Below, in pieces: positions 1-64,000 of a stretch of 64,000 nucleotides of DNA (positions are counted from its first letter, which is position 1; the number at the start of each line of letters is the position of its first letter). The stretch is from positions 434,001-498,000 of the forward strand of contig NZ_JACIBV010000002.1 in assembly GCF_014195505.1 (NCBI RefSeq), written 5' to 3'. Below the pieces are notes generated by a model. It was not told the origin of the DNA and did not search any database. It saw only the letters and a program-made list of their open reading frames with translations. The stretch comes from Nonomuraea dietziae (GTDB lineage: Bacteria; Actinomycetota; Actinomycetes; Streptosporangiales; Streptosporangiaceae). The translations under genes and the position numbers were made by a program.

Positions 1-462
1 TTGAGCTGGTTGACCGCGCCGGTGCGTGCGTGGATCGGCTTTCTCGGGTGACCAACAGCATGCGGACCGCTTCACGGGGACCATCGGTGCGCGGCACGGC
101 CGAATGCTCGCGGCCCAGCGCCTCGCGGGCGGCGCGACGGGCATCTATCGCATCGCTCTTGCCGCCGACCCGGCGAGTGATGCGCTTGGGGCGGTCGGAC
201 TCGATGACGTGCTGACCGGCCTGCCGCAACGCGCGGACCAGTCCGGCGCCGTGGCTGCGTGTGCCTTCGATCGCCCACACGATCCGCGGGCTGGAGCCTG
301 ATCGCCTGCCCATTGCGCCAGCTGGCGGTAGCCGTCGGCATCGGCCGTGATCGTGATGGCCGACAGCTCGCCACCGACCGGGTTGACCAGGCAGGCGCTG
401 TGCGTGTCGCGGTGGGTATCGACTCCGATCACGGCGTCGACGGTCTGGGACAGCATCGTCAT
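1..462 (-). pseudogene. IS110-family transposase, 5' part, frameshifted and cut by the window edge
   Basis: The minus strand encodes the N-terminal DEDD domain of an IS110-type transposase. From an ATG at 462 it reads VIGVDTHRDTHSACLV, the usual first acidic motif. Near 290-300 the reading frame must shift to keep the similarity (RIVWAIEGTRSHGAGLVRAL, then SDAIDARRAAREAL). Near 45 it must shift again to read IHARTGAVNQL. The rest of the gene lies outside the window. Two frame changes in 460 bp mean that this copy is dead. The frames were assigned by eye. The family call rests on the DTH-containing start and the DAIDARRAA motif. Confidence 0.7.
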
Positions 463-772
463 GGCGGCTCCCGTTGTGATGGCGATCTGCCGGAATACGG
501 CGCCGACCTGGTTGGAGACACCACGCGGACATATCTGTGATGAGTCACGCCGCAACGGCGGACAGGCTTCTGATCAAGTCAGCGTGGTGGGCCAGACCGG
601 TGGTGGCGGTCCCGGGGACAGGTCACGCGCAGGGCACACCATGGTGGCCAGATCCTTCGAGAGTCACCCGAGATCGCCAGCACCGAGCCTGGCAGCGCTC
701 CACCTTTCAGCGCCACTGCCAGACTCACAGATCCTTCGTGATTGCGAGTCAAGATCGAAGGAGAAGATAGCG
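463..772. other. Non-coding stretch between IS110 remnant and IS256 transposase
   Basis: I see no convincing gene here. It contains the upstream region of the dead IS110 transposase and the left flank of the IS256 element. The segment 571-590 (GATCAAGTC, then GTGGTGG) weakly resembles the reverse complement of the sequence after the IS256 gene and may hold its left inverted repeat. The match is imperfect. Confidence 0.4.
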
Positions 773-2014
773 ATGGCCGTGAACAACAGTGTGGACCCTG
801 CCGCCTGGCTGGCTCAGCAGATCGAGCGCGGGGATCCGGATCTGTTGCGATCCATGGTGAAGACCATGGCCGAGACGTTGATGTCGGCCGAGGCTGACGG
901 CCTGTGCGGCGCCGGATACGGCCAGCGCAGCGAGGAGCGCACCAACCGGCGCAACGGCTACCGCTCCCGCGAGTGGGACACCCGGGCCGGCACCGTCGAG
1001 CTCGCCATTCCGAAACTACGCTCGGGCTCCTTCTTCCCGGACTGGCTGCTGGAACGGCGTCGCCGGGCCGAACAAGCGCTGATCAGCGTGGTGGCCACCA
1101 GCTACCTGCTGGGAGTGTCGACGCGGCGGGTGGACAAGCTGGTCGAGCAGCTCGGCATCAAGCACATCTCCAAAAGCCAGGTCAGCGAGATGGCCAAGGT
1201 GCTCGACGCCCAGGTGGAGGCCTTCCGCACCCGAGCCTTGGACGCGGGGCCGTATGCCTTCGTCTGGCTGGACGCGCTCACGCAGAAGGTGCGGGAGGGC
1301 GGACGGATCATCAACGTGCATGTCCTGGTGGCCACCGCGGTCAACGCCAACGGCCAGCGGGAGATCTTGGGCCTGGAGGTCACCTCGGCCGAGGACGGCG
1401 CCGGCTGGCTGGCCTTCCTACGCGGTCTGGTGGCGCGAGGGCTGGGCGGGGTGCAACTGGTCATCTCCGACGCCCACGCCGGGCTGGTCGAGGCGATCGG
1501 GGCGAGCCTGCCGGGCGCGTCCTGGCAGCGTTGCCGCACCCACTACCTGCGCAACCTGCTCACCACGGTCCCGAAGTCGGCGCAGCCGTGGGTGGCCACG
1601 CTGGTGCGCACGATCTTCGATCAACCCGCCAGTGAGGCGGTGCGGGCCCAGCACGCCTGGGTCATCGACGCTTTGGAGGCGAAGTATCCGGCCGCCTGCG
1701 AGCACCTGGACGCGGCCCGGGAGGAGTTGCTTGCCTTTGCCGCCTTCCCGCGCGAGATCTGGAAGCGGATCTGGTCCAACAACCCGCAGGAACGGTTGAA
1801 CAAGGAGATCCGCCGCCGCACTGACGTGGTCGGGATCTTCCCCGACCGCGGCTCGATCGCCCGGCTCGTCGGCGCGGTGCTGGCCGAACAGACCGATGAG
1901 TGGAGCGAGGCCCGCCGTTACATGGGTCTGGACGTTCTGGCCAAGGCCCGCATGCGGGTGATCCCAGGCGACACACCGGCACAGAACCCGCTGCCGCAGA
2001 CACTTACCGCTTAA
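773..2014 (+). CDS. IS256-family transposase, full length
   Basis: A 413-residue mutator-type DDE transposase that would excise and insert its own element. The ATG follows the purine-rich GAAGGAGAAG. Catalytic residues by position are D167 (WLDAL), D233 (VISDAH) and E340 (NNPQERLNKEIRRRT), the usual IS256 arrangement. The C-terminal RRTDVVGIFP block and the RCRTHYLRNLL motif are typical. Length and motifs are complete, so the enzyme may be active. It sits beside a decayed IS110 gene, which suggests a site of repeated insertion. Confidence 0.93.
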   Translation: MAVNNSVDPAAWLAQQIERGDPDLLRSMVKTMAETLMSAEADGLCGAGYGQRSEERTNRRNGYRSREWDTRAGTVELAIPKLRSGSFFPDWLLERRRRAEQALISVVATSYLLGVSTRRVDKLVEQLGIKHISKSQVSEMAKVLDAQVEAFRTRALDAGPYAFVWLDALTQKVREGGRIINVHVLVATAVNANGQREILGLEVTSAEDGAGWLAFLRGLVARGLGGVQLVISDAHAGLVEAIGASLPGASWQRCRTHYLRNLLTTVPKSAQPWVATLVRTIFDQPASEAVRAQHAWVIDALEAKYPAACEHLDAAREELLAFAAFPREIWKRIWSNNPQERLNKEIRRRTDVVGIFPDRGSIARLVGAVLAEQTDEWSEARRYMGLDVLAKARMRVIPGDTPAQNPLPQTLTA

Positions 2015-2040
2015 CCTGCAGAAACAGGATCACGCGAAGG

Positions 2041-2072
2041 TCAACTCATACACCACTTCGCCGGACGTGACC
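2041..2072. repeat. Putative right end of the IS256 element
   Basis: The sequence CATACACCACTTCGCCGGAC followed by GTGACC begins 26 bp after the transposase stop. It has the look of IS256-family terminal repeats. A matching left repeat near 571-590 is only partial, and I could not define a target-site duplication, so the boundary is tentative. Confidence 0.35.
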
Positions 2073-2115
2073 GAACTCCGCAGCTTTCCTGAACTCACTG
2101 CTCACACCGTTCCCT

Positions 2116-2670
2116 TTAGAAGAATGTCTTGTCCCACTCTCCGGTCACCAACGCCAGCATCGACTCCGGGAATCCTCGGGTTACTCGCTGCATCCCCGCG
2201 TCGCCAAACAGATAGACGACCCCGTCCTCGCCGAGCAGGACGGCCTCAGCCGTATCAAACGCCTCACCGATGGGCCAGAGCCCGACATCAACCCTCCGCT
2301 CCGCCTCCACCACCCACGCCCGGTAGAAGTGCAGAGCCGCGGTCACATCCGTAGTCACCTCAACCTCCATCCGGACATATCCCCCCGGATAGATGAACCG
2401 CATGTTCGCGTACCGAAACACGAACTCCCGTAGCACCGGACCGTCCGTCCCACCCTTCTCCACATGCGCGGTGACGACCTCCTCCACGTCCGCCTCGTAC
2501 TGCCGCACCCAGAGACAACGAGAAATGACCTCCTGCATGACGGCCGAATGATGGCTTAGATCTACCAGCACAATTGCTTCCTTATCCGATGTGAACACGC
2601 CCGACCACATCACCGAACCAGGTACTGCAGTCCGGGGGGCATGAAAAGTCGGCTCCGGGCCCGCCTCCAT
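2116..2670 (-). CDS. SUKH-3-like protein (possible immunity protein)
   Basis: A 184-residue soluble protein read from an ATG at 2670. A second in-frame ATG at 2610 is a possible start. The C-terminal half has the pattern YRAWVVEAERR...LWPIGEA...AVLLGEDGVVYLFGD, followed by GFPESMLALVTGE. This resembles the SUKH-3 (SMI1/KNR4-related) fold, often found in immunity proteins of polymorphic toxin systems. No toxin gene is adjacent. The neighbours are the right end of an IS256 element downstream and a TPR regulator upstream on the same strand, so it may be an orphan left by insertion or rearrangement. Function is inferred from a motif-level match only. Confidence 0.5.
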   Translation of the reverse strand: MEAGPEPTFHAPRTAVPGSVMWSGVFTSDKEAIVLVDLSHHSAVMQEVISRCLWVRQYEADVEEVVTAHVEKGGTDGPVLREFVFRYANMRFIYPGGYVRMEVEVTTDVTAALHFYRAWVVEAERRVDVGLWPIGEAFDTAEAVLLGEDGVVYLFGDAGMQRVTRGFPESMLALVTGEWDKTFF

Positions 2671-2714
2671 CACCAGCCCAGCAGCGTCACTGTGGCAGGT
2701 CAGGTGACGGGTGG

Positions 2715-3917
2715 CTACGGGTGGATGCGGGTGTGTCTGGCCTCCTGGGGTGGGATGTGGACCTTGGCCAGTTCTCGCAGGGCTCGTAGGGCGCCGGTCT
2801 GCCTCGCCAGGGCGAGAGCCTGTCTGGCTGTTTCGACCGAGCGCTCGCACTCGTGAACGTCGGCGTACGCGTGGGCCATGCGCGCCAAGGCGTAGGCGGT
2901 GGCATAGGTCGGCGGCGCCTTCGGTGGCTGCTGTTCCAGGATCTCGATCGCGTCCCTGGCATGGCCGAGATCGACGAGACACCCGGCGCACAGGGTGTCG
3001 TGGGCCTGGGTGGAGCAGTCGAATCGGTAGGGCGTCTCGTCCCCCGGTTCCGCGAGTGACTGAGCGGACTCTTCCAGGCGGCGCCGGCACATGTCCAGGT
3101 TGCCGGCGAGGGCGTGACCCTGCGCCTCATGATGCCGGGACAGGGCATCCACCCGCGCGGGGAGGTGGGCGCGTTCACGGGCGGCGACGGCGAGGTCGAC
3201 GAGCCCGCCGGGATCACCGGCGGTGTCGGAGAGGCCCCCCCTCTGGGCAAGGGTGTAGGCCTCGAGCAGCGCGTCGGCCGCCTCACGAGCATCGCGTACG
3301 GCCTCATCCGACCAGGCCAGCGCCCTGCTAGGGTTTCCTGCCTCGTGGTGCAGGCGGCTGATCAGCTCCGCGTTCTCGGTGGCGAGCAGCAGGAACGCGC
3401 GTCTGACGGGCGAACTGGCATCGCGACGGAACTCCTCGATGCCCGCGAAGACAGGCCGCAGGACGCTGATCGCGTCGGCGGGGCGGAGGTCGGTCCGGGT
3501 GTAGGCGTCCAGGATCGCCCTGAAGTAGCCGACCGTCCGGTCATCGGCCCGCTGAGGCGCCTCGATCGCCCGGCCGGTGGATTCCTCCTCCTCGGCGGTG
3601 AACATCCCCGACACCAGCGGGATGCCGGTCAGGTAGTGCCACAGAGTGGTGCCGGCCGCGTCGCCGACGAACAGCTCGGCCTCGTCCACGCCGAACGCCC
3701 GGCAGAGCAGCTCCGCGTACCACTCGTCGGGCCGCCGCTCCCCCGCCTCCCAGAGCCGGATCATCGAGGTGAGCGTCTCCGGCGCGGGCAACCGGTCCCG
3801 CGTGCTCTCGTCCGCCGCGGCTGACAGCCGTTCCGCGAGCTCTCTCTGACTCCACAGGCGCCCGCGGCGCAGGACTCCCAGACGGGCGGCCCAGATCGGA
3901 ACATCGATGTCGACCAT
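2715..3917 (-). CDS. XRE-type helix-turn-helix regulator with TPR-like C-terminus
   Basis: A 400-residue DNA-binding regulator. Residues about 8-75 form a helix-turn-helix of the Cro/C1 type (GRLWSQRELAERL, then ETLTSMIRLWEAGERRP). The rest is alpha-helical with repeated TPR-like units (LLATENAELISRLHHEAGNP, ALAWSDEAVRDAREA, ARMAHAYADVHECERS). This architecture is very common in actinomycetes, where many copies respond to unknown signals. The ATG at 3917 is followed directly by the HTH. It is divergent from the secreted hydrolase gene across a 263-bp gap with no other gene. Target and signal are unknown. Confidence 0.85.
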   Translation of the reverse strand: MVDIDVPIWAARLGVLRRGRLWSQRELAERLSAAADESTRDRLPAPETLTSMIRLWEAGERRPDEWYAELLCRAFGVDEAELFVGDAAGTTLWHYLTGIPLVSGMFTAEEEESTGRAIEAPQRADDRTVGYFRAILDAYTRTDLRPADAISVLRPVFAGIEEFRRDASSPVRRAFLLLATENAELISRLHHEAGNPSRALAWSDEAVRDAREAADALLEAYTLAQRGGLSDTAGDPGGLVDLAVAARERAHLPARVDALSRHHEAQGHALAGNLDMCRRRLEESAQSLAEPGDETPYRFDCSTQAHDTLCAGCLVDLGHARDAIEILEQQPPKAPPTYATAYALARMAHAYADVHECERSVETARQALALARQTGALRALRELAKVHIPPQEARHTRIHP

Positions 3918-4180
3918 TGGCGTGTCCCCCGATCATCCATGTGGTCACGTAAGTCCCTTATGGGCGATTGTTCCCATTGTCTGTTCTTTGGTGTGTCCCG
4001 TCAGCCCCCAGCTGTGAGATGCCCGGTGGTCGTCGACGGGCTTGGCCATGCCGTGGGTGCTCCATCGCCGCGGCGGGATCGGAGGTGGTGACGGGGGCGT
4101 TATGTCCGGTCTCTCATGATCGTGACGGGCTCCGCGCACCGCCGGAGTTCCTCCATCCGTCCCTCGACGATTGAAGTCAC

Positions 4181-5677
4181 ATGCGAAGATCCGTCCTGCT
4201 CGCGATCGCGCCGGCCGTCATCGCGGCCCTGCTCCCGCTCAGCGCCTCAGGAGCTGTCACGCCCCCCGCGCCGCCCATCATCTGGACGCCGTGCGCCCAG
4301 GACGCCGGCGCCGAGTGCGGCACGCTGAAAGTGCCCATCGACTGGGACGATCCCGGCGAAGGCTCCATCGACCTGGCTCTGGCCAGGCGCAAGGCCACCG
4401 GCCGTACGACCAGGATCGGCTCGCTGGTGATCAACCCCGGCGGGCCTGGCATCTCGGGCGTCGACTTCATACTCTCGGCCGGCGGCTATTTCAGCGGGGA
4501 GCTCACCAGCAGATTCGACATCGTGGGATTCGACCCGCGCGGCGTGGGCCGCAGCAACCCGGTCGTCTGCTCCTCCGCGCTGCTGGCCGAGGGTCCGCAC
4601 CCGCTCATCAGGAGTCAGGCCGAACTGGAAGCCCGGCTTGCCTACAACCGGCGGCTCCGCGAGGACTGCAGGGCCCGCACCGGGCCGCTGTTCGACCACG
4701 TCAGTTCACTCAGTGTGGCCCGTGACCTGGACGCTCTGCGCGCCGCGTTGGGCGAGGAGAAGCTGACCTACTACGGCGGCTCGTACGGCACGCTGATCGG
4801 CCAGCTCTACGCCGAACGCTTCCCTCATCGGGTCAGGGCGCTGGCCCTGGACGGCAACTTCGACCACAGCCTCGGCACCGCCGCCTACCTCGACACCGCG
4901 GCCCTCCACGCGGAGGGATCCTTCGACGAGTTCGCCGCCTGGTGCACGAGGACCGCCACGTGCGCACTGCACGGCAAGGACGTGCGCGCGTTCTGGGCGG
5001 ACCTTCGCGCCAGGGCCGACCGCGGCGAACTGCACCGGCCCGGCCAGCCGGCTGAGCCCATGACCAGCTGGGACCTGACCGACATGGCCTTCGCCGCGTT
5101 CTACGGACCCAACTGGGCCGAGCTGGCCGAGCTGCTGCTCGCCGTCGACACCGGCGAACAGCCGCCTTCCTCCTTCACCGGGCCGCAGCCGGACGGGGCG
5201 GTGTCCCCCTTCCCTCGGGCGGTCTACTGCCAGGACTTCCACCTGCCCGTCCGTGACTACCGCGAGTACGCCGCGCACCTGGGCCGCCAGTCCGCCCTCG
5301 CCAGAGACATGCGATTCAGCCCGGCGGCGCTGGGGGCGCTCGCCTCCTGCCTCGGCCAGCCCACGCCCCTCCCCAACCCGCAGCACAGGCTGCGCGTGGA
5401 AGGCTCCCCACCGATCCTGCTGGCCAACTCGCTCCACGACCCGGCCTCGGGCTACCTGTGGGCGGTCAGCACGGCTCAGCAGATCGGCCACGAGGCCAGA
5501 CTCCTCACCTACGAGGGCGCGGGCCACGGCGTCTACGGCCGCAGCGACTGCACCACCGAGACGATCGACCGCTACCTGACATCCCTGGTCGTCCCGGCCC
5601 CTGGCGCCCGCTGCCCGGCCGTCTCCCCGCCGGATGGCCGGGCGCGGCTCGGCGTGCGCCACCCCTCGCTCCGCTGA
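4181..5677 (+). CDS. Secreted alpha/beta-hydrolase, tripeptidyl aminopeptidase type
   Basis: A 498-residue exported serine hydrolase of the SlpD/SlpE-tripeptidyl aminopeptidase group. Residues 1-25 are a signal peptide (MRRSVLLAIAPAVIAALLPL, then SASGA). The oxyanion region is NPGGPGISG, the nucleophile elbow is GGSYGT, and the C-terminal domain carries SLHDPASGYLWA (Asp) and GAGHGVYG (His), completing a Ser-Asp-His triad. Four or more cysteines suit an extracellular protein. It would release short peptides from protein N-termini outside the cell. The gene ends six bases before the convergent TetR gene. Substrate range cannot be read from the sequence. Confidence 0.88.
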   Translation: MRRSVLLAIAPAVIAALLPLSASGAVTPPAPPIIWTPCAQDAGAECGTLKVPIDWDDPGEGSIDLALARRKATGRTTRIGSLVINPGGPGISGVDFILSAGGYFSGELTSRFDIVGFDPRGVGRSNPVVCSSALLAEGPHPLIRSQAELEARLAYNRRLREDCRARTGPLFDHVSSLSVARDLDALRAALGEEKLTYYGGSYGTLIGQLYAERFPHRVRALALDGNFDHSLGTAAYLDTAALHAEGSFDEFAAWCTRTATCALHGKDVRAFWADLRARADRGELHRPGQPAEPMTSWDLTDMAFAAFYGPNWAELAELLLAVDTGEQPPSSFTGPQPDGAVSPFPRAVYCQDFHLPVRDYREYAAHLGRQSALARDMRFSPAALGALASCLGQPTPLPNPQHRLRVEGSPPILLANSLHDPASGYLWAVSTAQQIGHEARLLTYEGAGHGVYGRSDCTTETIDRYLTSLVVPAPGARCPAVSPPDGRARLGVRHPSLR

Positions 5678-5683
5678 CCACGG

Positions 5684-6244
5684 TCATGGCTCCAGTCCCC
5701 TGCGGAGCAGCGTCCACACCCGTTCGGCGGTCTCACGCCGGTCGGGCGCGGGGGTCTTGGCGAGCACGCCGGCGAGCATGCCCACGGCCAGGACCAGGTC
5801 GTCGGGGCCGAGGTCCTCGCGGACGCGACCCGCGCGCCGGGCCTCGGGCAGCGCGCCGGCCAAGAGCTTCGCCACCCTGTCGCGCACCTGGATGAGGCGA
5901 GGATCGGGGTCCATCGGGGGCACGCTGACCATGTCGATGAACGCGGTCGAGGCGATGGTCTGCTCGGTGATCAGATCGAGAACGTCGGCCAGGGTGGAGC
6001 CGGGCTCGTCGGCCAGGGCCTCGAGGTCGGCCACGGCGTCCTCGAACACCGCGAGGGCGAGGCTGACGCGATCGGGGAAGTGCCGGTAGAGGCTTCCCTG
6101 CCCGACCCCTGCCGCACGGGCGACCATGCTGAGCGGCGCGTTGTACCCGGCGCCGGCGAAGACCTCGCGGGCCGCGGCTATCAGCGCGGCCCGGTTCTCC
6201 GCCGCGGCGCTTGGTCCTCTGTTCGGTCGACGCGCAGGGTGCAC
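5684..6244 (-). CDS. TetR-family repressor of the P450 operon
   Basis: A 186-residue TetR/AcrR regulator. The N-terminal HTH spans about residues 15-60 (AREVFAGAGYNAPLSMVARA, then AGVGQGSLYRHFPDR). The C-terminal ligand domain is variable. It is divergent from the SDR-P450-ferredoxin operon. The 141-bp shared promoter region contains a perfect 13-bp inverted repeat (6257-6284) that is the obvious operator. By analogy with the family it should repress both itself and the operon until a ligand, possibly the P450 substrate, binds. Confidence 0.9.
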   Translation of the reverse strand: MHPARRPNRGPSAAAENRAALIAAAREVFAGAGYNAPLSMVARAAGVGQGSLYRHFPDRVSLALAVFEDAVADLEALADEPGSTLADVLDLITEQTIASTAFIDMVSVPPMDPDPRLIQVRDRVAKLLAGALPEARRAGRVREDLGPDDLVLAVGMLAGVLAKTPAPDRRETAERVWTLLRRGLEP

Positions 6245-6256
6245 ATCGCCTACAGT

Positions 6257-6284
6257 AGCAACCGGACAAGGTTGTCCGGTTGCT
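6257..6284. promoter_or_regulatory. Perfect TetR operator palindrome
   Basis: AGCAACCGGACAA, a 2-bp GG spacer, then TTGTCCGGTTGCT. This is a 13-bp perfect inverted repeat. It lies 12 bp before the TetR start codon and about 100 bp before the SDR gene, so one site could control both directions. Confidence 0.8.
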
Positions 6285-6384
6285 GACGTCGCCCCGGGCC
6301 GCGGCCGAGCCGCGGCGCACCTCGCGGGCGGGGGCGTCGCCCGCGGCCAGGCCGCCTTCGCGCCGCGACCGAAAGGACGAACAC

Positions 6385-7149
6385 GTGACGACCTTCGCCT
6401 TCGACGACCGCGTCAGCCTGGTCACGGGCGCGGGCTCCGGAATCGGCAGGGCGATGGCCTTCGCCTTCGCCAAGGCCGGGACTCGCGTCGTGGTCTGCGA
6501 CATCGACCGCGAACGCGCGGAGCGGACCGCCTCCGAGATCGGGGACGCGGCCATCGTGGCCGCCGCCGAAATCTCCGACGAGGCGTCGGTGGGCGCGCTG
6601 GTCGAGAGTGCGATCAGCGCGTACGGCCGGATCGACGTGCTGTGCAACAACGCCGGGATCATGGACACCATGGCCCTGCCCGCCGACATCCCGGTGGCGC
6701 TCTGGGAGCGGGTGCTCCGGGTCAACCTGACCGGCACGTTCCTGGTCACCCACGCGGTGCTGCCGCACATGCTGCGCGAGGGAAGGGGCGCGATCGTCAA
6801 CACCGCCTCCGAGGCCGGCATCAGGGGCGGGACGGCCGGGGCCGCCTACACCGCCTCCAAGCACGGCGTCGTCGGCCTGACGCGCAGCGTGGCGTGGGCG
6901 TACGCCAAGGACGGCATCCGCTGCAACGCCATCCTGCCCGGCCCCACCCTGACCGACATCGCCTCAGCGGAGAGCGTCGGGAGCTTCGACCTGGCGGGCG
7001 CCGCCCGCCTCGCGCCGGTGCTCGCACTCGGCGAGCGGATGGCGCAGCCGGAGCAGATGGCCGACGCCGCCCTCTTCCTGGCCTCGGACGCCGCCTCGTT
7101 CGTCAACGGAGCGATCGTGCCGGTGGACGGCGGCTGGTCAGCGGCCTGA
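6385..7149 (+). CDS. Short-chain dehydrogenase/reductase (SDR)
   Basis: A 254-residue classical SDR. The cofactor loop is TGAGSGIGRA near residue 14, the structural motif is NNAG, and the catalytic Tyr-Lys pair is YTASKHG. The acidic residue after the second strand (CDIDRERAE) favours NAD(H). The GTG at 6385 is preferred because GAAAGGACG lies six bases upstream and the protein then starts just before the Rossmann fold. It is the first gene of the P450 operon, so it probably oxidises an alcohol made by, or reduces a ketone for, the P450. The substrate is unknown. Confidence 0.9.
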   Translation: MTTFAFDDRVSLVTGAGSGIGRAMAFAFAKAGTRVVVCDIDRERAERTASEIGDAAIVAAAEISDEASVGALVESAISAYGRIDVLCNNAGIMDTMALPADIPVALWERVLRVNLTGTFLVTHAVLPHMLREGRGAIVNTASEAGIRGGTAGAAYTASKHGVVGLTRSVAWAYAKDGIRCNAILPGPTLTDIASAESVGSFDLAGAARLAPVLALGERMAQPEQMADAALFLASDAASFVNGAIVPVDGGWSAA

Positions 7150-7190
7150 TGAGACGACGAGTCCTTCCGATCCCGATCTCAGGAGACACG

Positions 7191-8399
7191 ATGAGCGACA
7201 CCAGCGGGCAGACCCCGCACTACCCCTTCTCCCCGCCCGGCGCCTTGGAGCCCCCTCAGGAGTGGGCCCCGCTGCGCGAGGGCTGTCCCGTGGCGTCGAT
7301 CCGGCTGGCCAGCGGCGACGAGAGCGTGCTGCTGACCCGCTACGCCGACGTCAGGCAGCTGCTGTCGGACCCTCGTTTCACCCACCACCTCGACAGCGCC
7401 GACGCCGCCAACATCACCGCGAACGAATCCGGCGGCGTGTTCGGCTCCGGCGGCACGAACATGGGGGCCGACACCCACCGGCAGTGGCGCCAGCTGATCG
7501 GCAAGGCGTTCACCGCCAAGCGCGTCTCCGCCATGCAGCCCGGGATCGAGGCCATGGCCGAGCACCTGGTCGATGAGATGATCAAGCAGGGCTCTCCCGC
7601 CGACCTGGCCGGCGCCCTCGGCTTCCCGCTGCCGGTGTGGGTGATCTGCGACCTGCTCGGCGTGCCGGACTCCGACAGGGACAGGTTCTCCTACTGGTCC
7701 GACACCATGCTCAGCCTCACCAGGTTCACCCAGGTGGAGATCGACGCGGCCCAGGCCGAGTTCGACGACTACCTGCGCGCCCATGTCGCGGCCAAGCGGG
7801 CCACGCCGGGCGACGACCTGATCAGCGAGCTCATCTCACTCGTCGGCGCGCTCGACGGGCGGATGACCGAAGAGATCATGATGCTCACGGCCAAGGGGCT
7901 GCTGGTCGCCGGTCACGAGACGACCTCCAACATGATCGGCAAGATGGTAGCGATGCTGCTGGCCGACCGCGGTCGCTGGGAACAACTGCTCGCCGACCGC
8001 TCACTGATCCGCCTCGCGGTGGAGGAGAGCCTGCGCTACGACGCCAACCCCGGCTTCGGGATCCCCCGCTACATCAGCGAGGAGATCCAGGTCGACGACA
8101 TCACGGTCCCCGCGGGGACCACCGTGGTGTGCAACCTGGCCGCGGCCAACCGCGACGAGCGCCAGTTCGACCACGCCGCCGACATGGACCTGACCCGCTC
8201 TCCCAACCCGCATCTGGCCTTCGGCGCGGGGCCGTACGCCTGCCTCGGGCAGGCGCTGGCCCGCACCGAGCTGCAGACCGTGCTGAAGGTGCTGCTCGAC
8301 CGGCTGCCCACGCTGGAACTCGCCGTGCCCGTCGCCGACCTGGCCCGCCGCGAAGGGCTCATCGTCGGCGGCCTGCGGCAGGTCCCCGTGCGCTGGTGA
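7191..8399 (+). CDS. Cytochrome P450
   Basis: A 402-residue soluble bacterial P450 monooxygenase. The I-helix motif is AGHETT, the ExxR motif is EESLR, and the heme-binding loop is FGAGPYACLG with the axial ligand Cys351. The loop has Tyr where His is usual. The ATG has AGGAGA five bases upstream. It is followed by its own ferredoxin and reductase genes, making a complete three-component electron chain from NAD(P)H to heme. Operon context with an SDR and TetR suggests catabolism or tailoring of a lipophilic molecule such as a terpene or steroid. The substrate is not evident. Confidence 0.95.
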   Translation: MSDTSGQTPHYPFSPPGALEPPQEWAPLREGCPVASIRLASGDESVLLTRYADVRQLLSDPRFTHHLDSADAANITANESGGVFGSGGTNMGADTHRQWRQLIGKAFTAKRVSAMQPGIEAMAEHLVDEMIKQGSPADLAGALGFPLPVWVICDLLGVPDSDRDRFSYWSDTMLSLTRFTQVEIDAAQAEFDDYLRAHVAAKRATPGDDLISELISLVGALDGRMTEEIMMLTAKGLLVAGHETTSNMIGKMVAMLLADRGRWEQLLADRSLIRLAVEESLRYDANPGFGIPRYISEEIQVDDITVPAGTTVVCNLAAANRDERQFDHAADMDLTRSPNPHLAFGAGPYACLGQALARTELQTVLKVLLDRLPTLELAVPVADLARREGLIVGGLRQVPVRW

Positions 8400-8430
8400 C
8401 GCGGCTGTCGGTGAGAGAGAGGAATCGACG

Positions 8431-8631
8431 ATGAACATCGCTGTTGACCAGGACAAGTGCTGCGGCGCCGGCCAGTGTGCGCTGCTCGCGCCCGAGGTGT
8501 TCGACCAGGGCGAGGACGACGGCATCGTGATCCTGCTGAACCCCTCGCCCGCCGAGCGGTTCCGCGCCGCCGTCAGGGAGGCCGCCGACGTGTGCCCGGC
8601 CTCCGCGATCACCGTGGACCTCCGGCCTTGA
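8431..8631 (+). CDS. Ferredoxin, [3Fe-4S]/[4Fe-4S] type, P450 partner
   Basis: A 66-residue ferredoxin typical of actinobacterial P450 operons. The pattern CCGAGQC near residues 10-16 and the later CPASAI supply the cluster ligands. The central position that would be Cys in a 4Fe cluster is Gly or Ala, which favours a [3Fe-4S] cluster. It shuttles single electrons from the reductase to the P450. The stop codon overlaps the beginning of the reductase gene, which indicates translational coupling. Confidence 0.92.
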   Translation: MNIAVDQDKCCGAGQCALLAPEVFDQGEDDGIVILLNPSPAERFRAAVREAADVCPASAITVDLRP

Positions 8632-8633
8632 CG

Positions 8634-9815
8634 GTGCCCGACGACGTGGTGCCCGACGACGTGGTGATCGTGGGCGCCTCCGCCGGTGGCCTGGCAGTGG
8701 CGGAGGCGCTTCGCCGCAAGGGCTACCAGGGCGGCCTGACGCTGCTGGGCGCCGAGTCGCATCCGCCCTACGACCGGCCGCCGCTGTCCAAGCAGGTGCT
8801 GTCAGGGGTGTGGGCGCGCGAGAGGGCGTACCTGCGGCAGGCGGACGAGCTGTCCGCGCTCGAGGCCGACTTCCTTCTGGGCGATCCCGCCGTCCGGCTG
8901 GACGTCGCGGCGCGCGAGGTGCTGACCGCGTCGGGACGCCTCCTGCGAGCGCGGGCCGTCGTCCTGGCCACCGGCCTGACTCCGGTCAGGTTCCAAGGCC
9001 AGGACGGACTGGCAGGCGTGCACACACTGCGGACCATGGATGACGCGCTCGGGCTTCGCGAGGACCTCCTGGACGGCGGACGGCTGGTCGTCGTGGGCGA
9101 GGGCGTGCTGGGTGCGGAGGTGGCCGCGACCGCGCGCGGCATGGGGGTCGACGTCACCCTCGTCGGCCTCGGTGACGCGGTCCTGGCCGACCAGCTCGGC
9201 GACCTGGTCGGCGGGATGCTCACCCGGCTGCACGCCGAGCGCGGCGTCCGGCTGCGGCTCGGCGTCGCGGTCGAGGGCCTGTCGGGTTCCGGCGGCAGGG
9301 TCTCGGGGGTACGGCTGGCCTCGGGCGAACTCCTGCCCGCCGAGACGGTCGTGGTGGCGATCGGCTCGCGCCCGGCGACCGGCTGGCTCCACGGCAGCGG
9401 GCTGTCCGTGCGTGACGGCGTGCGGTGCGACTCGCGCTGCCGCGCCGCCCCCGGCGTCTACGCCGTCGGCGACCTGGCCTCCTGGCACCACGAGAAACTG
9501 GATCGCAGGCTGCGGCTGGAGAACAGGACCAACGCCGTCGAACAGGCCCGGATCGTGGCGGCCAACCTCCTCGGCGAGGACCGGCCCTACCTTCCCCTGC
9601 CCTATTTCTGGACCGACCAGTACGACGCCAAGATCCAGGCTCACGGCTTCTTCCCTTCAGGCGCCAGGGTGGACGTGGTGGAGGGCGATCTCGAGCAGAA
9701 CCGCTTCGTCGCGCTCTATCACCGGGACGGGAAGGTCACCGGGGTACTCGGCTGGAACATGGCCAAGGCCGCCCGCCTGCACCGCGGCCGGGTGGCCGAC
9801 GCCATCGGCGACTGA
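8634..9815 (+). CDS. FAD-dependent ferredoxin reductase
   Basis: A 393-residue NAD(P)H-ferredoxin reductase of the putidaredoxin-reductase type. FAD-binding VGASAGGLAVAEALR is near the start, the ATG motif is VVLATGLTP, the NAD-binding motif is VVVGEGVLGAEVA, and the FAD-binding motif is GVYAVGDLASW. Two starts are possible: a TTG at 8628 overlapping the ferredoxin stop, or the GTG at 8634 used here. A 15-bp direct repeat (TGCCCGACGACGTGG) near the start complicates the choice. It feeds electrons through the ferredoxin to the P450. Confidence 0.9.
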   Translation: MPDDVVPDDVVIVGASAGGLAVAEALRRKGYQGGLTLLGAESHPPYDRPPLSKQVLSGVWARERAYLRQADELSALEADFLLGDPAVRLDVAAREVLTASGRLLRARAVVLATGLTPVRFQGQDGLAGVHTLRTMDDALGLREDLLDGGRLVVVGEGVLGAEVAATARGMGVDVTLVGLGDAVLADQLGDLVGGMLTRLHAERGVRLRLGVAVEGLSGSGGRVSGVRLASGELLPAETVVVAIGSRPATGWLHGSGLSVRDGVRCDSRCRAAPGVYAVGDLASWHHEKLDRRLRLENRTNAVEQARIVAANLLGEDRPYLPLPYFWTDQYDAKIQAHGFFPSGARVDVVEGDLEQNRFVALYHRDGKVTGVLGWNMAKAARLHRGRVADAIGD

Positions 9816-9901
9816 ACGCCGAGCGGCTCCCCCGTGATCGGCAGCGCCCCGCCCCGCGTCCCGGCTGGCGGGCGCTGCCTCATTGCGGACATAATCCCCG
9901 G

Positions 9902-11956
9902 ATGGACGGTCGGGGAGCTGCGTTGGCGCGCGTCATGGCGTGGGGTGTCGCGGTCGTGTCCCTGGTCGCGGTCGTGGTGGCGTTACTGATCCAGGCGCGG
10001 CTGCCCGAGGCGTGGCGGCCGTCCATCCCCGCCACGCCCGACCACGCGGCCGGGCTCGCCTTCCCGCTCGTCGGCGCCTTCGTCGTGGCGCGGCGTCCCA
10101 GGCTCGTCGTGGGCTGGCTGATGTGCGCGGGCGGGCTGTTCGCGGGGCTCAGCGTGCTCGTCGGGATGTTGATGTTCCAGGCGGCGGGCGCGGGGTCGAT
10201 GGAGACGGCGGGCGTGCTCCGCATCGCGTCTGGAATTACGTGGGCGTTCGGCGGCGGCATCCTCGCGGTCCTCGTGCCGTTGTTCGCGCCGGACGGCAGG
10301 CTGCCCTCGCCCGGGTGGCGGGTACATGTGGCGGTGAGCATGACGGTGTTCGCCACGCTCGCCTTCCTGCTCGCCGTCCGCCCGAAGCCCGCGCCCGGCG
10401 CGCTGCGCCGCCCCGCGGTCATCCCGAACCCGCTGAAGATCGAGGCGCTCGCGCCTGTCCACCTCCAGCTCTACGAGGCGGCCTACCTGGCCATGGAGGT
10501 GTGCGTCGTCGTGGCGCTGCTCGCGCTCGCCATGCGCTTTCGCAGGGCCGACTCCGCGATGCGCCGCCAGATCGCCTGGCCGCTCGTCACGTTCGCCGTC
10601 TACATCGTCTTCCTGCTGCTCGGCGACGACTACTGGGCGCCCGCCGTCTTCTGGACCACCCTGATCCCCGTCGCGCTCATGGTGTCGATACTGCGCTACC
10701 GGCTGTTCGGCATCGACACGGTCGTCAGCCGCGCCTTCGTGGCCACCGGCCTGATCGCGGCGGTCAGCGGCGTCTACTTCGGCGTGGGCGCCGTGTCGAG
10801 CCTGCTGGTCGCCGGATACCACCAGGTGGCGGGGCTGGCCGCGGCGCTGTTCGCCGGCGCGTTCTTCCAGCCGATGCGCCGCCTCCTGCAGCGGGCGGTG
10901 GACAGGCTGATGTACGGCCCCGTCGGCGATCCGCGCCTGCTGGCCGAGCGGCTCACGCAGGAGGTCAGGCGCGCGGACCCGGCCGAGGCCCTGAGCGTGG
11001 TCGTCGAGGTCGTGCGGGACGGCCTCGCGGTGGACGGCGCGGCCGTACGGGTGAGCGGGGGCCTGTCCGTCGAGAGCGGCGACGTCGGCGCCTCGCCCCG
11101 CGAGATCGCCCTGGTCTGGCACGGTGAGCCCGTAGGACGCCTGCTGATCGGCCGCCCGGGGGCGCGCAGGTTCGCCGCGGCGCACGACGAGCGGGTCATC
11201 GCGACGCTGCTGCCGTATGTCGCCGACGTGGCGCACGCCGCACGCATGGCGGCCGACCTGCAACGTTCACGTGAACGCATCCTGGCGGCCCGCGAGGAGG
11301 AACGCCGCAGGCTCCGCCGTGACCTGCACGACGGCCTCGGGCAGACGCTCGGCGCGATGGCCATGACGATCAACATCGCCCGCATCAGCATCAAGCGCGC
11401 TCCCGGCACCGCGGACGACCTGCTCAAGGACCTCCACAGCGGCATGGAGGCGGTCACGGGCGACATCCGGGAGCTGGTGTACGGCCTGCGCCCTCCCGCG
11501 CTCGACGACCTCGGCCTGGCGCAGGCCGTACGGCAGCTCGCCGAGGCGACGCTGACCAGGGCCGACGAGGAGGGCACCGCCGTCGAGGTGGTGGTGGACG
11601 GCGAGCTGGGCGACCTGCCCGCGGCCGTCGAGGTGGCCGCCTACCGCATCGCGCAGGAGGCGGTGACGAACGTGCGGCGGCACGCGCGGGCGTCGTCGGT
11701 CAGGATCGCCCTGGTCCGCGAGGCCGGCCAGTTCGTGGTCAGCGTCGAGGACGACGGCGTGGGCCTGCGTCAGGACTGCAGGGCGGGCGTCGGCACCTCG
11801 TCGATGCGCGAACGCGCGGCCGAGCTCGGCGGCTCCTGCTTCGTCACCTCCCGCCCGGGTGGCGGCACCCTGGTGGAGGCCAGGTTGCCGGCCGCCGCCC
11901 CGCTCGCCGAGGCGGGGCGGGCCGTCCGAGGAGCCGCGGGGTCGGCCCGCGAGTGA
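9902..11956 (+). CDS. Membrane sensor histidine kinase (NarL/DesK class), no adjacent regulator
   Basis: A 684-residue kinase. The N-terminal half is a multi-span membrane domain (roughly eight hydrophobic segments up to about residue 325). A GAF-like segment follows. The dimerisation domain (EEERRRLRRDLHDGLGQTLG) has phosphoacceptor His476, and the C-terminal HATPase domain has NVRRHARA and DDGVGL. This is the HisKA_3 type that normally pairs with a LuxR-type response regulator. None lies next to it: the P450 operon ends 86 bp upstream and an acetyltransferase is convergent downstream. Partner and signal are unknown. Confidence 0.9.
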   Translation: MDGRGAALARVMAWGVAVVSLVAVVVALLIQARLPEAWRPSIPATPDHAAGLAFPLVGAFVVARRPRLVVGWLMCAGGLFAGLSVLVGMLMFQAAGAGSMETAGVLRIASGITWAFGGGILAVLVPLFAPDGRLPSPGWRVHVAVSMTVFATLAFLLAVRPKPAPGALRRPAVIPNPLKIEALAPVHLQLYEAAYLAMEVCVVVALLALAMRFRRADSAMRRQIAWPLVTFAVYIVFLLLGDDYWAPAVFWTTLIPVALMVSILRYRLFGIDTVVSRAFVATGLIAAVSGVYFGVGAVSSLLVAGYHQVAGLAAALFAGAFFQPMRRLLQRAVDRLMYGPVGDPRLLAERLTQEVRRADPAEALSVVVEVVRDGLAVDGAAVRVSGGLSVESGDVGASPREIALVWHGEPVGRLLIGRPGARRFAAAHDERVIATLLPYVADVAHAARMAADLQRSRERILAAREEERRRLRRDLHDGLGQTLGAMAMTINIARISIKRAPGTADDLLKDLHSGMEAVTGDIRELVYGLRPPALDDLGLAQAVRQLAEATLTRADEEGTAVEVVVDGELGDLPAAVEVAAYRIAQEAVTNVRRHARASSVRIALVREAGQFVVSVEDDGVGLRQDCRAGVGTSSMRERAAELGGSCFVTSRPGGGTLVEARLPAAAPLAEAGRAVRGAAGSARE

Positions 11957-11993
11957 CGGGACGACCGCGGGGTGAGGCGGACGGCGAGCGCGA

Positions 11994-12488
11994 TCAGCCG
12001 CCGAACCGGCTCAGCTCGAGGGTGTACTCGAGCGCGGGGCGGCCGTCCAGCACGGTCTCGCAGGTGGGAACGAAGCCGGTGCGGGCCAGCACGGCCTGCG
12101 AGGCGAGGTTGTCCAGCGTCGTCGCCGCTCGCAGCGTCGTCAGGGCGTACTCGGTGGCGGCCAGGGCGCACACCTGGCGGACGGCGGCGGTGGCCAGGCC
12201 CTGGCCCGAGGCGCTCTTGGCGATCCTGTAGCCGAGCTCGGCCGAGCCGTCCGCCACGTCGACCAGGTTGACGCGGCCCAGGACCACGCCGTCGCCGTCC
12301 ACGAGCACGTGGAAGTGGATCACCCCTGCGGCCTGCTCGGCCAGCAGGGCGGCGTGGCGTGCGTCGAACTCGGCGAAGTAGGCGTCACCGCGGTCGGGGA
12401 TCGAGGCGGCGAAATAGGCCCTGTTCTCCCGTTCGAACGCGAGCAGGGCGGAAGCGTGGTCGGAGCGGAGGCGCTGCAGCTCGGGCAT
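11994..12488 (-). CDS. GNAT acetyltransferase, RimJ/RimL-like
   Basis: A 164-residue GNAT protein. The N-terminal segment LLAFERENRAYFAASIPDRG and the acetyl-CoA region ELGYRIAKSASGQGLATAAV match the RimJ/RimL-type acetyltransferases that modify protein N-termini or small amines. The C-terminal NLASQAVLARTGF motif is typical. The ATG at 12488 places the conserved region correctly. It is convergent with the sensor kinase gene. The acceptor cannot be inferred. Confidence 0.85.
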   Translation of the reverse strand: MPELQRLRSDHASALLAFERENRAYFAASIPDRGDAYFAEFDARHAALLAEQAAGVIHFHVLVDGDGVVLGRVNLVDVADGSAELGYRIAKSASGQGLATAAVRQVCALAATEYALTTLRAATTLDNLASQAVLARTGFVPTCETVLDGRPALEYTLELSRFGG

Positions 12489-12523
12489 GGGACGCACGCT
12501 ACCTGGACCGCCCGGCATGCGGC

Positions 12524-12555
12524 TTTCACGGTCATCGCTTTTCACGGTCATCGCT
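12524..12555. repeat. Two perfect tandem copies of a 16-bp unit
   Basis: TTTCACGGTCATCGCT occurs twice head to tail, at 12524-12539 and 12540-12555, about 35 bp upstream of the minus-strand acetyltransferase gene. It may be a regulator-binding tandem or a slippage product. Confidence 0.7.
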
Positions 12556-12600
12556 CGAAGCCGCCGGGCGACGCCATCCCGGCCATCCCCCAGCAGGCCG

Positions 12601-13035
12601 TCAGCCGGCGCGCAGCGCCTCGACGACCGCGACGGCCTCCTGCAGCAGCTCGACGGGGCAGCCCCAGTAGTCGTAGATGCCGCCGCGCGCACGGTTGCTG
12701 CCGCAGATGACGAAGACGCCGGTACCCAGCTCGGCCTTGAGGTGGCTGGCCAGCCAGCCGACGAAGCCGCTGTTGTCGAGGTCGGCGGGGAAGTGGAAGG
12801 AGAAGACGCCGAAGCGTTCGGACTCTCCGCCGTCCCGCGGCAGGGGGACCAGCCTGCTCCAGCTCTCGCTGTCGCGGACCACCGCCAGGGTATCATCGGT
12901 GAGCGCCGGCGGGCGATCGGCGGGGAACTCCTCGAAGTGCCACACGCCGTCGTGCACGGTGAGGTCGGCCATGGAGATCACCTGGCGCAGGCGCTCCTCG
13001 GTCTGTTGCCGGGTCTCCACACTGACGCTGACCAT
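12601..13035 (-). CDS. Conserved hypothetical protein, DUF6196-like
   Basis: A 144-residue soluble protein with no signal peptide or membrane segment. It reads as one alpha-beta domain (FGVFSFHFPADLDNSGFVGW, then FVICGSNRARGGIYDYWGCP). I associate this pattern with the actinobacterial DUF6196 family, from memory only. Function is unknown. Its start is 17 bases after a putative promoter box TCTAGA that is shared with the amidohydrolase gene at 16963. Confidence 0.6.
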   Translation of the reverse strand: MVSVSVETRQQTEERLRQVISMADLTVHDGVWHFEEFPADRPPALTDDTLAVVRDSESWSRLVPLPRDGGESERFGVFSFHFPADLDNSGFVGWLASHLKAELGTGVFVICGSNRARGGIYDYWGCPVELLQEAVAVVEALRAG

Positions 13036-13052
13036 GGCAGGGCCCCCGATCC

Positions 13053-13079
13053 TCTAGACCGTGATCCGCTCGGGATCAC
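13053..13079 (-). promoter_or_regulatory. Putative promoter box with GTGATC inverted repeat
   Basis: Plus-strand order is TCTAGA, CC, GTGATCC, GCTCG, GGATCAC. The outer heptamers form a perfect inverted repeat with a 5-bp centre. On the minus strand TCTAGA sits where a -10 element would be for the gene starting at 13035. The same arrangement recurs at 16973-16998. Confidence 0.5.
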
Positions 13080-13146
13080 CGGACGGCCGCCATCCTCGCA
13101 CACCGCGCCCTGCCGCCTGCCGCCGAGGCGCTCGCAGCGGGCCACC

Positions 13147-13193
13147 GGCTCGTTCCCGCGGGCGAGGACGCCGCCTCGGCGCGGGAACGAGCC
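13147..13193 (-). terminator. Strong hairpin terminator after galE
   Basis: A 13-bp perfect stem GGCTCGTTCCCGC/GCGGGAACGAGCC, with an inner CGAGG/CCTCG stem, begins 11 bases after the galE stop. There is no T-run, as is usual in actinomycetes. It should stop transcription of thyX-galE and insulate the next gene. Confidence 0.8.
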
Positions 13194-13203
13194 CGAACTC
13201 TCG

Positions 13204-14181
13204 TCAGCCCAGGATCTCCGGGCGGATCCTGGCCCATTCCAGCGAGTGCCTGATGCCCTCGGCCACCGTGTGGCGAGGCTCCCACTCCAGCAGGCGCCTG
13301 GCCAGCTCCGTGCGGGTGTAGGCGCCCGCCACGTCACCAGGCCTCGGCCCCGTCTCCACGACCTCGATGGGCCGCTCGACCACCTCGTTGAAGGCGGCCA
13401 CCAGCTCCCGCACCGTCGTTCCCCTGCCGGTGCCGAGGTTGATGACGTCCTCGGTGAAGGAGCCGAACCGCTCGAGAGCGGCCACGTGCGCCGTGGCGAG
13501 GTCCCACACGTGGATGTAGTCGCGGATGCCCGAGCCGTCGCGGGTCGGCCACGACGTGCCGGTGACCTGGAACGGCGTGCCCTCCTCCCACGCCTCGATC
13601 ATCTTGCCGAGCGCGTGGCTGGGCCTGCGCAGCTGCAGTCCCGTGCGCATCTTGGGGTCGGCGCCGATCGGGTTGAAGTAGCGCAGCGACAGGATCCTGA
13701 TCGGCTGCGTGGCGCTGATGTCGGCGAACATCCCCTCACACACGGCCTTGGTCCGCGCGTACGGGCTCTGCGGCGCGAGCCCCGAGCTCTCGTCGACGGT
13801 GAAGTCGTCGCCCGCCTCGTAGATCGAGGCCGACGAGCTGAAGATCATTTTATCGCAGCCGTTGCGCAGCAGGTGCTCGACGAAGTCGAGGCTCTTGGCC
13901 ACGTTGGCGCGGTAGTAGCCGACGGGGTCGGCCACCGAGTCGGGCACCACGATGAGCGCCGCGCAGTGGACGACGGCCTCGATGTCGGGATGCTCGGCGA
14001 AGATCGTGTCGATCAGGCCGCCGTCGGCGATGTCACCCTCGTAGAAGGCGCGCCCCCGCGCGAACTCCCTGCGCCCGGTGACCAGGCTGTCGAGGACGAC
14101 CGGCGTGATGCCGGCGTCGAGGCAGGCCGAGGCGACGGTGCTGCCGATGTATCCGGCCCCGCCGGAGATGAGGACCTTCAC
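13204..14181 (-). CDS. galE: UDP-glucose 4-epimerase
   Basis: A 325-residue extended SDR that interconverts UDP-glucose and UDP-galactose. The NAD loop is GGAGYIGS at residues 7-14. The catalytic Ser-Tyr-Lys is met by SSSASIYEA and SPYARTKAVCE. Sugar-nucleotide-binding residues fall in LRYFNPIGADP and GTSWPTRDGSGIRDYIHVWD, and the C-terminal GDVAGAYT region is typical. Full length for the family. Its ATGA start overlaps the thyX stop by four bases, so the two are translationally coupled. Confidence 0.93.
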   Translation of the reverse strand: MKVLISGGAGYIGSTVASACLDAGITPVVLDSLVTGRREFARGRAFYEGDIADGGLIDTIFAEHPDIEAVVHCAALIVVPDSVADPVGYYRANVAKSLDFVEHLLRNGCDKMIFSSSASIYEAGDDFTVDESSGLAPQSPYARTKAVCEGMFADISATQPIRILSLRYFNPIGADPKMRTGLQLRRPSHALGKMIEAWEEGTPFQVTGTSWPTRDGSGIRDYIHVWDLATAHVAALERFGSFTEDVINLGTGRGTTVRELVAAFNEVVERPIEVVETGPRPGDVAGAYTRTELARRLLEWEPRHTVAEGIRHSLEWARIRPEILG

Positions 14182-14900
14182 GGGGCGACCCGCCCGTTGG
14201 CGACGAAGGCGGCGTGCGTGAGGGGCATGAGCTCGGCCCAGGCGGCCTCCATCTTCTCCGCCACCATCTCGATCTCACGCTGCGGGAAGGAGGGCACCTT
14301 GGCCTGCTCGTTCTTGGTGCGCAACGACAGGAAGTGCATGAGGGAGCGGGCGTTGCAGGTGGCGTACATCGTGGAGAACAGACCCACGGGCAGGACGGCG
14401 CGGGCCACCTCACGGGCCACGCCCGCCTCCAGCATCTCCTGGTAGGCGGCGTACGCCTGCCGGTAGGCGCCCTCCATCGCCTCGGTGACGAGCTTGTGCT
14501 GCTCGGGCGAGCCGTCGACGAAGACGTAGCGGCCCGGCTTGCCCTCCTGGACGAGCTTGCGCTCATGGCCCGGCACGTAGAAGACGGGCTGGAGCTCCCT
14601 GTAACGGCCACTCTCCTCGTTGTAGGACCAGCCGACTCGGTGCCTCATGAACTCGCGGAACACCAGGATCGGGGCGCTGACGAAGAACGTCATGGAGTTG
14701 TGCTCGAACGGGCTGCCGTGTCTGTCGCGCATCAGATAGTTGATCAGCCCCTTGGACCGCTCGGGATCCTTGCCGACCTCCTCGAGTGACTGCTCCCCCG
14801 CGGTCGACACCCTGGCGGCCCAGAGCACATCCGTGTCGGACGCGCTGTGCTTGACGAGTTCGACCGTGACGTCGTTCAGGAAACGCGGCTCGTCGCTCAC
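14178..14900 (-). CDS. thyX: Flavin-dependent thymidylate synthase
   Basis: A 240-residue ThyX that makes dTMP from dUMP using methylene-tetrahydrofolate and FAD. The ThyX signature RHRVGWSYNEESGRY is present, as are the dUMP-binding SPFEHNSMTF and the C-terminal ATCNARSLMHFLSLR region. The start is GTG at 14900. The gene heads a two-gene unit with galE, an unusual pairing: thyX is more often next to dapA or dapB. It is divergent from the P-loop protein gene. Confidence 0.95.
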   Translation of the reverse strand: MSDEPRFLNDVTVELVKHSASDTDVLWAARVSTAGEQSLEEVGKDPERSKGLINYLMRDRHGSPFEHNSMTFFVSAPILVFREFMRHRVGWSYNEESGRYRELQPVFYVPGHERKLVQEGKPGRYVFVDGSPEQHKLVTEAMEGAYRQAYAAYQEMLEAGVAREVARAVLPVGLFSTMYATCNARSLMHFLSLRTKNEQAKVPSFPQREIEMVAEKMEAAWAELMPLTHAAFVANGRVAP

Positions 14901-15017
14901 TTAGTGGATCCCCCTTGTGCTCGGCGTTCTGGCCGCCCGCCATCGTACGCCCGTCGTCACAGAGAACGGGCCCTCGCACCGCGCCTTGACTGCGGCTCCC
15001 GGCTAGTCTCTCCTGAC

Positions 15018-15830
15018 GTGAACGTGCTGTGGATCGGGGGGCCGCCGGGATCGGGGAAGACGACCGTGGCCAGGAGGCTGGCGCGCCTTCACGGTCTGCG
15101 GCGCTACGACTCCGACGCCCGCACCTGGGCGCATCGCGACCTGGCCGTCAAGGCGGGTCATCCGGCCGCGCTGCGGTTCGAGGAGTTGACGCCCGCGCAG
15201 CGCGCCGCCGCTCCGATGGAGGAGCGCCTGGCCATGTGGCTGCAGGCCGAGCGCGGCCCCATGACCGTCGCCGACCTGCGCGCGCTGCCGTCCTCGCCGC
15301 TGACCGTGGCCGAGGGCACGCAGGTGCTGCCGGGGATGCTGCCTCCCGGAAGCAGGGCGGTGTGGCTGGTGCCGCCCGCCGAGGTACGGCTGGCCAGGCT
15401 GAGGGCGCGGCACGGGCCCGGCTGGGCGGCCGAGCTCTACCTTCGCCTCGGCGAGCTGATCGAGGCGGAGGTGGAGCGGGCCGGTGTCGCGGTCATCACG
15501 CGGGAGGACGCGCTGCCCGAGGTCGAGCGCTTCTTCGCCGCGGAGCTGGCGGCGGGTCCGCTGGCGCGGGGGCCCGAGGAGCGAGCGCGGTTGCTGCGTG
15601 AGGCCAACGAGGCGGTGGTCGAGCAGTACCGGGCCTTCTTCGCCCGGCCGTGGAGCCCCGACGCCTCCGAGACGACCGCCCGGCCGTTCGTGTGCGAGTG
15701 CGCCGATCCGCGCTGCGACGTCCAGGTGTCTCTGGTGATCGAGCGGCTGCCCCCGGAGCCCGTGCTGGCGCCGGGGCATCGCCCCTGGAACCGGCCGGAA
15801 CGGGCCGGCGTGAGCGGTCAGAGCCGGTAG
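15018..15830 (+). CDS. P-loop NTPase of kinase type, hypothetical
   Basis: A 270-residue protein with a Walker A motif at the extreme N-terminus (GGPPGSGKTT) and a short kinase-like fold (VAEGTQVLPGMLP, then VWLVPPAEVRLARLRARHG). The C-terminus has FVCECADPRCDVQVSL, a small Cys motif seen in several actinobacterial proteins. The GTG at 15018 is chosen because the P-loop follows within ten residues. It resembles small-molecule or nucleotide kinases, but no substrate can be assigned. The last 13 bases overlap the convergent amidohydrolase gene. Confidence 0.75.
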   Translation: MNVLWIGGPPGSGKTTVARRLARLHGLRRYDSDARTWAHRDLAVKAGHPAALRFEELTPAQRAAAPMEERLAMWLQAERGPMTVADLRALPSSPLTVAEGTQVLPGMLPPGSRAVWLVPPAEVRLARLRARHGPGWAAELYLRLGELIEAEVERAGVAVITREDALPEVERFFAAELAAGPLARGPEERARLLREANEAVVEQYRAFFARPWSPDASETTARPFVCECADPRCDVQVSLVIERLPPEPVLAPGHRPWNRPERAGVSGQSR

Positions 15831-16963
15831 ACGCGGCGGGCGTTGCCCGAGCCCGCCATGTGGGCGACGCGGGCGGCGTCGGCCGCGCTCCACTCCCCCG
15901 ACTCCACGCGCCTGCCCAGCGCGCCGGCCATGCCGAGCCTGAAGTAGACGGCCCCGAGGTGGCAGCCCTCGGCCAGGCCGTAGCAGTCGGAGCTGAACAG
16001 CTGCTTGTGGAAGGGCACCAGTTCGAGCAGCTCGTCGAGGATCCTGGCCGACCCCGCGGCGGTGTGGGTGAGCGTGAGGCCGACGTCGACGTAGACGTGC
16101 GGGAAGACCGAGGCGAGGTAGGCGGCCTGGCGGTGGAAGGGGTAGCAGTGCAGCAGCACGACGGGGATGCCGAGCGGCTGCAGGGCACGGATGAAGCCGG
16201 TCATCTGGGCGGGGTCGGCGCGCGACATGTCGAGGTCGGCGTCGCCGTAGCCGGTGTGGAACTGGATCGGCAGGGCGCGGTCGCGGGCCACGTCGACGGC
16301 GGTCCAGAGCAGGTGGCGCAGCAGGATCGGATCGACCAGGCGCTCTCGCGGGTCGGACAGGCGGCGGTTGGCGGCGGCGATGACCGAGCCCCTGCTGGGT
16401 CTGGAGGGGTCGAAGTCGAGGCCGCAGCGGTAGGCGATGATCGACTTGAGGCCGACGGCGCGGGCCGCCCTGGCGACGAGCTCCTCGCCGAGGCTGTCCA
16501 TGTAGTCGACGGCGACCGCCGCGCTGTCGGCGATGTCCTGCTCGACCTGCTCGAGCCTGACGATCTCGTCGGCCGCGGCGCCGCCGTGGCGGCCCATCTC
16601 GGCGGCCGAGAGCAGGTCGGGGGCCTCCAGTCCGGTGTCGACGAGGAAGGCGACCACCCCTGAGGCCTGCAGCAGCCTCCTGTTGACCTCTCCCGCGCCG
16701 AGCTCCTGGCGCCTGCCCAGGTAGACGGCGGGGGCGACGTGCGGTTCGAGGCCGAGCACGGGGGCGCACCAGCGGCGGATGGCCGCGCCGAGCGGGGTGT
16801 CGAAGTGTGTGGTTCCCGGCGGGGCGGGTGTGCGCGACTCGCCGATCAGCAGCTCGAACTGGGCCCTGCTGAGGTCGTCGCGGCGCACCCCGTGGCAGTG
16901 GTGGTCGACGAGCGGGGCGAGCAGGGCGTCGCGCACCGCATCCGGCAGGTCTACGGGGAGCAT
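15818..16963 (-). CDS. Amidohydrolase (metal-dependent, TIM-barrel)
   Basis: A 381-residue member of the amidohydrolase-2 group. Metal and catalytic motifs are DHHCHG near residue 19, FHTGYGD mid-protein, HCYPFHRQA, and SSDCYGLAEG near the C-terminus. Related proteins are sometimes fused or adjacent to glutamine-synthetase-like enzymes, but none is next to it here. The ATG at 16963 places the first metal motif correctly. A promoter-like TCTAGA lies nine bases upstream, so the mRNA may be nearly leaderless. The reaction is likely a hydrolysis or decarboxylation. The substrate is unknown. Confidence 0.82.
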   Translation of the reverse strand: MLPVDLPDAVRDALLAPLVDHHCHGVRRDDLSRAQFELLIGESRTPAPPGTTHFDTPLGAAIRRWCAPVLGLEPHVAPAVYLGRRQELGAGEVNRRLLQASGVVAFLVDTGLEAPDLLSAAEMGRHGGAAADEIVRLEQVEQDIADSAAVAVDYMDSLGEELVARAARAVGLKSIIAYRCGLDFDPSRPSRGSVIAAANRRLSDPRERLVDPILLRHLLWTAVDVARDRALPIQFHTGYGDADLDMSRADPAQMTGFIRALQPLGIPVVLLHCYPFHRQAAYLASVFPHVYVDVGLTLTHTAAGSARILDELLELVPFHKQLFSSDCYGLAEGCHLGAVYFRLGMAGALGRRVESGEWSAADAARVAHMAGSGNARRVYRL

Positions 16964-16972
16964 GCGCCTGAC

Positions 16973-16998
16973 TCTAGAGCGTGATCGCCGGCGAGATC
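16973..16998 (-). promoter_or_regulatory. Second copy of the TCTAGA-GTGATC element
   Basis: Plus-strand order is TCTAGA, GC, GTGATC, a 6-bp centre, GAGATC. It matches the element at 13053-13079 in order and spacing and lies directly upstream of the amidohydrolase start. Confidence 0.45.
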
Positions 16999-17061
16999 CG
17001 GGCTTTTGCCCACTGCGTACGTTGGGGCGACCCCGGCCGCGCGGCCGGGGTCGCGTGTCCT

Positions 17062-19191
17062 TCAGGCCCTGCGTGACAGCCGCAGGACGTTGGCGATGAC
17101 CTTCGCGCCCGCGCCGCCCTCCGCGGTCAGGATCGACTCGGGGTGGAACTGTACGGCGAAGCGCCTGTTGGCCACGTCCTCGATCGCCATCACGTTGCCG
17201 TCGGGGGTCAGCGCCGTGGCCTCGAAGCCGACGACGCCGGGCCGCTTGGCGTGCAGCGAGTGGTAGCGGGCGGCGACGAACTCGGCGGGCAGGCCCTCCA
17301 GCAGGGCGCTGTCGCCGAGGCGGGAGACGTGGCCGCGCTTGCCGTGCTCGGGGTAGTCGAGCAGTTCGAGGGCGCCGCCCGCGTGCTCGACCATGGCCTG
17401 CAGGCCGAGGCAGACGCCGAAGACCGGCAGGCCCCTGGCGTAGACCTGGTCGATGAGGGCGGACATGCCGAAGTCGGAGGGCCAGCCGGGGCCGGGCGAC
17501 AGGACGACCAGGTCGGGGGCGATCTGGTCGATCATCTCCGCGGGGAAGCCGTGGCGCAGGGTGACGACGTCGGCTCCCTCCTGGCGGAAGTAGTCGGCCA
17601 GGGTGTTGACGAAGGAGTCCTCGTGGTCGACGAGCAGGACCTTCATGCCCAGGCCCGGCTGGTCGCGCACGGGGCGTTCCCGGACGGCGGAGGGCTGGTT
17701 GACCGCGGCCAGCGCGCCGAGCAGGGCGCTGGCCTTGAGCTCGGTCTCGCGCTCCTCGGCCTCGGGGTCGGAGTCGAACAGCAGGGTGGCGCCCGCCCTG
17801 ACGGTGGCCACGCCGTTCTTGATCTGGGCGGTTCGCAGGGTCAGGCCGGTGTTCATGGAACCGTCGAAGCCGATGAAGCCGATGGCTCCGCCGTACCACC
17901 TGCGGGTGGTGGCCTCGTGGTCCTCGATGAACTGCATCGCCCAGGTCTTGGGCGCGCCGGTCACGGTGACGGCCCACATGTGGGTGAGGAAGGCGTCGAG
18001 GGCGTCGAACTCGGGGCGCAGCCGGCCTTCGATGTGGTCGACGGTGTGGATCAGGCGGGAGTAGAGCTCGATCTGGCGGCGGCCGATGACCTGGACGGTG
18101 CCGGGGACGCAGATGCGCGACTTGTCGTTGCGGTCGACGTCGGTGCACATCGTGAGCTCGGACTCCTCCTTCACGCTGGACAGGAGGGTGCGGATGGCCT
18201 CGGCGTCCTCGACGGGGTTGGAGCCGCGGGCGATGGTGCCGGAGATGGGGCAGGTCTCGACCCTGTCGCCGGTGACGCGGACGTACATCTCGGGCGAGGC
18301 GCCGACCAGGTGCTCGCCGTCGCCGAGGTTGATGATGAACTCGTAGGGCGCCGGGTTGGTCAGGCGCAGGCTGCGGTAGAAGGCCGAGGGGTCGGTGCAG
18401 GTGGCGTGGAAGACCTGGCCAGGCACGACCTCGAACAGGTCGCCGCGCTTGAACTTCTCCTTGGCCGCCGCGACGACGGTGGCGTAGGCGCCCTTCTCCG
18501 GGTCCTTCGGGACCTCGGTGGGGGCGACCTGCGGGAAGGTGTCGCCGGTGCGCTCGAGCCCTCTGGTGGAGACGCCGTCGACGACGAACTCGTAGCGGTA
18601 CTCCACGCTGGTCTCGCGCTGGCGGTCGATGACGACGAGCCTGTCGGGCAGGTGCAGTACCAGGTCGCGCTGGTCGGCGGGCCTTTCGAGCTCGTGGCGG
18701 ATGGGCTCGAACTGGAAGGCCAGGTCGTAGCCGAAGGCGCCGTAGAGGCCGAGGTGCTGGTCCTCGCCCTTGAAGGCGGCGATGACCTCGCGGATGGCGG
18801 TGAAGACGGTGGGACGGCGGCTGCGCATCTCCTCGGGGAGCAGGTCCTCCGACTCGGGGATGTGCACCTCGACGTGGGCGCCGGTCGGCTCGGAGACCGG
18901 CTTGCCCGCGGCCAGCAGGCAGGAGGCGATGGCGGGCAGGACCACCTTGCCGCGCTCGTTCAGCGCCCTCGCGGCGATGGTGCGGCCTCGGGCGACGAGC
19001 TCGACGCAGGGGTCGACGTAGCCGAACGCCCATCGGCTGTAGCGGCCGGGGTAGTCCATGCCCGACGAGAACGCGCCGCCGCGTCGCTCGCCGAGCTCGG
19101 TCACGATCTGCTCGAGGGCCTCCTCGGGCACCTCACGGACCTCGCGCTCGACGCTGACGCCCCCGGCGGTGGTATATCCGCTCGTCTCCAC
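17062..19191 (-). CDS. trpE(G): Anthranilate synthase, fused TrpE-TrpG
   Basis: A 709-residue bifunctional enzyme for the first step of tryptophan synthesis, chorismate plus glutamine to anthranilate. Residues 1 to about 500 are the chorismate-binding TrpE part (ASPEMYVRV, CPISGTIARG, and FIGFDGSMNTGL). From about residue 516 a class-I glutamine amidotransferase follows, with nucleophile Cys594 (GVCLGLQAM) and a C-terminal FHPES. The GTG start has AGGGG six bases upstream. Fused TrpE-G also occurs in rhizobia and Azospirillum. A Trp-codon leader peptide and terminator lie directly upstream, so expression is probably set by attenuation. Confidence 0.93.
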   Translation of the reverse strand: METSGYTTAGGVSVEREVREVPEEALEQIVTELGERRGGAFSSGMDYPGRYSRWAFGYVDPCVELVARGRTIAARALNERGKVVLPAIASCLLAAGKPVSEPTGAHVEVHIPESEDLLPEEMRSRRPTVFTAIREVIAAFKGEDQHLGLYGAFGYDLAFQFEPIRHELERPADQRDLVLHLPDRLVVIDRQRETSVEYRYEFVVDGVSTRGLERTGDTFPQVAPTEVPKDPEKGAYATVVAAAKEKFKRGDLFEVVPGQVFHATCTDPSAFYRSLRLTNPAPYEFIINLGDGEHLVGASPEMYVRVTGDRVETCPISGTIARGSNPVEDAEAIRTLLSSVKEESELTMCTDVDRNDKSRICVPGTVQVIGRRQIELYSRLIHTVDHIEGRLRPEFDALDAFLTHMWAVTVTGAPKTWAMQFIEDHEATTRRWYGGAIGFIGFDGSMNTGLTLRTAQIKNGVATVRAGATLLFDSDPEAEERETELKASALLGALAAVNQPSAVRERPVRDQPGLGMKVLLVDHEDSFVNTLADYFRQEGADVVTLRHGFPAEMIDQIAPDLVVLSPGPGWPSDFGMSALIDQVYARGLPVFGVCLGLQAMVEHAGGALELLDYPEHGKRGHVSRLGDSALLEGLPAEFVAARYHSLHAKRPGVVGFEATALTPDGNVMAIEDVANRRFAVQFHPESILTAEGGAGAKVIANVLRLSRRA

Positions 19192-19230
19192 TCAAAGCCC
19201 CTTGCTAGCTCATGAGCCCCGGGGCGGAGA

Positions 19231-19260
19231 CAGGAAAGGCCGCCTTCCGGGGCGGCCGTC
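19231..19260 (-). terminator. Attenuator terminator of the trp leader
   Basis: On the minus strand GGCCGCC, loop CCGGAA, GGCGGCC is followed by TTTCCTG. The 7-bp GC stem lies between the leader peptide stop and the trpE(G) start. An upstream GGCGGCGCC segment (19280-19288 on the plus strand) can pair with its left arm to form the alternative structure. Confidence 0.8.
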
Positions 19261-19287
19261 CGTTGAGGAATGCGAATCTGGCGCCGC

Positions 19288-19329
19288 CTAGGAGCGGCGC
19301 CACCACTGAAGCTGCAAGCCGATTCGCAT
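19288..19329 (-). CDS. trpL: trp leader peptide, tandem Trp codons
   Basis: A 13-residue open frame, MRIGLQLQWWRRS then stop, with adjacent TGG TGG codons at 19305-19300. The codons sit at the base of an 8-bp hairpin (GGCGCCGC, 6-base loop, GCGGCGCC). An outer pairing TGCGAATC/GATTCGCA encloses it. When Trp-tRNA is short, the ribosome would stall on the tandem codons and block the first hairpin, letting the alternative pairing form and sparing trpE(G) from termination. The likely -10 box ends six bases before the ATG, so the leader mRNA may begin at the start codon. Confidence 0.88.
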   Translation of the reverse strand: MRIGLQLQWWRRS

Positions 19330-19335
19330 AGCCCA

Positions 19336-19365
19336 AGGGTAGCCGCCCGATCGGAGATCACGCAA
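19336..19365 (-). promoter_or_regulatory. Promoter of the trp leader
   Basis: On the minus strand TTGCGT (19365-19360), an 18-bp spacer, then TACCCT (19341-19336). Transcription from here would start at or within a base or two of the leader ATG. Confidence 0.55.
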
Positions 19366-19386
19366 CGCGGACACACCGCGCCGTTT

Positions 19387-20169
19387 TCAGCGGTTGACCA
19401 GGGGTGCCAGCTCGGGTCGCTTGGGGCGGACACCGTCGCCGGAGGAGCGTCCCTGGATGCGCCTGTTGATCCACGGCCCGAGGAACTGCCGCGCCCATCG
19501 CAGGTCCTCGCGGCGGGCGTCGGCCCACTGGGCGGGCAGCAGCGGCGGATACGGCTCGCGCCAGTCCTCCTGCACCGCCACCCCGAGCACCTCGGCCGCG
19601 TGCAGGGCCACCCTGCGGTGCCCGTCGGGCGACAGGTGGAGCCTGTCCATGTTCCACGCCCGCCTGTCGCGCAGCACCGCCATGGGCCACATGTCCACCA
19701 GGAAGGCGTCGTAGCGGCGCGCGATGTCGTGGATGTGCAGGTTGAAGATCTCGATCTTGCTGTGCGCCAGTCGCATCACCGGGACGTCGCGCAGGTCGAA
19801 CCCGGTGAACAGCATCACCCTCGAGCCTGCCTGCGTGAGCGCCGCCACGCCCTGCTCCAGCCTTGCCGCCACCACGTCGGGGCCGCTGCTCGGCCGCAGG
19901 ATGTCGTTTCCTCCCGCGCACAGGGACACCAGGTCGGGCCCGAGCTCGACGGCCATCGGCACCTGCTCTCCGACGACCTCGTCGATCAGCCTGCCGCGCA
20001 CGGCCAGGTTCGCGTAGGCGAGCCCCGGCTGCTCGGCCTCGATGTGCTCGGCCAGCCGGTCGGCCCATCCGCGGTAGCCCTCGTCGGCGGGGTCCTCGAG
20101 ACCCTCGGTGAAGCTGTCCCCCAGAGCGACAAACGACGTAATTCGTCCCATGACCGGATAGTTTGCCAA
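19387..20169 (-). CDS. SGNH/GDSL-type hydrolase
   Basis: A 260-residue intracellular-looking SGNH hydrolase. Block I is FVALGDSFTEGLEDP with the catalytic Ser, the Gly-containing block II is NLAVRGRLIDE, block III is CAGGNDIL, and block V is MDRLHLSPDGHRRVA with the catalytic Asp-x-x-His. The TTG at 20169 is favoured over an ATG at 20151 because AGGGAG lies eight bases upstream of it. It likely cleaves an ester of a lipid or sugar. The substrate is not evident. It is divergent from the CocE-type hydrolase gene. Confidence 0.88.
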   Translation of the reverse strand: MANYPVMGRITSFVALGDSFTEGLEDPADEGYRGWADRLAEHIEAEQPGLAYANLAVRGRLIDEVVGEQVPMAVELGPDLVSLCAGGNDILRPSSGPDVVAARLEQGVAALTQAGSRVMLFTGFDLRDVPVMRLAHSKIEIFNLHIHDIARRYDAFLVDMWPMAVLRDRRAWNMDRLHLSPDGHRRVALHAAEVLGVAVQEDWREPYPPLLPAQWADARREDLRWARQFLGPWINRRIQGRSSGDGVRPKRPELAPLVNR

Positions 20170-20252
20170 CAGGTGATCTCCCTACGCGACCGTAGCCTGG
20201 GGTGACGGAACTCACCTTGTCGAGGCCGCCGCCCGTCTGTTACTGGTTAGTA

Positions 20253-21824
20253 ATGCGGGTTCGAGTCGAGAGGGACCTTCCCGTCCCGATGCGGGACGGC
20301 GTGACGTTGCTCGCCGACCGTTACGCGCCGGTCGGGGCCGAGCGCGCGCCGGTGGTCCTGATCCGCTCGCCGTACGGCAGGCGCGGCCTGTTCGGCTACG
20401 CCTACGGGCGGGGGTTCGCCCGCCACGGTCTGCAGGTGGTGATCCAGAGCTGCAGGGGCGGTTTCGGCTCGGGCGGGATGCTCGACCCGCTCGGCGACGA
20501 GCACGACGACGGCATGGCCACGGTCGAGTGGCTGCGCGGCCGGCCGTGGTATCCGGGCGCGTTCGCGATGCACGGCCCCTCCTACCTCGGCTACACCCAG
20601 TGGGCGATCGCCCCCTACGTGGGAGGCGAGCTCAAGGCGATGGCCACGCAGATCACCGCCTCCCAGTTCAGGGACGCCGCCTACGTGGGAGGGGCGTTCG
20701 CGCTGGAGTCAGCGCTGAGCTGGACCACGCTGACCAACGGGATCTCGCGCAGGTTCGGCGGCGCGTCGGTGCTGACCGCGCCCAGGCTGACCAGGAGGGC
20801 GGTGCTGTCGGGGCGGCCCGTCGCCGAGCTGGACCTGGTGTCGGCGGGCCAGGCGCTGCCCTTCTACAGGGACCTGCTCGCCCACCACGCCGACCCTGCG
20901 GTGCCGTACTGGCACAGGCGGGACTTCTCGGCCGAGGTCGGGAGGGTGGAGGCGGCCGTCACCATGCTGGGCGGCTGGTACGACGTGTTCCTGCCGTGGC
21001 AGCTGCGCGACTACGTGGCGATGCGGGCGGCGGGGCGGCAGCCGTACCTGACGATCGGGCCCTGGTGGCACATCGACGTCAGGCACGGCCCCGTGACCAG
21101 GGCCGAGTCGCTGGCCTGGTTCCGCGCGCACCTGCTCGGCGACCGGTCGGGGCTGCGGGACTCCCCCGTGCGGCTGTACGTGACGGGCGCGAGGCAGTGG
21201 CGCGACTATCCCGACTGGCCGGTGCCCGGCATGCGGCCCGTGCGCTGGCACCTGCAGCGCGCCTTCGGCCTCGGTCCCGACGGGCCGCTGGAGGCCGAGC
21301 CCGACCGGTACAGGTACCACCCCGCCCATCCGACGCCGGTGATCGGCGGTCCCGTGCTGCTGGCCGACTCCAGGCCGCGCGACCAGCGCCGCCTGGAGGC
21401 GCGCAGGGACGTGCTCGTCTACACCTCCCCCGTGCTGCGCGAGGACGCCGAGGCGATCGGCCCGGTCTCGGCCGAGCTGTTCGTCAGGTCGAGCACGCCG
21501 CACGTGGACGTGGTCGTGCGGGTGTGCGACGTGCATCCCGACGGGCGCTCCATGAACGTCTGCGAGGGGGTGCGGCGGCTGTCGGCGGCCGACGGGGGTG
21601 ACGCCGACGGCGTGCGCAGGGCCTCGGTGGACCTGTGGCCGATCGCGCACAGGTTCGCCAAGGGGCACAGGATCAGGGTGCACGTGGCGAGCGGCGCCTA
21701 CCCGACGATCGCCCGCAACCCCGGCGCCCCCGGGTGGGACGCCCCCGGGGTGCCCGCCGACGTCGAGGTCTTCCACGACCCCTCGCGCCCTTCCTCGCTC
21801 GTCCTGCCCTTGACGGCGGCTTGA
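20253..21824 (+). CDS. CocE/NonD-family hydrolase (X-Pro dipeptidyl-peptidase fold)
   Basis: A 523-residue alpha/beta-hydrolase with the CocE layout: an N-terminal hydrolase core (VPMRDGVTLLADRYAP, YGRRGLFGYAYGRGF, HGPSYLGYTQW with nucleophile Ser), the Asp and His of the triad in GGWYDVFLPWQLRDY and IGPWWHIDVRHG, and a C-terminal jelly-roll (PVSAELFVRSSTPHVDVVVR). There is no signal peptide. Such enzymes act on acylated peptides or small esters and amides. The ATG at 20253 begins just before the conserved core. No operon partners. Confidence 0.88.
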   Translation: MRVRVERDLPVPMRDGVTLLADRYAPVGAERAPVVLIRSPYGRRGLFGYAYGRGFARHGLQVVIQSCRGGFGSGGMLDPLGDEHDDGMATVEWLRGRPWYPGAFAMHGPSYLGYTQWAIAPYVGGELKAMATQITASQFRDAAYVGGAFALESALSWTTLTNGISRRFGGASVLTAPRLTRRAVLSGRPVAELDLVSAGQALPFYRDLLAHHADPAVPYWHRRDFSAEVGRVEAAVTMLGGWYDVFLPWQLRDYVAMRAAGRQPYLTIGPWWHIDVRHGPVTRAESLAWFRAHLLGDRSGLRDSPVRLYVTGARQWRDYPDWPVPGMRPVRWHLQRAFGLGPDGPLEAEPDRYRYHPAHPTPVIGGPVLLADSRPRDQRRLEARRDVLVYTSPVLREDAEAIGPVSAELFVRSSTPHVDVVVRVCDVHPDGRSMNVCEGVRRLSAADGGDADGVRRASVDLWPIAHRFAKGHRIRVHVASGAYPTIARNPGAPGWDAPGVPADVEVFHDPSRPSSLVLPLTAA

Positions 21825-21948
21825 GTCACTTGCGGGTCACTTTCCGTGATCGACGGCAAGAAGGTTGCAGGCAGAGCGGTGCATAACTGAGTCGCGAGCC
21901 CCAGGGCGCAACCGCCGGACCGGGGCCCCGAGACCTCAGGAGAGCACC

Positions 21949-22671
21949 ATGAAGCGCACCTCGCTCGGTCTGGCCGTCCTCGCGATCGCCGGCCTGACCG
22001 TCACCGCCCCCGCCGCGGCCTCCGCCGCCGTCTCCGGCTCGGCCGACCCCGGCCCCGAGACCTGCCGCCAGGGATACGTGTGGCGGGTCGCCAAGCCGTC
22101 CGACCTGGTCTGCGTCACCCCCGCGACCCGTACCCAGGTGGCCGCCGACAACGCCGCCAAGCACGGCCGCTGGACCACCGGCGCGTACGGCCCGCACACC
22201 TGCGTCGTCCCCTACGTCTGGCGCAACGCCTACGACGGCGACGACGTCTGCGTCACCACCAGGCAGCGGGACCTGGCCGCGGCCGACAACGGCCAGAGCT
22301 CGGCGCGCAAGGTGCTGGCCAAGCTGTGGATCACCAAGTACACGATCGGGCCGAAGGACAACGGGGACGGCACCGCGACCACCACCTCGACCGACAGCAT
22401 CGCCAGGCTGAAGCTGAACGGCAGCCACTACAACTTCGGCACGGTCAAGCTGGCGATCAGGTGGAGCCACAACGACGCCCTCTACTGGCACGCCGGCGTG
22501 ACCGCCAAGCAGGCCTCGGGCTACCCGGGCGGGGCGTTCGGCTACCTGACCGGCAAGTTCGACTGCTCGGCCAAGGGCAAGCCGGCCAACGCCTACGCCT
22601 ACGCGTACGACACGATGTCGGGCCGCTTCTCGGCCAGGGTCCCCGTCAGGATCGGCTGCGCCGTCCTCTGA
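21949..22671 (+). CDS. Secreted protein with two tandem Cys-bounded repeats
   Basis: A 240-residue exported protein of unknown function. Residues 1-27 are a signal peptide ending ASAA. Residues 39-70 and 85-116 are two copies of a unit with the pattern C-x2-GYVWR/PYVWR, then D-x-VCVT, R and ADN, each with one Cys pair (39/55 and 85/101). This repeat turns up in other actinobacterial secreted proteins, from memory. The C-terminal half is beta-rich and has a Cys pair (FDCSAKGK and IGCAVL). CTCAGGAGAG provides a strong ribosome-binding site. It could bind a surface or a ligand. No catalytic motif is visible. Confidence 0.75.
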   Translation: MKRTSLGLAVLAIAGLTVTAPAAASAAVSGSADPGPETCRQGYVWRVAKPSDLVCVTPATRTQVAADNAAKHGRWTTGAYGPHTCVVPYVWRNAYDGDDVCVTTRQRDLAAADNGQSSARKVLAKLWITKYTIGPKDNGDGTATTTSTDSIARLKLNGSHYNFGTVKLAIRWSHNDALYWHAGVTAKQASGYPGGAFGYLTGKFDCSAKGKPANAYAYAYDTMSGRFSARVPVRIGCAVL

Positions 22672-22703
22672 CGGCCGGGATCACCCGAGATGGGTAGCAT
22701 CGG

Positions 22704-23678
22704 ATGGTGCGCGCCGCCCGCCTCATGTCGCTCGTCCTCCTCCTGCAGGGGCGTGGCGGGATGACGGCGGGCGAGCTGGCCCAGGAACTCGAGGTCTCCG
22801 AGCGCACCATCCACCGCGACGTGCTGGCGCTGTCGGAGGCGGGCATCCCCGTCTACGCCGACAGGGGCAGAACGGGCGGATACCGCCTGGTCGACGGCTA
22901 CCGCACCAGGCTCACCGGGCTCGACAGGGCCGAGGCGGAGGCGCTGTTCCTGTCGGGGGTACCCGACGCCCTGCGCGACATGGGCCTGCGCGAGATCGCC
23001 GAGGCCGCCAGGCTCAAGGCGGCCGCCGCGCTGGCGCCAGGACTGCGCGACGCGCCCGCCACCGCCGCCCAGCGCTTCCACCTCGACGCGCCCGGCTGGT
23101 TCGCCAGCGACACCCCGCCGCCCGAGTCGCTCGCGCCGCTGGCCAGGGCGGTGTGGGGGAACCATCCCGTGAGCGGGAGGTACAGAGAGGCGCCGCGCGC
23201 CGTCGAGCCGTACGGGCTGGTGCTGAAGGCGGGCGTCTGGTACCTGGCGGGCCGCGCGAAGGAGCGCCTGCTGGTCTACAGGGTCGACAGATTCACCGAG
23301 GTGAGCGTCGACACCGCCAGGCGCTTCGACCGCGACCCCGCCTTCGACCTGGCGGCCTTCTGGGCCGAACGGTCGGAGCAGTTCACCCGCTCCCTGCTCA
23401 GGACGCAGGTCACGCTGCGGCTCAGCCCCGCGGGGCTGCGGATGCTGCGGCACGTGGCCGACCCCGCCGCGCTGCCGGAGGCGCTGGCCTCCGCCCGCGA
23501 CGACGGCACGGTGGTGCTGGCGGTCGAGTCGCCGGCGGTCGCCTACACCCAGGTGCTGGCCTTCGGCCCCGAGGCGGAGGTGCTGGACCCGCCCGAGCTG
23601 CGCGCCCTGGTGGCCGAGGCGGCCGCCCGGATGTCCGGCCTGTACGCCGAGGACGCCCGGGGCGGCGGCCCCCGCTAG
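22704..23678 (+). CDS. DeoR/YafY-type regulator with WYL domain
   Basis: A 324-residue regulator. The N-terminal winged helix is AGELAQELEVSERTIHRDVL near residue 22, followed by GIPVYADRGRTGGYRL. The WYL domain follows at about 140-210 (EPYGLVLKAGVWYLAG, then VYRVDRF), and a WCX-like C-terminus ends the protein. Such proteins sense nucleotides or other ligands through WYL. Its stop codon overlaps the stop of the convergent SDR gene in a shared CTAG. Its targets may include the neighbouring SDR gene, but no operator was identified. Confidence 0.9.
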   Translation: MVRAARLMSLVLLLQGRGGMTAGELAQELEVSERTIHRDVLALSEAGIPVYADRGRTGGYRLVDGYRTRLTGLDRAEAEALFLSGVPDALRDMGLREIAEAARLKAAAALAPGLRDAPATAAQRFHLDAPGWFASDTPPPESLAPLARAVWGNHPVSGRYREAPRAVEPYGLVLKAGVWYLAGRAKERLLVYRVDRFTEVSVDTARRFDRDPAFDLAAFWAERSEQFTRSLLRTQVTLRLSPAGLRMLRHVADPAALPEALASARDDGTVVLAVESPAVAYTQVLAFGPEAEVLDPPELRALVAEAAARMSGLYAEDARGGGPR

Positions 23679-24577
23679 CGGTAGTCGGCGGGGTCGGCGT
23701 CCTTGCCGCCCTCCTCGACCTCCTCGATCCAGCGCCACACGTCGGGCCTGGAGCCGTCCACGTCGGTGAACCCGTACTCCTTGGCCAGTTCGCCGCTGGA
23801 GAGCGACGAGCCCGACCAGCGCATCCTGTCGGGGTCGGCGGCCAGCGCGGCCACCGCCCTGCCGACGTAGGCGGGCGTCTCCGAGATGGCGAAGGCGGGG
23901 CTGTGCGCGATGGCGTCGCGCCAGTTCTCCTCGGTGACGCCGAAGTTGTCCAGCATCATCTCCGAGCGCAGGAAGCCGGGCGTGATCGACACCGCCGCCG
24001 CGCCGTGCGGGCGCAGTTCGTGCGACTGGGCGAAGGCCAGCCTGCTCACGGCGGTCTTGGCCAGGTCGTAGAAGATCGAGTTGCGGTAGCGGGTGGCGTT
24101 GAAGCCCGCCGTGCCGTCGGTGACCTCCACGACCAGCCCTCCCGGCCTGCGGATGAGCAGCGGCAGCGCGTGGTGGCTGGTGATCAGATGGGTGTCGAGC
24201 GCCAGCCTGAGCAGGCGCAGCCCCTTGTCAAGGTCGTGCTCCCACACGGGGGTGTCCCACGACCACAGGTGATCGGCGCCCCAGATGTCGTTGACGAGGA
24301 CGTCCAGCCTGCCCTGCTCGCTGTCGATCCGCTCCACCAGCGCCTTGACCTGCTCGGGCACCAGGTGGTCGGTCCTGACGGCGATGCCCTTGCCGCCCGC
24401 CGCGGTGACCAGTTCGGCGCTCTCCTCGATCGTCTCGGCCCTGTCCATCTCCGAGCGTCCCTGCCTGGTGGTGCGTCCCGTGCAGTAGACCGTGGCCCCC
24501 GCCGCTCCGAGCTGGACGGCGATGCCTCTTCCCGTGCCCCTTGTGGCGCCTGTGACCAGCGCGACTGTTTCCGTCAT
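23675..24577 (-). CDS. SDR family oxidoreductase
   Basis: A 300-residue short-chain dehydrogenase. The cofactor loop TGATRGTGRG is near residue 9. The usual NNAG is replaced by VNDIWGADH. The catalytic pair is YDLAKTA. The Ser is likely in VEVTDGTAG, where Thr stands in its place, which is unusual. The TGRTTR motif after the second strand favours NADP(H). The ATG at 24577 has GGGAGG about 9 bases upstream. It is divergent from the VOC gene. The substrate is unknown. Confidence 0.85.
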   Translation of the reverse strand: MTETVALVTGATRGTGRGIAVQLGAAGATVYCTGRTTRQGRSEMDRAETIEESAELVTAAGGKGIAVRTDHLVPEQVKALVERIDSEQGRLDVLVNDIWGADHLWSWDTPVWEHDLDKGLRLLRLALDTHLITSHHALPLLIRRPGGLVVEVTDGTAGFNATRYRNSIFYDLAKTAVSRLAFAQSHELRPHGAAAVSITPGFLRSEMMLDNFGVTEENWRDAIAHSPAFAISETPAYVGRAVAALAADPDRMRWSGSSLSSGELAKEYGFTDVDGSRPDVWRWIEEVEEGGKDADPADYR

Positions 24578-24654
24578 GCCGTGATCCTCCCGCCGAAGCC
24601 CGACATCCTCTGTCATGTTTTAGCGACCCGCGCTGTGATAAGCAGTTGGTTACT

Positions 24655-25203
24655 ATGAACACCGAATTCGAGCTTCGCGGCGTCAACCACATCGCGCTGG
24701 TCTGCTCGGACATGAAGCAGACCGTCGACTTCTACTCCGGCGTCCTCGGCATGCCGCTGATCAAGACGATCGAGCTGCCCATGGGCTGGGGCCAGCACTT
24801 CTTCTTCGACTGCGGCGGCGGCAACGCCCTCGCCTTCTTCTGGTTCCCCGACGCGCCGGACGGCGTGCCCGGCGTCTCCGCGCCCAAGAACCTGCCCGAC
24901 AGGGGCGAGCTGCTCTCGGCGGTGGGCTCGATGAACCACCTGGCCTTCGACGTGCCGCCGGAGAAGATCGAGGAGTACAGGGAGCGGCTGGTCGCCAAGG
25001 GCATCGACGTCGGGGTGCTGCTCAACCACGACGACAGCGAGTTCGGCGTCGCCCCCTCCCTGCACGACGGCGTGTTCGTGCGCTCCATCTACTTCAAGGA
25101 CCCCGACGGCGTCCTGATCGAGTTCGCCTGCTGGCTGCGCGAGCTCGACCGCCCCGAGGACGTCCGGCACGAGCCGAAGACCGCCGCCGACAGGACCCTC
25201 TGA
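24655..25203 (+). CDS. VOC-family (glyoxalase/extradiol dioxygenase fold) protein
   Basis: A 182-residue protein with paired beta-alpha-beta-beta-beta modules. The N-terminal VNHIALVCSDMKQTVDFYSG and the C-terminal YFKDPDGVLIEFACW supply the metal-binding His and Glu expected for the family. A second His lies in MNHLAFDVP. The stop overlaps the start of the next gene (TGATG), so the two are an operon. It may be a ring-cleaving dioxygenase or an isomerase-like enzyme of an aromatic or cyclic ketone pathway. The substrate is not identified. Confidence 0.85.
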   Translation: MNTEFELRGVNHIALVCSDMKQTVDFYSGVLGMPLIKTIELPMGWGQHFFFDCGGGNALAFFWFPDAPDGVPGVSAPKNLPDRGELLSAVGSMNHLAFDVPPEKIEEYRERLVAKGIDVGVLLNHDDSEFGVAPSLHDGVFVRSIYFKDPDGVLIEFACWLRELDRPEDVRHEPKTAADRTL

Positions 25204-25853
25204 TGCCGCGCCTGCGCCAGGTGCCCCGTGAGGAGGTCAGCGACCCCGTGGTCGCGTTCTTCTACGACCGGCTGCTGACGCCCGAGGGCACCTCGACCGG
25301 CTCGCCCGGCGACTGGTGGACGGTCTTCGCCCAGGACCCGGCGATCTTCAGGCACTGCGTGAAGGGCTTCCAGCTCTACCGTGAGTCCGCGCTCGACCCG
25401 GTGCTGCGCGAGCTGGGCCAGACCCGCGCAGGGTGGGCCAGGCAGTCGCAGTTCGTCTACTCCCAGCACTGCAAGCAGCTGAGGGCGCTCGGCGTGCCGG
25501 AGGAGAAGGTGCGCGCGGTCGCGCACTGGCAGGTCAGCGAGGAGTTCGGCGAGCTGGAGCGGGCGGTGCTCGCCTACACCGACGGCCTGGTCCTCGACGG
25601 CGGCAGGGTGCACGACGAGGTCTTCGCCGTGCTGAAGCGGCACCTGCCCGACGAGCAGATCCTCGAGCTGACCTACGTCACGTGCCTGTACGAGATGCAC
25701 GCGACGATGGCGCGGGCGCTGCGCCTGGAGTTCGACGACAGGCCCGACCCGATCACCGAGGTGCCCGCCCCCGAGGGGTACGGCACGCGCGACATCGCCG
25801 ACGAGCTGACCGTTCGGCGCGAGGACCCTACCGTTCAGCGATCTACGAGCTGA
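25203..25853 (+). CDS. Carboxymuconolactone decarboxylase-like protein
   Basis: A 216-residue all-alpha protein of the AhpD/CMD superfamily (VLRELGQTRAGWARQSQFVY, then SQHCKQLRALGVPEEKVRAV). Cys in QHCKQL is the only Cys of the usual CxxC pair, so thiol-peroxidase activity is doubtful and a decarboxylase-like or structural role is more likely. It is coupled to the VOC gene upstream, which supports a shared catabolic role. It ends 51 bp before the next gene's TTG start. Confidence 0.8.
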   Translation: MPRLRQVPREEVSDPVVAFFYDRLLTPEGTSTGSPGDWWTVFAQDPAIFRHCVKGFQLYRESALDPVLRELGQTRAGWARQSQFVYSQHCKQLRALGVPEEKVRAVAHWQVSEEFGELERAVLAYTDGLVLDGGRVHDEVFAVLKRHLPDEQILELTYVTCLYEMHATMARALRLEFDDRPDPITEVPAPEGYGTRDIADELTVRREDPTVQRSTS

Positions 25854-25869
25854 CGGGCACAGCCAGAAA

Positions 25870-25887
25870 ACTAATGTGCCGGGCAAC
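25870..25887 (+). promoter_or_regulatory. Conserved promoter motif of symporter cassette 1
   Basis: ACTAATGTGCCGGGCAAC lies 17 bases before the TTG start of the first DUF3311 gene. It resembles the motif at 27766-27784 before the second cassette. TAATGT could be a -10 box with CTGACG 16 bases upstream. Confidence 0.5.
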
Positions 25888-25904
25888 GGAAAAGGGAGGA
25901 CGCC

Positions 25905-26099
25905 TTGCCCGGTAACGATCGCGACCGCAGTCCCTGGTACTGGCTGCTGCTGGTGCCCATCGCCGTCCCGTTGATGACGTTCCTGTTCAACGCCGCCGAA
26001 CCCACGCTGTTAGGCTTCCCACTCTTCTACTGGCTCCAGCTCGCCTTCATCATCCTCGGCGTCGCCACGACGACCCTCGTCTACAGGATGACGCGATGA
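25905..26099 (+). CDS. DUF3311 small membrane protein, symporter partner (copy 1)
   Basis: A 64-residue protein with two membrane segments (WYWLLLVPIAVPLMTFLFNA and FPLFYWLQLAFIILGVATT). DUF3311 proteins are usually encoded directly before a sodium:solute symporter and probably act as its small subunit. The TTG start has GGGAGGA four bases upstream, and the stop overlaps the symporter ATG. A second copy is found at 27810. Confidence 0.88.
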   Translation: MPGNDRDRSPWYWLLLVPIAVPLMTFLFNAAEPTLLGFPLFYWLQLAFIILGVATTTLVYRMTR

Positions 26100-27712
26100 A
26101 CCCGGGCGAGCACGTCACCGAGATCGTCATCTTCACCGTTCTGTTCCTGGTGGTCAGCGGCATGGGGTTCGTGGCCGCCCGCTGGCGCAGGCCCCAGGAT
26201 CTGGCGTCGCTGAACGAGTGGGGTCTCGGCGGGCGCAACTTCGGCTCGTGGATCACCTGGTTCCTGGTGGGCGGCGACCTCTACACCGCCTACACCTTCG
26301 TGGCGGTCCCCGCGCTGCTGTTCGGCGCGGGCGCGATGGGGTTCTTCGCCGTGCCGTACACGGTGATCGTCTACCCGCTGGTCTTCCTGGTCCTGATCAG
26401 GCTCTGGTCGGTCTCGCACGTGCACAGCCTGGTCACGCCCGCCGACTTCGTACGGGTGCGGTTCGGCTCGCCGACGCTGGCGCTGCTGGTCGCGATCACC
26501 GGCATCGTGGCGACGATGCCCTACATCGCGTTGCAGCTGATCGGCATCGAGGCGGTGCTGAAGACGATGGGCATCGGCGGCAGCGGGCTGCTGTCGGACC
26601 TGCCGCTGATCATCGCGTTCGTCATCCTGGCCGCCTACACCTACCAGTCGGGGCTGCGGGCGCCGGCGCTGATCGCCTTCGTCAAGGACATCCTGATCTA
26701 CCTGGTCATCCTCGTCGCGGTCATCTACATCCCCGCCAGGCTGGGCGGCTGGGAGGTGATCTTCGGCAGGGCCCAGGAGAAGTTCGCCGCCACGCCCGCG
26801 CAGGGCGACGGCATCCTGCTCAACGCCAACAACCAGCTGCAGTACTTCACGCTGGCACTGGGCTCGGCGCTGGCGCTGTTCCTCTACCCGCACAGCATCA
26901 CCGGCGTGCTGGCCTCCAAGAACCGCAACGTCATCAAGCGCAACATGTCCGCGCTTCCCGCCTACAGCCTGCTGCTCGGCCTGATCGCGCTGCTCGGCTA
27001 CATGGCCATCGCGGCGGGCGTGAAGCCGATCGGCACCGACAACAACACGGTCGTGCCCGTGCTGTTCGACCAGATGTTCCCGGACTGGTTCGCCGGGATC
27101 GCGTTCGCGGCGGTCGGCATCGGGGCGCTCGTCCCCGCGGCCATCATGTCGATCGCCGCGGCCAACCTGTTCACCCGCAACATCTACCGCGAGTACATCA
27201 ACCCGCAGGCCACCGACGCCCAGGAGGCGGGCGTCAGCAAGCTCACCTCGCTGGTGGTGAAGGTGGGCGCGGTGCTGTTCATCCTGCTCATCGACCCGCA
27301 GTTCTCCATCGACCTGCAGCTCATCGGCGGCGTGATCATCCTGCAGACGCTGCCGTCGGTGGCCATCGGGCTGTTCACGCGGTGGTTCCACAAGGTGGGG
27401 CTGATCGCGGGCTGGGTCGCGGGCATGGGCGGCGGGCTCGTCCTGCTCTACAACATCTCCAACCCGGCGATCAAGCACGCGCACTTCGGCGGCTCGGCGT
27501 TCCCGCTGGAGAAGCTCGGCTTCGACACCAAGATGACGATCTACGCGGGCTTCCTCGCGCTGCTGCTCAACCTGATCGTGGCCGTCGCGGCGACGCTCAT
27601 CGCGAGGGCGGCCAAGGTGCCCGACGGCCCCGACGGCACCAGCCCCGACCACTTCACCGCCGACGAGGGCGATCCGCGAGTCAAGGATCTGGAACTCGAG
27701 TCATCCACGTAA
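26096..27712 (+). CDS. Sodium:solute symporter, MctP-like (copy 1)
   Basis: A 538-residue SSS-family permease with about 13 membrane spans. Family motifs include GLGGRNFGSWITWFLVGGDL near residue 41, SVSHVHSLVTPADFVRVRFG and AAYTYQSGLRAPALIAFVKD. It resembles the monocarboxylate uptake permease MctP, so pyruvate, lactate, acetate or alanine is a likely substrate. The ATG overlaps the stop of the DUF3311 gene. It is highly similar to the second copy at 28016, which points to duplication. Confidence 0.9.
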   Translation: MNPGEHVTEIVIFTVLFLVVSGMGFVAARWRRPQDLASLNEWGLGGRNFGSWITWFLVGGDLYTAYTFVAVPALLFGAGAMGFFAVPYTVIVYPLVFLVLIRLWSVSHVHSLVTPADFVRVRFGSPTLALLVAITGIVATMPYIALQLIGIEAVLKTMGIGGSGLLSDLPLIIAFVILAAYTYQSGLRAPALIAFVKDILIYLVILVAVIYIPARLGGWEVIFGRAQEKFAATPAQGDGILLNANNQLQYFTLALGSALALFLYPHSITGVLASKNRNVIKRNMSALPAYSLLLGLIALLGYMAIAAGVKPIGTDNNTVVPVLFDQMFPDWFAGIAFAAVGIGALVPAAIMSIAAANLFTRNIYREYINPQATDAQEAGVSKLTSLVVKVGAVLFILLIDPQFSIDLQLIGGVIILQTLPSVAIGLFTRWFHKVGLIAGWVAGMGGGLVLLYNISNPAIKHAHFGGSAFPLEKLGFDTKMTIYAGFLALLLNLIVAVAATLIARAAKVPDGPDGTSPDHFTADEGDPRVKDLELESST

Positions 27713-27765
27713 CGAATTTAGGCCAAACCGTAACAAGGTTATGTGCTGTGGTTAAAACCTCCGGA

Positions 27766-27784
27766 ACGTTAGTGTGCGTGCAAC
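27766..27784 (+). promoter_or_regulatory. Conserved promoter motif of symporter cassette 2
   Basis: ACGTTAGTGTGCGTGCAAC lies 25 bases before the second DUF3311 start. It matches the motif at 25870-25887 with few changes, although the rest of the intergenic sequence differs. Confidence 0.5.
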
Positions 27785-27809
27785 TTCTTTCGTTCCGGAG
27801 GGTGATCAC

Positions 27810-28019
27810 TTGTCCAGCCCCGAAACCGGGCAGGAGCGCGGCGACCGCAGTCCGTGGAACTGGCTGCTGTTCGTGCCGATCGTGCTGCCGCTGCTGACGT
27901 TCCTGTTCAACTCCGACGAGCCCAGGGTGGCGGGCTTCCCGCTGTTCTACTGGCTCCAGCTGGCCTTCATCGTCGTCGGCGTCGTCTGCACGACGATCGT
28001 CTACAGGATGACCAAGTGA
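27810..28019 (+). CDS. DUF3311 small membrane protein (copy 2)
   Basis: A 69-residue paralogue of the protein at 25905, with two membrane segments (WNWLLFVPIVLPLLTFLF and FYWLQLAFIVVGVVCTTIVY). The TTG has GGAGGG eight bases upstream. The N-terminus is longer and more polar than in copy 1 (SSPETGQERGDRS). Its stop overlaps the GTG of the second symporter. Confidence 0.88.
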   Translation: MSSPETGQERGDRSPWNWLLFVPIVLPLLTFLFNSDEPRVAGFPLFYWLQLAFIVVGVVCTTIVYRMTK

Positions 28020-29632
28020 GCGGCCAGCACACGACCGAGCTGGTCGTCTTCGTCGCCCTCTTCCTGGTGGTCAGCGGCATGGGCTTCGTGGCCGCCAAGT
28101 GGCGCAGGCCCAAGGACATCGAGAGCCTGCACGAGTGGGGTCTGGGTGGCCGCAACTTCGGCACCTGGATCACCTGGTTCCTGGTGGGCGGCGACCTCTA
28201 CACCGCCTACACCTTCGTGGCCGTCCCCGCCCTGGTCTTCGGCGCCGGCGCGCTCGGCTTCTACGCGCTGCCGTACACGGTGGTGGTCTACCCGCTGGTC
28301 TTCCTCGTGCTGGCGCGCATGTGGTCGGTCTCGCACGTGCACGGGTTCGTCACGCCCGCCGACTTCGTCAGGGCCAGGTTCGGCTCGCCGACGCTGGCGC
28401 TGGTGATCGCGATCACCGGCATCGTGGCGACGATGCCTTACATCGCGCTGCAGCTGGTCGGCATCGAGGCGGTGCTGAAGGCGATGGGCATCACCGGGCA
28501 CCTGCCGATCATCATCGCGTTCGCCATCCTGGCGGCCTACACCTACCAGTCGGGCCTGCGCGCGCCCGCGCTGATCGCCTTCGTCAAGGACACGCTGATC
28601 TACATCGTGATCCTGGCCGCTGTCATCTACATCCCGGCCAAGCTGGGCGGGTGGGGCAGCATCTTCGACGCGGCGGCGGAAAAGTTCGCCAAGACCCCCG
28701 CGCCGGGCGACGGCATCCTGCTCAACGCCAACAACCAGCTGCAGTACATCACGCTGGCCTTCGGCTCGGCGCTGGCGCTGTTCCTGTACCCGCACAGCCT
28801 CACCGGCGTGCTGGCCTCCAAGAACCGCAACGTCATCAAGCGCAACATGTCCGCGCTTCCCGCCTACAGCTTCCTGCTCGGCCTGATCGCGCTGCTGGGC
28901 TTCATGGCGATCGCGGCGGGCGTCAAGCCCATCGTCAACCCCGAGACCGGCAAGGGCGACAACAACACAGTCGTGCCGGTGCTGTTCGACCAGATGTTCC
29001 CCGACTGGTTCACCGGCGTCGCCTACGCGGCCATCGGCATCGGCGCCCTGGTGCCCGCGGCCATCATGTCCATCGCGGCCGCCAACCTGTTCACCCGCAA
29101 CATCTACCGCGAGTACCTCAACAAGCAGGCCACCGACGCCCAGGAGGCCAAGGTCTCCAAGCTGGTCTCGCTCGTGGTCAAGGTCGGCGCGGTGCTGTGC
29201 ATCCTGCTGCTCGACCCGCAGTTCTCCATCGACCTGCAGCTCATCGGCGGCGTGGTCATCCTGCAGACCCTTCCGTCGGTCGCGCTGGGCCTCTACACCC
29301 GCTGGTTCCACAAGGGCGGCCTCATCGCGGGCTGGGCGACCGGCCTGGCTGCGGGCATGTGGATGCTCTACCTGATCCCGAACCCGGCCAACGGCAAGCT
29401 GCACTTCGGGGGCTCGGCCTTCCCGCTGGCCAACTTCGGCTTCGACACCAAGGCCACGCTGTACGCGGGCGTCATCGCGCTGACGGTCAACCTGGTGGTC
29501 GCCGCCCTGGCCACCCTGATCTTCCGCGCCGCCAAGGTCGCCGACGGCGAGGACGCCACCTCCCGCGGCGACTACTTCGCCGACGAGGGCGACCCCAAGG
29601 TCAAGGACCTCGACCTGTCGGGGGCGCACTGA
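28016..29632 (+). CDS. Sodium:solute symporter, MctP-like (copy 2)
   Basis: A 538-residue paralogue of the symporter at 26096, nearly identical in the core motifs. It differs mainly in two short spots: a shorter loop after MGITG and a small insertion (NPETGKGD) near residue 305. The GTG start is coupled to the DUF3311 gene by GTGA. Two coexisting copies suggest different substrates, affinities or expression. A strong hairpin at 29648-29683 follows the stop by 15 bases. Confidence 0.9.
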   Translation: MSGQHTTELVVFVALFLVVSGMGFVAAKWRRPKDIESLHEWGLGGRNFGTWITWFLVGGDLYTAYTFVAVPALVFGAGALGFYALPYTVVVYPLVFLVLARMWSVSHVHGFVTPADFVRARFGSPTLALVIAITGIVATMPYIALQLVGIEAVLKAMGITGHLPIIIAFAILAAYTYQSGLRAPALIAFVKDTLIYIVILAAVIYIPAKLGGWGSIFDAAAEKFAKTPAPGDGILLNANNQLQYITLAFGSALALFLYPHSLTGVLASKNRNVIKRNMSALPAYSFLLGLIALLGFMAIAAGVKPIVNPETGKGDNNTVVPVLFDQMFPDWFTGVAYAAIGIGALVPAAIMSIAAANLFTRNIYREYLNKQATDAQEAKVSKLVSLVVKVGAVLCILLLDPQFSIDLQLIGGVVILQTLPSVALGLYTRWFHKGGLIAGWATGLAAGMWMLYLIPNPANGKLHFGGSAFPLANFGFDTKATLYAGVIALTVNLVVAALATLIFRAAKVADGEDATSRGDYFADEGDPKVKDLDLSGAH

Positions 29633-29647
29633 CCTTGCCGGTGTCCT

Positions 29648-29683
29648 GAAAGGGGATGAGTATCCCGGTACTCATCCCCTTTC
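29648..29683. promoter_or_regulatory. 15-bp hairpin/palindrome: symporter terminator and likely operator of the next operon
   Basis: GAAAGGGGATGAGTA, loop TCCCGG, TACTCATCCCCTTTC is a perfect 15-bp stem after the symporter stop. Its core TGAGTATCCCGGTACTCA (29657-29674) is repeated upstream of the CHAT-TPR gene. The core ends 34 bp before the ATG at 29709, and a TACGAT box at 29695 could be the -10. Both roles are possible at once. Confidence 0.65.
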
Positions 29684-29708
29684 GTCGTCTCGCTCCTACG
29701 ATGGCGCC

Positions 29709-29999
29709 ATGGATCGGGCGAGAGCGGTCACCATCCTGCGGGCGATCTCCGGCTACCAGTTGTCCGAGGGCCGTTGGGCGCGCGTCGACCGGGCGCTGCG
29801 CGCGCTGGAGGAGGCGGCGCGCTCGGGCGACCAGCGGGCCGCGGCGCTGGCCGTCAGGGACCTGGATCTGGTCGGCCCCGTGCGGCTGAGGAACAGGCAC
29901 GGCGACCCGCCGAGGAGGCCGATCCCCGAGGAGACCAGGGAGCGGCTGAACCGGCTCGTCGTCGAGTTCGAGGAGCGGGAGCCCGCCGAGGATGGATGA
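29709..29999 (+). CDS. Small CATRA-type system-associated protein
   Basis: A 96-residue soluble, charged, mainly helical protein (AISGYQLSEGRWARVDRALR, then DQRAAALAVRDLDLVG). It is the first gene of the unit with the membrane protein, overlapping it by eight bases. From memory, small proteins of this kind beside a CHAT/TPR protein are named CATRA-system-associated in public annotation. I could not verify this. Role unknown; perhaps an adaptor or inhibitor of the CHAT protease. Confidence 0.65.
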   Translation: MDRARAVTILRAISGYQLSEGRWARVDRALRALEEAARSGDQRAAALAVRDLDLVGPVRLRNRHGDPPRRPIPEETRERLNRLVVEFEEREPAEDG

Positions 30000-31437
30000 G
30001 CGGGCGCTGGTCGTCCACGTCTTCGCGCCCGTCTCCGGCTGCGGCGAGCAGCTGACCGCGCTGTGGGAGCGACTGGGCGAGGGCCTGGGCATGACGTGGT
30101 CCATCCCGGAGCTCGGCCCCTACCGGCTGGACCTGGACGAGCCGCCGCGCGGGCCCGTGCTGGCCGCGCGCCGGTCTCGCTCCCGGGAGGAGATCGTCGA
30201 GGCCGTCGTACGGCGCAGGCACGACGCGCTGGCGCTGACGGTCGGCATGTCTCCGCCGGCACGGGACGGGGTGGACTGGCGCGAGCTGGAGGAGCGCTGG
30301 ACCCGGACGGCCGATGACCTGCCGGCGTGGGCACTGGGCGAGGCGCGCCTGTTCACCGGTGTCGCCCCCGACCTCACGGCCCCTCCCTCCGAGGCTCCTC
30401 ACGGCTTTCCTCTGTCGCAGCTGGAGGGCACGGCGCTGCTGGTCGACGGGCACACGGCCGTGTGGGAGCAGCAGGGAGCCGACGACCGCCTCACGCGCAG
30501 GCTGCTGGTGATCAGCGCGGTGCGCCGGCAGGACGACTCGGAGGCGTGGATGTGGACGCCGGGAGGCGCCTCCGTCCCGCCTCTCACCCTCCACCTGCTG
30601 CACGCCGCGAAGGTCAGGCACCAGCTGCGGCAGCGCGACCGCTTCGACGCCGACGAGGTGCTGCGGCGCGCCGACGAGACGCTGCGCGAGCGGCACAGGG
30701 CCTCCTCCGACGACCCCGCCGAGCGGCTGCTGGAGGTCAGGCGGCGGCTGTCGGGCCTGCTGTCCGGCCCTGACGGGCTGACCTGGGCGACGACGCTGCT
30801 GCGGGAGATGGAGCGCACCGTGCGCATCGCCGAGGCCAACCTGCGCCCCTCGACGAGGCTGGCGGCCACGCCTGGCCCCTTCCGCGACGACCTGGAGCTG
30901 GCCGCCTGGCTGGGCCAGCGGCTCGATGACGACCTGCTCTACCTCGAAGCGGCCAGGGAGCGGGTGCGCGATGGGCTCACCGAGGCGGTCCAGGCGGCCG
31001 AGGAGGCGGTGCAGGACCGGCGCGAACGGCTGCAGCGCCGCCAGGAGGAGCTCCAGCGCCACCGCGAGCGGCTCAACCTGTTGCAGGCAGCCGTGGTGGG
31101 CGCGGCGCTCATGGTGCTGGCCGCGATCCAGGCCTTCGGCTACCGGGTGCCGCTGCCGGGCTCCGTCACACCGGCGGTGATCGCCACACTGGGCTCGCTC
31201 GCGCTGCTGCTGGCCACGGTCACACTCTGGACGGCGGGCGAACCCGGCGCCCCCGCACAGCGCTGGACGCGCCTGGCCATCAGGGGATCGGCCGGGATGG
31301 CGTGCGCGGCCCTGGCCTGGGTGGGCTGCGCGCTCGCCTTCCATCTCGCCACGGGCACGGCCGCCCCGCCCGTCTGGACGGCGGGGCTGGCCGCGCCCGC
31401 GTTCGTCCTCGGGGCGTGGGCGGTCAGGCTCCGCTGA
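29992..31437 (+). CDS. CATRA-type membrane protein with coiled coil
   Basis: A 481-residue protein. The N-terminal 200 residues form a soluble alpha-beta domain (VVHVFAPVSGCGEQLTALWE). A helical region and a coiled coil rich in Glu and Arg follow (RERLQRRQEELQRHRERLNL near residue 345). Four membrane segments end the protein (AAVVGAALMVLAAIQAFG, VIATLGSLALLLATVTLW, GMACAALAWVGCALAFHL and AGLAAPAFVLGAWAV). Its convergent neighbour is a TPR-CHAT protease 24 bp away. This pairing suits a membrane-anchored sensor or effector of a caspase-like conflict system. The biochemical role is inferred only. Confidence 0.65.
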   Translation: MDERALVVHVFAPVSGCGEQLTALWERLGEGLGMTWSIPELGPYRLDLDEPPRGPVLAARRSRSREEIVEAVVRRRHDALALTVGMSPPARDGVDWRELEERWTRTADDLPAWALGEARLFTGVAPDLTAPPSEAPHGFPLSQLEGTALLVDGHTAVWEQQGADDRLTRRLLVISAVRRQDDSEAWMWTPGGASVPPLTLHLLHAAKVRHQLRQRDRFDADEVLRRADETLRERHRASSDDPAERLLEVRRRLSGLLSGPDGLTWATTLLREMERTVRIAEANLRPSTRLAATPGPFRDDLELAAWLGQRLDDDLLYLEAARERVRDGLTEAVQAAEEAVQDRRERLQRRQEELQRHRERLNLLQAAVVGAALMVLAAIQAFGYRVPLPGSVTPAVIATLGSLALLLATVTLWTAGEPGAPAQRWTRLAIRGSAGMACAALAWVGCALAFHLATGTAAPPVWTAGLAAPAFVLGAWAVRLR

Positions 31438-31461
31438 GCCGGCCGCCGCGGGTGGTCAGCG

Positions 31462-34400
31462 TCAGGGCCCGATGTGGGTGAAGGGCGCCCACAGGATCGG
31501 CAGGCCGGGGTGCTCCTCCCGCAGGGCGCGCACGGCCACGTGGAGGCCGAGGGCGGCGGCTCGCGGGTCGGGAGGCCTGGTCCCGCCGCCGGTCATCATC
31601 GCGTAGACCGCCTCGGCCACCACGGGCGCGTGGCGGTCGGCGATCGGCCACAGCGAGCCGATCACGCTGGGATAGCCGGCCAGCTGGACCGTGGCGGCCA
31701 GGCTGACGCACTCGTCGGCCAGCACGTCGCCGCCGCGGGAGGTCTCGCATCCGCTGAGGAAGGCGAACTCGGCCCGCTCCAGCCGGGCCGTGGCCAGCTC
31801 CCTGACCGTGAGCGGCCCGTCGTGCAGCAGCAGCCGTCCCTGCGACGGGTCGCCGGGATCCTGTTCGGCGTGGCAGGCGAAGTGCGCCCACGGGCTGGCG
31901 GCCAGGGCGTCGAGGACGGCCTGCCGTACCGCCGAGGGTCCTTCCAGGCAGATCGCGCCGGGCAGCAGCCGCCTGACGACCTCGCTCTCACGGGCGACGC
32001 CAGGCAGGTCGTCGGCGCCCGGCGTGCTGGGCAGGGCGACCAGCAGCGGGCGGCCCTGCGCGGTCGGCGCCGCCTGCTCACGGGCGTGGATGAGCGCGCG
32101 CAGGGTCGGGGTGACCGAGGAGGCGGCGACGTCGACGGTGATCGCGGGCAGAGGCAGCAGCGACAGCGCGCCCGTGGGGCACCACCACAGGCGCGGCCAC
32201 GTCGCGCCTGGCAGGGGCGGCGCGCCGAGTAAGGCGAGCACCGGGCGGCCGATCACCTCGGTGAGCCAGTCCAGGGCCGCGGGTACCCGCTCCAGCAGCT
32301 CGGGGTCGGGGTCGTCGTCGTGGGCGTAGGCCCCGACCGCCTCGACGAAGCCTGCCGCCCGCTCGGCGACCTCCTGCGCGCCCAGCCCGGGCAGCGGAAC
32401 CAGCGTGACGCCTTCGGCGGTGACGACGAGCGCGTCGCAGCGGTACCTGCTGACGTTGACCACCACCACCGGCCCCTCGGCCGCGGCGGCGCGCAGGTCG
32501 GCGAACGGCGGCGGCCGCAGGAAGTCCGCCAGCCCCGGTAGCGCGCGGATCGCGGCCAGCGTCTCCTCCCTCTCGCGGGCCAGCACGTGCCGCCTGTCGA
32601 GATCTTCGACGGTGTCGAGTCCGTCCTGGATCTCCGCCAGGCGGTCGGCGAGGGCGGGAGCGGCCACGCGCAGAGCGTCGTGTCGCGGGCGCGCGTCGAT
32701 GATCTGGGCGAGCAGGACGCCCCTGCCCTGCTCCAGCAGCTCGATCGCCAGTTCCGGACGGCCGGCGGCGATCGCGCAGGCGGCCGCGTCGCTGGCCAGC
32801 CCCTGGAACCCCGACAGGGCCCGCTCCTGTTCCTGGCGGCGCATGCCGCGCCAGGCGGCGGCGTCGAGCAGGCCCACCGCGGTCGCGAAGGCCAGGACGG
32901 CGGCGGCGGGTCCCTCGTGCTCGGCGACGAACTCGCCCCAGTGCTTGGCCACCCCCGCCCGCCAGGCGGGGGCGGCGGTCTCGACGGAGGCGGCCGCGGC
33001 GAACTCCCGCGCCGCCTGTTCACGGTCGCGCTCGTCGCCCGAGCGCCGCCACCGGTCGGCCAGCGCCTGCGCCAGGTGGTAGCGCGTGATCGACAGCACC
33101 GGCTCGTCCTCCGCCGCGCCCGCGGCGGCGCCACGCAGCGTGCGGATCGCGCCGTCGAGGTGCCGTCCCCTGCCGGTCATGGCGGCGCGCACGTGCAGCG
33201 CGGTGCCCAGCTGACCCGCCGCGCGGGCTCTGTCGAACTCGCCTCGGGGGCTCCTGTCCAGGACCTCCCGCAGGATGGCGATCGCCTCGTCCAGCAGTTC
33301 GCCCTGCCTGAGCCTGCGCCGCTCGGCCAGCTCGGCGGCCGGCGGCTCCTCACCCCTCAGCAGCGACAGCGCCAGCGCGGCGTACTCCTCCCCCGTGAGG
33401 TCTCCGTCCTGGGCCTGGAAGAAGCGCAGCACCAGCGCGGTTGCCAGGCCCGTGGGCGCCTGGGTGTTGGTGGGCGGCGCCGCGGCGACGGCCTCGCGCA
33501 TGACCGCGACCGCCTCCTCGGGCAGCTCCTGCCGCAGCAGCGCCCTGCCGAGGTTGGTCAGGATCATGTGGCGTTGCAGATGCTCCTTGGGAGCCTCGTC
33601 GAGCGCCTGCCGGTAGAGGGACACCGCCTTCGTCAGGGCGTCCCGCTCGCCGACCCTGTCGAACCGCATGACCAGCACGGTCGCCAGCGACGCGATCCAA
33701 CCACCCCTGTGCGGGTGCAGCGGCGGGGTGGTCGAGACGCACTCGCGCAGCGCGGCGACCGCCGCGTCCAGGTCGGCGGTCGAGCCGGTCACCTCGTGCC
33801 TGCGGCCGAGCGCGCTACCGAGGTTGGCCAGGTACAGCGGCCGGTAGTGATGGCCGGCGGGGGTGGCCTCGACGGCGGCCCTGTGCGAGGCGATCGAGTC
33901 GTCCAGGTCGGCGCGGCCTCCCCAGCGCTCGAAGCGGCCGAACAGCGCCGTGCCAAGACCGGTCAGCGCGATGCCGCGCTCGGCGTGGTCGGGCGCCGTC
34001 TCCCGCACCGCCTGCCGGTAGCAGCCGATCAGCTCGCGCTGGAGGGCGTCGCCGCCCTCGACGCCGTGCTTGAGCGCCAGAGCGTTGGCGAGGTTGACCA
34101 GATAGAGGCCGTGGTCGGGATGGCCGGCAGGCAACGTCTCCACGGCCTGCCTGAGCACGTCGATCATCTCGTCCACGCCGCTCAGGTCGCTCATCCACTC
34201 CATTTTGTGGCCCAGCATCCTGCCGAGATTGGTCAGCACGGCCGCCCGCTCCTTTCCGCTGGGCGGGGCCTCCCTCAGCGCGTCGCGCAGCATCGATATC
34301 GCGCCGTCGATCTCCTCGATCCGGCCCGAGCGCATGGCCTGCTCGACGACGGCTCCTCCCAGGTCGCTCAGGACGGCGGCGCGCAGGTCCGTCCCGATCG

Positions 34401-35211
34401 TGCCCCTCTCCCGCAGGTTCCTGGAGATCTCGCGCAGCTGGTCCAGCTGCTCGTGGTCCAGCGGAGGCAGCTCGCCGTACAGCAGGGCCCCCGCGATGAG
34501 GTGGATCTCCCTGCGCATCGGCTCGGGCACGCCCGGCAGCCCCGCGCGGACGACGTCGAGCGCCCTCCTGAGCTCGTCCTCGGCGCCAGGTTCGTCGCGC
34601 ACCAGCACCAGCGCGGCGGCCAGCTTGGCGGATCTGAAGATCAGGGCGGGGTCGCCCTGCGGCGTGGCCGCCACCGCGGCGCGCAGCTTGGCGGCGTACT
34701 CCCGCGCGTCGGCACGCCTGCCGTCGCGCTCGTAACGGCGGTGGTAGGCCTCGGCGTGGTTGCTGAGGGCCAGCGCCGCCTCCACACTCCTCGGTGGCAG
34801 CAGCGAATCCGCCTCGGCGAACACCTCGATCGCCTGGTCGAGATGGCCAGGCGGGCCGCCCGAGCGGTAGTCGTTGATCAGCGCGATCCCTCTGCTGACG
34901 CGCACCATGCCCGCGGCCGGATGTCCGGGGGGCGCGGCCCGCACCGCCCGCTCCTGCAGGGACAGCGCCTCGCGCAGCAGCGCCTTGTCCTCGCCGTGGT
35001 CGAAGGCCATCGAGAGCGCGTCACCGAGCCCCGACAGGCGTTCGGGGTAGAGGGGGTCGTCCTCGGAGGTGAGCGCGAGCGCCCTGCGGCAGGCCGCGAT
35101 GGCCCGATGCAGCTCCTGCGGCTCACCTTTCTGGGCGTACCTGACCAGGTGGCCCATGGCCAGCGCCGCCGCCATCCGCGCCCGCATCGCTCTGAACCCG
35201 CCCGCGTTCAT
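31462..35211 (-). CDS. TPR-repeat protein with C-terminal CHAT caspase-like protease
   Basis: A 1249-residue protein. Residues 1 to about 880 hold many tetratricopeptide-like repeats of the bacterial long type (GIALTGLGTALFGRFERWGG, DLDAAVAALRECVSTTPPLH). The last 300 residues are a CHAT domain with the catalytic His1114 (HFACHAE) and Cys1155 (FLSGCETSRGG), both intact. CHAT proteins are caspase-like proteases that can be activated by a partner and cut target proteins. It converges on the membrane-protein gene and shares its upstream palindrome, which suggests one regulated system. The trigger and substrate are unknown. Confidence 0.85.
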   Translation of the reverse strand: MNAGGFRAMRARMAAALAMGHLVRYAQKGEPQELHRAIAACRRALALTSEDDPLYPERLSGLGDALSMAFDHGEDKALLREALSLQERAVRAAPPGHPAAGMVRVSRGIALINDYRSGGPPGHLDQAIEVFAEADSLLPPRSVEAALALSNHAEAYHRRYERDGRRADAREYAAKLRAAVAATPQGDPALIFRSAKLAAALVLVRDEPGAEDELRRALDVVRAGLPGVPEPMRREIHLIAGALLYGELPPLDHEQLDQLREISRNLRERGTIGTDLRAAVLSDLGGAVVEQAMRSGRIEEIDGAISMLRDALREAPPSGKERAAVLTNLGRMLGHKMEWMSDLSGVDEMIDVLRQAVETLPAGHPDHGLYLVNLANALALKHGVEGGDALQRELIGCYRQAVRETAPDHAERGIALTGLGTALFGRFERWGGRADLDDSIASHRAAVEATPAGHHYRPLYLANLGSALGRRHEVTGSTADLDAAVAALRECVSTTPPLHPHRGGWIASLATVLVMRFDRVGERDALTKAVSLYRQALDEAPKEHLQRHMILTNLGRALLRQELPEEAVAVMREAVAAAPPTNTQAPTGLATALVLRFFQAQDGDLTGEEYAALALSLLRGEEPPAAELAERRRLRQGELLDEAIAILREVLDRSPRGEFDRARAAGQLGTALHVRAAMTGRGRHLDGAIRTLRGAAAGAAEDEPVLSITRYHLAQALADRWRRSGDERDREQAAREFAAAASVETAAPAWRAGVAKHWGEFVAEHEGPAAAVLAFATAVGLLDAAAWRGMRRQEQERALSGFQGLASDAAACAIAAGRPELAIELLEQGRGVLLAQIIDARPRHDALRVAAPALADRLAEIQDGLDTVEDLDRRHVLAREREETLAAIRALPGLADFLRPPPFADLRAAAAEGPVVVVNVSRYRCDALVVTAEGVTLVPLPGLGAQEVAERAAGFVEAVGAYAHDDDPDPELLERVPAALDWLTEVIGRPVLALLGAPPLPGATWPRLWWCPTGALSLLPLPAITVDVAASSVTPTLRALIHAREQAAPTAQGRPLLVALPSTPGADDLPGVARESEVVRRLLPGAICLEGPSAVRQAVLDALAASPWAHFACHAEQDPGDPSQGRLLLHDGPLTVRELATARLERAEFAFLSGCETSRGGDVLADECVSLAATVQLAGYPSVIGSLWPIADRHAPVVAEAVYAMMTGGGTRPPDPRAAALGLHVAVRALREEHPGLPILWAPFTHIGP

Positions 35212-35244
35212 GGCTCCAGAGTGCCGTCGAGAGGCCCGACGCGC

Positions 35245-35264
35245 CTGAGTATCCGGCTACTCAG
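35245..35264 (-). promoter_or_regulatory. Palindrome upstream of the CHAT-TPR gene
   Basis: CTGAGTA, centre TCCGGC, TACTCAG. Its 18-bp core, read on the minus strand as TGAGTAGCCGGATACTCA, matches the core at 29657-29674. It ends 34 bp before the CHAT-TPR start and overlaps the stop codon of the DUF6285 gene. Confidence 0.65.
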
Positions 35265-35596
35265 TCGAGATGGCGCGGGTTGGCGACGAGCAGTTTGTCG
35301 CGTACGGCTGCCGCCAGCGGACCGAGCAGCTCGTCCTCGGCCAGGCCGCCCTCCCTGATCGCGGCGGCCAGCTCGGCGTCGTCGGCCACGCCGAGCCGGT
35401 CGAGCCGTTCGGCGTGCGCGAGGGCCTGGGATGGTCCGAGTTCGAGCTCGCGCTCGACCATGCCGAGCACGTTGACCGCCACCCTGGTGTGGAAGCGCAC
35501 GCGCCCCTCCACCTCGGGCAGCACGTCCCGCTCCAGGAACTCGCGCACGGCCGCGACCAGCTCCGCCGCCGTGGGCACGTCGTGTGGCGCCGCCAT
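35261..35596 (-). CDS. DUF6285-type protein linked to acyl-CoA metabolism
   Basis: A 111-residue helical protein (ELVAAVREFLERDVLPEVEG, then RFHTRVAVNVLGMVERELEL). I link this pattern to DUF6285 proteins, which sit beside acyl-CoA dehydrogenase and phosphotransferase genes in actinobacteria. Here it is divergent from exactly such a pair. The ATG at 35596 is used because it begins at MAAPHDVP, directly before the conserved part. Function unknown, possibly an accessory subunit. Confidence 0.7.
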   Translation of the reverse strand: MAAPHDVPTAAELVAAVREFLERDVLPEVEGRVRFHTRVAVNVLGMVERELELGPSQALAHAERLDRLGVADDAELAAAIREGGLAEDELLGPLAAAVRDKLLVANPRHLD

Positions 35597-35609
35597 AAGG
35601 AACCCCTTA

Positions 35610-35639
35610 TTGACTATGCAACGGGTTTCGGGTTGTGAT
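35610..35639 (+). promoter_or_regulatory. Putative promoter of the acyl-CoA dehydrogenase operon
   Basis: TTGACT (35610-35615), a 17-bp spacer, then TTGTGA (35633-35638). A start site about seven bases later falls at the ATG at 35646, so the transcript may be leaderless. Confidence 0.45.
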
Positions 35640-35645
35640 CCTTTC

Positions 35646-36826
<1,181 letters not shown>

Positions 36827-36830
<4 letters not shown>

Positions 36831-37780
36831 TCTCCGCCATCGTCGAGGAGGCGTTCGGAGGCGGGTGCGAGGTCGTCTCGAGGACCAGGCTGTCGGGCGG
36901 CGCGTCGAGGGAGACCTGGGCGGTGGACGTCGTCGACGGTGACGAGCGCCCGCACCGGCTCGTCGTCCGGCTGGCCGCCGCGCACGAGGACCAGGGGGCG
37001 GCGCCCGGTCTGGGCCGCGGGCTGCCGGAGGAGGCGCGGCTGCTCAGGGCGGCGGCCGCGGCGGGGGTGCCGGTTCCCCAGGTGGTGGCGGCGGCCGAGC
37101 CGTACCTGGTGATGAGCAGGGTGGAGGGCGAGACGATCCCGAGGAGGATCCTGCGCGACGAACGCTACGAACGCGCCAGGCCGCTGCTGGCGGCCCAGTG
37201 CGGGACGGCGCTGGCGGCGGTGCACAGGATGCCGCTCGACGCCGTCGAGCGGGCCGAGCCCGAGGATCCGCTCGCCAGGTGGCGGGAGGTGCTCGACCTG
37301 ACGGGACAGCCGCACCCGGTGTTCGAGCTGGCCCTGCGCAGGCTGGAGCGGACCAGGCCGGACAGCGCCCGCACCACCGTCGTGCACGGCGACTTCCGCA
37401 ACGGCAACCTGGTCGTCGGGCCTGAGGGGGTGCGCGCCGTCCTCGACTGGGAGCTGGCCCACGCGGGCGACCCGATCGAGGACCTCGGCTGGCTGTGCGT
37501 CAAGGCGTGGCGGTTCGGCGCGAAGGCTCCCGTCGGCGGGTTCGGCGAGTACGACGACCTGGTGGCGGCCTACGAGCGCGCCTCTGGCCACCGGGTGGAC
37601 AGGATGGCGCTGCGCTGGTGGGAGACGTTCGGGGTGCTCAAGTGGGGTGTCATCTGCGTCACGCAGGCCCTGCGGCACCTGACGGGCGCGACGAGGTCGG
37701 TGGAGCTGGCCGCCATCGGCAGGCGCGTCTGCGAGACCGAGTGGGACCTGCTGGAGGCGCTGTCAGCCGACCGTGTTTGA
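36827..37780 (+). CDS. Phosphotransferase family protein (APH-like)
   Basis: A 317-residue kinase of the choline/aminoglycoside phosphotransferase fold. The catalytic loop is VVHGDFRNGNLV and the metal-binding motif is VLDWELAHAGDPIEDLG. N-terminal RLSGGASRETWAVDV provides the nucleotide loop. It is translationally coupled to the acyl-CoA dehydrogenase gene, so it probably phosphorylates a hydroxyacyl-CoA before elimination, as ACAD11-type systems do. Antibiotic resistance is unlikely in this context. The last bases overlap the convergent TetR gene. Confidence 0.88.
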
Positions 37781-38347
37781 GATGAAGGCGGCCACGATCA
37801 CCTCGACCAGCCCCTCCACCACCTGCTCGCGCCCGACCTCGGGGTGTTCGAGCCACCAGTCGCCGGTCGTCTGCACCATGCCGACGAAGGCGTGGCCGAG
37901 GATCTGCGCCCGCACGGCGTCGGGCACCACCTGCTCGGCGGCCAGTACCGCGCCCAGTTCCTCGCCCAGCCCGCGCACCAGCGCCGTCATGTGGCTGCGC
38001 ACGCCGGTGTCCTCGGCGCTGGCCCGGTGGAACAGGAACCTGTAGAGGTTCTGGTTGGCCGAGATGAGGTCGAGGTAGACCTCGACCGCCGCGCGGGCCC
38101 GCCCTCGGGGGTCGGTCCTGGTCCTGACGAACTCGGGGCGCAGCTGCGCGATGACCCTGCGCACGTGCCGGTCGGCCAGCGCCTGGTACAGGCCGCTCTT
38201 GTCGCCGAAGTGACGGTAGAGGATCGGCTTGGTGATCCCGGCCTCGGCGGCGATGGCCGCCATCGACACGTGGGGCCCTTCGCGCAGGATGGCCCGGTCG
38301 GCGGCGTCGAGCAGCGCCTTGCGCCGATCGGGGTCCCTACCGTTCAC
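37763..38347 (-). CDS. TetR/AcrR-family regulator
   Basis: A 194-residue regulator. The HTH is SMAAIAAEAGITKPILYRHF at about residues 24-45. The C-terminal domain (TGDWWLEHPEVGREQVVEGL) resembles the group that controls fatty-acid or acyl-CoA genes in actinobacteria. The start is GTG at 38347. It overlaps the convergent phosphotransferase gene by 18 bases and is the likely regulator of the acyl-CoA dehydrogenase operon. Confidence 0.88.
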   Translation of the reverse strand: MNGRDPDRRKALLDAADRAILREGPHVSMAAIAAEAGITKPILYRHFGDKSGLYQALADRHVRRVIAQLRPEFVRTRTDPRGRARAAVEVYLDLISANQNLYRFLFHRASAEDTGVRSHMTALVRGLGEELGAVLAAEQVVPDAVRAQILGHAFVGMVQTTGDWWLEHPEVGREQVVEGLVEVIVAAFISNTVG

Positions 38348-38374
38348 GGGGCCAGGATAGTCCCGCTTCGATCC

Positions 38375-38842
38375 TCACTCGCGAGGGGTCGTCACCTGCG
38401 CAGAAGCGGGCTTCGGAGGGCGCCATCGCGAAGGAGGGAGCGCCGAGAGCACCAGCAGGCCGCCAATCACCAGGTACAGCCCCGTCACGCCGGGCAACAG
38501 CCCTGGCGGCTCGGCGGTGCCGGACCCATGGGCCGCGCCCGCGAGGAGGTCCATCGGCGGCAGCGCGCCCACCGCCCGCGCGGCGCTCTCGGGGGCGGCG
38601 GCGAACAGCAGCCCGAGCAGGGTCAGCGGCAGCCCGCACACCAGCGCGGCCAGCGGTGACAGCCGGGGGGCGCAGGCCAGCGCGCCGCTCACCGCGACGG
38701 CCGCCCCCAGCCACGCGGGCCCGAGCGGATCGGGCTGCTGCAGCGCGTATCCCGAGCGCAGGCCCGCCGCGCCCGCCTCGGTGAGGTAGTAGACGACGGG
38801 CAGCGCGGCCAGCCCGATCACCGCTGCAGTCACATGGCGCAC
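38375..38842 (-). CDS. Small integral membrane protein, unknown
   Basis: A 155-residue protein with four hydrophobic stretches (VTAAVIGLAALPVVYYLTEA, WLGAAVAVSGALAC, LAALVCGLPLTLLGLLFAA and GLYLVIGGLLVLSALP). The polar tail ends in PREs and charged residues. No motif suggests a function. It is 27 bp from the TetR gene on the same strand and divergent from the methyltransferase gene. Confidence 0.7.
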   Translation of the reverse strand: MRHVTAAVIGLAALPVVYYLTEAGAAGLRSGYALQQPDPLGPAWLGAAVAVSGALACAPRLSPLAALVCGLPLTLLGLLFAAAPESAARAVGALPPMDLLAGAAHGSGTAEPPGLLPGVTGLYLVIGGLLVLSALPPSRWRPPKPASAQVTTPRE

Positions 38843-38864
38843 CCTCCGAGGTTAGGGTCGGATC

Positions 38865-39536
38865 ATGAACAGCGGAACGGGTCCTGGAACCATCACCCCC
38901 GACGGATCGCCCGTCGAGTTCTACACGCTGCTGCCTCCCGGCGAGGAGGCGCGCGTCATCGCCGCCGCGACGCCCCCGAACGGCACCGTCCTGGAGCTCG
39001 GCTCCGGGGTGGGCAGAGTCACCCATCCCCTGCTCGAGGCGGGGCTGGAGGTGGTCGCCGTGGACGAGTCCGCCGAGATGCTCGCGCACGTGCGCGGCGC
39101 CCGCACCGTGTGCGCCAGAGCGCAGGAGCTCGACCTCGGCGAGCGCTTCGACTCGGTCGTCCTTGCCTCCTATCTGGTCAATCTGCCCGACGCCGAGCTG
39201 CGGCACGAGCTGCTGGCCTCCTGCGCGCGGCACGTGGCCGAGGGCGGCTCGGTGCTGGTCCAGTGGCAGCCGCCCGAGGCGCACGACCAGTGGGAGGCAG
39301 GCAGGGGCGGCGAGCGCGACGGCGTCGGCATCATGATGACGGAGCTGGAGGAGGTCTCTCCCGGCACGTTCGCGGCCACCATGCGCTACACGGCGGGCGA
39401 GCGGGTCTGGACGCAGTCCTTCCGGTCGCGCCGCCTCACCGTGGACGACCTGGCCGCCGACCTGGCGCGCGCGGGGCTCGCCCTCGACGGCTTTCTCACC
39501 GAGGACCGCACGTGGGCGCGGGCCGTACCGGCATGA
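38865..39536 (+). CDS. SAM-dependent methyltransferase, class I
   Basis: A 223-residue methyltransferase. The SAM-binding motif I is LELGSGVGRVTHPLLEAG and the acidic loop is VVAVDESAEML. Motif III-IV is FDSVVLASYLVNLPD. The protein lacks a specialised C-terminal domain, so it likely methylates a small molecule. Its stop is inside the ATGA of the next gene, a thioesterase, which makes a two-gene operon. The acceptor is unknown. Confidence 0.85.
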   Translation: MNSGTGPGTITPDGSPVEFYTLLPPGEEARVIAAATPPNGTVLELGSGVGRVTHPLLEAGLEVVAVDESAEMLAHVRGARTVCARAQELDLGERFDSVVLASYLVNLPDAELRHELLASCARHVAEGGSVLVQWQPPEAHDQWEAGRGGERDGVGIMMTELEEVSPGTFAATMRYTAGERVWTQSFRSRRLTVDDLAADLARAGLALDGFLTEDRTWARAVPA

Positions 39537-39964
39537 CGGGGGCCGACTTCCTGCGCGCCATCGCCGACGGCAGCGTGGAGTCCTCCCCCCATCTGACGCA
39601 CCTGGGCCTGCGGCTGGTGCTGGTGGAGCCCGGCAGGGTCGAGCTGGTCTGGCGCCCAGGGCCCGAGCTCACCAACAGGTCGGGCGTGGTGCACGGCGGC
39701 TACATCGCCACGGCGCTCGACGACGCGTGCGGCATGGCGAGCGGGAGCGCGGCCGAGCGGCCCACGCTCCACCTCACGATGAACCTCAACGTCGACTACC
39801 TGCGCCCGGTGCGGGCCGGGGAGGTCTACACCGTGGCCGGCACGGTGACGCACAGGGGCAGGACGCGCATCCTGACGCTGGCCACCGTCACCGACGCCGA
39901 CGGCCGCCTGTGCGCGCAGGCCACCTCCAGCCTCACGCCGAACCGGCTGACCACACCCGGCTGA
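39533..39964 (+). CDS. PaaI-type hotdog thioesterase
   Basis: A 143-residue single-hotdog protein. The catalytic region is NRSGVVHGGYIATALDDACG, followed by MNLNVDYLRPVRAGEVYTVA. It would hydrolyse acyl- or aryl-CoA thioesters. It overlaps the methyltransferase stop. The 3' end lies in a 14-bp tandem repeat (39947-39988), so the last residues (LTTPG) are encoded by repeat sequence. Confidence 0.88.
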   Translation: MTGADFLRAIADGSVESSPHLTHLGLRLVLVEPGRVELVWRPGPELTNRSGVVHGGYIATALDDACGMASGSAAERPTLHLTMNLNVDYLRPVRAGEVYTVAGTVTHRGRTRILTLATVTDADGRLCAQATSSLTPNRLTTPG

Positions 39965-39988
39965 CCACACCCGGCTGACCACACCCCG
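39947..39988. repeat. Three tandem 14-bp repeats across the thioesterase stop
   Basis: Unit CTGACCACACCCGG occurs three times head to tail (39947, 39961, 39975). The third copy has one change. The first unit encodes the C-terminal residues and the second supplies the stop codon. It likely arose by slippage. Confidence 0.85.
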
Positions 39989-40016
39989 CTGAGCCCGCTG
40001 ACCTCGGCGGGCTCAG
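39989..40016. terminator. Hairpin before the kinase operon
   Basis: CTGAGCCCGC, loop TGACCTCG, GCGGGCTCAG forms a 10-bp perfect stem directly after the repeats. It ends 3 bp before the GTG of the Ser/Thr kinase gene. It could end the thioesterase transcript or act on the kinase mRNA leader. Confidence 0.6.
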
Positions 40017-40019
40017 CGG

Positions 40020-41372
40020 GTGTCCGATCTGTCGGAGCCTGGCGATAGTCTGCCGCTCCATAACGGTGATCGGAGGTGGGCGGTGGCGCCCGAGGTGCCA
40101 GGCTACGAGGTGCTCGGGCTGCTGGGCCAGGGCGGCTTCGGCGTCGTCTACCAGGCGCGGCAGCTGGCTGTCGGCCGCGAGGTGGCGCTCAAGGTCGACA
40201 GCAGGGTGCTCGTCTCCGAGCGTGACCAGCGGCGCTTCGTGCGCGAGGTCACCTCGGCCGGGGCGCTGTCGGGCCATCCCCACGTCGCGCACGTCTACGA
40301 CGCGGGGGTGCTGCGCGACGGCCGCCCGTACATGGTGCTGGAGCTGTGCCCCGGCGGCTCGCTGGCCGACCGCCTGCGCGCGGGCACGCTGACCGTCGCC
40401 GAGGTGCGCGACATCGGCGTCAGGATCGCCGACGCGCTGGCCGCCGCGCACGCGGCGGGGGTGCTGCACCGTGACGTCAAGCCCGCCAACATCCTGGTCA
40501 ACCGCTACGGCAACGTGGTGCTGTCCGACTTCGGGCTGGCCACGATGCCGGAGCCCGGCGCGGAGATGTCGGTGACGCGCGAGTCGCTCACCCCCGCCTA
40601 CGCCCCGCCCGAGGCGTTCGAGCTGACCGAGCCGACGGCGGCGGGCGACGTCTACTCACTGTCGGCCACCCTCTACGCGCTGCTGTCGGGGCGGCCTCCG
40701 CGCTTTCCCGAGAGCGGCGTGGCCAACCTGGCCGTGATCATGGCGCTGCACCGCAGGCCCGTGCCCGAGATCCCCGGCGTGCCCGCCGCCTTCACGGAGG
40801 TGCTGCGGCGCGCGCTGGCCACCGATCCCGGCCTGCGGACCCCGACGGCCGCCGCGTTCCGCGACGCCCTGGCCGCCACCGACCTGTCCGGTGCGGCGGG
40901 CCCTCCCGCCCCTCCCGGCGACGCGGGATGGCAGGGCCCGCCTCCCGCGCCCATGGCCGCGCACTCGGGCGGCTGGAGCGCGATGCCCACGGGGCAGGCG
41001 GCTGCCCAGGGGGCGGGCTGGAGCGCCGCGCCCACGGGCCCGGGGGCGGCTCACGCGGGCGGATGGGCCGCCGCGCCGACAGGGCCCCGGCCGGAGCAGA
41101 GACCGGGACACGGGCCTGGACACGGGCCTGGCCCCGCGCCGGGACGCGCGCCGGGACACGGTCCAGGGCACGGTCCAGGGCACGGTCCAGGGCACGGGCC
41201 GGCGAGGGGACACGCCGCCGGATGGCCCGCCGGTCACGACGGCGACCTGCGGGCGGCGCCCACCGCGATGTCGCGCCGCGCGAGGGGTGGCGGGGTCTAC
41301 GCCGCCGTCTCCGCGCTGTTCGCCGTGATGATCGCGATCGGGGTCGTGCTGATGCTCATGGAGGGCAGGTGA
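40020..41372 (+). CDS. Hanks-type Ser/Thr protein kinase, membrane-anchored
   Basis: A 450-residue kinase. The glycine loop is GQGGFGVV at 36-43, the catalytic Lys is K58, the catalytic loop HRDVKPAN is 150-157 and DFG is 170-172. A proline, glycine and histidine-rich linker (about 300-420, with GHGPGHGP repeats) is followed by one C-terminal membrane span (YAAVSALFAVMIAIGVVLML). There is no extracellular sensor domain. It is the first gene of a five-gene operon with a nuclease and a helicase, so it may phosphorylate and control them. An alternative GTG at 40083 would begin just before the kinase domain. Confidence 0.88.
   Translation: MSDLSEPGDSLPLHNGDRRWAVAPEVPGYEVLGLLGQGGFGVVYQARQLAVGREVALKVDSRVLVSERDQRRFVREVTSAGALSGHPHVAHVYDAGVLRDGRPYMVLELCPGGSLADRLRAGTLTVAEVRDIGVRIADALAAAHAAGVLHRDVKPANILVNRYGNVVLSDFGLATMPEPGAEMSVTRESLTPAYAPPEAFELTEPTAAGDVYSLSATLYALLSGRPPRFPESGVANLAVIMALHRRPVPEIPGVPAAFTEVLRRALATDPGLRTPTAAAFRDALAATDLSGAAGPPAPPGDAGWQGPPPAPMAAHSGGWSAMPTGQAAAQGAGWSAAPTGPGAAHAGGWAAAPTGPRPEQRPGHGPGHGPGPAPGRAPGHGPGHGPGHGPGHGPARGHAAGWPAGHDGDLRAAPTAMSRRARGGGVYAAVSALFAVMIAIGVVLMLMEGR
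41161..41196 (+). repeat. 12-bp tandem repeat in the kinase gene
   Basis: Unit GTCCAGGGCACG occurs three times in a row and encodes the GPGH repeats of the kinase linker. Related imperfect units lie just upstream (GGGCCTGGACAC). Confidence 0.8.
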
Positions 41373-41379
41373 CCTCCTC

Positions 41380-42174
41380 TTGAGCGACGACCTCGACGCG
41401 CTCGAGCGACGCATCGACCTGCTGCGCGCCCAGGTCCGCACCGCCGCCAGGGCCAGGGAGGCCGCCCTGGCGCGCGAGCTGCGCGGGCAGCTGCGCAAGG
41501 CCGAGCGGGCATGGGACACCCTGGTCAGCGCCCCTCCCCAGGTCGCCGCTCGTCCCGGCGAGCAGGAGGGGCGGGTCGCGGTGCCGGTGCGCGAGCGCGT
41601 CCACAGGGCGCTGACGCTGCTCGGCGTGCCCGCGGCCGGGCGGCTGGTGGTGAGCGTTCACGACGCGTTCTTCGCCGAACCGCTGCGCAGCTCGCAGCTC
41701 ACCACGCTGAGGCGTGACGAGGAGCGCACGTTCAGGCGCTCGCCGTACGCCAGGCCCCACTACGTGTGCGCCGCGCTCACCGACAGGCTCACCCCTGCCA
41801 GGGGGCTGCTGGCCGTGAGCACCTGGCCGCAGGAGCGCAGGGTGGTGGGCCCGCTGAGCCCGCGCGTCGACTTCCTGGTGGCGACCGTCCAGGTGGCCGC
41901 GTGCGCGGGACGGCTCGACGACCCCTCCCCCGCGGCGAGACGGCTGCTCGCCAGGATGGCGCGCAACGTGCCCGACGCGGGGAGCGGTTTCGGCGAGCCC
42001 GACCCCGAGCGGGTGGCCGTCGCGGCCAGGGCCGAGCTGGCGGTCCACCTCGAGGCCGACACGCGGCAGCGCGCGGAGCTGGCACAACGCGCCGCCGCGC
42101 AGCTGGATGAGGTGGCGTGCCTGTTCGGCGCGGCTACGCTGAGCGATGTCGCGAGGAAGGGTGCGTGCGCGTGA
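41380..42174 (+). CDS. Coiled-coil protein of the kinase-nuclease-helicase operon, unknown
   Basis: A 264-residue soluble protein read from a TTG at 41380, seven bases after the kinase stop. Residues 1-50 are a charged coiled coil (LERRIDLLRAQVRTAARARE). The middle is alpha-beta and resembles a winged-helix region (RVHRALTLLGVPAAGRLVVS, then LTTLRRDEERTFRRSPYARP). No catalytic motif is visible. Position suggests a structural or DNA-binding subunit of the system. Not recognised as any named family. Confidence 0.6.
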   Translation: MSDDLDALERRIDLLRAQVRTAARAREAALARELRGQLRKAERAWDTLVSAPPQVAARPGEQEGRVAVPVRERVHRALTLLGVPAAGRLVVSVHDAFFAEPLRSSQLTTLRRDEERTFRRSPYARPHYVCAALTDRLTPARGLLAVSTWPQERRVVGPLSPRVDFLVATVQVAACAGRLDDPSPAARRLLARMARNVPDAGSGFGEPDPERVAVAARAELAVHLEADTRQRAELAQRAAAQLDEVACLFGAATLSDVARKGACA

Positions 42175-42207
42175 GCCGGATATGTCAGGCGAGGAGAGCG
42201 GAGGCCG

Positions 42208-43323
42208 ATGGCGACCGTCGGTGAGAGGGTGAGCGGGCTCGACTCGCTGCGGGGCACCACGCCCGCCAAGCCCCACGACGCCAGGGCCATCGCCGCCCTG
42301 GCGGCCAACCCGGGATGCGCGCGAAGGGCGCTGATGGACGGCGCGGGCGTCGACAAGGACGCCGCCGCCAGGCACCTGGGCTTCCCCGCCCCGTTCGGCC
42401 AGTCGCCGTTCGCGATCACCAGGGGCAACGCCTTCGAGGCGCTGGTCAAGGCCGACGGTTGCGCGGAGCTGCTGAGGCTGCTGCGCGACGTGCTGCGCCT
42501 GCCGATCGACGAGGTGGCCTACCAGGACGTGCAGAACGTCGGCGCCCACCTGCGGCACGCCCACACCCGCACCCTGTTCGACAGGGCGGCGAGGGGCGAG
42601 CAGGGCACGCTCTACGACCATCCGCTGCTCAGCCTGAAGATCGCCGGGCACACCGCCTTCCTCGAGCCCGACGTGGTGGCCTTCCAGCACGGCGGGCGCT
42701 TCCACATCGTGGAGATCAAGTCGTTCGCGGTGATCGACGGGCAGGCCGACCCCGCCAGCGTGTCGGCGGCCGCCAGGCAGGCGGCGGTGTACGTGCTGGC
42801 CCTGCGCACGCTCCTCGAGGAGCTCGGTCACGACCCGCTGCTGGTGGCGCACGACGTGGTGCTGGTCTGCCCGGAGAACTTCGCCAACCGCCCGATGGCC
42901 ACCCTGGTCGACGTGCGCAGGCAGCTGGCCGTGCTGAAGCGGCAGCTGGCCAGGATGACCTCGATCGACAGGCTGCTGGCCGAGCTGCCCGAAGGGGTGA
43001 GCTTCGACCTGCTGCCCGGCGAGGACGGCGCGCCCACCAGGTCGGCCGAGGCCCTCGCCGAGGCGATCCAGCAGGTGAGCGCCCGCTACGCGCCCGACTG
43101 CCTGTCCACCTGTGACCTGTGCTTCTTCTGCCGCGACGAGGCCAGACGCGACGGGGCCTCCGACCAGCTCGGCAGGCAGGTGCGCGACGAGCTGGGCGGG
43201 GTGGCGACGGTGGAGGAGGCGCTGGCGCTGGCCGACGGGCTCAGGGAGCCCGCCCCCGGCCAGGAGGAGATCGCGCGCCTGTTGCGTGACGCCGAACGGC
43301 TGCGCAGGGAGTGCCTGGCGTGA
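42208..43323 (+). CDS. PD-(D/E)XK nuclease, Cas4/RecB-like, with Cys cluster
   Basis: A 371-residue nuclease. Acidic residue E77 (GNAFEALV), D155 (EPDVVAF), E169 and K171 (HIVEIKSF), and Q191 with Y195 (QAAVYV) match the RecB/Cas4 order. Cys298, Cys302, Cys305 and Cys308 (CLSTCDLCFFC) resemble the [4Fe-4S] ligands of Cas4 and AddB-type nucleases. The missing fourth ligand may be the N-terminal Cys37 or Cys85. It would cut DNA, probably with polarity. The gene is fourth from last in reading order and overlaps the next gene (GTGA). The enzyme class is well supported, the role is not. Confidence 0.8.
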   Translation: MATVGERVSGLDSLRGTTPAKPHDARAIAALAANPGCARRALMDGAGVDKDAAARHLGFPAPFGQSPFAITRGNAFEALVKADGCAELLRLLRDVLRLPIDEVAYQDVQNVGAHLRHAHTRTLFDRAARGEQGTLYDHPLLSLKIAGHTAFLEPDVVAFQHGGRFHIVEIKSFAVIDGQADPASVSAAARQAAVYVLALRTLLEELGHDPLLVAHDVVLVCPENFANRPMATLVDVRRQLAVLKRQLARMTSIDRLLAELPEGVSFDLLPGEDGAPTRSAEALAEAIQQVSARYAPDCLSTCDLCFFCRDEARRDGASDQLGRQVRDELGGVATVEEALALADGLREPAPGQEEIARLLRDAERLRRECLA

Positions 43324-44768
43324 GCATCCTGACCTCGCTGGCCAGGCTGAGGGCGATCAAGGAGGGTGTGGCGCAGCCCATCGCCACGGTCCGCCACTGC
43401 CATCTCGGCCGGCGCCCCATGGTCTTCGTCCCGCTCAGGCTCTCCGGCGAGGCCGCGGCGCCGCTGGCGGTCATGCTGGGCACCGATCGTGACGCGCCCG
43501 AGCTGCTCGTGGTGGCCCAGCCGCGCAACAGGGACTTGCGGTTCGCCTTCACGGCGGAGCTGGCGCGGGTGCTGCTGCCGTACGTGGAGAGCTTCCTCGG
43601 CCAGAGCGAGACGGTCGAGAAGAAGAACGCCGACCCCTACCAGCGGGCGCTGGACGCGCCGCAGCTGCTGCTGCCCAATCCCTCGGGCGTGGCCTTCACC
43701 AGGCTGCTCGGCAGGTCGACGAGGTTCCGCCGTCCCGACGGGCCCTATCCCGTGCCCGCCGAGGTGCCGCTGCTGGGCAGGTGGCTGACCTACTTCGCCG
43801 AGCGCGCCGCCCACCCCGGCTCGTCGCTGACGCTGGCGGCGACCGAGGAGCTCGGCCGCCACTGGGCCAGCGGGCAGAGCGGTCTGGAGGACGCCAACCT
43901 GGCCGCGCTGCTCGGCTGGATCTCCCCTCCCCCTGGGCGCACGGGGCCACAGGCCGCGCAGGAGGCCGAGGACCCGCTGATCTGGCCGCCCGCGGGCCCC
44001 GCCACCGACCCGGGGTTCGACGCCGAGGTGCTCGCGCCCGCGATCGAGAGCGGCACGGTCGAGCGCGTCACCGAGGCGCTGCGCACGCAGCTGGCGCCGA
44101 CGTGGCGGCTGATGTGGCAGGCCGTCGACCTGCTGCGCGCCCTGCCCGAGGGGGCGAGCGTCGCCACGCGGTGGGAGAGCGACCGCGGCTCGTTCAGCAT
44201 GATGGCCGAGCAGGTCGCCGAGGGCGCGCCGCCGCAGGCCCGCCGTGACGGCGCGGTCGCGGCCGCCTCCAGGCTGTCCAGGATGGAGCGCGCACAGGCG
44301 GCCTTCGAGGTGCAGCGCGCCTACGACGATCCGCTGGTCATGGCCGAGTACCGCCTGACGGGTGAGGCCTTCGCCGGCGAGGTCATCGAGACTGACCCCG
44401 AGCACACCGAGGGCGAGGGCCGCTCGCGCAAGCTGCGCCCTGTCGTCCTGGTCAAGACCGACGACCCCGTACGCCTGTCACCGGGCGCCACGCTCGGCAC
44501 GCCCGACCGCCGCGGCCAGGCGGCGCAGCTGGTCGACGTGAGCGACGGCCTGGTCACCCTGAAGATCACCAAGGGCATGGGCAGGGGCAGGACACCCGCT
44601 CCCGGGTCGGTGCCCGAGCCGGGTGAGCGGGTCTGCTACACCTCACTGACCGACGACTTCCAGGGCTCCGCCGCCCTGCCCGACAGGGACGCCACGCCAT
44701 GGACGCACGGCGGCCCGCCGCAGGAGTACGTCCCGAACGACGAGGACGCCCAGGAGGAATGGGCATGA
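43320..44768 (+). CDS. Helicase-associated protein of the nuclease-helicase operon, unknown
   Basis: A 482-residue soluble protein with no family I recognise. The N-terminal third is alpha-beta (LGRRPMVFVPLRLSGEAAAP). The C-terminal part (PVVLVKTDDPVRLSPGATLG, then AQLVDVSDGLVTLKITKG) looks like a small beta-barrel similar to the accessory 1B domain of Upf1-type helicases. This suggests it may work as the split N-terminal portion of the helicase encoded next. The GTG start overlaps the nuclease stop and the stop overlaps the helicase ATG, so the three are made together. Confidence 0.6.
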   Translation: MSILTSLARLRAIKEGVAQPIATVRHCHLGRRPMVFVPLRLSGEAAAPLAVMLGTDRDAPELLVVAQPRNRDLRFAFTAELARVLLPYVESFLGQSETVEKKNADPYQRALDAPQLLLPNPSGVAFTRLLGRSTRFRRPDGPYPVPAEVPLLGRWLTYFAERAAHPGSSLTLAATEELGRHWASGQSGLEDANLAALLGWISPPPGRTGPQAAQEAEDPLIWPPAGPATDPGFDAEVLAPAIESGTVERVTEALRTQLAPTWRLMWQAVDLLRALPEGASVATRWESDRGSFSMMAEQVAEGAPPQARRDGAVAAASRLSRMERAQAAFEVQRAYDDPLVMAEYRLTGEAFAGEVIETDPEHTEGEGRSRKLRPVVLVKTDDPVRLSPGATLGTPDRRGQAAQLVDVSDGLVTLKITKGMGRGRTPAPGSVPEPGERVCYTSLTDDFQGSAALPDRDATPWTHGGPPQEYVPNDEDAQEEWA

Positions 44769-46060
44769 GCAGCCCCGAAGAGGTCATCCAGGCCGTCCTC
44801 GCCGACCTGCCGAGGCACAGGGGCGTGGTCGTCGACTCGCCGCCTGGCGCGGGCAAGTCGACGCTGGTCGTGCGGGCCGCGGCGCACCTGGCGGCGACGG
44901 GCGAGCCGCTGATGATCGTGGCCCAGACCAACGAGCAGGTCGACGACCTCATCGAGCGCATCGCCGACAAGCATCCCGACCTGAGCGTGGGCCGCCTGTC
45001 GGCCTCGGGCTACGTGGCGCCGCTCAGGCTGCTCGAGCTGCCGAGCGTCACGATCGGCACCAGGGTGCAGGACCTCAACGATCCGGCCATCGTGATCGCC
45101 ACCGCCGACAAGTGGGCCTGGATCAGCGGCCGCACCTGGCCGTGGGCGATCGTCGACGAGGCCTACCAGATGCGCTCGGACAAGCTGCTGCGCATCGCGG
45201 GGCTGTTCGTGCGGGCGCTGTTCGTGGGCGACCCAGGACAGCTCGACCCGTTCTCGATCGTGGAGGCCGACCGGTGGGCCGGGCTGTCGTGGGACCCGGT
45301 GCAGAGCGCGGTGTCGGTGCTGCTGCGCCACAACCCCGACCTGCCCGTCCACCGCCTTCCGGTGTCGTGGCGGCTGCCCGCCTCTGCGGCGCCCGTCGTG
45401 TCGCGGGCCTTCTACCCCTTCACCGGGTTCAGAGCGGGCACAGGGCCAGGCGAGCGCCGGATGGAGCTCACCACCGAGGGCATGGGCACCGTCTACGACC
45501 GCACCCTGGAGGAGGCCGCCCGCGCGGGGTGGGCGCTGCTGGAGCTGCCGGCCCGCCACACGGTCCGCACCGACGCCGAGGCCGTCCAGGCGGTGGCGCT
45601 GCTGGCCACCCGGCTGCTGCAGCGCGGGGGCGTCGCCTACTCCGAGCGGGGCGAGGCGCCCGTGACGGCCGACCGCATCGCGGTCGGCGCCGCCCATCGC
45701 GACCAGGTGGCGGCGATCAGGAACGCGGGCGTGCCGCCCGAGATCACCGTCGACACCGCCAACAGGCTCCAGGGACGCGAGTACGACGTGACCGTGGTGC
45801 TGCACCCGCTGTCGGGGCGCAGGGACGCCACCGCCTTCCACCTCGAGTCAGGACGGCTGTGCGTGCTGGCCTCACGCCACAGGCACGCCTGCGTGGTGGT
45901 GGCCAGAGCGGGCATCCCCGAGCTGCTCGACGCCCACCCCTCGGCCGAGACCGTGCAGCTGGGGGTGCCCGTGAAGTTCCCCGACGGCTGGGAGGCCAAC
46001 CAGTCGGTGCTCGAGCATCTCGCCAGGCACCGGATCTCGGCCCGAGACGCGCGCGGGTAG
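44765..46060 (+). CDS. SF1 helicase/ATPase (Upf1/Dna2-like)
   Basis: A 431-residue helicase. Motif I is SPPGAGKST at 25-33, Ia VAQTNEQVDD at 52-61, II DEAY at 131-134, III GDPGQLDP at 155-162, IV SWRLP at 201-205, V TANRLQGREYDV at about 361-372 and VI LASRHRHACVV at 388-398. Domain 2A is intact, but no long accessory domain is present, so the partner protein upstream may supply it. The ATG at 44765 is used because AGGAGG lies seven bases upstream and it overlaps the previous stop. With the nuclease it resembles Dna2-like or AddAB-like machinery. Confidence 0.82.
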   Translation: MSSPEEVIQAVLADLPRHRGVVVDSPPGAGKSTLVVRAAAHLAATGEPLMIVAQTNEQVDDLIERIADKHPDLSVGRLSASGYVAPLRLLELPSVTIGTRVQDLNDPAIVIATADKWAWISGRTWPWAIVDEAYQMRSDKLLRIAGLFVRALFVGDPGQLDPFSIVEADRWAGLSWDPVQSAVSVLLRHNPDLPVHRLPVSWRLPASAAPVVSRAFYPFTGFRAGTGPGERRMELTTEGMGTVYDRTLEEAARAGWALLELPARHTVRTDAEAVQAVALLATRLLQRGGVAYSERGEAPVTADRIAVGAAHRDQVAAIRNAGVPPEITVDTANRLQGREYDVTVVLHPLSGRRDATAFHLESGRLCVLASRHRHACVVVARAGIPELLDAHPSAETVQLGVPVKFPDGWEANQSVLEHLARHRISARDARG

Positions 46061-46084
46061 TGAGGCCCGCCGTCCGGTGAGGGT

Positions 46085-47017
46085 CTAGACCCTCCTGCGC
46101 CAGACGTCGATCACCAGGACGGGGCGCATGCCCGCCGAGGTGTAGAGGCCGAGGGCGGGCGTGGTGTTGTTGGCGTCGACCTGCAGCAGGGTGCCGCGTC
46201 TGCCCCTGGCGGCGTCGGCGGCGAAGGCCGTGCGCAGCAGCAGGCGGCCGAGGCCGCGCCCTCGGTAGGCGGGCAGGGTGGCCAGGCTCAGCACGTAGCC
46301 GCGGTTCTCGTCGGAGACGAAGTGGTTGGTGCCCAGCAGCATCGCGGCGGGCTCGCCGTCGACCCTGGCGAGCGTGAGCTGCGACCAGTCGGTGGCCGCC
46401 GAGGCCTGCCTGCGGGCCAGCCACTCCTCGTACGGCAGCGGCACGAACCCGAAGTGGTCGGCGAACCCCTCCTGCTGGACGCGGTACGCCTCGCGCCTGA
46501 CCTCGTCAGTGTCGGCGGTGTGCAGGGTGACGCCCTCGGGCGGCCGCGGCGCCTCGACGGGCCCTTCGAAGTCGATGCCGAGCCGGTGGAAGCTGGTGGC
46601 GGGCTCGAATCCGAGCGCCTTGACCACGGCCTGCCCGGCCTCGTCGGCGCGGTAGACGCCGATGTCGAGCGTGGCGCCGTCGTGGCCGCGCTCGGCGGCG
46701 AGCTCGCGTGAGCGTTCGAGCACCGCCGTCCAGAGCCACTGGCTGACGCCGTCGCCGACGCCGGGCCTGACGACCACCTCCACGTCGACGTGGTCGCTGT
46801 CGCCCTTGGCCATGGCGTACGCCCAGCCGTCGAGCCTTCCCTCGGCGTCCTCGACCAGCCAGGCGTCCTTGTCGGTGTCGAGCTCGGCGAGTTCGTCGGC
46901 GATGTCGGCGGGCGTCACGTCGGGCGCGCCGATGGCGAAGGTGTCGTAGGCGGCGACGAGGTCGTAGACGTGGGCGGCGTCCGCCTGGCCCGGACGGCGG
47001 ACGGTGTGGCGATTCAT
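46085..47017 (-). CDS. Double-GNAT acetyltransferase
   Basis: A 310-residue protein with two GNAT domains, as in mycothiol synthase and related actinobacterial enzymes. The N-terminal domain has WLVEDAEGRLDGWAYAMAKG and the C-terminal one has VLSLATLPAYRGRGLGRLLL, then VDANNTTPALGLYTSAGMRP. The C-terminal Q/RxxGxG/A loop is intact, the N-terminal one is degenerate. Two starts are possible, 47017 (used here) and 47035. It is convergent with the helicase gene and ends in a palindrome, GAGGGTCTAGACCCTC. The acceptor is unknown. Confidence 0.82.
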   Translation of the reverse strand: MNRHTVRRPGQADAAHVYDLVAAYDTFAIGAPDVTPADIADELAELDTDKDAWLVEDAEGRLDGWAYAMAKGDSDHVDVEVVVRPGVGDGVSQWLWTAVLERSRELAAERGHDGATLDIGVYRADEAGQAVVKALGFEPATSFHRLGIDFEGPVEAPRPPEGVTLHTADTDEVRREAYRVQQEGFADHFGFVPLPYEEWLARRQASAATDWSQLTLARVDGEPAAMLLGTNHFVSDENRGYVLSLATLPAYRGRGLGRLLLRTAFAADAARGRRGTLLQVDANNTTPALGLYTSAGMRPVLVIDVWRRRV

Positions 47018-47035
47018 GGGGACGATTGTGGCCAT

Positions 47036-47221
47036 GGGCGCCCAGCCCGGACAACCGGATATTCGGGGCCCGCTCGCGGAGCCACAGCCTCCGGTCCTGT
47101 CTTTACGAAATTCCCAGCACCTGTTTTCTTTCGGGCGTCCCGTCCCGGCGTACCGTCGGTAAGCAGGGGACCTTTCAGCACGAGAACCACCAAGCGCTCA
47201 ACGTGGGGGAAGTGGTCCGCT
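47036..47221 (+). promoter_or_regulatory. Upstream region of the hydrogenase operon
   Basis: A 186-bp non-coding region drives the hydrogenase operon and the divergent GNAT gene. It contains TACCGTCGGTA, an 11-bp palindrome (47151-47161), and a GGGGGAAG ribosome-binding site ahead of the first ATG. I cannot identify a convincing -35/-10 pair. Confidence 0.4.
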
Positions 47222-47836
47222 ATGCACCAGACGGTCCAGGCCTCCGTTCCTGAGGTCTTCGCGCGCCGTGTGGAGCCCGCCCGAGGCCTCGCGGAGGAGG
47301 CGGAGACGGTGGCGCGCGCCTGTCACGCCATGGCCACGCGCTTCCACGGCGGCGGCAGGCTCATCGTCTTCGGCAACGGCGAGGCCGCCACGGACGCCCA
47401 GCACATCGCTGTCGAGTTCGTCCATCCGGTGATCGTGGGAAAACGGGCGCTCCCCTCGTTCTCGCTGACCGGTGACGTGGCCACGATCACCGGGATCGCC
47501 GCGACCTCGGGGTTCGACGGCGTCTTCGCCCACCAGCTGCGGCATCTGGCGGTCTCCGACGACATGGCGCTGGGCGTCTCGCCGTACGGGGAGTGCGTCA
47601 ACGTGCTCAGGGCGCTGGAGACGGCGAAGCAGCTCGGCCTGCTGACGCTGGCGCTGGTCGGCGGCGACGGCGGACAGATCGCGCGCAGTCCCTCGGTCGA
47701 CCACGTCATGATCGCCAGGTCGGCCGATCCCCGTGTCGTCAAGGAGGTGCACGTCACGACCTACCACATCCTGTGGGAGCTGGTGCACGTCTTCTTCGAG
47801 CAGCCGGGCGTGCTGGATCCCAGGGTGGTCGCATGA
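47222..47836 (+). CDS. SIS-domain protein 1, hydrogenase locus
   Basis: A 204-residue protein of the phosphoheptose isomerase (GmhA)-like SIS fold. The sugar-binding motif is VFGNGEAATDAQHIAVEF and the second signature is GVSPYGECVNVLRALE. GmhA normally has GNGGSA, so the active site differs. SIS proteins recur in group 1h hydrogenase loci, where their role is not known. They may bind a phosphorylated ligand during assembly. The following HypC-like gene overlaps its stop. It is the first gene of the operon. Confidence 0.82.
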   Translation: MHQTVQASVPEVFARRVEPARGLAEEAETVARACHAMATRFHGGGRLIVFGNGEAATDAQHIAVEFVHPVIVGKRALPSFSLTGDVATITGIAATSGFDGVFAHQLRHLAVSDDMALGVSPYGECVNVLRALETAKQLGLLTLALVGGDGGQIARSPSVDHVMIARSADPRVVKEVHVTTYHILWELVHVFFEQPGVLDPRVVA

Positions 47837-48117
47837 GCGCCCGAGAGCCGGCCTGCCACGAGGAGGTGTGCCTCACCTGCTCCGACGAGGCGGTGCCGGT
47901 GACGGTGCTGCGGCTGCTGGAGGACGGCATGGCCGAGGTGGACACCGGCCAGGGCCGCGAGGAGGTGAGCGTCGCCCTGGTGGAGGCCAGGGCCGGTGAC
48001 ACGGTGCTGGTCCACGCCAAGGAGGCCATCGCGGTGGTGGCCGACGTGGTCGCCGACGACGTGGCCGCCGACAGTACGGTCGCCGACCACACGGCCGCCG
48101 AGGAGGTGACGACATGA
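47833..48117 (+). CDS. HypC-like protein between the two SIS genes
   Basis: A 94-residue protein with an OB-like HypC/HupF fold (VPVTVLRLLEDGMAEVDTGQ, then GDTVLVHAKEAIAVV). True HypC begins with Met-Cys. Here the Cys residues are C8, C13 and C16 in an N-terminal ACHEEVCLTC, so the role of the first Cys is altered. The C-terminus is an acidic Ala-Val-Asp repeat. A separate normal hypC is present at 55853. It may carry the Fe(CN)2CO unit to another partner or regulate the SIS proteins. Both neighbours overlap it. Confidence 0.72.
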   Translation: MSAREPACHEEVCLTCSDEAVPVTVLRLLEDGMAEVDTGQGREEVSVALVEARAGDTVLVHAKEAIAVVADVVADDVAADSTVADHTAAEEVTT

Positions 48118-48800
48118 GCGCGCCCGAAGAGCCCATGGAGTCGCTGTATCCGTTCCTCTACTCCGGCGGCACCGACCTGGACGCCGTGCTGACCGCGGTG
48201 CGGCAGTCCACGGTCGACAAGGCCAACGAGATCGTCGCCCTGCGCCAGAGCGTGCTGGAACGGGACGGCGATCGGATGGCCGCGTGCGCGCAGGCCATGG
48301 CCGCCGCCTTCGACGGGGGCGCGCGGTTGTTCACCTTCGGCAACGGGGGCAGCTCCACCGACGCCCAGGACGTGGCCGCGCTGTTCCTGAACCCCGGCGG
48401 GGCCGCCAGGCCGCTGCCCGCCTTCGCCCTGACCGCGGACGTCGCGGTGGTGACGGCGCTCTCGAACGACATCGGGTTCGAGGTGGTGTTCTCCCGGCAG
48501 CTGGCCGCCTCGGGCCGCTCGGGGGACATCGCGTTCGGGCTGTCGACGAGCGGCAACTCCCGCAATCTCATCGCCGGCTTCCAGGAGGCCGACCGGCGCG
48601 GCATGATCACCGTCGGGCTGGCCGGCTACGACGGCGGCCAGATGGCCGAGCTGGGCACGATCGACCACCTGTTCGTGGTGCCGTCGTCCTCGGTGCACCG
48701 CATCCAGGAGGCCCAGACCACCGTTTACCACGCGCTCTGGGAGCTCGCCCAGGACGCGCTCAGGCGGCGGGGCGCCGTGCCTCCGCCGCGTTCCAGCTGA
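48114..48800 (+). CDS. SIS-domain protein 2, hydrogenase locus
   Basis: A 228-residue SIS-fold protein, GmhA-like. The motif FGNGGSSTDAQDVAALF is closer to true phosphoheptose isomerase than that of protein 1, and FGLSTSGNSRNLIAGFQEAD provides the second SIS loop. It overlaps the HypC-like gene. It is separated by 31 bp from the small-subunit gene. A role in making or binding a phosphosugar is possible, but no nearby heptose genes exist. Confidence 0.82.
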   Translation: MSAPEEPMESLYPFLYSGGTDLDAVLTAVRQSTVDKANEIVALRQSVLERDGDRMAACAQAMAAAFDGGARLFTFGNGGSSTDAQDVAALFLNPGGAARPLPAFALTADVAVVTALSNDIGFEVVFSRQLAASGRSGDIAFGLSTSGNSRNLIAGFQEADRRGMITVGLAGYDGGQMAELGTIDHLFVVPSSSVHRIQEAQTTVYHALWELAQDALRRRGAVPPPRSS

Positions 48801-48831
48801 AGAGTCCAGACCCGCGAGGGTGGTGAGGCGC

Positions 48832-49905
48832 ATGAGCGCGCCGACGGAGTCGCAACAGAGCACATCACAGACGCAGGACGAACCGGTTGTCCATATTCTG
48901 TGGATCAACGCGGGGCTGAGCTGCGACGGCGACTCCGTCGCGCTCACCGCCGCCACCCAGCCGAGCATCGAGGAGATCGTGCTGGGAGCGCTTCCCGGCC
49001 TGCCCAAGGTCGCCGTGCACTGGCCGCTGATCGACTTCGAGTGCGGTCCGATGCAGGGCGCCGACGTCTTCATCGAGTGGTTCTACAAGGCCGACCGCGG
49101 CGAGCTGGATCCGTTCGTGCTGGTGGTCGAGGGGTCGATTCCCAACGAGTCGATCAAGCAGGAGGGCTACTGGTGCGGGTTCGGCAACAACCCCGACACC
49201 GGGCAGCCCATGACCACCAGCGAGTGGCTCGACCGCCTCGCGCCCAAGGCGACGGCGATCCTGGCCGCGGGTACCTGCGCCACCTACGGCGGCATCCACG
49301 CGATGGCGGGCAACCCGACCGGCGCCATGGGCGTCGCCGACTACCTGGGCTGGGACTGGAAGTCGAAGGCGGGCCTGCCGATCGTCAACGTGCCGGGCTG
49401 CCCGATCCAGCCGGACAACCTGTCCGAGACCATCCTCTACCTGCTCTACCAGGTCGCAGGGCAGGCGCCGATGATCCCGCTGGACGAGGCGCTGCGCCCC
49501 ACGTGGCTGTTCGGTCAGACCGTCCACGAGGGCTGCGACAGGGCCGGCTACTACGAGCAGGGCCAGTTCGCCACCGAGTACGGCTCGCCGAAGTGCCTGG
49601 TCAAGATCGGCTGCTGGGGACCGGTCGTGAAGTGCAACGTCCCCAAGCGGGGCTGGATCAACGGCGTCGGCGGCTGCCCCAACGTGGGCGGCATCTGCAT
49701 CGCCTGCACGATGCCCGGCTTCCCCGACAAGTTCATGCCCTTCATGGACGAGCCACCGGGCGCCAGGATCTCCGCGACGGCCAGCGGCGCGTACGGCGTG
49801 CTGATCCGCTCGCTGCGCGAGTTCACCCTCCGGACGCTCGACAAGGAACCCAAGTGGCGCAAGAAGGGCCGCGAGCTGCTCACGGGCTACAAGGCCCCTT
49901 GGTAA
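48832..49905 (+). CDS. hhyS: [NiFe]-hydrogenase small subunit, group 1h type
   Basis: A 357-residue electron-transfer subunit with three FeS clusters. No Tat signal peptide is present (the N-terminus is MSAPTESQQSTSQ), so the enzyme is cytoplasmic. The proximal cluster motif reads LSCDGDS, with C31 and D34 where standard enzymes have a second Cys. Asp ligation of the proximal cluster is a known feature of the actinobacterial high-affinity class. Other cluster ligands are in AAGTCATYGG, PGCPIQPDN, HEGCDRAGYYEQ, GCWGPVVKCN and GGCPNVGGICIACTMPGFPDK. It pairs with the large subunit that follows. Confidence 0.93.
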   Translation: MSAPTESQQSTSQTQDEPVVHILWINAGLSCDGDSVALTAATQPSIEEIVLGALPGLPKVAVHWPLIDFECGPMQGADVFIEWFYKADRGELDPFVLVVEGSIPNESIKQEGYWCGFGNNPDTGQPMTTSEWLDRLAPKATAILAAGTCATYGGIHAMAGNPTGAMGVADYLGWDWKSKAGLPIVNVPGCPIQPDNLSETILYLLYQVAGQAPMIPLDEALRPTWLFGQTVHEGCDRAGYYEQGQFATEYGSPKCLVKIGCWGPVVKCNVPKRGWINGVGGCPNVGGICIACTMPGFPDKFMPFMDEPPGARISATASGAYGVLIRSLREFTLRTLDKEPKWRKKGRELLTGYKAPW

Positions 49906-49919
49906 CCAGCGAGGCTGAC

Positions 49920-51707
49920 ATGACGACCACACCACAGCAGACCGGCGACGAACTCGTCGAGATGGCATGGGATCCGATCACCAGGATCGTCGGAAGCCTG
50001 GGCATCTACGCCAAGGTGGACTTCAAGAACAGGACGGTCGCCGAGTGCTACAGCACCTCGTCGATCTTCCGCGGCTACAGCATCTTCATGAAGGGCAAGG
50101 ACCCCAGGGACGCGCACTTCATCACCAGCAGGATCTGCGGCATCTGCGGCGACAACCACGCGACGTGCTCGGTCTACAACCAGAACATGGCCTACGGCGT
50201 GCGGCCGCCGCACCTCGGTGAGTGGATCATCAACCTCGGCGAGTCGGCCGAGTACATGTTCGACCACAACATCTTCCAGGAGAACCTGGTCGGGGTGGAC
50301 TACTGCGAGAAGATGGTCCGCGAGACCAACCCGGGGGTGCTCCAGCAGGCCGAGCGCACGGAGGCGCCGCACGCGGGAGAGCACGGCTACAGGACCATCG
50401 CCGACATCATGCGCTCGCTGAACCCGCTGGAGGGCGAGTTCTACCGCGAGGCGCTGCAGGTGAGCCGTACCACGCGGGAGATGTTCTGCCTGATGGAGGG
50501 CAGGCACGTGCACCCCTCCACGCTCTACCCCGGCGGGGTCGGCACCGTCGCCACCGTGCAGCTGTTCACCGACTACCTGACCAGGCTCATGCGCTACGTG
50601 GAGTTCCTGAAGCGCGTGGTGCCCATGCACGACGACCTCTTCGACTTCTTCTACGATGCCATCCCCGGCTACGAGCAGGTCGGCAGGCGGCGGGTGCTGC
50701 TCGCCTGCTGGGGCAGCCTCAACGACCCCGAGCACTGCGACTTCACCTACCGGAACATGAGCGACTGGGGCCGGCGGATGTACGTGACCCCCGGCGTGAT
50801 CGTGGACGGGAAGGTGGTCACCAACGACCTGGTCGACATCAACCTCGGGATCAGGATCCTGCTGGGCAGCTCCTACTACGACGACTGGGAGGACCAGGAG
50901 CCGTTCGTCACACAGGACCCGCTCGGCAATCCGGTCGACATCCGCCACCCGTGGAACCAGCACACGATCCCGCACCCGCGCAAACGCGACTTCACCGACC
51001 AGTACAGCTGGGTCATGTCGCCCCGCTGGTTCGACGGCACGAACCATCTCGCGCTCGACACCGGCGGCGGGCCCATCGCCCGGCTGTGGTCGACCGCGCT
51101 GTCCGGCCTCGTCGACATCGGCTACGTCAAGGCCACGGGACACAGCGTGGTCATCAACCTGCCGCGCTCGGCCACCAGGCCGGAGCGGACGTTCGAGTGG
51201 AAGATCCCCGAACGTGGCGGCGAGCTGTACTCCAACACCCTCGAACGCAACAGGGCCAGGACCTACTTCCAGGCGTACGCCGCCGCCTGCGCGCTGTACT
51301 TCGTCGAGCAGGCGCTGGCCGAGGTGCGCGCGGGCCACACCCAGACGTGGTCGCCGTTCACGGTGCCCGAGGAGGCCATCAGCTGCGGCTTCACCGAGGC
51401 CGTGCGCGGGGTGCTGTCCCACCACATGGTGATCAGGAACGGGAAGATCGCCAACTACCACCCGTACCCGCCGACCCCGTGGAACGCCAGCGTCCGCGAC
51501 TCGTACGGCACGCCAGGCCCCTACGAGGACGCCGTGCAGAACACGCCGATCTTCGAGGAGAACGCCAGGGAGGACTTCAAGGGCATCGACATCATGCGCA
51601 CGGTCCGCAGCTTCGACCCGTGCCTGCCGTGCGGGGTCCACATGTACCTCGGCGGCGGCAGGCAGCTGCGCAAGCTGCACACCCCGCACGCCTTCGGCGG
51701 GTCCTGA
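49920..51707 (+). CDS. hhyL: [NiFe]-hydrogenase large subunit, group 1h type
   Basis: A 595-residue catalytic subunit that oxidises H2. The L1 motif is RICGICGDNH at 71-80 (Cys73, Cys76). The L2 motif is DPCLPCGVH at 566-574 (Cys568, Cys571). These four Cys bind the NiFe site. A 21-residue tail follows His574 and must be removed by the maturation protease. High-affinity uptake hydrogenases of this class let actinobacteria live on atmospheric H2 during starvation or sporulation. A ribosome-binding GCGAGG lies nine bases upstream. Confidence 0.95.
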   Translation: MTTTPQQTGDELVEMAWDPITRIVGSLGIYAKVDFKNRTVAECYSTSSIFRGYSIFMKGKDPRDAHFITSRICGICGDNHATCSVYNQNMAYGVRPPHLGEWIINLGESAEYMFDHNIFQENLVGVDYCEKMVRETNPGVLQQAERTEAPHAGEHGYRTIADIMRSLNPLEGEFYREALQVSRTTREMFCLMEGRHVHPSTLYPGGVGTVATVQLFTDYLTRLMRYVEFLKRVVPMHDDLFDFFYDAIPGYEQVGRRRVLLACWGSLNDPEHCDFTYRNMSDWGRRMYVTPGVIVDGKVVTNDLVDINLGIRILLGSSYYDDWEDQEPFVTQDPLGNPVDIRHPWNQHTIPHPRKRDFTDQYSWVMSPRWFDGTNHLALDTGGGPIARLWSTALSGLVDIGYVKATGHSVVINLPRSATRPERTFEWKIPERGGELYSNTLERNRARTYFQAYAAACALYFVEQALAEVRAGHTQTWSPFTVPEEAISCGFTEAVRGVLSHHMVIRNGKIANYHPYPPTPWNASVRDSYGTPGPYEDAVQNTPIFEENAREDFKGIDIMRTVRSFDPCLPCGVHMYLGGGRQLRKLHTPHAFGGS

Positions 51708-51720
51708 CGGGGAGGGGGCG

Positions 51721-52284
51721 ATGCCTGAGACCCTCGGCGCCCGCACGGCCGGCGAGCGCGTGGAGAGCCTGCTCGCCGAGCTGACCGCGCTCAGCGACAA
51801 GGCCACGCGCGACAAGGCCGAGGAGCTCGTGCGCGTGCTGGTCGAGCTGTACGGCGCGGCGCTCGAGCGCATCATGGAGATCGTCACGGACGGCGAACAG
51901 GCCGAGACGCTCCGCAGGATCGCCGAGGACGAGCTCGTCGGCGGCCTGCTCGTGGTGCACGACCTGCACCCGCTGAGCACGGAGGAGCGCGTGCTCGCGG
52001 CGCTCGAGAGCGTCAGGCCCTATCTCGGCAGCCACGCGGGGGACGTGGAGCTGGTGGGCGTCGAGGAGACAGGCGTCGTACGGCTGCGCCTGGCCGGCAC
52101 CTGCCACGGCTGCCCCTCCTCGCGGGTCACGGTGACGACGGCGATCGAGCAGGCGATCGCGCGGGCCGCGCCGGAGGTGGCAGGGGTCGAGGTGGACGGC
52201 GTGGCCGAACCGGACACGCAGCTGTACCAGATCGAGACACGCCGGCCGCCGGGCCCGTGTCCGGTGCCGGAGAGTGCGGCATGA
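51721..52284 (+). CDS. NifU-like scaffold protein, hydrogenase locus
   Basis: A 187-residue protein. The C-terminal NifU-type domain (LESVRPYLGSHAGDVELVGV, then AGTCHGCPSSRVTV) has Cys128 and Cys131. The N-terminal half is a helical domain with no clear match. It probably delivers FeS clusters to the hydrogenase subunits. A short 13-bp gap follows the large-subunit gene and the stop overlaps the next gene (ATGA), so expression is coupled. Confidence 0.82.
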   Translation: MPETLGARTAGERVESLLAELTALSDKATRDKAEELVRVLVELYGAALERIMEIVTDGEQAETLRRIAEDELVGGLLVVHDLHPLSTEERVLAALESVRPYLGSHAGDVELVGVEETGVVRLRLAGTCHGCPSSRVTVTTAIEQAIARAAPEVAGVEVDGVAEPDTQLYQIETRRPPGPCPVPESAA

Positions 52285-52910
52285 GCACCGGACTGCGCCG
52301 TTTCCGCGAGCCCCGCCCCGCCGACGCCCCCGCAGCCGGCGAGTGCTGCGAGATGTGCGCCGAGCCGATCGAGGCCGGGCACGGGCACGTGGTGAACGTG
52401 GAGAGCCGCGCCCTGCTCTGCGCGTGCAAGAGCTGCTACCTGCTGTTCACCGTGCCGGGCGCTGCGCAGGGCAGGTACCTGGCGGTGCCCGATCGCTACC
52501 TGTACGCGCCGCGCTTCGCCCTGTCGTCCGCCGACTGGGACGAGCTGCAGATACCGGTGCGGATGGCGTTCTTCTTCCGCAACTCCGCCCTGGGCCGTAC
52601 GGTCGCCTTCTACCCGAGCCCCGGCGGGGCCACCGAGTCGGAGCTGCCGCTGCCCACGTGGGAGAGGGTCATGGCGGCCAACCCCGGGCTCGCCGGCGTC
52701 GCCGCCGACGTCGAGGCGCTGCTCGTCGACCGGCGGGCGGACGGCTTCGTGTGCCATCTCGTGCCGATCGACGCCTGCTATGAGCTGGTCGGGCTGGTCA
52801 GGACCCGGTGGAAGGGCTTCGACGGCGGCCAGGAGGTCTGGCAGGCCATCGACGCCTTCTTCGAGAGGTTGCGGGCGCGCAGCGACGAGTTGCGAGCCGA
52901 TCATGACTGA
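52281..52910 (+). CDS. DUF5947-type Cys-rich protein, hydrogenase locus
   Basis: A 209-residue protein. The N-terminal Cys pattern GECCEMCAEPI (CxxC) and LLCACKSCYLLF (CxCxxC) could form a zinc ribbon or a rubredoxin-like iron site. The remainder is alpha-beta (LQIPVRMAFFFRNSALGRTV). I relate it to DUF5947 proteins that occur only in this type of hydrogenase locus. A role in electron transfer or FeS delivery is plausible. Overlaps both neighbours. Confidence 0.72.
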   Translation: MSTGLRRFREPRPADAPAAGECCEMCAEPIEAGHGHVVNVESRALLCACKSCYLLFTVPGAAQGRYLAVPDRYLYAPRFALSSADWDELQIPVRMAFFFRNSALGRTVAFYPSPGGATESELPLPTWERVMAANPGLAGVAADVEALLVDRRADGFVCHLVPIDACYELVGLVRTRWKGFDGGQEVWQAIDAFFERLRARSDELRADHD

Positions 52911-53550
52911 CCTCGGCTTCTCCTGCCTCGACGCCCGCGCCGACCGGTTCGCGGCGGCGCCGACGCTGTGCTTCCCGCTGCGGATCACCGATGCGGGCGG
53001 AGGCGCCGTGCACGCTGTCGCGCTGCGCTGCCAGATCCGCATCGAGCCGCAGCGCCGCCGCTACTCCGGCGCGGAGTCCGAGCTGCTCGCCGACCTGTTC
53101 GGCGAGCCCTCCCGCTGGGGTGAGACGCTCAGGCCCCTGCAGTTCGCGCTCGTCTCCACCATGGTCCCGGGGTTCACCGGGGTGACGGAGATCGACCTGC
53201 CGGTGCCGGTCACCTACGACCTGGAAGTGGCGGCGGGCAAGTACTTCGCCGCCCTCGACGGGGGCGAGATCCCGCTCCTCCTGCTCTTCAGCGGCACGGT
53301 GTTCGTCAGGACGCCCACCGGCTTCTCCGTCGAGCAGGTGCCGTGGGACCGCGAGACCCGCCACCGGCTGCCCGTGCCGCTCTGGCGGGAGCTGATGGAC
53401 CGCTACTTCCCTGGAGAGGGATGGCTGCGGCTGCGCACGGACACGCTGCGCGACCTGCACCGCTTCAAGTCCGCCCACGCGCTCGCCACGTGGGACGACA
53501 CCATGGAGGCGCTCCTGGCCAGGGCCAGGGCGTCGGAGGCGGCGCCATGA
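52903..53550 (+). CDS. DUF6084-type protein, hydrogenase locus
   Basis: A 215-residue soluble protein with a beta-rich fold (DLEVAAGKYFAALDGGEIPL, VFVRTPTGFSVEQVPWD) and no Cys cluster. I relate it to DUF6084. It has no signal peptide or membrane segments. Conserved in hydrogenase loci of this class, it may be a structural partner or anchor. It overlaps the preceding and following genes. Confidence 0.7.
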   Translation: MTDLGFSCLDARADRFAAAPTLCFPLRITDAGGGAVHAVALRCQIRIEPQRRRYSGAESELLADLFGEPSRWGETLRPLQFALVSTMVPGFTGVTEIDLPVPVTYDLEVAAGKYFAALDGGEIPLLLLFSGTVFVRTPTGFSVEQVPWDRETRHRLPVPLWRELMDRYFPGEGWLRLRTDTLRDLHRFKSAHALATWDDTMEALLARARASEAAP

Positions 53551-54905
53551 GCGCGTCGATGGAGATCGCCCGCAGGGTCGCCGACGCGGTGCTCTACGAG
53601 GGCTACCTGCTCTATCCCTACCGGGCCTCGGCCACCAAGAACCAGGCGCGCTGGCAGTTCGGGGTCCTGGTGCCGCCCGCCTACACCGCGACGGCCGAGC
53701 ATGCGGCCTGCAGGACCGAGTGCCTGCTCGAGGCCTCAGAGGACGCCGTCCTGCGGATCGGGCTGCGTTTCCTTCAGGTCCGCTCGAGGACCGTCGAACG
53801 CGCCGAGGGCGCGGGCCACCGTCCGGTCCCCGCGCTCGAGGTCGCCGGTGAGACGTACCTGACCTTCGACGAGAGCGTCGAGCGGGAGCACGACATGGTG
53901 GTGCCGCTGGCCGAGGTGCTCGCCTCGGAGCGGATCCACGAGGTGAGGCACGACGCGGCGCGCACGGTGGAGCGGCTGCCCGCCCCGCCCGGCGCTCCGG
54001 CAGGCCGGATCGTGCGCGAGGACCGGCGCATCGACGCGGTGCTGGCCGTGCGGGCCGAGCGGATCGACGGGCCGTACGGGCTGGTGAAGCTGCGCGTGCG
54101 GGTGGAGAACACCACGGCGTGGGCCGATCCCGACGCGCCGCGCGACGAGGCTCTGCGCTGCTCGCTGATCGCCGCGCACACGCTGCTCGCCGTCGAGGGG
54201 GGATCGTTCGTGTCCCTGCTCGACCCGCCCGCGTGGGCGGCGACGGCGGCGCGGTCGTGCGAGAACGTGCGCACCTGGCCGGTGCTCGCCGGCGAGGAGG
54301 GACGGCGGGACGTCATGCTGTCGGCGCCGATCATCCTGTACGACTACCCGTCCATCGCGCAGGAGAGCCCGGGCGAGCTGTTCGACTCGACCGAGATCGA
54401 CGAGCTGCTCAGCCTGCGCACGCTCACCCTCACCGAGGAGGAGAAACGCGAGGCCAGAGCGACCGACCCGCGAGCCGCCGAGATCATCGACAGGGTCGGC
54501 GACCTGCCGCCCGAGGTGCTCGCACGCCTGCACGGCGGCGTCCACCACCTGCGCCCCTTCGAGCGGGAGAGCGTGCCCTGGTGGGATCCTGGCGCCGACA
54601 CGGCGGTGTCCCCCGGGACCGACAGCGTGGTGGTCGACGGAGTAACCCTGTCCAGAGGCAGCGGAGTGCGCCTGCTGCCCGGGCGCGGCACCTCGCGCGC
54701 GCGGCGGGCCGACGCCCACGACATGTTCCTCGCAGGCCGCAGCGCGACGGTCGAGGCGGTCTTCCTCGACGTGGACGGCGTCCGCCACCTGGCAGTGACG
54801 CTGGACGACGATCCCGGGGCCGATCTGCAACGCGAGCAGGGCCGCTTCCTCTACTTCTCCCCCGACGAGGTCGAGCCCCTCGCGGGCGGGAAGGAGGACG
54901 GATGA
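53547..54905 (+). CDS. Large conserved protein of hydrogenase locus, unknown
   Basis: A 452-residue soluble protein with no family I can name. Conserved stretches include YEGYLLYPYRASATKNQARW near residue 19 and LTLTEEEKREARATDPRAAE, with a C-terminal beta-domain (GSGVRLLPGRGTSRARRADA, then ATVEAVFLDVDGVRHLAVTL). No Cys motif, signal or membrane span. It lies between DUF6084 and the maturation protease in an uninterrupted ATGA-coupled operon, so it should serve hydrogenase assembly or activity. Confidence 0.68.
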   Translation: MSASMEIARRVADAVLYEGYLLYPYRASATKNQARWQFGVLVPPAYTATAEHAACRTECLLEASEDAVLRIGLRFLQVRSRTVERAEGAGHRPVPALEVAGETYLTFDESVEREHDMVVPLAEVLASERIHEVRHDAARTVERLPAPPGAPAGRIVREDRRIDAVLAVRAERIDGPYGLVKLRVRVENTTAWADPDAPRDEALRCSLIAAHTLLAVEGGSFVSLLDPPAWAATAARSCENVRTWPVLAGEEGRRDVMLSAPIILYDYPSIAQESPGELFDSTEIDELLSLRTLTLTEEEKREARATDPRAAEIIDRVGDLPPEVLARLHGGVHHLRPFERESVPWWDPGADTAVSPGTDSVVVDGVTLSRGSGVRLLPGRGTSRARRADAHDMFLAGRSATVEAVFLDVDGVRHLAVTLDDDPGADLQREQGRFLYFSPDEVEPLAGGKEDG

Positions 54906-55520
54906 GCCGCAAGGTCCTGGTGGCGGGGGTCGGCAACGTCTTCCTCGGCGACGACGGCTTCGGCGTCGAGGTCGCCGGGCGGCTGCTGTCGGAGGCCGGC
55001 CTGCCGGACGGCGTGGTCGTGGCCGACTTCGGGATCCGCGGCATCCACCTGGCCTACGAGCTGCTGGCCGGCTACGACGAGGTGATCCTGGTCGACGCGG
55101 TGCCCATGGACGAGCCGCCGGGAACGCTGGCGGTCCTCGAACCGTCGCTCGACGAAGCCGGCCCCCGTGGACGACGTGTTCGCGCGGGGGGCGCTCACCG
55201 ACGCCCACGGCATGACACCTGACGCGATCTTCGGCCTGCTCCGCGCGTTCGGCGTCACGACCGGCCGGATCCTGCTCGTCGGCTGCCAGCCCGCCGACAA
55301 CTCGCCGGGCATGGAGCTCAGCGAGGCGGTGGCGCGGGCCGTGCCCTACGCCGCCGGCCTCGTTCGCGACCTGCTCGCGCCGGACCAACAAGGAGGGGTC
55401 AACGATGCTCAAACGCGTGCTGATCGTAGTGGTGGTGGCCGGGATAGCCGTCCTGGTGTGGCAGTCCCTGCCCGACATCAAGCGCTACCTCAAGATCCGG
55501 GAGATGTGAGCGGTGCATGA
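54902..55520 (+). pseudogene. Hydrogenase maturation protease, frameshifted
   Basis: A HupD/HyaD-type endopeptidase that should trim the large-subunit tail. The N-terminal part is normal (VLVAGVGNVFLGDDGFGVEV; metal-binding Asp in GDDGF and DAVPMDEPP). At a run of five C at 55162-55166 the frame is lost. Reading on in frame +1 from 55167 restores DDVFARGALTDAHGMTPDAI with the metal His, then VGCQPADNSPGMELSEAV. As written the protein stops at 55222. The restored frame runs to 55520, over a 34-residue gene. One extra C, real or a sequencing error, explains the break. Confidence 0.8.
55405..55509 (+). CDS. Small membrane protein, DUF6893-type
   Basis: A 34-residue protein (MLKRVLIVVVVAGIAVLVWQ, then SLPDIKRYLKIREM) with one N-terminal membrane span and a basic tail. 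AAGGAGGGG is seven bases upstream, and the stop is three bases before hypA. Its SLPDIKRYL motif recurs in very small actinobacterial proteins that I know as DUF6893. It lies in another frame within the restored 3' end of the protease gene. Role unknown, perhaps membrane attachment of the hydrogenase or an electron carrier. Confidence 0.75.
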   Translation: MLKRVLIVVVVAGIAVLVWQSLPDIKRYLKIREM

Positions 55521-55905
55521 GTTCGGCATCGCCACCTCGGTGCTCGACGCGGTCGAACGCCGCGCCGCGGGACGCCGGGTGGCCCACGTCAGGGTCCGTG
55601 CCGGGACGCTGCTCCGGATCACAGGGCCCGCCCTCGACCAGGCCTTCTCCCTGGTCGCGCAGGGAACGGTCGCCGACGGGGCCACGATCGACCTGGTCGT
55701 GGTGCCCGTCCAGCTCACCTGCAGGACCTGCGGCCGCGAGGAGGACACGGCCGACGCGCTGGCCGTGTGCGGCGCCTGCGGCGGCGCCGACGTCGACCTG
55801 CGGGGAGGCGACGAGCTGATCCTCGAATCCATCCAGATGGCGGAGGGACATCATGTGCCTGGGAATCCCCGGCGAGATCGTGGAGATCCTGCCAGACCAC
55901 GCTGA
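55513..55905 (+). CDS. hypA: Hydrogenase nickel incorporation protein HypA
   Basis: A 130-residue Ni/Zn protein that loads nickel into the large subunit. The N-terminal Met-His-Glu (here MHEFGIA) holds nickel, and the zinc site is C70-x2-C73 and C86-x2-C89 (CRTCGRE, then VCGACG). The GTG start lies three bases after the small membrane protein. The usual HypA ends near residue 112. This one has a 20-residue tail (AEGHHVPGNPRRDRGDPARP) that overlaps hypC by 53 bases. Either a real extension or an effect of overlap. Confidence 0.85.
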   Translation: MHEFGIATSVLDAVERRAAGRRVAHVRVRAGTLLRITGPALDQAFSLVAQGTVADGATIDLVVVPVQLTCRTCGREEDTADALAVCGACGGADVDLRGGDELILESIQMAEGHHVPGNPRRDRGDPARPR

Positions 55906-56131
55906 CCTGGCGAAGGTCGACGTCAGCGGGGTACGGCGGGCGATCAACATCGGCCTGCTGGAGAACGAACGGCTCCAGCCCGGCGACTGGATCCTCATCC
56001 ACGTCGGCTTCGCGCTGTCGAAGATCGACGAGGAGGAGGCCAGGGCCGCGCTGGACTTCCTGGAGGGCATCGGCCAGGCCTACGACGACGAGCTGGCGGC
56101 GCTCCGCGAATCATCGATCGACCGGAGGTGA
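55853..56131 (+). CDS. hypC: Hydrogenase assembly chaperone HypC
   Basis: A 92-residue canonical HypC (MCLGIPGEIVEILPDHADLA). The N-terminal Cys2 carries the Fe(CN)2CO unit with HypD. The conserved GDWILIHVGFALSKIDEEEA follows. Ends six bases before hypD. It is distinct from the divergent HypC-like protein at 47833. Confidence 0.95.
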   Translation: MCLGIPGEIVEILPDHADLAKVDVSGVRRAINIGLLENERLQPGDWILIHVGFALSKIDEEEARAALDFLEGIGQAYDDELAALRESSIDRR

Positions 56132-56137
56132 GGCGTG

Positions 56138-57262
56138 ATGCGCTTCGTCGACGAGTACCGCGACGCCGAGAAGGCCCGTGCCCTCTCCGCGAAGATCGCG
56201 AGCCTGTGCGAGCCCGGCAGGTCGTACAAGTTCATGGAGGTGTGCGGCGGCCACACCCACACCATCTACAAGCACGGTCTCGAGGACTACCTGCCCGAGT
56301 CCATCACGCTGGTGCACGGCCCCGGCTGTCCGGTCTGCGTCATCCCGATGGGGCGCGTGGACGACGCCATCCACATCGCCGAGCAACCCGAGGTCGTCAT
56401 GACCTCCTTCGGCGACATGATGCGGGTGCCCGGAGGGCGCGGCTCGTTCTTCGACTCCATGGCCCAGGGCGCCGCGATCCGCATGGTCTACTCCCCGCTG
56501 GACGCGCTCAAGGTGGCCAGGCAGAACCCGGACAAGCACGTGGTCTTCATGGCCATCGGCTTCGAGACCACGGCGCCCTCCACCGCGATGACCGTGCTGA
56601 GGGCGGCGGCCGAGGGCATCGGCAACTTCTCGGTCTTCTGCAACCACGTGACCGTCATCCCCGCCATCAAGGCGATCCTGGACTCCCCCGACCTGCGGCT
56701 GGACGGGTTCATCGGGCCCGGGCACGTGTCGACGATCATCGGCTGCCGGCCGTACGAGTTCATCGCCCGCGACTACGGCAAGCCGCTGGTCGTGGCGGGC
56801 TTCGAGCCGCTGGACATCCTCCAGTCGATCTACATGCTGCTGGTGCAGCTGGCCGAGGGGCGTTCGGAGGTGGAGAACCAGTACGCGCGCGTCGTGCCGT
56901 GGGCGGGCAACCTCAAGGCGCTCAGGGTCATCAGCGAGGTGATGGAGCTGCGGCCGTACTTCGAGTGGCGCGGCCTCGGCTTCATCTCGCACTCCGCGCT
57001 GAAGGTCAGGGAGAAGTACGCCGCCTTCGACGCCGAGCAGATCTTCGAGATCCCCGGCAGCCGGGTGGCCGACCCGAAGGCCTGCCAGTGCGGCGAGGTG
57101 CTCAAGGGCGTGCTGAAGCCGTGGGAGTGCAAGGTGTTCGGTACGGCCTGCACGCCGGAGACGCCGATCGGCACCTGCATGGTCTCCTCCGAGGGGGCCT
57201 GCGCCGCCTACTACAACTTCGGCCGCTTCTCCCGTGAGCGGGTGAGGGAGGCGACCAGGTGA
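56138..57262 (+). CDS. hypD: Hydrogenase formation protein HypD
   Basis: A 374-residue FeS protein where Fe(CN)2CO is assembled. Cys36 (MEVCGGHTHTI), Cys64 and Cys67 (HGPGCPVCVIP) are the redox and iron-binding residues. Four further Cys in the C-terminal CQCGEVLKG, KPWECKVFG and GTCMVSSEGACAAYYNF bind a [4Fe-4S] cluster. Two starts are possible, GTG 56135 and ATG 56138. The stop overlaps hypE by GTGA. Confidence 0.95.
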   Translation: MRFVDEYRDAEKARALSAKIASLCEPGRSYKFMEVCGGHTHTIYKHGLEDYLPESITLVHGPGCPVCVIPMGRVDDAIHIAEQPEVVMTSFGDMMRVPGGRGSFFDSMAQGAAIRMVYSPLDALKVARQNPDKHVVFMAIGFETTAPSTAMTVLRAAAEGIGNFSVFCNHVTVIPAIKAILDSPDLRLDGFIGPGHVSTIIGCRPYEFIARDYGKPLVVAGFEPLDILQSIYMLLVQLAEGRSEVENQYARVVPWAGNLKALRVISEVMELRPYFEWRGLGFISHSALKVREKYAAFDAEQIFEIPGSRVADPKACQCGEVLKGVLKPWECKVFGTACTPETPIGTCMVSSEGACAAYYNFGRFSRERVREATR

Positions 57263-58473
57263 CCGGCATCGAGGGGACGGGCACCGACAGAACCGGCCTC
57301 GGAGGGACGGACCTCGGCGGAACCAGCATCGGGGGGACCGCCGACTGGGCCGAGGCGGCCGTGCGCGAGCACGCGGCCGAGGCCGAGGGGCCCAGTCGCG
57401 AGGAGCAGGTACTCGAACGGATCGACAGGGCGCGCCGCCGCAAGGCCAGGGTGAAGGAGGAGCACATCACCATGGCCCACGGCTCGGGAGGCAAGGCGAC
57501 GCAGACCCTGGTGGAGGCCGTCTTCCTGGAGACGTTCCGCAACCCGCTGCTCGAACCGCTCGAGGACGGGGCGCTGCTGGAGGTCGGCGGCACCCGCCTC
57601 GCCTTCACCACGGACTCCTACGTGGTGTCCCCGCTGTTCTTCCCCGGGGGCGACATCGGCGACCTGGCCGTCAACGGCACCGTCAACGACCTGTCGGTCT
57701 GCGGGGCCCGCCCGCTGTACCTGTCGGCGGGCTTCGTGCTGGAGGAGGGCTTCCCCGTCGAGGGCCTCAGGCGCATCACCGCCTCCATGGCCTCGGCGGC
57801 GTCCGCGGCGGGCGTCCTGATCGTCACAGGCGACACCAAGGTCGTGCAGAAGGGCAAGGCGGACGGCTGCTACGTCAACACCGCGGGCGTCGGCCTGCTG
57901 GACCGGCCGATCAGGCTGGGGGTGGCGAGCGCGCGTCCCGGCGACGCGGTCCTGGTGTCGGGGCCGATCGGCGAGCACGGCGTCACCATCATGCTGGCCA
58001 GGGGCGAGCTGGACATCGAGGCCGACCTGACGTCCGACACCGCCGCGCTGAACGGCCTGGTCGCCGCGCTGCTCGACGCCTGCTCCTCGGGCGCCGACGG
58101 GGTGCGCTGCCTGCGGGACGCCACCAGGGGCGGCGTCGCGACGATCCTCAACGAGATCGCGCGCGCCTCCGGCGTGGCCGTGGTCGTCGACGAGGAGGCC
58201 ATTCCGGTACGGCCCGGCGTGCGCGGCGCCTGCGAGCTGCTCGGCATCGACCCGCTCTACGTCGCCTGCGAGGGCCGGATGGTCGTCGTCGTGGACGGCG
58301 CGGCGGCCGGCACCGCCCTGGCAGCCCTGCGCGCGCACCCGCTGGGCGAGGGAGCCGCACTCATCGGCCACGTCAAGGACGACCCACCCGGGCTCGTGCT
58401 GCTGAAGACCGCCTTCGGCGGCACCCGCATCGTCGACCTGCTGGTCGGCGACCCACTCCCCCGCATCTGCTGA
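57259..58473 (+). CDS. hypE: Carbamoyl/cyanide transfer protein HypE, N-terminally extended
   Basis: A 404-residue ATPase that converts the HypF carbamoyl group to a thiocyanate on its C-terminal Cys. The C-terminus is PRIC with Cys404 as the final residue, as needed. The ATP-binding core (AHGSGGKAT near residue 75) and the TRGGVATILNEIA motif are intact. The first 70 residues are extra: a Gly-Thr repeat (GTGTDRTGLGGTDLGGTSIG), then a charged helix. Normal HypE begins close to ITMAHGSGGKA. The extension may be real or may reflect an alternative start. Confidence 0.92.
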   Translation: MTGIEGTGTDRTGLGGTDLGGTSIGGTADWAEAAVREHAAEAEGPSREEQVLERIDRARRRKARVKEEHITMAHGSGGKATQTLVEAVFLETFRNPLLEPLEDGALLEVGGTRLAFTTDSYVVSPLFFPGGDIGDLAVNGTVNDLSVCGARPLYLSAGFVLEEGFPVEGLRRITASMASAASAAGVLIVTGDTKVVQKGKADGCYVNTAGVGLLDRPIRLGVASARPGDAVLVSGPIGEHGVTIMLARGELDIEADLTSDTAALNGLVAALLDACSSGADGVRCLRDATRGGVATILNEIARASGVAVVVDEEAIPVRPGVRGACELLGIDPLYVACEGRMVVVVDGAAAGTALAALRAHPLGEGAALIGHVKDDPPGLVLLKTAFGGTRIVDLLVGDPLPRIC

Positions 58474-58496
58474 ACCTTAAGACGGAGGTGCTGACC

Positions 58497-58892
58497 ATGA
58501 CCGAATCCCGCGAACCGGAGGACCAGCACGGCTACGCGCCCGACGTCGGGCATGGGAGCGAGGAGGCCGCCCAGGCCGGCGACCGCGCCTTCCAGCCCGA
58601 GGCGGCAGGCTCGCCCGGCCCAGGACGCGAGTCGTCCGAGGAGGAGCAGGCAGGCGTCTCCTCCACCGATACCGAGGCGCGCTCGCCGCAGGGCGTCGGT
58701 CAGAGCCCGAGCAGGCAGGGCGAGGAGATCGCCCAGGAGGAGCAGGAGGCCGGAAGGGAGACCGTCGGCGTCAAGGGCGAGTCGCAGCGCCCCTACGGCA
58801 CGTCCACCCCCGAGGACGCCACGGGCGTCGGTGCGCAGGAACCGGAGGACGAGGAGAGCCCGACCCTGCCTCCTGGCGATCAGGGCGGCTGA
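58497..58892 (+). CDS. Acidic disordered protein after hypE
   Basis: A 131-residue low-complexity protein rich in Glu, Gly, Gln and Ser (SREPEDQHGYAPDVGHGSEE, then EEIAQEEQEAGRETVGVKGE). No globular domain, Cys or hydrophobic segment is visible. GGAGG lies nine bases before the ATG. It follows hypE by 23 bp, so it is likely co-transcribed. Function unknown. Confidence 0.6.
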   Translation: MTESREPEDQHGYAPDVGHGSEEAAQAGDRAFQPEAAGSPGPGRESSEEEQAGVSSTDTEARSPQGVGQSPSRQGEEIAQEEQEAGRETVGVKGESQRPYGTSTPEDATGVGAQEPEDEESPTLPPGDQGG

Positions 58893-59001
58893 CCGGCCCG
58901 TCACGGCCCCACGGGCGTCCCGCCGTGGCCGCCCGGCTTCGGCGCGCCGCCGCGGGACGCCCGCTGGCGCCTGCACGTCTCCGGCACGATTCGGCGTCGC
59001 T

Positions 59002-61275
59002 TCAGCGGAGCCGGTCACGGGCGGCGGCGACGGCCGCCTGGCCGAGGCTGATCCCGCCGTCGTTCGGCGGCACCCTGTGGTGGGTCAGGACGCGGAACCC
59101 GCGCGCCTCCAGCAGGGCCGTGGCCCGGCCGAGCAGCAGGAGGTTCTGGAACACCCCGCCCGACAGCGCCACGGTGGCCGGCCCGCCGGCGTCCCTGAGG
59201 TGGGCGCACCCGTCGGCGACGACGTGCGCGATCGCGTTGTGGAAGCGGGCGGCGATCACCGCCGTGGCCGTGCCCGCCCTCAGGTCCTCGACGACCGCGC
59301 GAACCAGCTCGGCGCAGGGCACGACGAACGGCTCCCGTCCCACCAGGCGGCAGCCGTAGGCGCCGTCCTCCGTCTGGTCGGCCCACTGCTCCAGCTCGAT
59401 GGCCGCCTGACCCTCGTAGGTGATCGCGTCGCGGCCTCCGACGATCGTCGCGACGGCGTCGAACAGCCTGCCCATGCTGGAGGTGAGGGGCGCGCTGACA
59501 CCCCGGCGGGCGAGCGCGACGACGGCCTCCCACCGGTCGGCGTTGCGCCGTACGACAGCGAGGTCGGCGGGCACGTCGCCCTCGTAGGCGGCGTCGAGGT
59601 GGGCGGCGGCCATGCGCCAGGGCTGCCTGATCGCCGCCGCGCCGCCCGGCATCGGCACCGTCGCCAGCCGACCGGCCCTCGTGAAGCCGGCCACGTCCGC
59701 CACCAGGAACTCGCCGCCCCACAGCGTCGCGTCCTCGCCGTAGCCGAGACCGTCGAAGGCCACGCCGATCACCGGCCCCGCCACGCCGTTGTCGGCCAGG
59801 CACGAGGCGATGTGCGCGTGATGGTGCTGCACCCCGACGAGGTCGACCCCTTGCCTGGCGAGCGCGTACTTGGTGGACAGGTACTCCGGGTGCAGGTCGT
59901 GGGCGACCACCTCGGGAGCGAGGTCGAACACCCGCGCGAAGTGGTCGACCCCCTCGGTGAAGGAGCGCAGCGTCTCGTAGTTCTCCAGGTCGCCGATGTG
60001 GTGGGAGACGAAGGCGTGGCCGTCCCTCGCCAGGCAGAAGGTGTGCTTCAGCTCGGCGCCGCAGCCGAGGACGGTCCGGGGGACGGGCCGGGCCAGGGTG
60101 AGCGGGTGGGGGACGTACCCCCTGGAGCGCCGGATCGGCAGGTCCTCGCCGCGGAAGGCGCGGACCACGGAGTCGTCGGTGCGCATGTGGATGGGGCGGT
60201 CGTGGGTGAGGAAGGCGTCGGCGATGCCGCCGAGGCGGGGTACGGCGTCCTCGTCGAGGTACACGATCGGCTCGTCGGAGACGTTGCCGCTGGTCAGCAC
60301 GATCGGCGTGCCGAGCCTGCCGAGCAGGAGGTGGTGCAGCGGGGTGTAGGGCAGCATCAGCCCGAGCCACCGGTTACCGGGCGCCACCAGCGGCGCCACC
60401 TCCGCGTCGGCGCGCCTGCGCAGCAGCACGATCGGGCGGGCCCGCGAGGTGAGCAGGGCCTCCTCGGCCGCGTCGACGTCGCACAGCCGGCGGGCCGCGT
60501 CCAGGTCGGGCACCATGACGGCGAACGGCTTGTCCTCCCTGTGCTTGCGTTCGCGCAGCGCCGTGACGGCGTCCGCGCGGGCGGCGAGCGCCGCCAGATG
60601 GTAGCCACCGAGCCCCTTGACGGCCAGGACGCCGCCACGGCCCAGCAGGCGCGCCGTTCCCTCCACGGGATCGCCCGCGATCTCCTCGCCGCCGCTGTCG
60701 AGCAGGCGCAGCCGGGGCCCGCAGGCGGGGCAGCACACCGGCTGGGCGTGGAAGCGCCGGTCGGCCGGATCGTGGTACTCCCGCGCGCAGTCAGCGCACA
60801 TCGCGAAGGCGGCCATCGTGGTGTTCGGCCTGTCGTACGGCACGCCGTGCACGATCGTGAAGCGGGGACCGCAGTTGGTGCAGTTGGTGAAGGCGTAGCC
60901 GTACCTGCGATCGGCCGGGTCGCCCATCTCACGCAGGCAGTCGGCGCAGGTGGCCACGTCAGGGGAGACGAGCGCGCGCCGCGGCCCGCCCGTGGCGCTG
61001 CCGGAGATGACGAACCCGGCCTCGCCCGTGGCGGGAACCAGCCCCGAGCTGATCCGCTCGACCAGCGCCAGCGGGGGCGGGCTCTTCCTGAGTGTCGTCA
61101 GGAACTCCTCGACGGTGGAGGGGGCGCCCTCGACCTCGATGAAGACGCCGCGCTCGTCGTTGCCCACCAGCCCGTCGAGGCCGAGCCCGGTGGCCAGGCC
61201 GTACACGAAGGGCCGGAATCCGACCCCCTGCACGACGCCTTCGACCAGGACCACGGCGCGGACACGCCTGCTCAT
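59002..61275 (-). CDS. hypF: Carbamoyltransferase HypF
   Basis: A 757-residue enzyme that makes the cyanide ligand precursor from carbamoyl phosphate. Domains in order: acylphosphatase (VVQGVGFRPFVYGLATGLGL), two zinc-finger-like CxxC sets (CADCLREMGD, CTNCGPRFTI, CADCAREYHD, CPACGPRL), YrdC/Sua5 (KHREDKPFAVMVPDLDA), and a Kae1-like C-terminal domain with VQHHHAHIAS and GGVFQNLLLL. All are full length. It is on the opposite strand from the main operon, converging on the acidic protein gene. Confidence 0.95.
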   Translation of the reverse strand: MSRRVRAVVLVEGVVQGVGFRPFVYGLATGLGLDGLVGNDERGVFIEVEGAPSTVEEFLTTLRKSPPPLALVERISSGLVPATGEAGFVISGSATGGPRRALVSPDVATCADCLREMGDPADRRYGYAFTNCTNCGPRFTIVHGVPYDRPNTTMAAFAMCADCAREYHDPADRRFHAQPVCCPACGPRLRLLDSGGEEIAGDPVEGTARLLGRGGVLAVKGLGGYHLAALAARADAVTALRERKHREDKPFAVMVPDLDAARRLCDVDAAEEALLTSRARPIVLLRRRADAEVAPLVAPGNRWLGLMLPYTPLHHLLLGRLGTPIVLTSGNVSDEPIVYLDEDAVPRLGGIADAFLTHDRPIHMRTDDSVVRAFRGEDLPIRRSRGYVPHPLTLARPVPRTVLGCGAELKHTFCLARDGHAFVSHHIGDLENYETLRSFTEGVDHFARVFDLAPEVVAHDLHPEYLSTKYALARQGVDLVGVQHHHAHIASCLADNGVAGPVIGVAFDGLGYGEDATLWGGEFLVADVAGFTRAGRLATVPMPGGAAAIRQPWRMAAAHLDAAYEGDVPADLAVVRRNADRWEAVVALARRGVSAPLTSSMGRLFDAVATIVGGRDAITYEGQAAIELEQWADQTEDGAYGCRLVGREPFVVPCAELVRAVVEDLRAGTATAVIAARFHNAIAHVVADGCAHLRDAGGPATVALSGGVFQNLLLLGRATALLEARGFRVLTHHRVPPNDGGISLGQAAVAAARDRLR

Positions 61276-61389
61276 CTCCTCATTGTCCGCCGGGAGCCGT
61301 GACGGAGAGAAGGGGGCCTGTCACGTCCCGGCAGGCTGAGCCCTGGTGACGGTTTCGGCGCCGCGCGCCCGTGGTTCTAGGCTGGGCGG

Positions 61390-61887
61390 ATGACGATCCG
61401 TCCCGCCACCGCCGCGGACCTGGCCGAGGTCGCCGCCATCTACGCCCACTACGTCGCCACCAGCGTCATCACCTTCGACGAGGTCGCGCCGGAGGCGGCC
61501 TTCTGGGAGGAGCGCCTGAGGGAGCTGGACGGGCGCGGCCTGCCGTTCCTGGTGGCCGACGTCGAGGGCGAGGTGGCCGGCTACGCCTACGCGAGCCAGT
61601 GGCGGCCCAAGCCCGCCTACCGCCACTCGGTGGAGGACTCGATCTACCTGGCGCCCGGCCGTACGGGGAGGGGGCTTGGCAGGGCGCTGCTGGGCGAGCT
61701 GCTGCCGCGCTGCGCCAAGGCCGGGGTGCGCCAGGTGGTGGCGGTGATCGCCGACACGGGCGAGCAGGGCTCGGCCGCGCTGCACCGCTCGTTCGGATTC
61801 GAGCCCGCGGGCCGCCTGAAGGGGGTCGGCTTCAAGCTCGGCCGCTGGGTCGACACCGAGCTGATGCAGCTCGACCTCACCGGGTGA
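61390..61887 (+). CDS. GNAT acetyltransferase, phosphinothricin-type
   Basis: A 165-residue acetyltransferase similar to phosphinothricin and methionine-derivative N-acetyltransferases (ATAADLAEVAAIYAHYVATS, ITFDEVAPEAAFWEERLREL, then HSVEDSIYLAPGRTGRGLGR). The C-terminal HRSFGFEPAGRLKGVGFKLG closes the domain. Family members detoxify amino-acid analogues. The natural substrate here is unknown. It is convergent with the exporter pseudogene and 114 bp from hypF. Confidence 0.85.
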   Translation: MTIRPATAADLAEVAAIYAHYVATSVITFDEVAPEAAFWEERLRELDGRGLPFLVADVEGEVAGYAYASQWRPKPAYRHSVEDSIYLAPGRTGRGLGRALLGELLPRCAKAGVRQVVAVIADTGEQGSAALHRSFGFEPAGRLKGVGFKLGRWVDTELMQLDLTG

Positions 61888-61896
61888 CGGCTCGCC

Positions 61897-63257
61897 TCAG
61901 TCGGTGAGCGCGGCCTTCAGCTTCTCCTCCTCGCCGGGTCCGCCGCGCAGCGGGATCTCCTTGATGAAGGCGGCCAGCAGCGGCACCACGACCGCGAAGA
62001 GGATCGCCCACCAGAAGATGCCCGAGATCGCGTCGGCCAGCGCCGCCAGGAAGCCGGTGCGCACCTGCGGCGTCAGCTGGCCGAGCGAGGAGGCGTCCAT
62101 CCTGCCGCCCGAGGCGACGACCTCGTCGGCCGTCCGCGCGCCGAACCTGTCGGTCAGGCCCGACAACAGCTGGTTGTTGAAGATCGCGCCGAACAGCGAG
62201 ACGCCGAACGAGCCGCCGATGGAGCGGAAGAAGGTGGAGGCGCTGCTGGCGACGCCGAGGTCTTTCTGCTCGACGCTGTTCTGCGCGATCAGCATCGTGG
62301 TCTGCATCAGGAAGCCCATGCCGAGGCCCAGGACGGCGATGAAGACGCCGGTCTGCCACGAGGGGGTCTCCACGCCCATGAGCGACAGCAGGAACATCCC
62401 CACCGCCATGATCACGCCGCCGAGCACGGGATAGAGCTTGTACCTGCCGGTCTTGGTGATCGCCCTGCCGACGAACAGCGACACGACCATCGCCGCGGCC
62501 ATCATCGGCAGCAGCAGCAGGCCCGAGTTGGTCGCCGTGGCGCCCTGCACGGTCTGCTGGTAGAGCGGCAGGAAGTTGATGGCGCCGAACATCGCGAAAC
62601 CGAGCAGGAAGCCGACGGCCGAGATCAGCGTGAAGTTGCGGTTGCGGAACAGCTGCAGCGGCATGATCGGCTCGGCGGCGCGGCGTTCGACCGGGATGAA
62701 GACGGCGATGCTGACCACGGCCAGCGCGGCCAGGCCGAGGATCTGAAACCGCCGACCAGCGGCCCGGCGATCATCGCCAGGGACATGACGCCCGCCATCA
62801 CGCCCTGGTACTGGCCGCGCTCGCGCGGCGGGACCAGGTCGCCGATGATGGCCATCGCGTTGACCATGAGACCGCCCGCGCCCAGGCCCTGCAGCGCGCG
62901 GAAGGCGATGAGCTGGGTCATGCCGTCCTCGGGGCCGCCCAGCATGGACGAGCCCGCCATGCCGCACAGCACCGAGCCGAGCATGAAGAGCACGATCGAG
63001 CCCATGAAGATGTTCTTGCGCCCGTACAGGTCACCGATCTTGCCCCAGATGGGGGTCGAGACCGTCGTCCCCAGGACGTATGCGGTGACGACCCAGGACA
63101 GATGGGTCAGGCCGCCCAGCTCCTCGACGATGCGCGGCATGGCGGTGCCCACGATCATGTTGTCGAGCATCGCCAGCACCATGGCGGCCATCAGGCCCGG
63201 CAGGACCGCCATGACCTCGCGCCGTCGCTCCACCGATTCACTCCCCGATCTCGCCAC
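61897..63257 (-). pseudogene. DHA2-type (EmrB/QacA) drug exporter, internal deletion and frameshift
   Basis: A multidrug proton antiporter gene in two frames. From the GTG at 63257 the N-terminal half reads correctly (MVLAMLDNMIVGTAMPRIVE, LGTTVSTPIWGKIGDLYGRK) as far as MIAGPLVGG. Near 62740-62750 the sequence jumps from the fifth helix region directly to FQILGLAALAVVSIAVFIPV in another frame. That skips the usual domain containing WRWAFYVN and two helices, about 65 residues. The C-terminal half then runs to the stop at 61897. The out-of-frame deletion should inactivate it. It is divergent from a TetR gene with two operators between them. Confidence 0.82.
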
Positions 63258-63264
63258 TCCCTTA

Positions 63265-63280
63265 CTTGCCGACCGGCAAG
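63265..63280. promoter_or_regulatory. TetR operator 1
   Basis: CTTGCCG, AC, CGGCAAG is a perfect 7-bp inverted repeat eight bases upstream of the exporter start. It is a copy of operator 2 with 38 bp between centres. Confidence 0.75.
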
Positions 63281-63302
63281 CAACGGCTAAGCTAAGGTCT
63301 TA

Positions 63303-63318
63303 CTTGCCGGCCGTCAAG
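63303..63318. promoter_or_regulatory. TetR operator 2
   Basis: CTTGCCG, GC, CGTCAAG is the same palindrome with one mismatch, 14 bases before the TetR start. Two operators fit cooperative dimer binding and divergent autoregulation. Confidence 0.75.
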
Positions 63319-63332
63319 CGATTAGGACCGTT

Positions 63333-63890
63333 ATGCGCGACGACACCCGGGCGAAGATCCAGGAGATCGCGCTCAGGCTCTTCATCGAACAGGGCTACGA
63401 GGCCACGTCCCTGCGCGAGATCGCCGAGGAGCTCGGCGTCACGAAGGCGGCCCTCTACTACCACTTCAAGACCAAGGACGACATCGTCGCCAGCCTGGCC
63501 GAGATGAGGGTGGCCGAGACCGAGGAGCTCGTCAGGTGGGCGCGCTCGCAGCCCAGAAGCGCGGAGACCCGCAGAGAGCTCGTCGTCCGCTACGCCGCGC
63601 AGCTTTCGCAGTCGCGTCACCAGGAGATCACCCGTTTTCTCGAACGCAACCAGACCGCGCTGCGCGACCATCCGACCATTCACCGGATGCGCGAGCGGAT
63701 GATCGAGCTCAGCTCCGAGCTCAGCTCGCCCGACGACCCCCTCCACGTGAGGCTGCGCGGCTCCATGGCGCTGTTCACCCTCCACGCTGCCATGTGGCTG
63801 ACCCACCACTACGACGTCACCGACGACGAGCGTCGAGCGGCCGCCAAGAAGGTGGCGCTGGAGATCCTCGAAGGCCCCTGCGACGATTGA
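63333..63890 (+). CDS. TetR-family repressor of the exporter
   Basis: A 185-residue TetR protein. The HTH is SLREIAEELGVTKAALYYHF at about residues 26-46. The C-terminal domain (MALFTLHAAMWLTHHYDVTD) is TetR-like with no named ligand class. It is divergent from the DHA2 exporter, with two matching palindromes in the 75-bp gap. It should repress the exporter and itself until a drug-like ligand binds. The exporter copy is broken, so the regulator may now lack its main target. Confidence 0.9.
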   Translation: MRDDTRAKIQEIALRLFIEQGYEATSLREIAEELGVTKAALYYHFKTKDDIVASLAEMRVAETEELVRWARSQPRSAETRRELVVRYAAQLSQSRHQEITRFLERNQTALRDHPTIHRMRERMIELSSELSSPDDPLHVRLRGSMALFTLHAAMWLTHHYDVTDDERRAAAKKVALEILEGPCDD

Positions 63891-63918
63891 GGCGCTCTGT
63901 CTTGGGCACGGGCATGCC

Positions 63919-64000
63919 ATGACCGAGAAGAAGGAGACAGAACACGTCAAGGAGCTCATCGACGCCCTCTACACGGGCCAGGAACGGCTGAGCCGCCTGG
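63919..64000 (+). CDS. Start of an open reading frame running off the window
   Basis: An ATG followed by MTEKKETEHVKELIDALYTG, 27 codons to the window edge with no stop. The N-terminus is charged and helical. No ribosome-binding site is evident. Too short to classify. Confidence 0.4.
   Translation, partial: MTEKKETEHVKELIDALYTGQERLSRL

Follow-up and report, generated by a model that had tools for sequence, protein, structure and literature searches.

Human DNA2 unwinds and trims broken DNA as one protein, and the eukaryotic DNA2, IGHMBP2 and UPF1 helicases are single chains. Bad, a bacterial DNA2-like helicase-nuclease from Geobacillus stearothermophilus, is one monomeric chain (PMC7430649), and HerA belongs to the FtsK/HerA family of ring ATPases (PMC9960219). 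Here we compare these systems with a locus in a 64,000-nucleotide stretch of DNA from the soil bacterium Nonomuraea dietziae, the whole of which we call the window. We consider it reasonably likely (probability about 0.62) that three of its genes, nuc, unk and hel, together encode a DNA2-like helicase-nuclease in three separate chains, accessory copies of which have been recruited to defence.

Five frames are open at the locus, all on the forward strand, separated by gaps of 7 and 33 bases and then by two 4-base overlaps. They encode a Ser/Thr (Hanks-type) kinase (40083..41372, with a GTG start chosen by our codon-usage script in a frame open from 40020; Pfam Pkinase E 3.3e-42) that carries a Pro/Gly-rich linker and a C-terminal hydrophobic segment; the accessory subunit cc (41380..42174); the RecB/Cas4-like PD-(D/E)xK nuclease nuc (42208..43323), recognised from motif residues and alignments; the middle subunit unk (43320..44768; AF2 pLDDT 89, pTM 0.85); and hel, the RecA-like core of an SF1B helicase (44765..46060, or from an alternative ATG at 44759), recognised from PDB profiles and hhalign. 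The first-pass annotation, which had described these frames, their coordinates and their spacing, agrees with our open-frame check, and its statements that the kinase, nuclease and helicase motifs are intact and that a partner protein and an SF1 helicase accompany a Cas4-like (RecB type, four-cysteine) nuclease hold at the level of motifs and profiles. The neighbours of the locus read as metabolic genes, and positions 48832-57262, downstream of it, presumably hold NiFe-hydrogenase and maturation genes, judging by their motifs. No defence genes were seen adjoining the window copy, for which the defence-family profile scan covered the five proteins only. The genome itself is 10.2 Mb in size, and the nearest named helicases to hel are those of Nonomuraea.

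In hel, the motifs Walker A, DEAYQ and GDPGQLDP are intact, and the Walker A sequence PPGAGKST (44840..44863, + strand) contains the invariant residues P26, G28, G30 and K31. The PDB profile matches of hel are SMUBP-2, UPF1 and DNA2, and its Pfam matches are AAA_11 (9.3e-09) and AAA_12 (1.8e-06). The UPF1-like SF1B motor core of DNA2 and Bad is thus present in hel, which is a RecA-like core without a stalk or 1B domain of its own. These parts appear instead in the predicted structure of unk, where residues 310-459 (44247..44696, +) resemble the stalk and 1B beta-barrel of UPF1-like SF1B helicases, placing the barrel between nuclease and motor as in DNA2 and Bad. The hel core by profile and the C-terminus of unk by structure therefore make the unit similar to eukaryotic DNA2, IGHMBP2 and UPF1, but it differs from them in the domain before the stalk: residues 30-287 of unk (43407..44180, +) resemble, in the predicted structure, the exonuclease region of family-B DNA polymerases, with an RNase H-like fold that probably lacks the DxE motif. 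PLuB (NF040671) was considered as its C-terminus is matched by hel, and was dropped when none of 79 genomes scored above the PLuB cut-off.

The nuclease carries the residues D155 and E169-x-K171 (42670..42720, +; alignment A7), which we take to be its catalytic motif, followed by Q191-x3-Y195. Four cysteines are invariant in alignments A2 (46 rows) and A7 (32 rows), namely Cys37 (42316..42318, +) and Cys298-x3-Cys302-x5-Cys308 (43099..43131, +), and are predicted from sequence to form an Fe-S 'iron staple'; RecB-type nuclease motifs with four domain-spanning cysteines, a further feature of DNA2 and Bad, are hence present at motif level. D155 or E169 is lost in 4 of the 32 rows of A7. The four loci concerned (E169 lost in L152 and L181, D155 in L156 and L159) retain the gene set, which suggests that they are nuclease-dead variants. 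As to cc, it has an N-terminal two-helix hairpin and a helical C-terminus, and its residues from about 70 to 145 are a probable winged-helix domain.

Profile searches of the 264-residue cc and the 482-residue unk, proposed in the first-pass annotation, found no PADLOC or NCBIfam model at E <= 1, and the same was true of nuc; family searches of the three proteins in Pfam, NCBIfam, PADLOC and PHROGs returned nothing useful. The best family match of cc, to Phasin (E 0.0042), lay below the Phasin cut-off and was rejected, and PDB profile matches of nuc, unk and cc were taken as chance, the one of nuc at E 6e-10 being to a designed repeat protein. By Foldseek alone, neither cc nor unk had a significant match. 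Against PADLOC and NCBIfam, hel produced weak, partial matches.

Like our unit, Bad places a RecB-family nuclease of Fe-S type ahead of an SF1B helicase, with similar spacing from the Asp to the Walker motif (the Fe-S cluster here being a prediction); unlike Bad (PMC7430649), the unit is spread over three chains, its motor being divided between the barrel and the core, and adds cc. Another parallel is offered by the actinomycete fusions of the TM0106 family, retrieved with the RecB-like TIGR03491 model, of which we aligned 13 proteins of 1112-1252 residues (L231-L244 without L239). The four analysed with Pfam show RNase_H_2 and, after it, AAA_12 and further AAA models, and one of them also matches PDDEXK_1; L246, which falls below the TIGR03491 cut-off, has no RNase_H_2 by Pfam. 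The kinds of domain thus follow the nuc-unk-hel order, though within one chain. While hel is homologous to the core of the fused RecB-like/helicase proteins (hhalign 99.8%), profile homology to the fusions was not detected for nuc (0.6%) or unk (0.1%), in alignments that are shallow (Neff 2.3-3.35). Because hel alone shows profile homology to the fusions, a unit that works like DNA2 is better supported than one descended from a split DNA2.

How far the unit is conserved was assessed in 138 loci, made up of 60 genome stretches, 80 further loci and the window, minus three exact duplicates; they were chosen by a match to unk or hel, and near-duplicates (such as L065 and L067) and multiple loci per genome were retained. 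A first profile scan of genome contigs with unk alone had found no relatives, whereas a helicase alignment did retrieve them. Genes were called with our own codon-usage script, so that starts and absences of cc are approximate and the adjacency of cc and nuc rests on these calls. Instead of the single polypeptide of DNA2 and Bad, three genes, nuc, unk and hel, stand together on one strand in 113 of the 138 loci, counting as neighbours genes separated by no more than one called frame (such a frame is present in 8 of the 113), and cc adjoins nuc in 80 of these 113. Where unk and hel are directly adjacent, they overlap or abut in 103 of 112 pairs, and together with the conserved order this indicates that the arrangement is more than chance. 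In one low-GC locus (L077) no genes were called, yet a six-frame search detects nuc, unk and hel, and in L105 hel is split over two frames and was kept as such. That a homologue replaces cc in Streptomyces was considered and rejected, as the frame called upstream in L063, L066, L108 and L193 seems to encode a PAP2-like membrane protein.

The gene order that the first-pass annotation had proposed to look for in other genomes is conserved in part, but its operon of five genes does not extend beyond a few loci: nuc-unk-hel is kept, often with cc, while a same-strand kinase immediately precedes the unit in just 5 of 118 checkable loci (the window, L086, L089, L136 and L140, all from the window's family or Sphaerisporangium) and hence is not in the conserved unit. 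In L157 a kinase lies downstream of the unit. The kinase is a local neighbour, and the control step once suggested for it is unsupported. A kinase-controlled operon would fit the 7-base gap on one strand in the window, the four further loci with an upstream kinase, and the 208.6 bits that the kinase alone scores on the PADLOC PD-T4-6 model PDLC04042. However, the gaps in those four loci are 80-143 bases, and no kinase is directly upstream in 113 of the 118 loci, other Nonomuraea loci examined included; the PD-T4-6 model has no cut-off, one kinase matches more than 25 models, and from at least 25 matches of a single protein we infer that such models match many Ser/Thr kinases. We regard kinase control as very improbable.

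If unk and hel are two parts of one motor, they should occur together even where their genes are apart. In 17 loci we did not see the two side by side, and hel is unlinked in several Micromonosporaceae. Among the 13 of these loci whose genomes were searched (all except L077, L079, L176 and L185), unk was present in 11 of 11 genomes reached via hel (Micromonosporaceae) and hel in both reached via unk (L060 and L061). Copy numbers of unk and hel were equal in all 13 genomes (1:1 in eleven, 2:2 in two), with different E limits used for the two counts and an internal stop in one unk match of G717. Equal copy numbers of unlinked genes are what a split motor predicts. In five Actinoplanes-type loci (L161, L163, L165, L176 and L194), a much longer protein matching the helicase profile (1154-1741 residues) lies near the separated hel.

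We found unk in 84 of 150 genomes of the window's family, in 51 of 121 of its order and in 28 of the 396 sampled from its phylum, with a few weak matches among these 28, and hel in 58 of 61 genomes, or 58 of 59 good genomes, of a genus that we take as Streptomyces from flanking genes shared with Streptomyces loci. Most copies in a helicase tree (FastTree), the window's included, follow taxonomy. Together with the metabolic surroundings and the near-ubiquity in Streptomyces, this is as expected for genome maintenance, and we think it most likely that the enzyme of the window serves that purpose and was inherited vertically. A 10.7-Mb single-contig genome of Streptomyces type (G592) holds two identically scoring hel copies in opposite orientation (C1:20125-21438 and 10655700-10657013), near both genome ends, as in terminal inverted repeats.

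SbcD and SbcC (Mre11 and Rad50) adjoin the unit in 8 of 138 loci, where chance would provide fewer than one SbcD neighbour (a rough estimate based on one to three SbcD genes per 5-12 Mb). In four of the eight (two of Amycolatopsis, one each of Kibdelosporangium and Crossiella) the pair follows the unit on its strand; in the other four (L069, L070, L099 and L102) it is upstream and divergent. All 8 genomes carry the linked SbcD as an extra, distinct copy, and the eight linked copies form one clade (support 100/99, with a program warning of long branches); on the helicase tree (FastTree), the link must have been gained or lost three times or more. The window genome's own SbcD belongs to the sister clade and adjoins a HerA homologue (7f6d, E 8.1e-141), located elsewhere than the unit, and the SbcD of L305 likewise comes after a HerA homologue (E 1.5e-107); the NurA match in these SbcD-HerA operons is weak (E 0.0035 at best). 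The unit may thus occupy the place of HerA in related SbcCD operons. It resembles HerA-NurA with Mre11-Rad50 in being a helicase-nuclease beside SbcCD and differs in having an SF1B motor and a RecB-type nuclease: the solved relatives of hel are SF1 and nuc has no NurA match, in a comparison where Pfam is weak for bacterial HerA and NurA. An exclusive link with SbcCD was rejected, since 7 of 7 SbcD stretches from other genomes were without the unit (56 genomes matched).

Some accessory copies have a different setting. On a Streptomyces plasmid (L322, NZ_CP108489.1 275633-294913), the order is SbcC, SbcD, cc, nuc, unk, hel, two Jet-type genes, an ATP-binding protein and JetD, with SbcC-SbcD divergent and on the opposite side from the Jet genes; profiles confirm SbcD, cc, nuc, unk and hel. 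On another (L319, NZ_CP027023.1 169907-186110), the unit directly precedes Jet genes and SbcD is in pieces. Wadjet (JetABCD) also follows the unit directly, and SbcCD adjoins it, in L102 and L069; the Jet genes are of type I in L102, L319 and L322 and of type II (JetA2/JetB2) in L069. Wadjet and the unit have no proteins in common, and most unit copies, the window's included, are without it. An accessory copy in L065 and its near-copy L067 adjoins a pPIWI-RE island, with HmaA and HmaB on the other side in L065, and the unit of L153 adjoins a type I R-M set. Divergent full cc-nuc-unk-hel sets, with hel 30-32% identical to the window's, lie on two IMG/VR contigs predicted to be viral (L323 and L324). 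Relatives of hel were found in 30 plasmid records, 27 of them at 30-33% identity. The helicases of Rhodococcus, Mycobacterium and Xylanimonas plasmids, about 33% alike, were set aside as another system, for they matched the hel profile alone; on three such plasmids (L317, L318 and L320, from Rhodococcus, Mycobacterium avium and Xylanimonas) the helicase comes after VWA-like genes, in two also after AAA ATPase genes, and after a gene for an unannotated protein some 390 residues long.

These loci are what would speak for an anti-plasmid or anti-phage module with SbcCD and Wadjet as its usual partners, and they bear out in part the defence role and defence-island location that the first-pass annotation had raised. 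The window copy amid its metabolic genes shows none of these settings, however, and as a primary function we find it unlikely: the Streptomyces distribution and the tree argue against it, unk had no match in 50,697 phage records, and Jet, pPIWI-RE or Hma genes were found in 4 of 138 loci, by scans that covered selected neighbours and families seen in few loci. Less likely still is an RNA or R-loop helicase akin to UPF1, Senataxin or Sen1, with nuc acting on RNA-DNA hybrids. UPF1, Sen1 and Setx are indeed among the closest structures of hel or the unk barrel; against this, RecB/Cas4-type nucleases with four such cysteines, Bad among them, act on DNA in known cases, and the SbcCD linkage also points away from RNA. 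In favour of hybrids, a DinG helicase reported to act on R-loops (PMC3702460) is found in the pPIWI-RE neighbour.

The first-pass annotation could not assign the gene set to a named system, and this stood up against PADLOC and NCBIfam models. For MADS, the kinase scored 144.2 bits against a mad6 cut-off of 460, and hel 19.6 bits with mad8. Mokosh and other PADLOC systems did not fit either, as hel matched MkoA at 31.9 bits over a part and cc, nuc and unk were unmatched, and in place of the UvrD-like (SF1A) motor of AddAB, AdnAB and RecBCD (UvrD-helicase E 0.17), hel has AAA_11 and AAA_12. A literature search, with subscription papers and preprints outside its scope, revealed no paper describing the gene set among the matches listed.

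We therefore return to a helicase-nuclease made of nuc, unk and hel, whose function is probably the processing of DNA ends. In such a machine, the 1B/stalk part that hel lacks would be provided in trans by unk, which would also position the nuclease ahead of the motor; single-stranded DNA at broken ends or flaps would thereby be unwound 5'-3' and cut. With its hairpin and winged helix, cc may help loading onto DNA. In some lineages a dedicated SbcCD could open or deliver the ends, in the place of HerA. The window copy would be a maintenance enzyme passed on vertically, accessory copies would have been recruited repeatedly by defence loci, and the kinase would be a chance or lineage-specific neighbour. 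More tentatively, and at somewhat less than even odds, the unit may be a three-subunit analogue of DNA2, with an SF1B motor built from two polypeptides and a catalytically silent exonuclease-like domain, that provides a dedicated Mre11-Rad50 with its helicase-nuclease in replacement of HerA-NurA, both in chromosome maintenance and in processing Wadjet-cut DNA on mobile elements.

If this is true, many actinomycetes, and nearly all Streptomyces sampled, would hold an end-processing machine of the DNA2 kind that is unnamed in the libraries searched. A motor split over two genes would provide a natural test of the role of the 1B/stalk domain, and a bacterial Mre11-Rad50 would be linked to a DNA2-like partner, as in eukaryotes. 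It would also suggest a disposal route for DNA cut by Wadjet.
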